From positions 1-32,698 of the IMG/VR virus record IMGVR_UViG_3300034063_000293: a stretch of DNA of 32,698 nucleotides; one strand, written 5' to 3'. Below, piece by piece: positions 1 to 32,698 of this stretch (within the stretch, counting starts at the first letter, position 1; each line of letters starts with the position of its first letter). Made by a program: the position numbers and the translations under genes. The notes beneath the pieces were generated by a model that was given only the letters and a program-made list of their open reading frames with translations, did not search any database and was not told the DNA's origin. The DNA is from a virus.

Positions 1-84
1 CATCTCTAATGGCACATTTGCATGTACTAGGTTTCTATCTTTAAAAACCTGCTCGTTAATTAGTTTTACTTGGCTGTTTATCAT
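1..84 (-). CDS. Head-tail connector protein, N-terminal part (continues at 32698)
   Basis: These are the first 28 codons of a gene cut by the window edge. An ATG lies at 84, two bases after the portal stop codon at 87, and the frame is open to base 1. If base 1 is joined to base 32698 the frame continues without a stop into the reading frame at 32698..32261. The sum is a 173-residue protein whose junction reads MICAVQDLYVHPILGDTLY, a pattern typical of the small connector/adaptor proteins that follow the portal in Bacteroidota phages. The product probably forms a ring between portal and tail. The join is seen in the sequence; the function is inferred from family resemblance and from position after the portal. 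Confidence 0.8.
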   Translation of the reverse strand, partial: MINSQVKLINEQVFKDRNLVHANVPLEM

Positions 85-86
85 CG

Positions 87-1850
87 CTATTTATTTTTAC
101 TTACTAAATTACCTACCCATCTATGCCTGCAACTTGGCGAAGGCGTGCCACTTCCATCGTTCCACCAACCCCCAGCGCGGTCAAACACACTATATCCCAA
201 TCTTGCGCTTATACTTTCAATATCTTTTCTTGAATAATACCTATCTAAAGCTATTAATTTTTGGCAAAATGGTCGGCTTGGATGCTCTGCAGTGTCCCTT
301 TCGCTGACTGGTATTTCATCCTTCCACTCATAGCTAAACATTACACGATAATCTACGCTTGTTGGTGCTTCAATTACTTCAATTCCACTAGTCCCAATGC
401 TAATTTTACCTTGTTTTTCAAGCTGATTTAATGCACTTTTTACATCATTTTCACTCAAATCCATGTTATTTGCTATGTCTTCTATTGTAGCATCTGGATT
501 AACGGCAATAATGCCGTAAATATCGCTTATATCTGCTTTTGTAACACTTAGTGCTATGTGTCTTACAAAGTGGCTGTAATCGGCTTTATTTGCCCCAAAT
601 TCGCTAAAAATAGCCAATAAATCATCATGCTTTGATTGTGAAATAGGTGCTGTAATTGGCTTAGGTGTATCTTGTGGCATTGGTTCGTAGCCTAATAACT
701 CTCTTTGCTCATCAATTGTAAGTACAGTTGCAATAGTTGCGCTATCTAATACGATACCGATTGGATCGGTTGGCATCATGCCCATTACCGAAGTATCTAA
801 TGTGTCATTCAAATCTTTAACCAATTTCATCAACTCATAATGCACTGCATCCCTTCTGTAATACACATAGGTATTATTGAAAATCTGATAGCTTTCTTTT
901 AGGTTATTAGTTCCACCTAACTTACCAGGCACACTAATCCCAAATAATTCTGGACTTGTAACTTCATGGCATGAAAAAATATTATTTCTTATCAACTCAT
1001 CAATAGCTGAATAGTTTTCCTTTACTAAATCGCTAACACCTAAATCATCAATAACTGTTTTTCTATTAATATCCGAAACGAAATCTAATATTATACTTTC
1101 GCCACCTTCGCCGGTATAAGTATCACTAAATTTCTTTTTTATTCGTGATTTAATTTCCTCTGTAGGTTCGCCATTTACTAATGTTACATGCTTAGTTGCT
1201 TTGAAACCTTGCTTGCTATTTGTATAAGTATGCTTACTTACTTCAACATCCGCAGCTATGTAATTTAACCCTTGAAAATAATTAGGAGTAGGATATACAT
1301 TTGCAGGATTTTCATTTTCTGCATAAAAAAATAATTCTCTTAAACCTTCTGGATTTGGTTCGCCATAAATTACAAACTCTACTAGATTACTACTTCCAAT
1401 AGTTGTCAATTGTGGATTGATAATATACCAATACTTAGTACCATCGTAATTACGCGCTATGTTCCTATTTGGGATTGGATGCAAGCTAACTACTTTGCCT
1501 TTTTTATTTCTTATTACCTCAATATAGAATGCGTTAAAAATCTCATAATTTAATATACACTTTTTAGCTAAATCATTTAGTGTATCAGTTGCACTTACTT
1601 TAGGATTATAGGCATATCCCTTTCCATAAATATACTTAGCCTTTCCCTTAACCAAACTGCCATGCTTCGGTGAGTTTTGGAATAGGTACATTAAGTACTC
1701 ATTATAATTTACATTATTAGTACCTACATTTAATATTGGCCTTTCGTTATTCCCTACTCTAAAAAGTGGATTGTATGGCTTTAAGGCCTCTGCTAGTTTT
1801 ATATTAAATCCTTCCATATTGTTATAAAAAAAGGTACACCTTATCAGCAT
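87..1850 (-). CDS. Portal protein with C-terminal winged-helix and MuF-like extension
   Basis: The 587-residue protein resembles Bacteroidota phage portal proteins, which form the dodecameric ring at one capsid vertex for DNA entry and tail attachment. The portal core covers about residues 20-400, including the region around SPELFGISVPGKLGG and the helix with ELLGYEPMPQ. Residues about 450-505 (IIAVNPDATIEDIANNMDLS onwards) look like a winged-helix domain. The end, with ERDTAEHPSRPFCQKLIALD and then SPSCRHRW, resembles the C-terminus of Mu gpF-type minor head proteins. Two starts are possible, ATG 1850 or ATG 1817 (MEGFNIKLAEALKP); the second looks more natural because the first eleven residues (MLIRCTFFYNN) are atypical. 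The gene lies downstream of the capsid and tail-tube candidate genes and 2 bases before the connector. Portal call fairly sure; the extra domains are inferred from motifs. Confidence 0.82.
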   Translation of the reverse strand: MLIRCTFFYNNMEGFNIKLAEALKPYNPLFRVGNNERPILNVGTNNVNYNEYLMYLFQNSPKHGSLVKGKAKYIYGKGYAYNPKVSATDTLNDLAKKCILNYEIFNAFYIEVIRNKKGKVVSLHPIPNRNIARNYDGTKYWYIINPQLTTIGSSNLVEFVIYGEPNPEGLRELFFYAENENPANVYPTPNYFQGLNYIAADVEVSKHTYTNSKQGFKATKHVTLVNGEPTEEIKSRIKKKFSDTYTGEGGESIILDFVSDINRKTVIDDLGVSDLVKENYSAIDELIRNNIFSCHEVTSPELFGISVPGKLGGTNNLKESYQIFNNTYVYYRRDAVHYELMKLVKDLNDTLDTSVMGMMPTDPIGIVLDSATIATVLTIDEQRELLGYEPMPQDTPKPITAPISQSKHDDLLAIFSEFGANKADYSHFVRHIALSVTKADISDIYGIIAVNPDATIEDIANNMDLSENDVKSALNQLEKQGKISIGTSGIEVIEAPTSVDYRVMFSYEWKDEIPVSERDTAEHPSRPFCQKLIALDRYYSRKDIESISARLGYSVFDRAGGWWNDGSGTPSPSCRHRWVGNLVSKNK

Positions 1851-1877
1851 ACCTTTTTTAATTGTTTTATTTTAAAA

Positions 1878-2390
1878 TTAAGCAGTTAATGCTGCGATGA
1901 TTGAACTATCTACTTCTTTAAATGGTGCTATCTCCTTACCTTTAAAAGTAAGCATTGAACCATTGAAGTCTGCAAACTTAGTACCACTTTCGCGGCTTCC
2001 TGATTTTGTCAAACCATACTTCTCACCTAGTAACCAATACTTACCATTATTATCTTCTGCAATAATACAAAGTGTATTTTGAGCCAATAATAATAATGTG
2101 TTTCTAGTTGTTGTAGTTAGTGCATTTTTCTTTGCAGTTACTTCTATCACATATTCTGCAGTGTCGTTTTCTTCATCTACATTCTCAGTTTCTTTGAAGT
2201 TTATCACCTCTTTTTTGAAAATGAAATTGTAAAATTTCTTTGTAGCTACCATTGTGATAGCTGTAATTACACCTGCTGTTTCTGTTATACTTGAAACATT
2301 TGCAAGTTCTGTTATTCTTAAGGATTTCGCACCGCCATGTAAATCTTTACATGCGTCTAAAGTAAATCCTGCTGTTAAATTACAAGGCAT
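1878..2390 (-). CDS. Structural protein, candidate major tail tube protein
   Basis: The 170-residue protein begins MPCNLTAGFTLDACKDLHGG. This N-terminus (C-N-L-T, then C-K-D and G-G) is shared by a virion protein family common in Bacteroidota phages. The rest has the alternating beta-strand character of a tube protein, with LLLLAQNTLCIIAEDNNGKY and a Gly-rich loop followed by FADFNGSMLTFKGKE. No other gene in the genome looks like the major tail protein, so this is the best candidate. It lies between the major capsid gene and the portal gene, behind a stem-loop that may lower or separate expression. Another possible role is a capsid decoration protein. Family resemblance is fairly sure; the tail-tube role is inference. 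Confidence 0.6.
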   Translation of the reverse strand: MPCNLTAGFTLDACKDLHGGAKSLRITELANVSSITETAGVITAITMVATKKFYNFIFKKEVINFKETENVDEENDTAEYVIEVTAKKNALTTTTRNTLLLLAQNTLCIIAEDNNGKYWLLGEKYGLTKSGSRESGTKFADFNGSMLTFKGKEIAPFKEVDSSIIAALTA

Positions 2391-2419
2391 ATTATTATTT
2401 TATTTTTTTTAAATGTTAT

Positions 2420-2451
2420 TAAAATAAGGAGTGGATAATTTTACCCACTCC
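2420..2451 (-). terminator. Stem-loop after the major capsid gene
   Basis: On the minus strand a seven-pair stem GGAGTGG/CCACTCC (2451-2445 with 2434-2428) encloses ten bases that could add more A-U and G-U pairs. TTATTTTA follows directly. It starts 12 bases after the capsid stop codon. It fits a partial intrinsic terminator or an mRNA 3'-end stabiliser, often seen after highly expressed capsid genes. The U-tract is interrupted, so read-through into 1878..2390 is expected. Confidence 0.55.
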
Positions 2452-2463
2452 CTACTAAATTAA

Positions 2464-3420
2464 TTAAGCTAATTTGAAGTAAGCTACTTCTGATGTTCTT
2501 GCAAAAGTTACACCTAACTTATACTTGCAATACAATCTAGTTTTCATTGAATACTCATCATACTTCAATTCAACTACTTCATGCTCACCTTCGCCATCTA
2601 TTGCCATAACCATGTTAGGCCATGCAAAAGATAAAATCATATTAGATCCGTTCATACCATTTACAGGTACTACTCTAGTTGAAGTACCAGGTACTATAAA
2701 CTCACTTACACCATCTTGTGTAACTGTGTAATTAAATAAATTTGCAGTAGTTAATGCTTGTGCAAATTTACGCGCTGTATCTGCACCACATAATACTACT
2801 CTATCTGGTGAAGTTGCTATTTCAATTGGTGTTGCATTCTCAATACCATTGAAGATTCCAATTACATTTCCTGTAGTTATACCAGTTGCAGTTAAGATAG
2901 GCCCGCCTGTTGTATATAAAGCTACATTACTATTTACACCGCCTGTTTGTACTTGCTTTAATAAACCATCTAAGAATACTAAGTTACCACTTCCTGCAGT
3001 ATCACCTTTGAATACTAAGTTTTCGTTAGCTTCTGCAATACGCTTTACTTTCATGTCTACAATTGATTGAGCAAATGCAACTTCATCGAAGTTTTTGCTA
3101 CCTTTCATCATAGCTAATTGAGTGTATTTAGTTCTTACATCATCGTAACAGATTTCTTCCATTACGCTGATTGGTGCTACCGTTACAGTCTTATCTGTAA
3201 TAGTTGCTGAACCACTTGCTGCCCATGTGCAGTTATTGCCACTTTGTAAAGTTACAGGCCCATCTAATAACAACACATTTGCTGTTGTCTTTACGCCTGC
3301 TTGTACGGTTGCTTTGCTAGCTGCTTCCGTTAAAAATTTAGTGCCGAATGTTGCGGCTAATATTACCTCATTTACATTTTGAGGTACATAATTTGTTAAA
3401 GTTGATACTACTGTTGCCAT
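2464..3420 (-). CDS. Major capsid protein (HK97-fold type)
   Basis: The 318-residue protein has the length and composition of an HK97-fold major capsid protein. The N-terminus (MATVVSTLTNYVPQNVNEVI) and the segment VTVAPISVMEEICYDDVRTK resemble capsid proteins of Bacteroidota siphoviruses, and the later part (PDRVVLCGADTARKFAQAL, then ATRLYCKYKLG-type strands) fits the peripheral and axial domains. Gene context agrees: XkdF-like protease and scaffold-like protein immediately before, tail-tube candidate and portal after. ATG at 3420 lies 12 bases after the stop of the scaffold-like gene. No delta-domain is visible at the N-terminus, so scaffolding probably comes from the separate protein at 3433..3996. 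Confidence 0.82.
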   Translation of the reverse strand: MATVVSTLTNYVPQNVNEVILAATFGTKFLTEAASKATVQAGVKTTANVLLLDGPVTLQSGNNCTWAASGSATITDKTVTVAPISVMEEICYDDVRTKYTQLAMMKGSKNFDEVAFAQSIVDMKVKRIAEANENLVFKGDTAGSGNLVFLDGLLKQVQTGGVNSNVALYTTGGPILTATGITTGNVIGIFNGIENATPIEIATSPDRVVLCGADTARKFAQALTTANLFNYTVTQDGVSEFIVPGTSTRVVPVNGMNGSNMILSFAWPNMVMAIDGEGEHEVVELKYDEYSMKTRLYCKYKLGVTFARTSEVAYFKLA

Positions 3421-3432
3421 TTGTTTTTTTAT

Positions 3433-3996
3433 TTATTTTTTTAAAAAGTTTGTAAATGCTTCGCCTAATAATTCTCTGCGAGCTTGTTTGTCTGATTTAT
3501 TTATTTTGTTGTGTTCTACGTGGATTGGTTCAGCTGTTGGCATATCTGCCAATACTTCAATAGCTTGCTTAGTTGATGCGAAAGATTGGCTAATACTTTT
3601 TTGTAAATCATCTATTTGCTTTTGGTATTGCTTAGCTGCCTCTGCAATCATGTGTTCTACTTTCTCAATAGATAAATGCGCAACTTCTTCAACTACTTCT
3701 TCTTCTGGCATTTCGCTTTCAGCCTCGCTAATTTCTGTAATTGCACCACCTTCGCCTACTGTTACAACCGTTGCACCTTCGCCAACTATGTACTCACCTG
3801 CAGGAACAGGCACACCGCCCATTGTCATGATTTTACCAATTTCTAATGCTTCAACTTCATATTCGTTACCACTTGCATCTGTTACTTTCATCAATTCAAT
3901 TGGTGCGCTTTCCTCGCTAATTGGTTGCGCATCGAATTTAACATTCGTTAAAATGCTTTTTATTTGTTGCAAAATATTTGCTTTATTTTCACTCAT
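3433..3996 (-). CDS. Putative scaffolding protein
   Basis: The 187-residue protein is acidic in the middle (residues about 88-105, EISEAESEMPEEEVVEEVA) and has a predicted coiled-coil from about 105 to 150 (IEKVEHMIAEAAKQYQKQID). The tail is basic (KINKSDKQARRELLGEAF, then NFLKK). This layout, with a coil and a basic C-terminal capsid-binding end directly upstream of the capsid gene and downstream of a protease, is that of phage scaffolding proteins. Residues 28-85 form a beta-rich section (VTDASGNEYEVEALEIGKIM) that also occurs in other phage scaffold or decoration proteins. Function is inferred from context and composition. Confidence 0.55.
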   Translation of the reverse strand: MSENKANILQQIKSILTNVKFDAQPISEESAPIELMKVTDASGNEYEVEALEIGKIMTMGGVPVPAGEYIVGEGATVVTVGEGGAITEISEAESEMPEEEVVEEVAHLSIEKVEHMIAEAAKQYQKQIDDLQKSISQSFASTKQAIEVLADMPTAEPIHVEHNKINKSDKQARRELLGEAFTNFLKK

Positions 3997-4031
3997 TTTA
4001 TTTTTGCTTTATTATATATATAAAAATCTTA

Positions 4032-4613
4032 TTATATTTCCTTTATTAAGTCAATTATCTGCTCAAATGCACTATCTACACTCATTTCAGCCTTCACTTC
4101 TTTCTTTTCCATCCCAAAAAAACCTTCAATGCTAAAACCTTTTAGCTTACCTTCTTTTACTTGTTGCCATACATCTGTATTATTTACTTTCATTGAAACA
4201 AACCAAGTTCCATTTGGCAAATCTTCATAGCCTGCCATTGGTGCTATACCTCTTTGGCTATCACTTATAAAGCTTTCAAATACAAATACATCTTTAGCCA
4301 TTGAACCATGCATTAGATTTACATTGGATTGGTTGCCTTGTTCCATGTAGCGAAGTACAACCGCCTCAATCGTTTCTTTACTTATTACGGTGTTATATTC
4401 TCCATTTGCATCGTTCCGATAGATTAGCTTATCTGGTATCATTGCAGGGCCGCTAACTATCATCCTCTCATTGTTTGCAGTCCATTCTATTTTATGGCTT
4501 TCAAACATTACATAATTCTTTTCGATAGCTGGACTATCTACTAGGCTAATTATATCAACGCCAAATTCATTTGTTTGTTCATCGAGTTTCAACTCGTATA
4601 GTGGTAATTCCAT
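4032..4613 (-). CDS. XkdF-like prohead serine protease
   Basis: The 193-residue protein matches the XkdF-type putative phage protease family. It begins with a strand ending ISLVDSPAIEKNYVMFES, which is characteristic of the family. It has a histidine in NLMHG (about residue 101) and a serine in GKLKGFSIEGFFG (about 167), the expected catalytic residues. Such proteases process scaffold and capsid precursors in the prohead. The gene starts one base after the tape measure stop codon and is followed by the scaffold-like and capsid genes, the usual order for head maturation genes. The catalytic assignment is by motif only. Confidence 0.72.
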   Translation of the reverse strand: MELPLYELKLDEQTNEFGVDIISLVDSPAIEKNYVMFESHKIEWTANNERMIVSGPAMIPDKLIYRNDANGEYNTVISKETIEAVVLRYMEQGNQSNVNLMHGSMAKDVFVFESFISDSQRGIAPMAGYEDLPNGTWFVSMKVNNTDVWQQVKEGKLKGFSIEGFFGMEKKEVKAEMSVDSAFEQIIDLIKEI

Positions 4614-4614
4614 C

Positions 4615-6651
4615 TTATTTAAATTTTGTGTTTATTAAAATTCTTTCAATCCTTTTTTGTCCATTGTTAATATCTGTTTCAACTACATAAGCCTTTACTG
4701 CTTTGTCGTTAATCTTATCAATGCTATCTTTGTTTAGTTTGGTTGTGGTGTTAAATACCGTTGCACTTGGTGCATTTGGTGCTGTACTTCCACTAATGCT
4801 ACTAGATGAACCACCGCCGCCGTCTGGTGTTTTTACTGCTAGTATTTTCTTTACATTCATTACACCTGTAGCAATTGCCAATGCTGCATTAATAGGTGCT
4901 AATGTAGGCCCAACAATAGGGATGCCAATTGTAGCACTATATGCTCTTTGTGCTGATAGGAATGTTTCAATAGTTGCACTTGCTACTGCAGCAACTTTAC
5001 CCGCAGTAGTTTGTTTCCCTAATAATTCAGCAACTCCATTAAGTGTATTAGCTGTAGCCTCTAATGCTTGTATTTTTTGCTCTTTTTCTAACTTTGCTAA
5101 TTCTATATTGGCTATTCTTCTTTTAGCTTCACTTTCTGCAGCAAGTATTAATCTAAAATCAATAGCTTCTTTTTCTTTTATATAATTTCCTTCTGTATCT
5201 AATAATAAATTTGCTTCCTCTTTTGCTGCAATTACTTTAGGACTTTTTTCTGGTGCATCTTCTTCCCCTTTTTTAATTTCATTTATTTCTAATTCTCTTA
5301 GTTTAGCATAAATATCTTTTTGAGCAGTTAATAATTCAACATGCGTTTGTGCATTAGATGCTAACTTAGTTTTTAGATATTTTTCAGTAATTGCAAGTTT
5401 CTTTTTTTCATATGTTTCTTCAAGTTCAATATTACTTAAATGGAATTCTTGCGCTGCTAATAATTCACTTGCATATTTTTCTTTTAGTATTTCAATATCT
5501 GTTTTACCTTGTTTTTTTTCTGCAGTTTTTTTCTTTTGTTCTGGTGTTGCATTTGTAGTAGCATTTGTATTTATACCTGCCTCTTTTTCTTTAGTCTCAA
5601 CAATTTTTTGCTGTTCATTTACTAAATTTTCATATAACCCTATTTGTTTTGTCCATTCAGTGTTTTGGTCTTTTATAGCACTTGTTGTAAGATTTGCTGC
5701 GTCTTTAGTTTTACCAAATAAACTTAAAAGATTTGTAAATGCACTATCAACAAATCCTAAATCTCCACCTTTATTAGTTGCTATTTTAGCCTGCAATTCT
5801 GCAATCTTTGCCATTGCTACCTGCATAGTAATCCTTGCTTGCATAGCTGCAAGAAATGCAGGTGTTTTATCTCTTAAAAGCTTTTCTGCTTGATTAAAAT
5901 TGTTAGTATGCCCTATACTATCTCCTAATGTTTCGTTGTATATTTTTAAAGCTTCTTTTTTGGATATAGTGCCTGCCCTTGCTTTAACCATAGCATCGTT
6001 TACACTGTTTACATTTTTGTAAACCTGTTCCATTCCTTTAGTTATATCTGCATTAATGCTTTTTAATGCTTGTTCGGCTTCAGTTGTTAATCCAATTGCT
6101 ACGCTTAATTTATCAAAGTTTGCAATTGCCAAACCTATTAATACAACTAATGCACCAATACCTGTACTAATTAATGCACCTTTTAATGTACTAAATGACT
6201 CTACTACTGGCCCGCTAATTGTACGATATAAGTTCCTAAAACCTTCTATACCACCATCTAAAAAAGTACTCAATCCCTGCGAAAATGCCATTGCACTTTG
6301 CACCTTTAACAATGCCTTTTCAGTGTTCGCACTTTCCACACCAAATAACCCCATTGCACCCTGCACCGCTTCGAATGCACCTGCAGCACCTTGTATAGCT
6401 TGCGTTAATGAGTTAAACTTTGCATCTGGATTAAAGGCATCTATCATTTGCCTTGCATCTCCCAATCTATCTTTTAACTCTGCAACTCGCTTTGCTGCAT
6501 TGATAGCCTCCTTTGATGTTGAACCAAACTTATCTGTAAAGTTTACCAATTCATTGGTAGCCTCTTTTATCTGTGATTTCAACGATGCCATTGGCGCACT
6601 CGCACCACTGGTATCTAATTCGACTTTTAACCCTATTATTTCTTCTGCCAT
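4615..6651 (-). CDS. Tail tape measure protein
   Basis: The 678-residue protein sets tail length and is the longest helical protein of the phage. The N-terminal 120 residues are helical (SLKSQIKEATNELVNFTDKF). A hydrophobic segment follows near 155-182 (GALISTGIGALVVLIGLAIA), then long charged coiled-coil stretches at about 340-530 rich in K, E and A. Towards the C-terminus comes a second hydrophobic Ala/Gly-rich part (AAVASATIETFLSAQRAYSA, VGPTLAPINAALAIATGVMN), common in this family. By the usual proportionality of about 0.15 nm per residue, a tail near 100 nm is expected. The gene ends one base before the protease gene, so here the tail module directly precedes the head module. Confidence 0.85.
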   Translation of the reverse strand: MAEEIIGLKVELDTSGASAPMASLKSQIKEATNELVNFTDKFGSTSKEAINAAKRVAELKDRLGDARQMIDAFNPDAKFNSLTQAIQGAAGAFEAVQGAMGLFGVESANTEKALLKVQSAMAFSQGLSTFLDGGIEGFRNLYRTISGPVVESFSTLKGALISTGIGALVVLIGLAIANFDKLSVAIGLTTEAEQALKSINADITKGMEQVYKNVNSVNDAMVKARAGTISKKEALKIYNETLGDSIGHTNNFNQAEKLLRDKTPAFLAAMQARITMQVAMAKIAELQAKIATNKGGDLGFVDSAFTNLLSLFGKTKDAANLTTSAIKDQNTEWTKQIGLYENLVNEQQKIVETKEKEAGINTNATTNATPEQKKKTAEKKQGKTDIEILKEKYASELLAAQEFHLSNIELEETYEKKKLAITEKYLKTKLASNAQTHVELLTAQKDIYAKLRELEINEIKKGEEDAPEKSPKVIAAKEEANLLLDTEGNYIKEKEAIDFRLILAAESEAKRRIANIELAKLEKEQKIQALEATANTLNGVAELLGKQTTAGKVAAVASATIETFLSAQRAYSATIGIPIVGPTLAPINAALAIATGVMNVKKILAVKTPDGGGGSSSSISGSTAPNAPSATVFNTTTKLNKDSIDKINDKAVKAYVVETDINNGQKRIERILINTKFK

Positions 6652-6656
6652 TTCTT

Positions 6657-8768
6657 TTAATATATATAATCTACCACCTTAATTAGTTCAACATTTGCCA
6701 TCTCATTTGTATTTACATCAATATCCTTTATAGCATTCAATTTATAGTCAATGCCATGAATATTGATATAATTTGCAAAGTTTAATCTGAACAAATCCAC
6801 CGTATCTAAATGCAATCTACAATTCAGCATTAAATTACTGCTGTCTATCATCTCCCCAATGTAAGGACTCCAATAGATGCTATAAAAGCTAGTAGATACA
6901 CCGCTACCACTTGGCAGGTCATAATACACCTCTGCAGGGCTTGCAAAACCTAAATTCAATCTATCCCCACTGACTAAAAACCCACCATTGTAAGGATCAT
7001 CTGTCATTCCTGCATAGCAATATTCAGATAATGAACCCAAATCAGTAGCACCATCAAATATTTTATAAGTATCACAAGCTAAAGCCTTTAAAAATACCAG
7101 CCTAATATTGCTATTTAATGGCAAATCACCACCTGTATCACGCTTAAATATGCCTGTCGTAACCTTATCATCACCACCAATTCCGTAAATATGGCTTGGA
7201 CTAAATATTAATTCTATCTTTTCTTCGCCTTTTGCACTTTCAAATCCACTTGTTTCAATATAATCAGCCATTGTCTGACCGTACTGCTTATCGTATTTAT
7301 CATTTAAATAGTCTTTATCTGGCTTCCATTTGAAATTATAGATGTTTGGAGTAATTTCGCTAATTGGTAGCACCTTGTAATTTTCATTATCAAACTTATC
7401 ACTCCAATTTAAAGTACTATTGCCATTATAAAATTCAATATAAGGTCTAATATTCAACTCCTTTTTGTTATACTTACTTTCGGTAACGTATAAGTTAAAC
7501 AGCTTACAGAATGACGTAAAAAGTTCATCCATGTAAACATTACGCGGACAATTTAAATCGTAATTGATAGGTTGGTTGTATTGTTGTTCAACAGTAGTAG
7601 ATTCTGCAGATTGTACGCTAATTAGTAAACTTGGATTTACTAAATTAATAGTACTAATACTATTTAAAAACGTAGGCTGAAACCCAAATAAAAGTTTATC
7701 TCCAGTTTGTAATGCAATATTATTAATACTTAATGTAACGTAAATATGTTTTGGATTTGGAAATGTAACTGTATTTGAAAATGTATAACCTATACTATTA
7801 CCATTTAATGTTGCTGTTAATAATCCATAACCATTTACAAATGAACCACCTGTAGTTGTAAAATCAAAATCTAATGAAATTGCTATATTTATTTGAATAT
7901 TTTTTGCACCACTATATGTATATTCACCACTACTACTATTATAACTTATATCAGAACTTAATAACCCACCAAGATTTGATAATTTATTAAATGATATATT
8001 ATTAAATGTAGAAATTGCATCAGTTGCATTAATATAATTATTACTATACATCAATAACTTTTCATTATTGTTAGGAATAAATAAGCTATTCTGCATAGCA
8101 TCCGTATTAAACCAACCGCCTGTTATTGTATAGCCTAACTTTGCAAACATCTTTTTGAATGCACCGAATAATGGATATGCAGGTCTGTAATTTCTTACCG
8201 ATATATTAGGACTTATTTGATTTGCATAATTGATGTAAGGATATACTACCTCTTCGTTTCCTATCACTCCAATTTGCGCCCATGTTGTTATTCTAGTATC
8301 ATCATAAGTGTCTAATGTAGTTGGATTCCATTCCAAATCTTCTAACCTTAATCTTTTATTATTAAAGTTTTTCATGGCAAAATATAAGCCACCTAACTCG
8401 CCAAATAATGCCACCTCATACTCATACACCCCTTCGGTTTTATTGACTTGCAATAGCTTCATTGTTCCTGTAAAGATTTGCATACCATCCTTAAATAGTT
8501 GTATGTCTGTGCTAATATTAGGGTTAAAGTAAGTACCTACATTGGCATCAGGTTGGCTTAGGCTTAAATTCTTATCAATAAACTTTTGCGGACTGAAAAA
8601 CATCCCAAATAGCTTGTTATTATTCAAAGTACCAGGCAATGTTATTGTCTTACTAAATGAAGTATTACGGCTGCCAATGTCCTTAATATCATCTATCTGA
8701 TAGGTCAATGGAATACCCACCTCATTCGTAACATCAAACTTATATTGCCCTGCTATTATCTCTATCAT
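6657..8768 (-). CDS. Large tail protein (distal tail/tail-tip type)
   Basis: The 703-residue protein starts MIEIIAGQYKFDV and has the block RNTSFSKTITLPGTLNNNKL at about residues 34-53, a signature of a large tail protein in Bacteroidota phages. The middle (about 215-385) is a low-complexity Ser/Asn/Thr-rich beta region. The C-terminal third (NIYNFKWKPDKDYLNDKYDK, MLNCRLHLDTVDLFRLNFAN) resembles hub-like domains. Its ATG at 8768 overlaps the stop of the previous gene as TAATG, so translation is probably coupled. Position before the tape measure gene suggests a tail-tip or hub role, but the exact part is not known from sequence. Confidence 0.6.
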   Translation of the reverse strand: MIEIIAGQYKFDVTNEVGIPLTYQIDDIKDIGSRNTSFSKTITLPGTLNNNKLFGMFFSPQKFIDKNLSLSQPDANVGTYFNPNISTDIQLFKDGMQIFTGTMKLLQVNKTEGVYEYEVALFGELGGLYFAMKNFNNKRLRLEDLEWNPTTLDTYDDTRITTWAQIGVIGNEEVVYPYINYANQISPNISVRNYRPAYPLFGAFKKMFAKLGYTITGGWFNTDAMQNSLFIPNNNEKLLMYSNNYINATDAISTFNNISFNKLSNLGGLLSSDISYNSSSGEYTYSGAKNIQINIAISLDFDFTTTGGSFVNGYGLLTATLNGNSIGYTFSNTVTFPNPKHIYVTLSINNIALQTGDKLLFGFQPTFLNSISTINLVNPSLLISVQSAESTTVEQQYNQPINYDLNCPRNVYMDELFTSFCKLFNLYVTESKYNKKELNIRPYIEFYNGNSTLNWSDKFDNENYKVLPISEITPNIYNFKWKPDKDYLNDKYDKQYGQTMADYIETSGFESAKGEEKIELIFSPSHIYGIGGDDKVTTGIFKRDTGGDLPLNSNIRLVFLKALACDTYKIFDGATDLGSLSEYCYAGMTDDPYNGGFLVSGDRLNLGFASPAEVYYDLPSGSGVSTSFYSIYWSPYIGEMIDSSNLMLNCRLHLDTVDLFRLNFANYINIHGIDYKLNAIKDIDVNTNEMANVELIKVVDYIY

Positions 8769-10078
8769 TAGTTAGCTTGGCTTTTAAAGTTAGGTAATGA
8801 TATGGTGCATTTAGCTACCGTTGCTTTGTCGATATTCGGCTTCCAAATACCAATGCTATTGTTGGTAACTGATATTGGAATAAATTTATGCGTATAGATA
8901 AGTGGTTCAGATGCAGGATTATTTAAAATAGGTACTGCTAAATACACCTCATTGCTTTGCATCAACTCTACAAAGGCGTTATATTCGTTATAATCTATAA
9001 TTGTCTTTGCTAAGTCAAATTTAGGATTGATAGTGGTGCTGTATTGCTTATCACTTTCGCTTGTTTGCTTGTATCCAACAAATCCACCGCCATTAATTGA
9101 AAAGCTAGCCATAGTATCAATGAACTTTGCTGTACTATCCATTGCCTTATACTTTACCTTTTCAATGTCATTTGTTTGGCGATAATGTGTAAAAACAAAT
9201 TGCTCAAATGCACCTAGTCTATTTTTAAAATACAACTCAATAAAAGGCTTGCAACTATCAATTGCATAAATAGATTGCGTAGGATTTCCAGTATAGGAAT
9301 GAGTTAATTTGTAGGTGCTACCTAAGTTACCTGCCCCACCACTTGTAAATCTTGCAAACCTATAATTAGCATTTCCACCTATATACGCTATGCCTCTATT
9401 AGCCACATATTTAAATGCTGTAGTAGTTGCTGCACCAATTACCAAGCCATCGCTATTTGTAGGCTCTACGCTTATGTTCGTACTTACCGCAGTACCACCT
9501 GCATTATAGATTGCCCATGTAGGTATAATCGTTGCACTCGTTGCACTCCAATACATCTTTTTGAAGCTACCATTTAGCTTAGTCATTGCAAAAGTATCTT
9601 GATTGGTTGCAATTGTATCTTGCAAGCCATTAGCTAAGTAGTCTGTTATTAGTGGATAGCCATTATAAAGATAGCCTGTAACATAGCCTAATATGCCACT
9701 AACATTCACCCCATCAAATTCTCTTAACTCGGCTGTGAATGCTAGTATTGGTGAATGGTCATCAGTAACGCAAATATCATTTGCACTATTTTTAAAGCCA
9801 TTCAAAAAATCGGTACTCCTAAAACAATTCTTTGCTACTTCTGCAATGTCAAAGTAACCATAATTATTTGCGCCTTGTGGCCTTACTTGAAACTCGCCAA
9901 TATAATCACTTTGCAAACCTGCATTTAATGTACTTGATTGTACTGTTATTCTAAAAACATATCTAAAATTCGTTACTGCTTTATTAGTGCTATCAACTAT
10001 TATATTTTGCCTTACTAATGCGCTTTTGAATTTATTTAAATTAAATTCGCTACCACTATTTATTACTGTTATTGCCAT
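8768..10078 (-). CDS. Putative tail protein, beta-rich
   Basis: The 436-residue protein is rich in N, T, S and G, with predicted beta structure throughout and no membrane segment. Motifs such as FRYVFRITVQSSTLNAGLQS at the N-terminus and VAKCTISLPNFKSQAN at the end suggest two beta-sandwich parts joined by a linker. It overlaps the preceding gene by 23 bases and the following by 3 (TAATG), so it belongs to a tightly coupled tail operon. I do not recognise a precise family; a distal tail or baseplate-periphery protein is the likeliest role from context. Confidence 0.5.
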   Translation of the reverse strand: MAITVINSGSEFNLNKFKSALVRQNIIVDSTNKAVTNFRYVFRITVQSSTLNAGLQSDYIGEFQVRPQGANNYGYFDIAEVAKNCFRSTDFLNGFKNSANDICVTDDHSPILAFTAELREFDGVNVSGILGYVTGYLYNGYPLITDYLANGLQDTIATNQDTFAMTKLNGSFKKMYWSATSATIIPTWAIYNAGGTAVSTNISVEPTNSDGLVIGAATTTAFKYVANRGIAYIGGNANYRFARFTSGGAGNLGSTYKLTHSYTGNPTQSIYAIDSCKPFIELYFKNRLGAFEQFVFTHYRQTNDIEKVKYKAMDSTAKFIDTMASFSINGGGFVGYKQTSESDKQYSTTINPKFDLAKTIIDYNEYNAFVELMQSNEVYLAVPILNNPASEPLIYTHKFIPISVTNNSIGIWKPNIDKATVAKCTISLPNFKSQAN

Positions 10079-10712
10079 TTAAAAAATCATTTTTTATATT
10101 TACTTTTAAGTCTTTACCCAACTCCTTACTTAATTGCCTTGCAAATGTTTTACCAAAGTATTTTGCTGCAGGCTTATCAAAAAAATGTATAGGCTTTATG
10201 CCATTCCTTTTGATATACACCCCTAATCCGTATGCACTACTTTCTTTGGCATCTGTTATACTTTGCCTTTTCTTTTGCAATCCACTTTTGCCCTTGCTCT
10301 GGTCTTCATTTTTATTTGCCCTAACATTAAACTTTTTCCATCCCATTAAACTTTTCAGGAATGCTTTTGATACTCCAATATTCTTAAATGAATATTCACT
10401 ACCATGCTTAACTAATGTTCCATTTACTCCCTTGTTTATAAAGTCGTAATATTTATTTGCAGGATTGCGTTTATCATAACCAATTGATACAACTATCTTA
10501 CTACCTGCTTGTGTAATTGTATTAACTATATCTGATAAGTTACCTTTACTTACACTACCGTTTCTATTGATGATATTTTGCGCTTCTGTTACAAAGGAAT
10601 TTATCGTATCTGTTAAGTAATTTTTTGCTGCAGGCGTATAGCTTCCTTTATCACTACCTACATTTGGTAAGAAGTTTAAATTATCTGCTTGCGACTTGGC
10701 GATTGATTTCAT
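10056..10712 (-). CDS. Putative tail completion or minor structural protein
   Basis: The 218-residue basic protein has a helical N-terminal part (AAKNYLTDTINSFVTEAQNI), a middle part with GYDKRNPANKYYDFINKGVN, and a Lys-rich linker near 130-150. Its C-terminal part FFDKPAAKYFGKTFARQLSK is helical. The pattern of a helix pair with a YYDFINKG-type loop is seen in small neck or tail completion proteins of Bacteroidota phages. The ATG at 10712 lies inside the end of the frameshift extension of the tail chaperone (32-base overlap). Role inferred from context only. Confidence 0.45.
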   Translation of the reverse strand: MKSIAKSQADNLNFLPNVGSDKGSYTPAAKNYLTDTINSFVTEAQNIINRNGSVSKGNLSDIVNTITQAGSKIVVSIGYDKRNPANKYYDFINKGVNGTLVKHGSEYSFKNIGVSKAFLKSLMGWKKFNVRANKNEDQSKGKSGLQKKRQSITDAKESSAYGLGVYIKRNGIKPIHFFDKPAAKYFGKTFARQLSKELGKDLKVNIKNDFLNGNNSNK

Positions 10713-10995
10713 TTACAAACTCTGCTTTCTCTTTTATATATAGTAAATCTGCCAAGAATGGTATTAAGTCCATGTTAAAAACATCATCTCTCTTAACTCG
10801 TTCTAATTCAGCAACTAAGTCTATTTGGTAGAGCCAACCATATTTTCCCATAAAGGATTGACTATTTTCTCCACTTCTTTCTTTGGCATCCTGTGCTTCA
10901 GCATCATCTTCCAAATCAGTGTCATCTTTTGACTCTCCATCTTCTTTTGGGAAGATTGTTGGGAAACCACTTTCCACTGCTCGTATACTCGCAAA
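10681..10995 (-). CDS. Frameshift extension of the tail chaperone (gpGT-like C-terminal part)
   Basis: This open frame, -1 to the chaperone gene, has no credible start of its own. The only in-frame start codon near is TTG at 11010, upstream of the U run. Joined by a -1 shift on the U run it adds 104 residues to the first 157 and gives a product of 261 residues. The added part has an acidic linker (DGESKDDTDLEDDAEAQDAK) and a conserved-looking domain (GWLYQIDLVAELERVKRDDV, then FLADLLYIKEKAEFV), as expected for the T part of a G/GT pair. Its codon use is coherent, whereas the zero-frame tail over the same bases is not. Mechanism inferred from frame geometry; the ratio of the two products cannot be read from sequence. 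Confidence 0.7.
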   Translation of the reverse strand, partial: FASIRAVESGFPTIFPKEDGESKDDTDLEDDAEAQDAKERSGENSQSFMGKYGWLYQIDLVAELERVKRDDVFNMDLIPFLADLLYIKEKAEFVNEINRQVASR

Positions 10996-11465
10996 AAAAA
11001 ACCAATCCAACCCATAGCCACCGTTATTGGTATCTGTTGCAATTCACTTGCATAGGTTTCATACTCTTTACTATCGTATGGCACATCTACCCACATCCCT
11101 AACCAATTCTTTCGCTGTGGTTGCACCATTGATGCAAGTATCAAGTGCATATTTGGTATGTAATCCTGTGCAAAGTGTTTCACCTCGATATACCTTGCTA
11201 CTGCACTCTTAATCTTTCGTATATCATGAATGAATTTAAACCTACCAAAACGCTTAATCGTTACATCTTGCATAGGTTGCTTAACGACAAATAGGCAATC
11301 ATTTGAAATCCTATTAAACTCTGCTATTGGCATTGCATCCAATTCTTCAATATCTATTCTTTTACAAATAGATACGGTGTGATAGGCTTTGTCTAATGCC
11401 TCGAAATCCTTATCAATTTCATTCAGTTGTTGAAATTGCTCAACGGTTATATTTTCCCAATTCAT
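10821..11465 (-). CDS. Tail assembly chaperone (short form, gpG-like)
   Basis: The 214-residue protein begins MNWENITVEQFQQLNEIDKD and contains IPNMHLILASMVQPQRKNWL, which match a tail chaperone family of Bacteroidota siphoviruses that assists tape measure folding. At residues 153-157 the mRNA has a run of nine U. Continued reading gives a Lys/Met-rich tail (SSQKKMESQKMTLIWKMMLK) that looks like random translation. A -1 shift at the run gives the longer product described in the next entry. The gene starts 4 bases downstream of the large terminase stop, which is unusual, since this pair normally precedes the tape measure gene directly. Confidence 0.72.
   Translation of the reverse strand: MNWENITVEQFQQLNEIDKDFEALDKAYHTVSICKRIDIEELDAMPIAEFNRISNDCLFVVKQPMQDVTIKRFGRFKFIHDIRKIKSAVARYIEVKHFAQDYIPNMHLILASMVQPQRKNWLGMWVDVPYDSKEYETYASELQQIPITVAMGWIGFFLRVYEQWKVVSQQSSQKKMESQKMTLIWKMMLKHRMPKKEVEKIVNPLWENMVGSTK
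10992..11001 (-). other. Slippery sequence for -1 ribosomal frameshift
   Basis: On the minus strand the zero-frame codons read GGT TTT TTT TTG. The run of nine T allows tRNA-Phe to re-pair with TTT after a one-base backward slip, either at T-TTT-TTT or at T-TTT-TTG (X-XXY-YYZ type). The two open frames overlap exactly here, which fits the known G/GT arrangement of siphophage tail chaperones. Confidence 0.7.
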
Positions 11466-11468
11466 AAT

Positions 11469-12662
11469 TTATACTATATTATATATTCCTGTTCCTCGTT
11501 TTTTCCAAATGTTCCTTGCTAGTGCTAAAGCATTCACTGTATCATCGTGCATCCCATCTGGTGCATTATACTTTACCCCTGTTCGTGTATATTCAAATTC
11601 AAAACTTTCCATCTCATCTTGCATCACTCCTTCTAATATTGATACTTCGCCAAGCTGTATAGCATTCTGCAATCCTATCATTAACTGTTGCTTACTTTGG
11701 CTGCTATATTTGAACCCATAAACATTACTACCTAATCTCTGCAGTTCCTCTACTATCGGATCACCTACACCTGTAGCATCAATATTCTTCTCAATGCCTT
11801 TAGGTAGTTGCATAATCTTATTTTTAGTTACACTCCAATCCGCTTGAAACCTATCGAAGTAGCAAACATTACTATCATCATCTAGTCCTACTATTACCGT
11901 ATAATCAAATGACTTTGCAAGGTCTATACCGTAGCAACTTGCAGGCTTATTACTGATTGGCTTAATGCAATTGCGGATTGCAGGAACTCCAAATGGATTA
12001 GTACCATTATCGCTTGGTATTGCTAGGTATAATTCATCAAATACTTCTTTAGGTAAAGTACGCTTTGCATCTTCTATCTCTGCAATGTCTAGTAGTCCAG
12101 CATCAACTGCATCATAGGCTGTTATTTTAAAGAACTCCCATATCCCACTATCATCATTCTTTGCACGTTCTCCTAACTTGTAACCCCATCCCTTGCCCCT
12201 AGCATTTCCAATGAATTTACACTTGCCTTTTGTTTTGGTTAAGGTACTACGCATGGCATACCACGCCGCCTCTCGCATCCTTGTAAACTCATCCATAACT
12301 GCACCATACACATCCTCGCCATATAGGTTATCAGGCTTCTCACCACTTTTAAAATGTATAACGCTACCTACAGGAGTAGTGATGGTAAGATTTGAATTAT
12401 TAAACTTGTATAACTCCTTTGCACTTAGTTGGTTTTTTAATCTTGTAAAGGCTATGTCTGCTTGTTTATACACTGGTGCTACCCACCAATAATTATAGCC
12501 TAACTTACCTTGCAAGGCTTGTTCATGCAACCACACTACATGGCTTGCAGTCTTACCTACTTTGGTACTTGCTGAAGTAACCGTATATCTTGCAGGGCTA
12601 TCAATTATACTTGTTTGGTAGTCGTATAGATGCGGCCTGTTATAAACTATATTGATTGGCAA
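11469..12662 (-). CDS. terL: Terminase large subunit
   Basis: The 397-residue packaging motor has an ATPase with Walker A SASTKVGKT at about residues 30-38, Walker B VYGAVMDE ending at D124-E125, and coupling motif GNARGKG at 152-158. Its RNase H-like nuclease has acidic residues in YGIDLAKSFDY (D247), NIDATGVGDPIVEEL (D295) and DGMHDDTVNAL (D373/D374). It cuts and pumps the genome into proheads. The start is odd: no ATG exists before the Walker region. The frame opens with TTG at 12662 directly after a TAA that ends the 98-residue gene in the same frame. TTG initiation coupled to the upstream stop is the simplest reading; suppression of that TAA would give a fusion instead. Confidence 0.88.
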   Translation of the reverse strand: MPINIVYNRPHLYDYQTSIIDSPARYTVTSASTKVGKTASHVVWLHEQALQGKLGYNYWWVAPVYKQADIAFTRLKNQLSAKELYKFNNSNLTITTPVGSVIHFKSGEKPDNLYGEDVYGAVMDEFTRMREAAWYAMRSTLTKTKGKCKFIGNARGKGWGYKLGERAKNDDSGIWEFFKITAYDAVDAGLLDIAEIEDAKRTLPKEVFDELYLAIPSDNGTNPFGVPAIRNCIKPISNKPASCYGIDLAKSFDYTVIVGLDDDSNVCYFDRFQADWSVTKNKIMQLPKGIEKNIDATGVGDPIVEELQRLGSNVYGFKYSSQSKQQLMIGLQNAIQLGEVSILEGVMQDEMESFEFEYTRTGVKYNAPDGMHDDTVNALALARNIWKKRGTGIYNIV

Positions 12663-12959
12663 TTACTTTGCTTTTTTTGCACTCGTTGTTGCAGCTTTCA
12701 ATTCAGCTTTAGCCTCCTTTAATTTATCTGCAAATGGTGCTGTTTCTCTGTATATTTGTCCTACTGCATCCACTACACAACTTGCACAATTCCAATCTAT
12801 TTGCTTATGGCTTGCTATGTGTGATGTATAGATGTTGCTGTACATTTCTTTATCTGCTTTTGTGGGTGCTTGCACTTCACGAACCTTTACATAAGTTATG
12901 TTATCTACCATTTTCTCGTAAAGAAAAACTATCTCATTTGCGTTTAATTGTATTGCCAT
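12663..12959 (-). CDS. Small protein of unknown function upstream of terL
   Basis: The 98-residue protein is hydrophilic. It contains a C-x-x-C motif in QIDWNCASCVVDAVGQIY (about residues 53-70) and a basic, Ala/Lys-rich helical tail. No known family is recognised. It is in the same frame as terL and separated from it by a single TAA codon, and its start overlaps the end of the membrane protein gene by 26 bases. A role in packaging is suggested only by position. Confidence 0.6.
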   Translation of the reverse strand: MAIQLNANEIVFLYEKMVDNITYVKVREVQAPTKADKEMYSNIYTSHIASHKQIDWNCASCVVDAVGQIYRETAPFADKLKEAKAELKAATTSAKKAK

Positions 12960-13188
12960 TATATATCTCTTTTAGAAATATATATAGAAATATGCTATAA
13001 GTTGCACCAATCAATGGCAATTGGTATTCGATAGGTAAACCATAGCTAATTATACCTACCCAAAAGGCCAGGCATGATTGGCAATTAAATGGCTTAACCC
13101 AAAATGTTAAATGCAGTTTTGCCACATCAAACCAATAGATAAGTATTCCTGCTGTTAGTAGTATTGTTGTTATTAAATGCTCTATCAT
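12934..13188 (-). CDS. Small membrane protein with FNCQSC motif
   Basis: The 84-residue protein has a hydrophobic N-terminal helix (about 5-22, LITTILLTAGILIYWFDVA), a C-x-x-C motif in KPFNCQSCLAFWVG at about 33-46, and one or two more hydrophobic helices up to residue 72. The motif F-x-C-x-x-C-x-x-FW at the start of a membrane helix is known from small uncharacterised phage membrane proteins. The ATG overlaps the previous stop as ATGA. Function unknown; a holin-like or host-membrane role is possible. Confidence 0.62.
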   Translation of the reverse strand: MIEHLITTILLTAGILIYWFDVAKLHLTFWVKPFNCQSCLAFWVGIISYGLPIEYQLPLIGATYSIFLYIFLKEIYNGNTIKRK

Positions 13189-13346
13189 AATTTTCTTTTA
13201 TTTATTTCATCTAGTACAGATTGGCAATACTCATACTGCTCATTCTTAATTAAACTCTTATATAGGTCTAATAATGTCTTATCGTTAATTATACTTAGGT
13301 GTAGGTATAATTCATCATCATCTATTTCGCTTATCATGATAATCAT
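13185..13346 (-). CDS. Small acidic protein (53 residues)
   Basis: An open frame that begins at ATG 13346 overlaps the stop of the preceding gene as TAATG and ends at TGA 13185, overlapping the next ATG as ATGA. A second in-frame ATG lies at 13337. The product reads MIIMISEIDDDELYLHLSII and continues with a helical charged part ending SVLDEINKRKL. Perfect coupling on both sides and the absence of any other gene here support it. Function unknown. Confidence 0.6.
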   Translation of the reverse strand: MIIMISEIDDDELYLHLSIINDKTLLDLYKSLIKNEQYEYCQSVLDEINKRKL

Positions 13347-13942
13347 TAACTAAAGTGTGACAAAAGTACATCTTTTACCTTAACCCCTTTGAGTTGGTTA
13401 TTCAATATTTTATTCACATCGGATTTAATGGATGTTATACTTCGGTTTTGGTCTGCTACTTTCAACTCCACTTTGATAGTTATGGATGTTGCAATACCTT
13501 GCTTATTTATTCTGTTTTTTTCTGCAATTTCTTTAGTCATATCTAATAGAGCTTTGTAGGGTATTTTAGTTTGATTGCTTAGTTTTTTTACATTGCATCC
13601 AACATTCACCAATGCACTCACCAATTCATCATCTACTGCCCTTAAAGTTGCTATGTCCATTTCTTGATAGCTATCCAATTGCTTTTGCACTGGCAATGGC
13701 TTCCTATACTTGATGTAAAATGCACTATTGGTGCTTTGTATTTGCGTTTTGGCAATAGCCACTGCAAACTGCTCTACCTTATTATCCTTAACTAATTGCT
13801 CTAATACTGCAGGTTTCTTTTCTGATAAAATTAAATATACTTCACTTTTAAGGTCTTGCTGTAAATCCGAAGGATGCACGCTATCAATGTACTTATTGAA
13901 TGATGCTGAATTTTCGAGTAGTAAAAGTATTTTGTTTATCAT
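13346..13942 (-). CDS. Sigma factor-like protein
   Basis: The 198-residue protein resembles a small sigma-70-like family found between terminase genes in Bacteroidota phages. The N-terminal part HPSDLQQDLKSEVYLILSEK, followed by AVAIAKTQIQSTNSAFYIKY, resembles region 2. A helix-turn-helix-like part follows at about 113-145 (VGCNVKKLSNQTKIPYKALL), comparable to region 4. If functional it could redirect host RNA polymerase to late phage genes. The gene overlaps the small terminase gene by 4 bases (ATGA). The family match is from memory of the pattern; a DNA-binding packaging accessory protein is an alternative. Confidence 0.5.
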   Translation of the reverse strand: MINKILLLLENSASFNKYIDSVHPSDLQQDLKSEVYLILSEKKPAVLEQLVKDNKVEQFAVAIAKTQIQSTNSAFYIKYRKPLPVQKQLDSYQEMDIATLRAVDDELVSALVNVGCNVKKLSNQTKIPYKALLDMTKEIAEKNRINKQGIATSITIKVELKVADQNRSITSIKSDVNKILNNQLKGVKVKDVLLSHFS

Positions 13943-14367
13943 AAGTTTAAAGTTACAATTACATCGTGTTTCACTTCGCCCTCTGTTTTTTGCTCTACCT
14001 TTTCGGTTAATCCATTTAAACGCTGTGTAATAGATGGATTGTACATTCCTAACATCCCCCCTATTATTTGATTTTCTCGTATTTCGTCCTTAATACGCGA
14101 ACAGATGGTACTATAATCTGTATATCTATTATCTGTATTATCAAAATAATGCTTAATAGTTACCCCATTATTATACCCAAATATTCTAAAACCTTCCATT
14201 GTCAAAGGTACTTTTAACTTATCTTCTACTCTCATCCCATCCTTACCTACATACTGAAATTGTTTCCACTGCTCACACTGCATAATAGCATAAGCCTTAT
14301 ACCTTTCAAATAATATAAGCATATCTTCAGGTGTTTCAATGTACTTCGTTCCTTTAGGTCGTGCCAT
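13939..14367 (-). CDS. terS: Terminase small subunit (GP3 package type)
   Basis: The 142-residue protein starts MARPKGTKYIETPEDMLILF and has the blocks VPLTMEGFRIFGYNNG and GGMLGMYNPSITQRLNGLTE. These identify the gp3-like DNA packaging family widespread in Bacteroidota phages. It recognises phage DNA and hands it to TerL. It is separated from terL by four genes here, although the two are often adjacent. A promoter-like -7 element TAATTTTG ends 4 bases before the ATG. Confidence 0.8.
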   Translation of the reverse strand: MARPKGTKYIETPEDMLILFERYKAYAIMQCEQWKQFQYVGKDGMRVEDKLKVPLTMEGFRIFGYNNGVTIKHYFDNTDNRYTDYSTICSRIKDEIRENQIIGGMLGMYNPSITQRLNGLTEKVEQKTEGEVKHDVIVTLNL

Positions 14368-14371
14368 AATG

Positions 14372-14379
14372 CAAAATTA
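14372..14379 (-). promoter_or_regulatory. Bacteroidota -7 element immediately before terS
   Basis: On the minus strand TAATTTTG fits the TAnnTTTG -7 consensus and is followed by CATT and the ATG of the terS gene. No TTTG is found at the canonical distance upstream. If used, the transcript would be leaderless. Evidence is one half of the promoter only. Confidence 0.3.
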
Positions 14380-14390
14380 TAATATTAATA

Positions 14391-15578
14391 TTAAAAAATG
14401 TAATTATTTATTGATTTTTGATTTTCGTAATAGTTAAAATGAGTAAAACAGCTAATACTATTTTTAAAGTTTGTTTTTACCCAATCCGAAGGCGGACTAA
14501 ATGCGCCAAAATTTTGATATTCAAAACTTGTTGAACTGGTAAAATCTAAAATTAATTGATGGCTATCCCCTTTACTAAATTCTATTTTATATTGATGCAA
14601 TTTATATTCATCTATATAGTTTTTTATCTTTTCAATCTGCTTTGTATCTATAATCGGTTTAAAGCCATGTTTAAGGTGCTTATCATCTTTGCCATGTGTT
14701 AGTATAAAACATCTATTTTCTGTTATGTAATGGTCTATAAACCGCCTTTGATTAACTACTTCAATACCATCTTGATATTTCAATTCAATATAGGACTTAA
14801 AGGCTGAATTAACTATGTAAGCAAAGCTACCTGCATGGTTATCGTTGCAGATATTTATAAATTGTATTTTTTTAAAGTGATTAATAAGGCTATCCACTAA
14901 AATAACTTTAAATTTAACCCCAATATCAAACATCTGTTGGTTATCCATGTTTTGTGGTAACTTATGGCCACCTCTTGTGGTATATCCATCCCATCCATCC
15001 AAATAATCCCCTAAATCATGGATAATTAAAGTATCTGCTTTTTTATTCTCAATAGTGTGCTTAATTGTAGCTTCTAAGCGTTCAAATATTATTTTTTCGT
15101 TCCACTCACCACCATATAAAGCATAACCATCTTTATTAACATCCATTCCTATGTGAATATCGGTAATAACCAACCTATCAAATAGAGCAGTAGCATTAAA
15201 GTTATCTAATTGATTAACTTTTACAGGTTGTATTTTATCTTTAAATATACTTAAAAAGTCAATTTCTTTTACATCTTCATCCTTTTTATAATCAGGATTT
15301 TTTACAAATAAAGATGCTGTTTTATTTTTTAACCAAAGGTGCTTTACCTTACTATTCGGCACATCCAATTCCTCTGTTGCATTATAAATGCCTTCATTTC
15401 TATCTAGTAATTCCGCCCTATTTCTTCGTATATGCTGGGTTAGGCTATTTACATCTACACTATCATCTTTAGTGTTGGTTGTTTTTAGAATGGTTTGTGC
15501 GCAAAGGTGATTACTCATTCCTTCATTGCCTTGTAAAAGTGCAATTATCTCGCTGTTATATGCAGTCCATTTACCCAA
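14391..15578 (-). CDS. Metallophosphoesterase with N-terminal DNA-binding-like part
   Basis: The 395-residue protein carries calcineurin-like phosphoesterase motifs in order: DIHIG (D140, H142), GDYLDG (190-195), NDNHAG (245-250) and LTHGKDDKH (293-301). These residues bind two metal ions. The first 110 residues contain a helix-turn-helix-like stretch (SNHLCAQTILKTTNTKDD, LTQHIRRNR). Such enzymes are common near phage terminase genes and may act as nucleases or phosphatases. No ATG lies at the N-terminus: TTG 15578 inside the end of the previous gene is the best start, giving LGKWTAYNSEIIALLQG. The enzyme class is sure; the substrate is unknown. Confidence 0.8.
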   Translation of the reverse strand: MGKWTAYNSEIIALLQGNEGMSNHLCAQTILKTTNTKDDSVDVNSLTQHIRRNRAELLDRNEGIYNATEELDVPNSKVKHLWLKNKTASLFVKNPDYKKDEDVKEIDFLSIFKDKIQPVKVNQLDNFNATALFDRLVITDIHIGMDVNKDGYALYGGEWNEKIIFERLEATIKHTIENKKADTLIIHDLGDYLDGWDGYTTRGGHKLPQNMDNQQMFDIGVKFKVILVDSLINHFKKIQFINICNDNHAGSFAYIVNSAFKSYIELKYQDGIEVVNQRRFIDHYITENRCFILTHGKDDKHLKHGFKPIIDTKQIEKIKNYIDEYKLHQYKIEFSKGDSHQLILDFTSSTSFEYQNFGAFSPPSDWVKTNFKNSISCFTHFNYYENQKSINNYIF

Positions 15579-15978
15579 GTTTTTTCGTTTTAGATTGAAT
15601 TAAAGTAGGATGCAATCTGATGCCTTCCTTTTTTATTATTTGCCTTACCAAATCGTTCAAATGTCCATTTAGCCAAGCCAAATTTTCGTAGTCATCATTA
15701 CCACCTGCTAAGTCAATTGTCCTATCATCTAGTATAAAAGTAGATACATGCAGCACCTCGTGGCTAATTAAATTATTGGTAAGTTTATCAAAGTCAAAAA
15801 TAAGAGCATATTTAGTAATGTCATTTTTACAACATACCGTAAATCCTTCAGCGTCTAATGCCTGATCATCCATCTTCCACTTCTTATACAATGCCTTTAA
15901 TGCTTTTTTTACATCATCAGTAAAAATAACTTCCAATGTATATTCATAATTAGCATCGGTGTATAGATGTCTTACCAT
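15571..15978 (-). CDS. Zincin-like metalloprotease-fold protein
   Basis: The protein has 135 residues when read from ATG 15978 (MVRHLYTDANYEYTLEVIFT). It contains an HExxH motif in NNLISHEVLHVSTFI (H73, E74, H77) and an acidic helix afterwards (NDDYENLAWLNGHLNDLVRQ). This is the pattern of small phage zincin-like proteins in Bacteroidota phages. A longer version would need TTG at 16017, which is less likely because a promoter-like element lies between. It may cut a host or phage protein; the target is unknown. It overlaps the phosphoesterase gene by 8 bases. Confidence 0.65.
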   Translation of the reverse strand: MVRHLYTDANYEYTLEVIFTDDVKKALKALYKKWKMDDQALDAEGFTVCCKNDITKYALIFDFDKLTNNLISHEVLHVSTFILDDRTIDLAGGNDDYENLAWLNGHLNDLVRQIIKKEGIRLHPTLIQSKTKKLG

Positions 15979-15982
15979 TGTG

Positions 15983-15990
15983 CAAAGATA
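15983..15990 (-). promoter_or_regulatory. Bacteroidota -7 element before the zincin-like gene
   Basis: TATCTTTG on the minus strand matches TAnnTTTG and is followed by CACA and the ATG at 15978. A TTTG lies 24 bases upstream (16018-16015), farther than the usual 19-21. The layout (-7 element, 4 bases, ATG) is the same as before terS, which suggests leaderless transcripts at both sites, but each alone is weak. Confidence 0.35.
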
Positions 15991-16006
15991 TATATAAATT
16001 ATTAAG

Positions 16007-16198
16007 TTATTTACCAAATGTTTCGTTGTAGTATTGTTCTGCTGTTAAATCTGCATCATCATCTAAATAATCATTTGTAAATTTTATCATCTGCTCTTTC
16101 TCCATTTCTTTGGCTTGGTACAATATAGCATACCAATTTAACTTATCTTTTGGATTTTCCCAAAGTTGCTCAAATAGCCAATCTGTTGCTGTTTTCAT
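16007..16198 (-). CDS. Small conserved phage protein (63 residues)
   Basis: The protein reads MKTATDWLFEQLWENPKDKL, then AKEMEKEQMIKFTND and an acidic end with AEQYYNETF. This combination is a very common small protein of Bacteroidota phages, always of unknown function. The start overlaps the previous stop as ATGA. No catalytic motif is visible; a protein-protein interaction role is plausible. Confidence 0.72.
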   Translation of the reverse strand: MKTATDWLFEQLWENPKDKLNWYAILYQAKEMEKEQMIKFTNDYLDDDADLTAEQYYNETFGK

Positions 16199-16620
16199 AT
16201 TTCTTTACTTATTAGATTTGATTTAAAAATGTTAGTTGTTAAGGTGTTCCATAGTGGCTCTTTAAAATGCTTTAGGCTTATACATGCTCCAATAGTACTA
16301 AGGCTATCAATCCCAACTACTACCATTGCCTTAAATAACTCTTGGCAATTATTCACCGCATCTATCAAGTTTACTGACGCATCACTTTGTCCGTACTGGT
16401 TAAACTTCAGATAAAAGGCTTCTAGTATTGGATTTAGTTGCGCTAACTTTACTTTCAATTCCTTTTGCTTTAGTGGCTTTCCATATATCGTAACCTCTTT
16501 ATTATCCAATAACTCCAAACTTTGTTTTAGTGCTAATGATTGGATGTATATCAATTGCAAAATACTACTCGCATTGGCTTCATCAAAGTGCGCCTCTGGT
16601 ATATCAATCTCTCTTAACAT
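16195..16620 (-). CDS. Unknown protein, helical
   Basis: The 141-residue protein is predicted mostly helical, with a Leu-rich segment (SILQLIYIQSLALKQSLELL) and a segment KQKELKVKLAQLNPILEAFY. No domain is recognised. Start and stop overlap neighbouring genes (7 and 4 bases), so it is part of the operon with the DnaA-like gene. It could bind that replication protein, but nothing in the sequence proves it. Confidence 0.62.
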   Translation of the reverse strand: MLREIDIPEAHFDEANASSILQLIYIQSLALKQSLELLDNKEVTIYGKPLKQKELKVKLAQLNPILEAFYLKFNQYGQSDASVNLIDAVNNCQELFKAMVVVGIDSLSTIGACISLKHFKEPLWNTLTTNIFKSNLISKEI

Positions 16621-16976
16621 ACAGGTACTTGATGTGGTGTTAATAAAATACTTTGAGAAATTCCATTGGTAGCTAGTAAATACTTATGCAAGTTCTCTTT
16701 TGCACTAAAATATAATGCGCTTTCCATAGGTTGGTTTGCTCTAATATCAATATAATCATTGATAGTCTGTATTGCATGGATGGTAGTGGTGTGATCTCTA
16801 CCACCAAAGTAATTTCCAATCTTAACTAAGCTATCTTTTGTAAATTCTTTAGCTAGCTTCATAGCCACAAATCTCGGTTGCACAAATTCGCGCTTCCTTG
16901 ATTTGCCCAATATTTGGTCAATTGGCGTGTTGGATGTCTTTGCAACTATCTCGGTTATTTTTTCTATTGTTATCAT
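16614..16976 (-). CDS. DnaA domain IV-like DNA-binding protein
   Basis: The protein has 120 residues from ATG 16976 (MITIEKITEIVAKTSNTPID). It carries the DnaA domain IV signature: GKSRKREFVQPRFVAMKLAK (24-43), FTKDSLVKIGNYF (45-57) and GGRDHTTTIHAIQTI (58-72). In DnaA this domain reads the DnaA box with the GGRDHTT helix. The ATPase domains are absent. A longer version would need TTG at 17036 inside the methyltransferase gene; the intergenic repeat at 16986..17004 argues for ATG 16976. It may recruit host replication factors, compete with host DnaA, or act as a repressor. Confidence 0.85.
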   Translation of the reverse strand: MITIEKITEIVAKTSNTPIDQILGKSRKREFVQPRFVAMKLAKEFTKDSLVKIGNYFGGRDHTTTIHAIQTINDYIDIRANQPMESALYFSAKENLHKYLLATNGISQSILLTPHQVPVC

Positions 16977-16985
16977 AAATTTTTT

Positions 16986-17004
16986 TTTTATTGCGTATAT
17001 AAGT
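16986..17004 (-). repeat. Copy 1 of a 19-bp intergenic repeat before a gene start
   Basis: The minus strand reads ACTTATATACGCAATAAAA, identical to 17900..17918. It lies 10 bases upstream of the DnaA-like gene's ATG and is flanked by similar words (AACTNACTTATA). It is a candidate operator or 5'-leader element. Confidence 0.6.
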
Positions 17005-17019
17005 AAGTTCGCACCAATA

Positions 17020-17724
17020 CTACCATTCGTTTCCAAATAGACATTGTTGGCTTGTTTTATGTTTGTTTAATATTCCCATTGCTACGTTGAATATTGTTTC
17101 TCCAGCTTTGTAATCAACAAGATTTCTTGCTATCTTATCAATTCGCTGTTTGCCTTTGTATTGGTAAAAATTATAGTCGTGAAATTCGCACCACCTTTTT
17201 ACTTCATCTTTACCTTCCATTATTGATGATTTTCTTTCGTTTAAATCACTCGGTATATTAAAGTTTGTCCAATACAAATGCCTACCTCTTTTTTTACCTG
17301 CAACTAATGGCTCGTAAAATGGCACTACATTTTCAACACAATATTTGCCTTTAAAATAGTTATCTAAAAAAATAATTTCTTGATACAATTTCATATCAGG
17401 ATATTCAGGTGTTGTAGTTTCGTGCCTTGCAAATCTGCTTTTACTATGTGTTGGGCAAGGTGGTGAACTCCAGATAAAATCAAACTCTTTGTAATGGTCA
17501 AGTAAATATTGGTGTGCATCTGCAACTATTACTTTATCATTTGGAAATCTTTCTTGATATAGTTTTGCAAGTTCCTCATCCAATTCAACGGCAGTTACTT
17601 CACAATTTTCCCATAATAAGCGATTACCTCCTAAACAAGCATAGAGATTAAGAACCCGTACTGGTGCTAACATCGGTTTTGCAAAAGCAAGGGCTTCATC
17701 GGTTATTTTTTCTGTTGTAAGCAT
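17020..17724 (-). CDS. DNA cytosine-5 methyltransferase
   Basis: The 234-residue enzyme has C5 methyltransferase motifs in order: motif I NLYACLGGNRLLWE (26-39, SAM binding), ELDEELAKLY (47-56), motif IV SSPPCPTHSKSR with catalytic C90, motif VI CVENVVPFYEP (129-139), motif VIII KKRGRHLYWTNF (145-156) and a short motif X AGETIFNVAMGI near the end. It is compact, with a very small target recognition region. It probably modifies phage DNA against host restriction. No partner restriction enzyme is next to it. Target sequence unknown. The start overlaps the small gene 17696..17884 by 29 bases. Confidence 0.85.
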   Translation of the reverse strand: MLTTEKITDEALAFAKPMLAPVRVLNLYACLGGNRLLWENCEVTAVELDEELAKLYQERFPNDKVIVADAHQYLLDHYKEFDFIWSSPPCPTHSKSRFARHETTTPEYPDMKLYQEIIFLDNYFKGKYCVENVVPFYEPLVAGKKRGRHLYWTNFNIPSDLNERKSSIMEGKDEVKRWCEFHDYNFYQYKGKQRIDKIARNLVDYKAGETIFNVAMGILNKHKTSQQCLFGNEW

Positions 17725-17884
17725 ATTTTAGTTTTTTATAAGTGATTAATTTAAATTTTACTTTCCAAGCTAATTGGCTACCATGTACGAATGCTTTATA
17801 AAGTTTCCCTTCATGGAATAGATGATGCGGTTTACTAAAAAAATAGATACGGTCATCAATGGTTATTTTTATAAATTGATACAT
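17696..17884 (-). CDS. Small basic protein (62 residues)
   Basis: The protein MYQFIKITIDDRIYFFSKPH has a beta-rich N-terminal half and a very basic tail (LITYKKLKYAYNRKNNR). No family recognised. It lies 15 bases after the second copy of the 19-bp intergenic repeat and overlaps the methyltransferase gene, so it is likely translated from the same mRNA. Confidence 0.5.
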   Translation of the reverse strand: MYQFIKITIDDRIYFFSKPHHLFHEGKLYKAFVHGSQLAWKVKFKLITYKKLKYAYNRKNNR

Positions 17885-17899
17885 AGTTAGTTAAGTTTG

Positions 17900-17918
17900 T
17901 TTTATTGCGTATATAAGT
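17900..17918 (-). repeat. Copy 2 of the 19-bp intergenic repeat
   Basis: This is ACTTATATACGCAATAAAA on the minus strand, perfectly identical to copy 1, 15 bases between it and the ATG of the next gene. The bases farther upstream (AACTC against AACTT) also match with one change. Confidence 0.6.
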
Positions 17919-17931
17919 GAGTTGGGCGCAA

Positions 17932-18138
17932 TTAAGCGTCCACAACAATAAAATCTCGTTTTAAATGAAAAAGTATATTGTACTTCCAAAAAAAGCCACG
18001 CAAATAAGCGAATAGCTTTATTGTAATAACTTCCTTTGCAACTACATTGTAATCATACAAAAGAATTAATTTAACTTCGCCCAACAGCGGTTTTGCCGCA
18101 GGCGGGTTTTCGTGGTTTAATGATGTTTTCGTTTCCAT
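17932..18138 (-). CDS. Doubtful small reading frame over a GC-rich insert
   Basis: A 68-residue frame from ATG 18138 begins METKTSLNHENPPAAKPLLG and continues with hydrophobic, low-information sequence. The piece HENPPAAKPLLGEV is encoded by a GC-rich block (about 18071-18118) unlike the rest of the genome. It may be translated intergenic sequence brought in from a host chromosome and not a true gene. There is no overlap with neighbours and no conserved motif. Confidence 0.25.
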   Translation of the reverse strand: METKTSLNHENPPAAKPLLGEVKLILLYDYNVVAKEVITIKLFAYLRGFFWKYNILFHLKRDFIVVDA

Positions 18139-18206
18139 ATTTTAATTTTTACTAAGTTGACAAATTCGTTTTCAAAAGTCCCGCCCGACAGCAAAGCCCC
18201 AAAACG
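18076..18206. repeat. Two GC-rich blocks sharing CGCCCRACAGC
   Basis: Plus strand CGCCCAACAGC occurs near 18077-18087 and CGCCCGACAGC near 18179-18189, about 103 bases apart. Both sit in GC-rich blocks in an otherwise AT-rich genome. The first can fold as GCGG-TTTTG-CCGC inside CGCC/GGCG. The second is bounded by CGTTTT and AAAACG. The blocks look foreign to the phage and resemble intergenic repeats of Bacteroidota chromosomes. Confidence 0.4.
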
Positions 18207-18244
18207 TTATCATATTTTGTCAAGTTATATTTTTACTTTTTTAA

Positions 18245-18436
18245 TTATTTTGTCAAGTTTGTTTCATAGCATTGTTTACAAATACCTTTTGAATTGTTTG
18301 TTATTGCAATATTGCTTTCGTCTACATAAAAATATAGTTTACCATAAGGCACTTTATTAAGGCAAATATTACAACTTGTAATTTTCTCAAGATCCTTATC
18401 AGATTTTATTGATAATTTTATTTTGTGCTTTCTCAT
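18245..18436 (-). CDS. Small zinc-ribbon-like protein
   Basis: The 63-residue protein has two C-x-x-C pairs, CNICLNK (about 22-28) and CKQCYE (about 53-58), with a beta-strand section between them. This is the spacing of a treble-clef or zinc-ribbon fold. The N-terminus is basic (MRKHKIKLSIKSDKDLEK). It may bind nucleic acid. The gene precedes the GC-rich insert and follows the alpha-CTD-like gene by 11 bases. Confidence 0.6.
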   Translation of the reverse strand: MRKHKIKLSIKSDKDLEKITSCNICLNKVPYGKLYFYVDESNIAITNNSKGICKQCYETNLTK

Positions 18437-18447
18437 TTAATTTATGT

Positions 18448-18795
18448 TTATGGTTGTAAAGATATTCCTGCATAAAAACACAATTCTTTTAATTCATTCA
18501 ATGTACTTTTTCCTGCATTTCTGCATTTTAAATATTTGCTTATTGATATTTTGGATAGTTCACTAATTTTCATTTCACAATTAGGATCTATTCCAAACTT
18601 ATCACGGTTAAATATTATGATATTTTTCAATCTTACCGAGCAATCGGCATCACGAAAATTCATTTCTTCATTTACATTTGCACATTTTCCAATGCTATTT
18701 ACCTCTTTTGTTACTTCTTTTAAATGCGTTTCTAGTTGTGTTTTATATTCATTCACAATCTTTAATGCTTTTTGAAATTCATTATATGTTATCAT
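18448..18795 (-). CDS. RNA polymerase alpha-CTD-like protein
   Basis: The 115-residue protein has a helical N-terminal part (1-35) and a C-terminal domain resembling the C-terminal domain of the bacterial RNA polymerase alpha subunit: CSVRLKNIIIFN (52-63), MKISELSKISISKYLKCRNA (75-94) and GKSTLNELKELCFYAGISL (95-113). In alpha these helix-hairpin-helix parts bind UP elements and activators (compare the host patterns LSVRAxNCL and RNxGKKSLxEI). A free copy could compete with host alpha-CTD or tether another factor at phage promoters. Likely regulator of host polymerase; effect unknown. It lies just upstream of the tRNA-like element in coordinate order. Confidence 0.65.
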   Translation of the reverse strand: MITYNEFQKALKIVNEYKTQLETHLKEVTKEVNSIGKCANVNEEMNFRDADCSVRLKNIIIFNRDKFGIDPNCEMKISELSKISISKYLKCRNAGKSTLNELKELCFYAGISLQP

Positions 18796-18832
18796 ATTTT
18801 AGTTTATATTGTTTTAGTTTGTTTTTTATTAG

Positions 18833-18938
18833 TAGTCAGGACAAGGATTCGAACCTGTATGCGTAACTTTCTTGGTTCTACCCCAATGGCACGCTGTCCA
18901 CCCATTATTTTAGCGTCTACCAATTCCGCCACCTGACT
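18833..18938 (-). tRNA. tRNA-like element, Leu/class II type, with abnormal middle
   Basis: The minus strand has a seven-pair acceptor stem AGTCAGG/CCTGACT, T8-G9, a perfect leucine-type D arm (GCGGAATTGGTAGACGC) and a T loop TTCGAAT in a stem with one bulge. Total length is about 106 bases against about 85 for tRNA-Leu. The usual anticodon arm does not fold at its place. A TTGG-GGTAGAA-CCAA hairpin about 25 bases later shows TAG (Leu) at the anticodon position but lacks U33. CCA is not encoded. It fills a gap with no gene. It may be a degenerate tRNA, one with a short insertion, or a tRNA mimic. Confidence 0.55.
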
Positions 18939-18945
18939 ATTTTTT

Positions 18946-19143
18946 TTATTCTCCTATTGCGTCTATCTCGCAAATCAAAGAATATAACTGCTCAATGTAG
19001 TTATGGTTTTCTCCGAAGTCAATTTCTTTTAACCCAAATCTTAGTTTTTGCCTAAGTTCCGATACTGCTATTGACTTCTCTATTGCATGTAATAATACCT
19101 TAGCCTCATCTTGGCAATCGGTTGTAATTGTTATCTGTGTCAT
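18946..19143 (-). CDS. Small protein of unknown function (65 residues)
   Basis: The protein MTQITITTDCQDEAKVLLHA is acidic, with one helix (LLHAIEKSIAVSELRQKLRF) and a second (NHNYIEQLYSLICEIDAI). The pattern resembles short phage proteins with an LR(Q/N)KL core. Its ATG follows the stop of the small lipoprotein gene after one base (TAACATG), which indicates coupled translation. Function unknown. Confidence 0.58.
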   Translation of the reverse strand: MTQITITTDCQDEAKVLLHAIEKSIAVSELRQKLRFGLKEIDFGENHNYIEQLYSLICEIDAIGE

Positions 19144-19144
19144 G

Positions 19145-19240
19145 TTAAAAATATATTTGATAGGTTTTACTGCACGCTGCTAATAATAGCAATGCGCATA
19201 CTATTATTACAGCATCTTTGTGTTTGATTAGTGTTTCCAT
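19145..19240 (-). CDS. Tiny lipoprotein (31 residues)
   Basis: Reading from ATG 19240 gives METLIKHKDAVIIVCALLLL followed by AACSKTYQIYF and a TAA at 19145. It has a charged start, a hydrophobic helix and the lipobox L-A-A-C with cysteine at residue 23, so a mature lipopeptide of nine residues is expected. Very small phage lipoproteins act as superinfection exclusion factors or Rz1-type spanins. It is not next to the lysis genes, so exclusion or receptor masking is the more likely of the two, as inference. The stop is one base before the next ATG. Confidence 0.6.
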   Translation of the reverse strand: METLIKHKDAVIIVCALLLLAACSKTYQIYF

Positions 19241-19263
19241 AGTTTTATTTGTTTTTAAATATG

Positions 19264-19282
19264 TGCGTTGATAAGTCGCACC
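19264..19282 (-). repeat. Degenerate third copy of the intergenic repeat
   Basis: The plus strand TGCGTTGATAAGTCGCACC resembles TTGCGTATATAAGT plus the following CGCACC of copy 1 (16992 onwards), with a 5-base gap. It lies 24 bases upstream of the small lipoprotein start. Similarity is partial. Confidence 0.35.
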
Positions 19283-19292
19283 CCTTATTTAA

Positions 19293-19514
19293 TTACCATT
19301 TTTTATTTTCTATATTATAATCTGCGCAAAATTTATTAGTTCTTACATCTGCAATAATATAACCATATTTACTGTTTTGATTTGTCCAAAAGCAATTTAC
19401 TACCCAAGTATTTTCAAGTATATCATTATATTTATTTACAAAATTTTTACCATTGTGATAAACACCATTAATAAACATTGAATTTGATGTGGTTTGTGCT
19501 ACGATTGTTGTCAT
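19293..19514 (-). CDS. Unknown small protein under a phage-type promoter (73 residues)
   Basis: The protein MTTIVAQTTSNSMFINGVYH is rich in Asn and aromatic residues (NTWVVNCFWTNQNSKYGYII) and probably beta-structured. No family recognised. It begins in the shared context AATCATGACA and stands 29 bases after the -7 box of a 48-bp promoter unit that also precedes the genes ending at 26282 and 26839. It is therefore likely early and under the same control. Confidence 0.55.
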   Translation of the reverse strand: MTTIVAQTTSNSMFINGVYHNGKNFVNKYNDILENTWVVNCFWTNQNSKYGYIIADVRTNKFCADYNIENKKW

Positions 19515-19543
19515 GATTTCTTTTTTTGTTTTGTTTTATAAAG

Positions 19544-19591
19544 CAAATATATAAATATATATTCATATTATATTATTTATTTTATTTATAG
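19544..19591 (-). promoter_or_regulatory. Phage promoter unit, copy C
   Basis: Minus strand: CTATAAAT, 32 bases, TATATTTG (-7 element). The same unit with AT-rich filler is found at 26432..26479 and 27197..27246. The -33 TTTG is absent here, so the CTATAAAT box at about -50 may replace it. It overlaps the last codons of the VRR-NUC gene. Confidence 0.55.
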
Positions 19592-19837
19592 GTTATTAGT
19601 ATTGTTTATAATTATACTTTTAAACCCCAATTCTTTCAATTCTTTTTGCCTAAATAACTGCAATGCGCTTACTACTCCCTTATCAGTTTTTACTTCAATA
19701 AAAAAAGGTGGTTCATCTTTTTTTAGGCAAAGCAAATCTGGCAAACCATTTTTTGATGTCTTGGATAATTTTATTACATAGTAACCTTTGGACTCCATTA
19801 GTTTAATTATTTTACTTTGTATCTGTTGTTCGGTCAT
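19586..19837 (-). CDS. VRR-NUC domain nuclease
   Basis: The 83-residue protein is a stand-alone VRR-NUC (PD-D/ExK type) nuclease. GLPDLLCLKK contains the metal-binding D34, FFIEVKTDKG gives E48 and K50, and the Q in SALQLFRQKEL is at 60. The stand-alone form in phages acts on branched or flap DNA and usually accompanies an SNF2 helicase, as here: it overlaps the helicase gene by 26 bases. Probable role in recombination or resolution of replication intermediates. Confidence 0.85.
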   Translation of the reverse strand: MTEQQIQSKIIKLMESKGYYVIKLSKTSKNGLPDLLCLKKDEPPFFIEVKTDKGVVSALQLFRQKELKELGFKSIIINNTNNL

Positions 19838-21056
19838 AGTATTTTGCTGTAAAGTTCTTTTTGTTTTTTACCACGTTGTAAATCTTATTTTCAATACCAT
19901 CTTTAGCAAAAATCCAATGCACATTATTCTCAATTCTGCTGGCAATACTCATTCTATCCCTAGCCTGAAAATAACTCACCGCACTAAAATCTATATTGTA
20001 AAATACTAAACAATTTGCAGCACTTAGATTTACTCCTTCCCTACCACTTACTATTTGCAAAGCTATTGATTTATCAGTATTATAAAATTCGTCTAGGTTA
20101 TCGGTTATGCTACCTTCATAAACCGATTTTAACGCCTCAAATTCTGCTTTAAACTTATAAAATATAGCTATCTTACCAGCAAATGTTTTTTTGATGTATT
20201 CCGCCTTTGAATAATCAAATACTTTACTATTTCCATCTTCAAATTTTATAGTGCCACTACACAACTGATGTACCTTCATCATCTCTTTAACGGCTGTATC
20301 TGCTAATATTACACCACTATTACTTTCAATTACCTTATCCGCTTTTAATTTTTTTATTACTGCATAGGTTGAAGATTGCATTTCCACATAATGCACATGC
20401 TCATTTACTACACACTTAAAGCCTGCATCTTGCTGAGTAGTATAGACAAATAAGTGTTTGGTTACGCTATCAATCATTTCCTTATTTGCCTTGCTATAAT
20501 CCGCTACTTTGCCAAATCCATAATCTTTTTGTGTAATAATTACATATTGCTTTGACCAGCCGTAAAAGTTTTTTAATTGTGCAAATGGACTAGCATTACT
20601 GCAATAAAATTGATGGAATAGTTGACTGTAACTTTCAGGTGTTGGTGTGCCACTCATTAATAACATTGGCAGATGTGCAAAGTGTTTTTTTATGTGCTTT
20701 ACTTTATTATTTGGCTTTGGGAAGCTACCCAATCCATGCGCCTCATCTAGTATTATAAAATCAAAGTACATGCCTTCTAATAGGTGCATACTTTCATAGT
20801 TAATCACATACAGATTATAAGTGTACTGCATAGCTTCATAGTCCTTTTGGATGCTAGCAATAGCTTTCTTTTTGGTTATAAATAGCACATTCTTATAATC
20901 TAATAACTTAGCTACATTTAATGCGCTAATGGTCTTGCCAGATCGCACCTCTCCTGCTAAATATGCTATTTTATATTTTAGTATTATTGCAGCCGCATCA
21001 CTACTAGCTTTTAATTGATTTGGTCTAATATTCATTTTTATTGTGGATTTTATCAT
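19812..21056 (-). CDS. SNF2-type DNA helicase
   Basis: The 414-residue superfamily 2 ATPase has Walker A AGEVRSGKTISAL (K41), motif II LDEAHGLG (D104-H107), motif III SGTPTPES, and in the second RecA domain VSGREGVNLSAAN and FQARDRMS (arginine finger region). It remodels protein-DNA complexes or branches forks. Linkage to the VRR-NUC and HNH genes suggests a DNA repair or recombination unit. A start at MNIRPNQLKASSDA (21035) is also possible. The gene overlaps the HNH gene by 32 bases. Confidence 0.85.
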   Translation of the reverse strand: MIKSTIKMNIRPNQLKASSDAAAIILKYKIAYLAGEVRSGKTISALNVAKLLDYKNVLFITKKKAIASIQKDYEAMQYTYNLYVINYESMHLLEGMYFDFIILDEAHGLGSFPKPNNKVKHIKKHFAHLPMLLMSGTPTPESYSQLFHQFYCSNASPFAQLKNFYGWSKQYVIITQKDYGFGKVADYSKANKEMIDSVTKHLFVYTTQQDAGFKCVVNEHVHYVEMQSSTYAVIKKLKADKVIESNSGVILADTAVKEMMKVHQLCSGTIKFEDGNSKVFDYSKAEYIKKTFAGKIAIFYKFKAEFEALKSVYEGSITDNLDEFYNTDKSIALQIVSGREGVNLSAANCLVFYNIDFSAVSYFQARDRMSIASRIENNVHWIFAKDGIENKIYNVVKNKKNFTAKYYDRTTDTK

Positions 21057-21477
21057 GGCATAGTTTACAAATTGAAATCAATTCAAATAATGGTTCATCA
21101 AACACATTTTTATAAGTTAAATGATGCACTTGATTAGCTTTATTTATTAGGCATGCTTGACAAATATAATTATCCCTTTTCAAAACTAAATCACGCTTTT
21201 TTATCCATTTAAAAGATTGCAAGTAAGGTTTATATTTTTCATTTAGCCATGTAATCCTTTCAAATTCTCTTTGTTCAATTCTATTTTGTTGTTCTTCAAT
21301 TAAAAAATTAAATTTTTTTTGTTCATCAAATAATGGTGCATCAGCTGGCAATAATTCTTTTTTATAGGCTCTTGCATCATGCTCACCACACTCCATACAT
21401 TGTTTATTTACTAATATATTACCATCCGATTTTATCCGCCTTACGAATACCATATTATGATTATTGCAGTTACTCAT
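21025..21477 (-). CDS. HNH endonuclease
   Basis: The protein has 150 residues from ATG 21477 (MSNCNNHNMVFVRRIKSDGN). An N-terminal zinc-knuckle-like pair CMECGEH precedes a charged helix. The HNH nuclease lies at about 105-148, with VLKRDNYICQACL, QVHHLTYKNVFDE and ICKLCHDKIH. Two C-x-x-C pairs hold zinc and the HH pair binds the catalytic metal. Between replication genes it may be a homing-type or recombination nuclease. An upstream TTG at 21483 is less likely than this ATG. Confidence 0.85.
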   Translation of the reverse strand: MSNCNNHNMVFVRRIKSDGNILVNKQCMECGEHDARAYKKELLPADAPLFDEQKKFNFLIEEQQNRIEQREFERITWLNEKYKPYLQSFKWIKKRDLVLKRDNYICQACLINKANQVHHLTYKNVFDEPLFELISICKLCHDKIHNKNEY

Positions 21478-23698
21478 TTTCAAATTCTTTTAGCCATTTA
21501 TTAATAGTTACCCTAGATACTCCAAGCATCTCCGCTACTTCGCTCTTATTTTCAACTTCATTAGTCAAATATAGCGCATGTAACTTTTCTTTGGTGCTTT
21601 TATTTTTTGCTGAATTGATAGTGGTTTTCATTTCACTTAAGCTACTGCTATTTATCTTTATTTTCTTTGCATGTGCAATAAAATACTTACTAAGTTTTTC
21701 TGCCTTAATCATGCTATCTTTAGTTATTACTTCCAAATTATCATCGTTGAACATTGAGTTAAATACATGTATTAATAAAGCAAATCTAGGTAGGTAATTT
21801 TTTTGCTTTGGGTACATTGATTTCATATACTCATTCTCGTTATCACCATTCTGAATATCAACATAGCTATCGTATATTCTTACATATTCATCAAATGCAG
21901 ATGCATCCATTGTAGCCAGTTTAGGCTTAACATTTCCATCATTAAAGTACTCTATTATCTTATTCTTAAACTCAGAATATAAACCGCAAATAATATCACT
22001 GAACCACTTTAATTTATCTTCGCTAATTTCGTTACGGTTATACTTTGGCACATGCAAATCAGGATAGCACAAAAGCATTCTATCTATAAACCCATTATCC
22101 TTTTTTTCATCTGTGTAAAGTGTATTTAATACAGCAGGCTGTATTCCCCCAAGTATTGGTATAAATGTCTTATCCAAAAAACTACTTTCAGCCATCTTGC
22201 GGTTCAATGTGTAGCTTTCACCGCCCCAACTACTTAACCAAAATTGCAAGTCTGAACCTTCCCTATACTTGTTCATATCCATGTACCAACCTGCTAATTC
22301 ATCTTTAAATACGCCAATAGAATGCTTATTATCTTCATGTAATCCAACTAATGCCTCAAGTGTAATATCATCTACAATAAATTGCGTCTTACTTGGCTTA
22401 GGTATTTCTAAGCTATTATTCTTTTCAGCTTTGGTTAAACTCTCGTATTCTTTGTGCTGCTTATTCTTTTCAATGTAGTTTTTTATTTCTTGATTGTTTA
22501 ACTTTTTTAGTGGATTGATAATGTGGTTAATTGATGGAGTCTTTCCTATACCTGCTTTACCTACTAAACTTATCCATATTACTGCTGGCTGTGTATATCC
22601 ATTCTTAATCTTAATGTGCAAACTTTGCCCAATTGATAGGCTAATAAGCCATAATAAACTGCATCCCATGTAATCAGGCACTAATCCTAGTGTAACTTCG
22701 CTTTCGTTTATAAAATCTTGGATTTCTTTTGGAAAAATATCCAATGGAAAGTTTAAATCGTTCTCATTTATAATTATCTTTTCTTTAGGCTCGGCTTCTT
22801 TAATCTTTGGAATTGACCTACTGCCATAACCATCTTTATATAATTGCCCTGCTGCATTTTTATAATTACCATTGTGGTATTTAATTGAGTAGGCTATGAA
22901 TGGAGTGATTAACTTTTCTGCTGGGTAATTAGTGCCAGTGCTAAACAAGTACATACATCCGCTATTTTTAAATATGCTCCCACTCGTTGCAGATTTTGCG
23001 CCATTTCTAAGTATCTCGTATCTATTTGACAAATTCCTAACTATCTTAAACTCATCTTGCACTATATCAAAAATACTTACCTTAGCATTATAATCCGCCC
23101 ATGGAGTGATAGCACTGTCTTGATACTCTTTAACTTGGTGCTTTTCTACTTCTATATTTTCAACATAGTTGTAAGATTTACTAATTGACCAGATGCACTC
23201 CGCATCCATATCTGTTATGGTCTGTATTTCTGAATAGGCTAACTTACTAATCTTATTCTCATACAGCACCACCATACCACCTAATCCCCTACTTTCAATT
23301 ACAGCACCTGCATGACCTTTTAACTTTGCTATCTTGCTATTCTTCTTTACATTACTGCATCTGTAAAGTATATGATAGCCTTTATTGATAGTTTTATAGA
23401 TAACAAACTTATTATCAAAGTCATCAATATTATCCTTTAAAAATGACAGATATTCATTCCAAAAGTTAGTTTGCTCCTGCAAGGTGTCAAACACTTTTAA
23501 ATCCACATCAATTACCTCTAGCCCATTGTACCCAGTTAGTAAGCCATATTTAGGCGATTGCAGGCTATCAATATCTGTAATTGCCCTTGCAGTAGTTTGG
23601 TATTGTTTCCATTCGCCAATAGGTCTTTTATTATCATCTACTGGAATAATTGAGTAGCCTACACTAACCAATTTCTTTAAATATTCTTTACTTATCAT
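21470..23698 (-). CDS. Primase-polymerase/helicase fusion (PrimPol + DUF3987)
   Basis: The 742-residue replication protein has several parts. Residues 1-155 are a primase-polymerase domain with IIPVDDNKRPIGEWKQY, the catalytic DxD in EVIDVDLK (D64, D66) and NKGYHILYR (H109). Residues about 200-300 are a linker domain. From about 310 to 650 a DUF3987 helicase-like ATPase follows, with Walker A SLVGKAGIGKTPS and later SIGVFKDELAGWY and PILGGIQPAVLN. The last 45 residues form a helix-turn-helix (VAEMLGVSRVTINKWLKEF). It should prime and unwind phage DNA. ATG 23698 overlaps the stop of the small HTH gene (ATGA). Confidence 0.88.
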   Translation of the reverse strand: MISKEYLKKLVSVGYSIIPVDDNKRPIGEWKQYQTTARAITDIDSLQSPKYGLLTGYNGLEVIDVDLKVFDTLQEQTNFWNEYLSFLKDNIDDFDNKFVIYKTINKGYHILYRCSNVKKNSKIAKLKGHAGAVIESRGLGGMVVLYENKISKLAYSEIQTITDMDAECIWSISKSYNYVENIEVEKHQVKEYQDSAITPWADYNAKVSIFDIVQDEFKIVRNLSNRYEILRNGAKSATSGSIFKNSGCMYLFSTGTNYPAEKLITPFIAYSIKYHNGNYKNAAGQLYKDGYGSRSIPKIKEAEPKEKIIINENDLNFPLDIFPKEIQDFINESEVTLGLVPDYMGCSLLWLISLSIGQSLHIKIKNGYTQPAVIWISLVGKAGIGKTPSINHIINPLKKLNNQEIKNYIEKNKQHKEYESLTKAEKNNSLEIPKPSKTQFIVDDITLEALVGLHEDNKHSIGVFKDELAGWYMDMNKYREGSDLQFWLSSWGGESYTLNRKMAESSFLDKTFIPILGGIQPAVLNTLYTDEKKDNGFIDRMLLCYPDLHVPKYNRNEISEDKLKWFSDIICGLYSEFKNKIIEYFNDGNVKPKLATMDASAFDEYVRIYDSYVDIQNGDNENEYMKSMYPKQKNYLPRFALLIHVFNSMFNDDNLEVITKDSMIKAEKLSKYFIAHAKKIKINSSSLSEMKTTINSAKNKSTKEKLHALYLTNEVENKSEVAEMLGVSRVTINKWLKEFENE

Positions 23699-23832
23699 TT
23701 TACTTTAATTTCTTTTAGCCATCTGTAAATAGTTACATTACTAACTTCAATTGCATTTGCTAACAATGCTACATTAGTACAATTACCACTAAGGTAAATT
23801 TTTTTAAAAATAGATTTCTTTTTGTTCTTCAT
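23695..23832 (-). CDS. Small helix-turn-helix protein
   Basis: The 45-residue protein from ATG 23832 reads MKNKKKSIFKKIYLSGNCTN, then the HTH VALLANAIEVSNVTIYRWLK. The same HTH type ends the primase downstream. The frame upstream (to 23880) runs through the terminator hairpin and has no proper start. It is the first gene of the replication operon, 6 bases after the U-tract of the leader terminator, and could regulate that operon. Confidence 0.65.
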   Translation of the reverse strand: MKNKKKSIFKKIYLSGNCTNVALLANAIEVSNVTIYRWLKEIKVK

Positions 23833-23837
23833 GTAAT

Positions 23838-23966
23838 AAAAAAACCTTGTTGGTGTTACTAGTGATGGTTTACAATACAAGTATTGTAAGATAGTAACGC
23901 CAACAAGGCTGTTAATTAATTTTTAATTTATTGACCATCACATCAATGTTATATTTTATAAAGAGC
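23838..23966 (-). ncRNA. Structured leader RNA with intrinsic terminator and pseudoknot potential
   Basis: The transcript from the promoter at 23972..24002 would start near 23966. It can form a 17-position stem (CCTTGTTGGCGTTACTA 23908-23892 with TAGTAACACCAACAAGG 23861-23845, one C/A mismatch), followed directly by seven U (23844-23838). Inside the loop TACAATAC-TT-GTATTGTA forms an 8-bp hairpin (23888-23871). GTGATGGT (23941-23934), upstream of the stem, is perfectly complementary to ACCATCAC (23869-23862) in the loop, next to the right arm, so an H-type pseudoknot can form. This looks like an attenuator of the primase operon or an autonomous terminated RNA of about 130 bases. Confidence 0.65.
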
Positions 23967-23971
23967 TTGTG

Positions 23972-24002
23972 CAAAGGTAATAATTATATTGAAATAACCA
24001 AA
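23972..24002 (-). promoter_or_regulatory. Bacteroidota-type promoter of the replication operon
   Basis: Minus strand TTTG (24002-23999), exactly 19 bases, then TACCTTTG (23979-23972), matching the -33/-7 consensus TTTG-N19-TAnnTTTG. It faces the leader RNA and the HTH-primase operon and lies at the edge of the iteron array. Confidence 0.75.
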
Positions 24003-24013
24003 TATTTATTAAA

Positions 24014-24209
24014 AGTGTAAACTAAGTGTAAACTAAGTGTAAAGTTACTTTACACTACTTTACACTACTTATATGTGTATTTCATTGATAATCAATACTT
24101 TTTTATAATAAAGTGTAAACTTTACACTACTTTACACTTTTTTTTTGCGTTTTTTTTATTGCACCTATTTTTTTAAGTGTAAACCACTTTACACTTTACA
24201 CTTTACACT
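24014..24209. repeat. Iteron array, twelve copies of AGTGTAAA(C/G), candidate replication origin
   Basis: The word AGTGTAAA or its complement TTTACACT occurs twelve times. Direct: 24014, 24025, 24036 (spaced exactly 11), 24112 and 24176. Inverted (starts of CTTTACACT): 24048, 24058, 24120, 24130, 24187, 24194 and 24201. Copies 24112/24120 overlap to a perfect palindrome AGTGTAAACTTTACACT. AT-rich DNA without copies (24067-24111 and 24139-24175) separates the groups. It lies between the early block and the primase operon. Helical phasing and an adjacent AT-rich tract are typical of iteron origins. Operator function is the alternative. Confidence 0.75.
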
Positions 24210-24362
24210 TTCTTTTCTCCTCTCAATTAATGCGCTTTTATATCTATAATCAATTTCAGCTAGTGGATGTTTAATATATTCAATTGGATAATCCACTACC
24301 TTAGTTTTGTAAAGTCGTAATTTGCGCTTTTTTTCTTGGCTTTCTTTTATTGATTTTCTCAT
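24189..24362 (-). CDS. Small basic protein whose end runs into the iterons (57 residues)
   Basis: The frame starts at ATG 24362, overlapping the previous stop as ATGA. It reads MRKSIKESQEKKRKLRLYKT, then VVDYPIEYIKHPLAEIDYRY, and ends KESVKCKV at TAA 24189. The last codons are encoded by iteron copies, so gene and array share bases. The basic N-terminus suggests nucleic acid binding. It might bind the array beside it, but no domain is recognised. Confidence 0.55.
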   Translation of the reverse strand: MRKSIKESQEKKRKLRLYKTKVVDYPIEYIKHPLAEIDYRYKSALIERRKESVKCKV

Positions 24363-24631
24363 AGTTTTTCTATTTCGGTTTTTACTTCATTAAAAAATTT
24401 ATTATGCTTTTTATTTATTGGGCAATCCCTTGCTGTATCATATAAGTCTAATAATTCATTTTCTAATGCTTTTAAAATCTCATCTACTGCTATTAATGAA
24501 TATTTCTTTGCAATAGCCACCATATTCCCACACTTATCAATACATTGCATACATCCTTCGCAATCTGATGGCATTCTAATTTCAGAAAAGTATTTATCAA
24601 ATAACTCTTTTGCTTTTTCTTTTGCTGTCAT
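24359..24631 (-). CDS. Small Cys-containing protein of unknown function
   Basis: The 90-residue protein MTAKEKAKELFDKYFSEIRM contains four cysteines in DCEGCMQCIDKCG (about 23-35) and a fifth in DTARDCPINKK. The segment DEILKALENELLDLYDTARD is helical. Similar K-A-K-E-L-F-x-K-Y proteins are common in Bacteroidota phages and unexplained. Metal binding is possible. It shares ATGA with the next gene. Confidence 0.6.
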   Translation of the reverse strand: MTAKEKAKELFDKYFSEIRMPSDCEGCMQCIDKCGNMVAIAKKYSLIAVDEILKALENELLDLYDTARDCPINKKHNKFFNEVKTEIEKL

Positions 24632-24650
24632 GTTTTACTTTTTTAATTAG

Positions 24651-24691
24651 CTATTCAGTTGCTTCGATGCTACGGCTAATCCGCTGAATAG
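24651..24691. other. Inverted repeat between the SSB-like gene and the Cys-rich gene
   Basis: CTATTCAG (24651-24658) and CTGAATAG (24684-24691) form an 8-bp stem with 25 bases between. An inner CGG-CTAAT-CCG hairpin lies directly before the right arm. Flanks can extend the stem by G-U pairs only in a plus-strand transcript. No U-tract follows, so it is not a simple terminator. Confidence 0.5.
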
Positions 24692-24702
24692 TTGGTTATT
24701 GC

Positions 24703-24999
24703 TTAGAATGGTAAATCTTCTGTGCTTTCTTTTTTAACTTCTGCTGGCTTGCTACCGTTGTAGGTGTTTAACTTAGCATACGGTGCGCCATCCTTACTGC
24801 GAAGGATCTGTAACTTAACTTGCTTTTTGCCTTGATACTCGGTTAAAGTTTCAGGATTGGTTTTTGCCCATGTGTAAAGGTCATCTAGTGTAAGTACCAT
24901 GTCTGCAATTACAAATTCTGGTGCGTTTGGATGCTTGGCGAATAATCGTACGCCTGCAATCATGTTGTTGTCTGTTGTTTTTACTTCTGATTTTTGCAT
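24703..24999 (-). CDS. Putative single-stranded DNA-binding protein, SSB-like tip
   Basis: The 98-residue protein has a beta-rich body (GKKQVKLQILRSKDGAPYAK) and ends KKESTEDLPF. The end is like the acidic hydrophobic tip (DDDIPF) by which SSB proteins recruit replication enzymes. It lies directly downstream of the ERF annealing gene with a 5-base gap, a usual place for a phage SSB. The fold cannot be proven from the sequence, so the call rests on the tip and context. Confidence 0.5.
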   Translation of the reverse strand: MQKSEVKTTDNNMIAGVRLFAKHPNAPEFVIADMVLTLDDLYTWAKTNPETLTEYQGKKQVKLQILRSKDGAPYAKLNTYNGSKPAEVKKESTEDLPF

Positions 25000-25004
25000 A
25001 TTTA

Positions 25005-25574
25005 TTATTTATTTAAAGTTAATTCAGTTTTTTTCGCACTCATTAAATCCAATAGGTTCTTATCTGTTGGCTTGTACTTGGTGTAGATATTTGTCAATTC
25101 TGCAAGTGTTTTAGCTTCTCTAATTGCAGTTTCTAGTGGCACTCCTGCACTTGTCTTGCGGTCGGCATTATCAATATCATCTTCATCTGTTGCAATGTGA
25201 AAAAACTTTAATAAAAAATATCTTTCAGCATAAGTAAGTGCTGAACCTAATCCCTTCTCCCAATCGTTCTGCCCATTCGCCCCAAACTCATTCACATCAC
25301 TCTCGCCAGTTTCGCAGTCTATCCAAGTGAACCGCATCATCACCTTGCTTAGTATCTCGTTCTTTTGCGCACCTTTGGCAGATAAATAGTCTTGCCTAGT
25401 GTTCTCTATGCTGGTAATCTCTTGCTTTAAAAGCAAGCCGTATTCATTCATTAACGGCTTGATATGTTCTAATACTTTTGTTCCGCTTACATATTCGTAG
25501 CCGAATGACTTTGCGTTTTTCTTAAATCCATTTACTTTTTTTTGGATCTCTAGTAATTTTTTATAAATGCTCAT
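25005..25574 (-). CDS. erf: ERF family single-strand annealing protein
   Basis: The 189-residue recombinase has the ERF pattern: SFGYEYVSGTKVLEHIKPLM (23-42), NEYGLLLKQEI, FTWIDCETGESDV and FGANGQNDWEKGLGSALTYA followed by ERYFLLKFFHIATDEDD (97-132). ERF proteins anneal complementary single strands in phage recombination and circularisation. The gene lies between an unknown gene (2-base gap) and the SSB-like gene. The C-terminal 55 residues are helical and probably bind a partner. Confidence 0.85.
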   Translation of the reverse strand: MSIYKKLLEIQKKVNGFKKNAKSFGYEYVSGTKVLEHIKPLMNEYGLLLKQEITSIENTRQDYLSAKGAQKNEILSKVMMRFTWIDCETGESDVNEFGANGQNDWEKGLGSALTYAERYFLLKFFHIATDEDDIDNADRKTSAGVPLETAIREAKTLAELTNIYTKYKPTDKNLLDLMSAKKTELTLNK

Positions 25575-25576
25575 GT

Positions 25577-25855
25577 TTAATAAAATATTTGTGTGAAAAA
25601 TGGTTGTTCATCGTCTGATGGTGGTCTTTGCTTTGTCGATTTTTTAGTTGTTTTACTGGCAATCAATACGGCTTGTATGCTTATTAAATCGTTAATCTCG
25701 CACTTGATAGCGGTGCATTGGAATTCGCTGATGTTGTATAGCTTTTGCGTAATGAATGAACCTAGCACATTCTTACAAGTTTCTAATTGTTGGTTTGTTT
25801 CGCAACTCTTAACCCAGCTTTTTATGTGGTCGGTTGCAGATGTTATACTTAGCAT
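25577..25855 (-). CDS. Unknown small protein upstream of erf (92 residues)
   Basis: The protein MLSITSATDHIKSWVKSCET is helical in its first 70 residues with three Cys (SCET, TCKN, QCTA, KCEI region), then a basic linker (SKTTKKSTKQRPPSD) and an acidic aromatic tail DDEQPFFTQIFY. The tail resembles a partner-binding peptide. It is in the recombination operon 2 bases before erf. No family recognised. Confidence 0.55.
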   Translation of the reverse strand: MLSITSATDHIKSWVKSCETNQQLETCKNVLGSFITQKLYNISEFQCTAIKCEINDLISIQAVLIASKTTKKSTKQRPPSDDEQPFFTQIFY

Positions 25856-25899
25856 TTGTTTAATTGTTTTTTAGTTGTACTTTTGCAGTGCAATGTCAT
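25849..25899 (-). CDS. Possible leader peptide or gene remnant (16 residues)
   Basis: ATG 25899 lies in the context GCAATCATGACATTGC, the shared AATCATGACA start context, placed in the loop of an 8-bp stem. It reads MTLHCKSTTKKQLNKC and stops at 25849, overlapping the start of the following gene. It may be a coupled leader peptide, or the remnant of a gene of the same family as its neighbours. Very short, hence low confidence. Confidence 0.3.
   Translation of the reverse strand: MTLHCKSTTKKQLNKC
25855..25885 (+). promoter_or_regulatory. Plus-strand Bacteroidota-type promoter
   Basis: Plus strand TTTG (25855-25858), exactly 19 bases, TACTTTTG (25878-25885). It is a complete match to TTTG-N19-TAnnTTTG with the same spacing as the replication promoter, and it faces away from all genes. 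Two hairpins and a U-tract follow within 65 bases. Confidence 0.6.
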
Positions 25900-25948
25900 G
25901 ATTGCACTTTTTGTTTGTAGGCGCAGCGTAATTGCTGCGCCTATTTTT
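25887..25948 (+). ncRNA. Candidate plus-strand small RNA
   Basis: About 60 bases follow the plus-strand promoter. Hairpin 1 is AGTGCAAT-GTCATG-ATTGCACT (25887-25908), then TTTTTGTTTG, then hairpin 2 (25918-25943) with a 10-bp stem and five T. The stretch TGTCATGATT is perfectly complementary to AATCATGACA, the start region of the genes beginning at 27168, 26807, 26267 and 19514, and TTTTTGTTT can pair with their A-rich leaders. It could block their translation. It could also just be the complement of a fifth such leader. Promoter and terminator are seen; activity is inference. Confidence 0.5.
25918..25948 (+). terminator. Intrinsic terminator, plus direction
   Basis: The perfect 10-bp stem TAGGCGCAGC/GCTGCGCCTA with loop GTAATT is followed by TTTTT at 25944-25948. 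On the minus strand the hairpin is followed by ACAAACAAAAA, so it can terminate only plus-strand RNA. It is one of the most GC-rich hairpins in the genome. Confidence 0.7.
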
Positions 25949-25949
25949 A

Positions 25950-26267
25950 TTATCTATTTTCAGCTTCAAAAAATAATTTAGCATCGTGAATAAATCCCTC
26001 TTTACTTTGCGTGTAGGTAGGCAATGATTGCATGTAGGCATCTAATTCTGCATTGGTAGTATCTTCTACTTCGGCATCAAGGTTTTGAATAAAGTCTGCT
26101 AACTCTTGCATACTATCTGCAAGTTCAGAAACCTTTTGCTTTCTGTTCTGCTTCCAATAATCATCTGTTGGATATTTGTCTAATAATTCGTTAGCTACTT
26201 CAATTGAAATCATTTTGCTCCAATTGTTCCATAGCATGTCTTTTAAAATGTTTTGTTTTTGTGTCAT
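25950..26267 (-). CDS. Unknown acidic early protein (105 residues)
   Basis: The protein MTQKQNILKDMLWNNWSKMI is acidic and helical (VSELADSMQELADFIQNLDA), with no membrane segment or known domain. It starts in the context AATCATGACA after an A-rich leader, like its neighbours. Acidic small early proteins often inhibit host enzymes, but there is no direct evidence here. The plus-strand small RNA ends just at its stop codon. Confidence 0.55.
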   Translation of the reverse strand: MTQKQNILKDMLWNNWSKMISIEVANELLDKYPTDDYWKQNRKQKVSELADSMQELADFIQNLDAEVEDTTNAELDAYMQSLPTYTQSKEGFIHDAKLFFEAENR

Positions 26268-26281
26268 GATTTTTTTTGTTT

Positions 26282-26416
26282 TTAATTTTTTAAGTTTTTT
26301 TCTCTTAGTTTTTTTGCTGCTAGTTGTATTTGTTCTTTCTCGCCTTCTGGTACTTGCAATGTTACAACTATTAGTGGCTTTTTATACTTGGTTGGTCTGC
26401 CTAATTTTTTACTCAT
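26282..26416 (-). CDS. Small ribbon-helix-helix-like DNA-binding protein with AT-hook-like start
   Basis: The frame from ATG 26416 gives 44 residues: MSKKLGRPTKYKKPLIVVTL, then QVPEGEKEQIQLAAKKLREK and NLKN. GRP with basic flanks is an AT-hook core. The strand IVVTLQVP followed by a helix resembles the N-terminal half of MetJ/Arc-type ribbon-helix-helix repressors, though the second helix is short. It lies 15 bases after the -7 box of promoter copy B, so it may regulate the early promoters, including its own. Confidence 0.55.
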   Translation of the reverse strand: MSKKLGRPTKYKKPLIVVTLQVPEGEKEQIQLAAKKLREKNLKN

Positions 26417-26431
26417 TTTTTTTAATTTTTA

Positions 26432-26479
26432 CAAATATATTAATATATATTTATTAATTAGTATTTATTTAATTTATAG
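26432..26479 (-). promoter_or_regulatory. Phage promoter unit, copy B
   Basis: Minus strand CTATAAAT, 32 bases, TATATTTG; the same spacing as copy C and one base less than copy A. It faces the 44-residue RHH-like gene. Confidence 0.55.
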
Positions 26480-26486
26480 GATATAA

Positions 26487-26807
26487 TTAAAAGTTATATT
26501 CTAATTTTAATGCTTTTTTGAAATCTGCAAAATTATTTAATCTGCAAAATCTATTTGACTTTGTTAAGTTGTAATCACCAGCAAATCCATGTTTATTTAA
26601 AAATGGTTCGATTAGTGTATCTACATCAAGTAAGTATAATACATCGAATGAACCCCTACTGTACACTCGCATTGCCTGTGCTTTAGTGGTTGGGAATACT
26701 CTGCCTAATGAAAGAGCATTGCAGATGTGTTGATTTGGTTTCGCAACCCATAAACTTGTTACTTGTGAATTGCATTTGATTTGTGTTTGTAATTCTTTTT
26801 GTGTCAT
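26487..26807 (-). CDS. Unknown early protein (106 residues)
   Basis: The protein MTQKELQTQIKCNSQVTSLW is basic with a central part (VFPTTKAQAMRVYSRGSFDV) and an aromatic end. Its start (AATCATGACACAAAAAGAA) copies the initiation context of the gene at 26267. The first residues MTQK are shared with it, and both are early genes. No domain recognised. Confidence 0.55.
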   Translation of the reverse strand: MTQKELQTQIKCNSQVTSLWVAKPNQHICNALSLGRVFPTTKAQAMRVYSRGSFDVLYLLDVDTLIEPFLNKHGFAGDYNLTKSNRFCRLNNFADFKKALKLEYNF

Positions 26808-26838
26808 GATTTTTTTGTTTTTAAGGTTTTATAAATTA

Positions 26839-27168
26839 TTATCTAAGGTTTGAACCTGCTTGTCTATATTTAGCATTTTCTATCCATTGTTCCAAATTAT
26901 TTTTTCTCAATTTACCATCTTCAATTGCTTTTCTAACTGTATTATTTACGCTAATAGCAACTCTTTCTTCTTCTTCTTTAGTTAACTTTATTTTAGCTTG
27001 GCTAACTTTTTTTACTTTTAATTCAACAAATGGACTATCTGATAAGTTAGCAAATTGGTTTATCAATTTTTTTACTTCATTTGTTTTTAAAACTAATATA
27101 GTAGTTGTATTTAAATCTTGTGATATTACTTCTACTTGTCCGAATGTTTTGTGAAATTTTGTTGTCAT
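26839..27168 (-). CDS. Unknown basic early protein, first gene of the circle (109 residues)
   Basis: The protein MTTKFHKTFGQVEVISQDLN has a beta-strand half and a basic helical half (LTKEEEERVAISVNNTVRKA, then KYRQAGSNLR). It is the first gene after the late terminator and the first under promoter copy A, with the shared AATCATGACA start. Early host-takeover function is possible. No family recognised. Confidence 0.57.
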   Translation of the reverse strand: MTTKFHKTFGQVEVISQDLNTTTILVLKTNEVKKLINQFANLSDSPFVELKVKKVSQAKIKLTKEEEERVAISVNNTVRKAIEDGKLRKNNLEQWIENAKYRQAGSNLR

Positions 27169-27196
27169 GATTTTTTCTTTTCTTTTTATTGATATG

Positions 27197-27246
27197 CAAA
27201 TATACTATTATATATTTAGATAAAGCAAATATATTTTATTTATAGC
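27197..27246 (-). promoter_or_regulatory. Phage promoter unit, copy A (first early promoter)
   Basis: Minus strand CTATAAAT, 33 bases, TATATTTG (27204-27197), with an additional TTTG 21 bases upstream of the -7 box, so it also fits the host -33/-7 pattern. A second TATATTTG lies at 27233-27226. It drives the gene at 27168 and is probably the strongest early promoter, since it starts the circle. Confidence 0.6.
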
Positions 27247-27267
27247 CTATAAATTTTGACTATACAA

Positions 27268-27293
27268 CAAAAAAGCACACCAATTGGCGCGCT
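27268..27293 (-). terminator. Intrinsic terminator of the late operon
   Basis: Minus strand AGCGCGCC-AATT-GGTGTGCT is an 8-bp stem (two G-U pairs) with a four-base loop, followed by a U-tract TTTTTTGTT. It lies 33 bases after the endolysin stop and directly before the first early promoter. This marks the end of the transcription circle. Confidence 0.8.
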
Positions 27294-27325
27294 CTCTTGT
27301 CTTATAAACTATGAAAAATACTAAC

Positions 27326-27832
27326 CTAAAATATTACATACCCATTGGCATCGCGTCTATACTTACTCAATGCTTTCCAATCACTAAAACCTGACTTGTC
27401 AAAATGTGGCATGTCCTTAAAACTTTTCCAATCTCCGCCCCAATTCCATCCATGTTTTTTAAATACACTAACACACTCCATCCAATCGCTTTTCTTATCA
27501 CCATCCCAATCTTTATTTACATCCCAACTTGCTTCTTTACCATCAATTATCAAAACTATATCTACTGCAAAACCATAATTATGTATTGATTGCCCACCTT
27601 TAGCATTGGTTACTTTTGGTCTTTGCGCAAACAAAGCATCTTGCTCTGCGAAAGTTCTAAACCCTTGTGCTATTCTTACCTTTGCTCTGCCTGTTAATAA
27701 GGTATTGCACTCTTGTACAATTACTTTCACCTCATTGCGTACAAATGGATGCAGTTTGTTGATCTTATCCATTGAAGGCTTATCTATCAATGTAAATAGT
27801 GGCGGTTGTGCTGGTGTTGTTGTCTTAATCAT
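27326..27832 (-). CDS. Endolysin, M15 family L-alanyl-D-glutamate peptidase
   Basis: The 168-residue peptidase resembles VanY/Ply500-type enzymes. The zinc site is QSIHNYGFAVDIV (H84, D91) and KDMPHFDKSG (H143). The preceding part has VRIAQGFRTFAEQDALFAQR, typical of the family. It cuts the peptide stem of peptidoglycan during lysis. No signal peptide or wall-binding domain is present, so a holin is needed. ATG 27832 overlaps the stop of the following gene in coordinate (ATGA). Confidence 0.88.
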   Translation of the reverse strand: MIKTTTPAQPPLFTLIDKPSMDKINKLHPFVRNEVKVIVQECNTLLTGRAKVRIAQGFRTFAEQDALFAQRPKVTNAKGGQSIHNYGFAVDIVLIIDGKEASWDVNKDWDGDKKSDWMECVSVFKKHGWNWGGDWKSFKDMPHFDKSGFSDWKALSKYRRDANGYVIF

Positions 27833-28101
27833 CTTTTAAATTTAATAAATGGTAAAATCTTACTACCAATATTTGCTATCAACCTTGCTACCTTACCGCC
27901 TTTAGTTTTAGCTGTGGTATTTGCATAATCATTCAGCATTGACTGCATATAAGTTACCATAATACTAATTACAAGGTCTTTAGGTGCATTTTTAGGCACT
28001 CTATTTAGTGCAATGTTAAAATGCTTATCAAACAATTCTTTGTCGCTGTATTCGCTTCCTATTGCGTCTATTACCGCGTTATTTAATTCTAGTGTGTTCA
28101 T
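27829..28101 (-). CDS. Unknown protein of the lysis cluster (90 residues)
   Basis: The protein MNTLELNNAVIDAIGSEYSD is helical, with a basic C-terminal part ARLIANIGSKILPFIKFKR that is amphipathic and could touch the membrane. It sits between the holin candidate (2-base gap) and endolysin (4-base overlap). It could be a lysis accessory or antiholin, but no family is recognised. Confidence 0.5.
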   Translation of the reverse strand: MNTLELNNAVIDAIGSEYSDKELFDKHFNIALNRVPKNAPKDLVISIMVTYMQSMLNDYANTTAKTKGGKVARLIANIGSKILPFIKFKR

Positions 28102-28103
28102 AA

Positions 28104-28376
28104 TTACAAAGCTAATATAAATGCCATTACCATCACTAAAGATTTAGTTTCTGCATCATCTCCTGTTATCTTTTTTATTTGCGTTCCATCTCCAAAATAT
28201 CGCAATGCTAAGTTACCAATAGCACATATTTTAACCAATATTACTTCTATCTTTGGTATTGCCTCTGCACCTACTCCAAGCGTTTCAAAGAATGTTCTAT
28301 CAAACATTGCTAAGGCTAAAAATACGAAGTTAAAAATTATGGTTTTGGACTGCATGAAGTGTTTTTGTTGTTTCAT
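28104..28376 (-). CDS. Putative holin
   Basis: The 90-residue protein has a basic start, a hydrophobic helix at about 12-28 (IIFNFVFLALAMFDRTFF), a second moderately hydrophobic segment (IEVILVKICAIGNLALRYF) and a third at the C-terminus (SLVMVMAFILAL). This shape and its position in the lysis cluster before the endolysin fit a small class I/II holin. The fold is not proven. Confidence 0.58.
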   Translation of the reverse strand: MKQQKHFMQSKTIIFNFVFLALAMFDRTFFETLGVGAEAIPKIEVILVKICAIGNLALRYFGDGTQIKKITGDDAETKSLVMVMAFILAL

Positions 28377-28377
28377 T

Positions 28378-28641
28378 TTATTTTGTATTTATTAGTTCAA
28401 TTAAATTTGCCCATCTTAATTCAAAGAATGCATCAGCGCAAATAAATGCATCTTTGATTGATACAGATTGCGTTGCTGAAAAAACTAAATAATCATTTAA
28501 TTCTTTTTCACTTGTAAAAGTTAGAACCGCATTTTTAAATTCATTTCTTGAAATGCTTTTTTCTGGGCAATCCTTTTGTAACTTAATTACAAGATTATCT
28601 ATGTAATTGCTTACCTCTGTTTGATATTGTAATGTTTCCAT
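28378..28641 (-). CDS. Unknown small protein before the holin candidate (87 residues)
   Basis: The protein METLQYQTEVSNYIDNLVIK is helical and hydrophilic (CPEKSISRNEFKNAVLTF, FICADAFFELRWANLIELIN). It lies one base upstream of the holin start. No motif recognised. Confidence 0.5.
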   Translation of the reverse strand: METLQYQTEVSNYIDNLVIKLQKDCPEKSISRNEFKNAVLTFTSEKELNDYLVFSATQSVSIKDAFICADAFFELRWANLIELINTK

Positions 28642-28663
28642 TTTTGTATATTTATTTTTTATT

Positions 28664-29536
28664 TTAAAACCATGTTATCACCACTCTGCCATTACCGCCT
28701 CTACCACCTGCGCCACCTGTTACACCTGCGCCACCGCCACCGCCACCGCATCCAATAGCACCATCGCCACCTTTGCCACCAACACCACTATTATTAGAAC
28801 CACCACCAGAGCCACCATAACAAGTAAATGGCTCATCAAATTGTAACCCATTTAGTCCATTTCCACCACCTGCTAAACCGCCTGCTATTGTAAAGCCTGC
28901 GTGTTGTTGCGCGTTAGCATTGTTTTGAATCATACCACCTGTAAAGTCAGTTGTAGTACACCCTGCACCACCTGCACCCCCTGTAAATGGTGCAGCGTTA
29001 TTAGAAAATGCGTTTATTGCACCGCCGATTGCACCTGTATGCGCACCGCCTAAACTACCGCCTACTCCTGCTGTAAGGGTTAAAATTCCTAATCCTGCAT
29101 ATAAATTACTAGCTGCACTATAAGAGCCTGGCGTTCCTGCTGAACCTGGTCCTATTGCGCTACCTGCACCGCCACCATTACCAATTTGAGCCATTAGCAA
29201 ACTATCTGCAATTGTATTATTTGGACTATCGTATCTACGATAAGATACCCATGTCCTTCCTTCCGTTGTTCCTGTTCCTCTACCTGCATATATGTATAGA
29301 GTTGGCGGCAAAAATCTAGTAGGCACTAGCATAGTAACTATCGCACCTGTTGCACCACCACCGCCACCACCACCAGGCAACCCTGCGGCTCTTGAAAATC
29401 CTAAACCACCTGGCCCGCCTGCACCAATTGCCCAAATGTGCAACATCGTTGCATTCTTGGGAATTACAAAGGCTTCAAAATCGCCGGTGTAATCAAATAC
29501 TCGGCTAAAATTATCTTTATATGTAAGTCCTAACAT
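28664..29536 (-). CDS. Glycine-rich tail tip or adhesin protein
   Basis: The 290-residue protein has a start like MLGLTYKDNFSRVFDYTGDF and a strand MLHIWAIGAGGPGGLGFS. It then has many Gly-rich loops, among them GLPGGGGGGGATGAIV, GGSGGGSNNSGVGGKGGD and IGCGGGGGGAGVTGGAGGRG, and closes with a strand GNGRVVITWF. This is the Gly-rich polyglycine-II-like domain used by phage adhesins such as gp38-type tips. It is probably a receptor-binding part at the fibre end. Confidence 0.65.
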   Translation of the reverse strand: MLGLTYKDNFSRVFDYTGDFEAFVIPKNATMLHIWAIGAGGPGGLGFSRAAGLPGGGGGGGATGAIVTMLVPTRFLPPTLYIYAGRGTGTTEGRTWVSYRRYDSPNNTIADSLLMAQIGNGGGAGSAIGPGSAGTPGSYSAASNLYAGLGILTLTAGVGGSLGGAHTGAIGGAINAFSNNAAPFTGGAGGAGCTTTDFTGGMIQNNANAQQHAGFTIAGGLAGGGNGLNGLQFDEPFTCYGGSGGGSNNSGVGGKGGDGAIGCGGGGGGAGVTGGAGGRGGNGRVVITWF

Positions 29537-29538
29537 AA

Positions 29539-29949
29539 TTAATAATCTCCGTAAATTGTAGTTAATGCTAATCCTGCTGCAATGGTAGTACCACTAGTTG
29601 CTAATAATGAATAGCCAGCTTGTAAAGGGATGTTGATAGGAATATCAATTGCTAAACTTGCAGCCGTTTGCAATAATGTATTAGCTGGGACTGTTATCTC
29701 TCTAATTAATCTGTTATTTGCAGCCGTTGCATTTGTACTTCCATTATTTATAAAAATTCTAACTACGGTTTGCACATTAGTTCCTAAATGTCTTACTAAT
29801 ACTTTCTCAACAAATGCACCATTTGCACCTGATGTCATTAATGTGCTTACAGTTCCAGTTCCATCTGTTGCTGTGTTAGCTGTGGTTAAGTTTGTTCCAA
29901 ATCCTATCTTTGGAATTGCTACATATATTGGGTCTATTCCTGCTGGCAT
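29539..29949 (-). CDS. Small virion protein of the fibre cluster
   Basis: The 136-residue protein MPAGIDPIYVAIPKIGFGTN contains VRIFINNGSTNATAANNRLI and NIPLQAGYSLLATSGTTIAA, a beta-sandwich pattern found in small structural proteins of many tailed phages near fibres. Role unknown; perhaps a fibre-associated or capsid-surface protein. It ends 2 bases before the Gly-rich gene. Confidence 0.55.
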   Translation of the reverse strand: MPAGIDPIYVAIPKIGFGTNLTTANTATDGTGTVSTLMTSGANGAFVEKVLVRHLGTNVQTVVRIFINNGSTNATAANNRLIREITVPANTLLQTAASLAIDIPINIPLQAGYSLLATSGTTIAAGLALTTIYGDY

Positions 29950-29961
29950 AATTTAATTTTT

Positions 29962-31443
29962 TTAGTAATAAGTTTCTCTTGTTATTCTTGGTTGTGCTTT
30001 TCTTATGGCTGGCTCACCTGCGCCACCGCCACCACTATATTGTGGGATGTTTAAAGTAGCACCAACTAATGTAGCTGCGCCGCTTGTTCCAGTTGTTGTT
30101 AGTGTTAATGTATCTTGCTTACTTGTAGCTAATCCACTATAAAGGCTATTTACTGCATTATCACCTGTATTCGTTCCGCTAGTATTGCCAATAACTACTG
30201 CTTGCGCATCGGTAACATAATTCTTATTAGTGCTTGCTGCAATATCAGCAGTAGTTACACTTTTATTTGCCCAAAGTGATGTTGTGCTATTGTAAGATAA
30301 TAGTTGGTTGTTAGTTGGCGTATTAGTTATTAAATCCACATTGTGAATTTCTTTTAACTCAAATCCATTTTGCACCTTTACAAAAATCTCACCATTACCT
30401 GCACTTACTTTAGTAACTATACCTATAAAAACTAAATGCGCAGGTGCGTATGGCTTGTTTGCAAGTCCATAAATCAAAGCACCATTTACACCTAACCAAA
30501 CAGGGTCGCCTGCTGTTTGCCCTGCTGTATTTAAGCCACCTAGCAACCCCTCTGTTATTACGAAACCTGTTTGCGTTGATCCACTTGTAGTAATGTCTGA
30601 CTGCATCAATCCCATTGTCTTACTACTTGTGGCTTCGCTTGCATTACTAGCCTTACCAACTAGCTTATTAGTACCATCTGCACCAGTTACATACACTGGA
30701 GTACCTTTGCTTATCGTTCCTGCAGCACCATTATTTTTTACAGTGTGCTTTACTACACTTGTCCAATCTGCATAATTATCTTGCCAATAAGTATTATAAT
30801 TAGTAGCATCTATCTTTGTAAGTATTTGCCCTGCAGTTCCACCTGTTGGCACTCCAATACCTGCAGCACCTGTTGCGCCTGTCGCACCTGTCGCACCTGT
30901 CGCCCCTTGTATGCCTTGTATGCCTTGAATACCTTGCGCACCATTTGCACCATTATAAACTTGGAATGTTGATGTGGTTGCATTGGTGTATGTAATTGTG
31001 TATGTGTCGGTAGTTCCTGCTGCACCTGTTCCACTAGTCCTAACTATTGATACTATCCCTACTCCATTCGTGCCATTTGTTCCATTAGTGCCATTCGTTC
31101 CGTTAGTTCCGTTATCACCTTTAATCTTACCATTTAATACCCAACTCCCTAATTTCTTTTGATAGAAATTCCAAGTGATTAAATCAATATAAAAATTATC
31201 ATCAATCCCTAATGAATTATCTGGTGCTGTGTTGCCAAATAATATTGTATTACCATCCAATCCTGGCGTTCCTTGATTACCTGTTATTCCTTGAATGCCT
31301 TGCGCACCTTGTGGTCCAGTAGCACCAATAGGGCCAGGCACAGTTACATAAGTTCCTTCAGCATTTAAAAATACTTGCTCCGATACTCCTAATTCTAAAA
31401 GTACCGATTGTTCAACCAATAAATCAAGTATCAAATCTGCCAT
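29962..31443 (-). CDS. Collagen-like tail fibre protein
   Basis: The 493-residue protein has an N-terminal attachment part and two Gly-X-Y collagen sections, GPIGATGPQGAQGIQGITGN at about 37-60 and later NGTNGTNGTNGTNGTNG and GIQGIQGATGATGATGATGA. Beta-rich domains follow (about 205-420), then helical and Thr-rich parts, ending in GGGGAGEPAIRKAQPRITRE. Collagen repeats build trimeric fibre shafts. It probably binds the host surface. The 9-bp repeats in its DNA can expand or contract. Confidence 0.78.
   Translation of the reverse strand: MADLILDLLVEQSVLLELGVSEQVFLNAEGTYVTVPGPIGATGPQGAQGIQGITGNQGTPGLDGNTILFGNTAPDNSLGIDDNFYIDLITWNFYQKKLGSWVLNGKIKGDNGTNGTNGTNGTNGTNGVGIVSIVRTSGTGAAGTTDTYTITYTNATTSTFQVYNGANGAQGIQGIQGIQGATGATGATGATGAAGIGVPTGGTAGQILTKIDATNYNTYWQDNYADWTSVVKHTVKNNGAAGTISKGTPVYVTGADGTNKLVGKASNASEATSSKTMGLMQSDITTSGSTQTGFVITEGLLGGLNTAGQTAGDPVWLGVNGALIYGLANKPYAPAHLVFIGIVTKVSAGNGEIFVKVQNGFELKEIHNVDLITNTPTNNQLLSYNSTTSLWANKSVTTADIAASTNKNYVTDAQAVVIGNTSGTNTGDNAVNSLYSGLATSKQDTLTLTTTGTSGAATLVGATLNIPQYSGGGGAGEPAIRKAQPRITRETYY
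30866..30940. repeat. 9-bp repeats in the collagen-like gene
   Basis: Imperfect 9-bp units, GCACCTGTC-like and CTTGTATGC-like on the plus strand, follow one another and encode Gly-Ala-Thr and Gly-Ile-Gln triplets. They are tandem DNA repeats prone to slippage in multiples of three codons, which keeps the frame. Confidence 0.55.
31064..31114. repeat. 9-bp tandem repeats encoding Asn-Gly-Thr
   Basis: Five to six 9-bp units (CCATTCGTG, CCATTTGTT, CCATTAGTG, CCATTCGTT, CCGTTAGTT) follow directly and encode the NGTNGT run of the fibre. Units differ mainly at synonymous positions. Confidence 0.6.
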
Positions 31444-31770
31444 TTAAATAACCTTATTAATTAATATGAAATCACCTAGTCCTATCGTTGTAATCTTGCC
31501 CCCTATTGTAGTTTGCAATTCCCATCTATATTTACCATTCTTATTTGCAGTATCACTAGCTGCAATCGGTATAGTTATAGTTTGGCTTGCAATAGTAATA
31601 GTTGGCATTGTCTTATTAAATATCAACTCATCATTACTACCCTCTACTTTAAATTGGCACGCTGTAATCCCTGCTAATGGAAACAATGCAGGTACTACTA
31701 CGACAAAGTCGCAGTCATTACCTTCTATTCGTGTAATTGTGTATTCTTGTTTTGGTAAGTAGGTTGCCAT
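31444..31770 (-). CDS. Small baseplate or fibre-attachment protein
   Basis: The 108-residue beta-rich protein MATYLPKQEYTITRIEGNDC resembles N-terminal attachment domains of baseplate upper proteins (compare CDFVVVVPALFPLAGITACQ and GKYRWELQTTIGG). It lies directly before the fibre gene, with no bases between stop and fibre start, and may link fibres to the tail tip. Assignment by pattern and context. Confidence 0.5.
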   Translation of the reverse strand: MATYLPKQEYTITRIEGNDCDFVVVVPALFPLAGITACQFKVEGSNDELIFNKTMPTITIASQTITIPIAASDTANKNGKYRWELQTTIGGKITTIGLGDFILINKVI

Positions 31771-31798
31771 TTTTTATATATATTAATTTTTATAATTA

Positions 31799-32221
31799 TT
31801 AGCAAATATCTATGCTATTTATCTCTGTAAAGTTCACATCGAAATAAACTCCTGCTGTATAATCTGCAGTAAATTGCCTAACAGGTGTTATTCCACTAGC
31901 ATCAATATTATACAAGTTTAATTGGCTAGTGTAATCTAATTGCTTAATTGCAGTTAAGGCATCAATCTCGCATTCTCCTATAATATTATTCAAATCAATA
32001 TCACTTTGCTTTTGCACTTTCAGCATGTGGACTCTGTAAGTCCTAATAACCTCATTGGCATTGTTGTTACTACCTATATACTCAATATTACACAATGGAA
32101 ATTTAGCATCGAAGCTATCATCTATTATATTTTGTATTGGCACTTGTAGGATGTTGTAAGTTGTTGGTAGCAACTTTACTGCATCCGTTATTATTTGATA
32201 AATTTGGCTTAGTGTTTGCAT
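31799..32221 (-). CDS. Neck or tail-terminator type protein
   Basis: The 140-residue protein MQTLSQIYQIITDAVKLLPT is followed by a beta/alpha part (FPLCNIEYIGSNNNANEVIR, RVHMLKVQKQSDIDLNNIIG). Proteins of this size and pattern follow the connector in Bacteroidota phages and probably close the tail tube or neck. No catalytic motif. The role is inferred from position after the connector. Confidence 0.5.
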   Translation of the reverse strand: MQTLSQIYQIITDAVKLLPTTYNILQVPIQNIIDDSFDAKFPLCNIEYIGSNNNANEVIRTYRVHMLKVQKQSDIDLNNIIGECEIDALTAIKQLDYTSQLNLYNIDASGITPVRQFTADYTAGVYFDVNFTEINSIDIC

Positions 32222-32260
32222 TGAATTTTTTTAACTTGATTAAAATATCTTTTTCTTTTT

Positions 32261-32698
32261 TTATCTCCATTCACAGCCTTTTTTATCATCCTTTAAATAG
32301 ATAGAAGGTGAATAGGTATTTGTGGTTGCATTCACATCTGTACTTTCGGTTGTGTATTCTGGAAACAAAGTTTTATTATTCTGTAAATAATTCACCAACC
32401 TTTGCAAATAACTATCCATTTTGTTTTTATGCCTATCACTTATTTTTTCCAATTCATCATAGCTAGTTGAGTCTGCAAAATCATCTCTTTTTTTTGTAAC
32501 TCCTTTGGTATAATTTTGATAGGTGCTATCTATCACATAATCTGCCATTACACCATAGATCAATATATCCAAAATATAATTATTTACCAAATCCAAATAG
32601 ATGCCACTCAATGTACTTGCTTTTTTATCGGCTTTTAATTTGTAGTACAAAGTATCTCCAAGTATTGGATGCACATACAAATCTTGCACCGCACAAAT
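32261..32698 (-). CDS. Head-tail connector protein, C-terminal part (start at 84 through the join)
   Basis: A reading frame open to the window edge gives ICAVQDLYVHPILGDTLYYK at its edge and continues to TAA 32261 (145 codons here). Joined to 84..1 it forms one protein of 173 residues. The helices with AQDxYxxPxLGxxLY and NKMDSYLQRLVNYLQNNKTL are typical of phage head-tail connector proteins. A GTG at 32689 could be taken for a start, but this would cut off the conserved first helix. It follows the portal as expected. Confidence 0.72.
   Translation of the reverse strand: MCAVQDLYVHPILGDTLYYKLKADKKASTLSGIYLDLVNNYILDILIYGVMADYVIDSTYQNYTKGVTKKRDDFADSTSYDELEKISDRHKNKMDSYLQRLVNYLQNNKTLFPEYTTESTDVNATTNTYSPSIYLKDDKKGCEWR

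Follow-up and report, generated by a model that had tools for sequence, protein, structure and literature searches.

A predicted plus-strand antisense RNA with a loop complementary to the start codons of unrelated genes in an apparent Bacteroidota phage

The plus-strand feature analysed here is best read as a free-standing small RNA gene whose product would act in trans as an antisense RNA and keep translation from starting on a group of genes of the phage itself. We put the probability of this reading at about 0.7, with expression and repression being inferred. What the sequence itself provides is a promoter box, RNA structure, a terminator, conservation, covariation, complementarity between a hairpin loop and start codons, and a coordinated difference between linker and target leaders; that the RNA is transcribed and pairs in the cell, that it represses rather than activates, and when it acts are inferences. 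In the proposed mechanism, transcription by the host RNA polymerase would begin around 25890 and end past a second hairpin, giving an RNA of about 62 nt, and the first hairpin would expose GUCAUG for pairing with target start regions. Lying over the start codon and the adenines upstream of it, the RNA would block translation of the target genes together. In these hosts, initiation relies on leaders that are A-rich and weakly structured, adenines being favoured at -3, -6, -12 and -13 (PMC6847099). An RNA lying over UCAUGACA and the A-run should block it. GibS demonstrates that Bacteroides small RNAs can pair over start codons (PMC7366714). It may be noted as a counterpoint that the loop is short. 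Also, we know of no RNA chaperone for this phage system.

The window (the whole 32,698-base IMG/VR virus contig) has 100% of its plausible protein genes on the minus strand and appears to come from a phage of Bacteroidota bacteria. The gene of an ERF annealing protein adjoins the plus-strand feature, and the bacterial genomes with ERF homologues belong almost exclusively to Bacteroidota. No Rfam family, those of sar and OOP included, was met at gathering score over the whole window, and a tRNA search of the window found none. As far as sequence alone can tell, the original prediction of a plus-strand small RNA gene in an all-minus genome is confirmed (promoter box, two hairpins and U-tract, with expression unproven), its interpretation as a small RNA gene is supported, and the test for a trans-acting small RNA that asks for an independent unit with promoter and intrinsic terminator is met. 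The function was not given by that prediction; start-codon targeting was found in the present analysis.

The promoter had been described as a perfect TTTG-N19 element. An exact TTTG-N19-TACTTTTG match does exist at 25855-25885 (+), and the window has 3 occurrences of the pattern TTTG-N19-TANNTTTG for an expectation of 0.38, but the -33 part is not conserved: the TTTG is present in the window only, being absent from three relatives (G001, G002 and G003), and it overlaps the minus-strand start codon of the gene at 25577-25855. A -33 TTTG is described in B. fragilis and is not evident in Flavobacterium. The Flavobacterium -7 consensus is TAHHTTTG, with start sites 4-5 nt past its G (PMC6847099), and the box has been placed at -12 to -5 (PMC9723704); the -33 motif is much less evident in Flavobacterium, where AT-rich motifs are found near -18 and -28 (PMC6847099; also PMC9723704, PMC7366714). 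The Flavobacterium data require no -33 TTTG, and the Flavobacterium rule fits all four copies. The test for a Bacteroidota sigma-A promoter (TAHHTTTG -7 box with AT-rich sequence upstream) is met by TACTTTTG in 4 of 4 phages with a T-rich stretch upstream, the start site being inferred, and TTTTTAGTTGTACTTTTGCAGTGC is invariant across these four distinct phages (the window, G001, G002 and G003). From the Flavobacterium start spacing (PMC6847099, PMC9723704) the 5′ end is expected at 25890-25891, which coincides with the start of the helix that all four copies keep. Elsewhere in the window, another perfect match, TTTG-N19-TACCTTTG, was seen on the coding strand at 23972-24002 (-); it lies ahead of the gene at 23880 and is likely an operon promoter.

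A scan for hairpins (perfect stem of at least 8 bp, loop of 3-8, and either G+C of at least 40% or a T-rich tail) returned only two in the 32.7 kb, at 25887-25908 and 25918-25943. Both lie directly after the promoter on the plus strand, in keeping with the claim of two hairpins and a U-tract within 65 bases, and the accompanying observations, a GTCATG loop in hairpin 1 and T-rich tails in the plus direction only, were likewise reproduced, T-runs following both hairpins in the plus reading alone. The 65-nt plus-strand fold has an energy of -31.3 kcal/mol (z = -6.4) that was equalled by 0 of 200 shuffles, and the 62-nt RNA from the inferred start still gives two hairpins when folded. The DNA inverted repeat of hairpin 1 extends to 25887-25908; with an RNA start at 25890-25891, the first helix would have 5 bp (GCAAT/ATTGC).

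Table 1. Positions in the window of the promoter elements, the predicted RNA with its parts, and the putative target sites
Feature	Position	Strand	Remarks
-33-spaced TTTG	25855..25858	+	Exact match, but unkept in relatives; probably incidental
Core promoter	25867..25885	+	T-rich TTTTTTTAGTTG region (about -18) and -7 box TACTTTTG (25878-25885); fits TAHHTTTG rule (PMC6847099)
Predicted small RNA, about 62 nt	25890..25951	+	Start at 25890-25891 and end in T-tract both inferred; fold -27.0 kcal/mol
Hairpin 1, GCAAT-GTCATG-ATTGC	25890..25905	+	Two pairs with two-sided compensatory changes; loop invariant
Pairing core TGTCATGATT	25894..25903	+	Complement of AATCATGACA at start codons
U-rich linker TTTTTGTTTG	25908..25917	+	Second putative pairing block with A-rich leaders; changes with target leaders in G003
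Hairpin 2 and T-tract, predicted intrinsic terminator	25918..25948	+	Stem with two compensatory pairs; T-run conserved
Target site AATCATGACA	27163..27172	-	Start of gene 26839-27168
Target site AATCATGACA	26802..26811	-	Start of gene 26487-26807
Target site AATCATGACA	26262..26271	-	Start of gene 25950-26267
Target site AATCATGACA	19509..19518	-	Start of gene 19293-19514; strongest predicted pairing

Taken together with its flank, the loop sequence (TGTCATGATT) occurs 6 times in the window, always on the plus strand and never on the other: once in the hairpin, once inside a gene (3823), and 4 times exactly at start codons of minus-strand genes, where it reads AATCATGACA. Since the loop is the exact complement of a start signal common to several unrelated genes, the RNA probably switches them off as a group, which remains a prediction. 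The further test for a trans-acting small RNA, an exposed seed complementary to several mRNAs at their initiation regions, is met, and when the predicted interaction of the first 31 nt of the RNA is ranked over the scored start regions of the window, the four targets take ranks 1, 2, 3 and 5. The shorter motif TCATGACA was found at 4 of 52 starts in the window (p = 2e-5), 3 of 47 in G001 and 5 of 49 in G003 (p = 7e-7), against 4 of 2031 in a control set of distinct start regions from other Bacteroidota-phage loci (an earlier, smaller control gave 1 of 1288). G002 taken alone is weak (1 of 26 starts, p 0.06, not significant). Whole records of 24 other phages hold 0-4 copies on either strand. 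Agreement among the targets peaks from -2 to +5 and falls beyond codon 2; that codon is ACA in every case, although ACA makes up only 47% of the threonine codons of the sampled window genes. Since the targets are mostly small genes in the neighbourhood of the recombination gene, shut-off of a part of the early genes is our best guess for the role. The same RNA is perfectly complementary over its whole length to the minus operon mRNA between genes 26267 and 25855, and a plus transcript acting in cis on that stretch only, for instance by creating an RNase III site or through transcription interference, has a precedent in lambda OOP (PMC12197685). We consider this unlikely, given that it leaves unexplained why loop and linker should match the start codons of several distant genes. 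If the RNA acts in trans as we favour, the operon mRNA, holding its perfect complement, may serve as a sponge, which is again an inference.

Relatives of the neighbouring 92-aa gene were found in four IMG/VR contigs, three of which are distinct (G001, G002 and G003). Relatives that keep the minus-strand leader without promoter and terminator would have refuted the original prediction; run on these three, the test left it standing in its main part, the -7 box with the T-rich stretch preceding it, both hairpins, the GTCATG loop and the T-tract being kept in 3 of 3; the -33 TTTG is not among the elements kept. Two-sided compensatory changes are present in G003 at two pairs per hairpin (four in all), a level reached by 0 of 500 shuffles and lost when the partner columns are slid. 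An outer pair of hairpin 1 in G003 is G-U on the plus strand and A-C on the minus strand, and therefore the structure favours a plus RNA. This pair is also one of the features not accounted for if a phage protein of the RegA type binds AUCAUGACA in start regions, with a minus-strand CAUGAC hairpin as decoy or autoregulatory site and the plus RNA irrelevant; nor would such a protein explain the conserved -7 box and the polarity of the terminator. The minus strand at the hairpin does resemble a target start region and about 30 T4 mRNAs are bound by RegA at their A-rich AUG regions (PMC3014915), but RegA sites are unstructured, and we regard this explanation as quite improbable. The base for conservation is thin, with four distinct copies known, three of them close. 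An exact-pattern search of genome contigs found no copy of the small RNA unit, the phage records gave no credible one, and wider IMG/VR patterns judged by the stem gave, among the matches listed, chance matches only beyond the four phages. The close relative G005 lacks TCATGACA, and its contig stops short of the small RNA region and is therefore uninformative.

The records of the relatives contain TCATGACA 5, 4, 6 and 6 times, in each case on the coding strand, and all of these sites are gene starts except the hairpin and one internal site common to the window and G002. The target genes belong to about 10 unrelated families at about 7 leader positions as judged by leader homology; we count some seven positions rather than ten independent gains because some leaders persist although the following gene has been exchanged. 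The leader of gene 27168 (window 27140-27200) is nearly identical in G003 (25840-25900) with a different protein behind it, the replacement setting in right after ATGACA, and the same was seen at two other leaders. The ERF start in G003 is TC-ATGACA, a motif missing from the ERF of the other three phages; among the homologues listed, no ERF from phages without the RNA has a TC-ATGACA start. The linker is TTTTTGTTTG in the window, G001 and G002 and fits AAAACAAAAA-type leaders; in G003 it is TGATTTTTTTAG, and 4 of the 5 G003 targets carry AAAAATCA a few bases upstream of TCATGACA, the leader at 25872 keeping the old type. Each RNA type pairs better overall with its own leaders (permutation 5/3003, p ~0.002, 15 leaders), a value that is indicative only, since the 15 leaders are not fully independent. 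The test of co-change between seed and target is thus met for linker against leaders, the 8-nt core itself being invariant (the perfect core in G003 is 8 nt versus 10 nt).

Different genes behind homologous leaders (e.g. window 27168 and G003 25872), with an ERF annealing protein next door, could also be taken to mean that the repeated start context is merely a recombination boundary, small genes being swapped behind a common leader and the hairpin being a captured leader copy. We give this little credence as the whole explanation, because promoter, compensatory stems and terminator, as well as the in-place gain of the motif by the G003 ERF and the coordinated linker difference, remain unexplained; it is compatible with the small RNA, and both can hold. 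A short minus-strand leader peptide (MTLHCKSTTKK...) starting inside the hairpin was rejected: ATGACA again forms the start of its frame, which in the window and in G003 overlaps the following start codon, but G001 and G002 lack 4 nt, a deletion that puts the frame out of register after 11 codons, and the conserved codons lack silent changes, which points to constraint on nucleotides. A DNA operator at hairpin 1 was also considered and fails to explain hairpin 2, the terminator and the start-codon matches.

About 120 other Bacteroidota-phage loci were scanned for a -7 box plus terminator, which gave look-alikes only and no proven second independent family. L317 at 11486 (-) and L327 at 6592 (-) have an antisense promoter TATCTTTG followed by TTTTTCATGATTTC and a terminator; the complement fits the start codon at L317 5836 (ATCATGAAAAA), the only other start with a close fit, and this is possibly a second anti-start RNA with one clear target. 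Gene-end terminators at L016 10086 (-) and L017 1816 (+) have the identical loop TTTCATGT on covarying stems (AGCTAGG/CCTAGCT versus AGCCGGT/ACCGGCT), and the complement of this loop, ACATGAAA, is present at two start codons in L017, none being seen in L016. An antisense mini-unit in L348 (6980-7035, -) and L351 (6930-6985, -) has TATCTTTG inside the leader of a 260/258-aa gene, then the common stretch aggttctttaatt and a terminator hairpin (stem GGCTTG/CAAGCC versus GCCATG/CATGGC).

Bacteroidota hosts initiate translation without Shine-Dalgarno signals, and a regulator covering the start codon and upstream adenines would be a natural solution in such hosts. To our knowledge, post-transcriptional control in Bacteroidota phages is little studied; among open-licence papers, to which our literature search was limited, we found no Bacteroidota-phage small RNA of this sort, and the present one would be, as far as we know, the first case in a Bacteroidota phage of an antisense circuit controlling several targets. 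We lean somewhat towards a wider view in which one tiny RNA is a phage-wide translational switch reading a start-codon bar code, genes joining by acquiring the leader AAAAATCATGACA or by being swapped behind it and RNA and bar code changing together, in short an RNA counterpart of T4 RegA. It would illustrate how a phage can hold genes that are unrelated and swappable under common control. The claim lends itself to direct testing, as it specifies where the RNA begins and ends, what forms its seed, which genes are targeted and which natural exchange two of the phages offer. If it is true, such circuits could be found from sequence alone by looking for hairpin loops whose complement is a start-codon context recurring within one genome.

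No sequence kinship to sar, OOP, GibS or RegA is shown. The sar RNA of phage P22 (68/69 nt) and the OOP RNA of phage lambda (77 nt) are, like the predicted RNA, very short phage RNAs with their own promoter and antisense repression of phage genes, sar blocking translation initiation; as described, each has one phage target, whereas the loop of the predicted RNA fits several unrelated phage genes (PMC12197685). Their hosts are Enterobacteria, and only a likeness of action is claimed. GibS of Bacteroides thetaiotaomicron is likewise a Bacteroidota small RNA that pairs over target start codons and represses (PMC7366714), but it is host-encoded and pairs through a long unstructured 5′ region, whereas the predicted RNA is phage-encoded and would use a hairpin loop and linker; the test for membership with GibS (long single-stranded 5′ region, host gene) is accordingly not met, the 5′ end being a hairpin and the gene lying in a phage. 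A further likeness, in way of working alone, is to T4 RegA, one phage regulator acting over the AUG and the A-rich part upstream of it in about 30 phage mRNAs (PMC3014915); RegA is a protein without a clear sequence consensus, whereas the predicted RNA would use an exact code of 8-10 nt.
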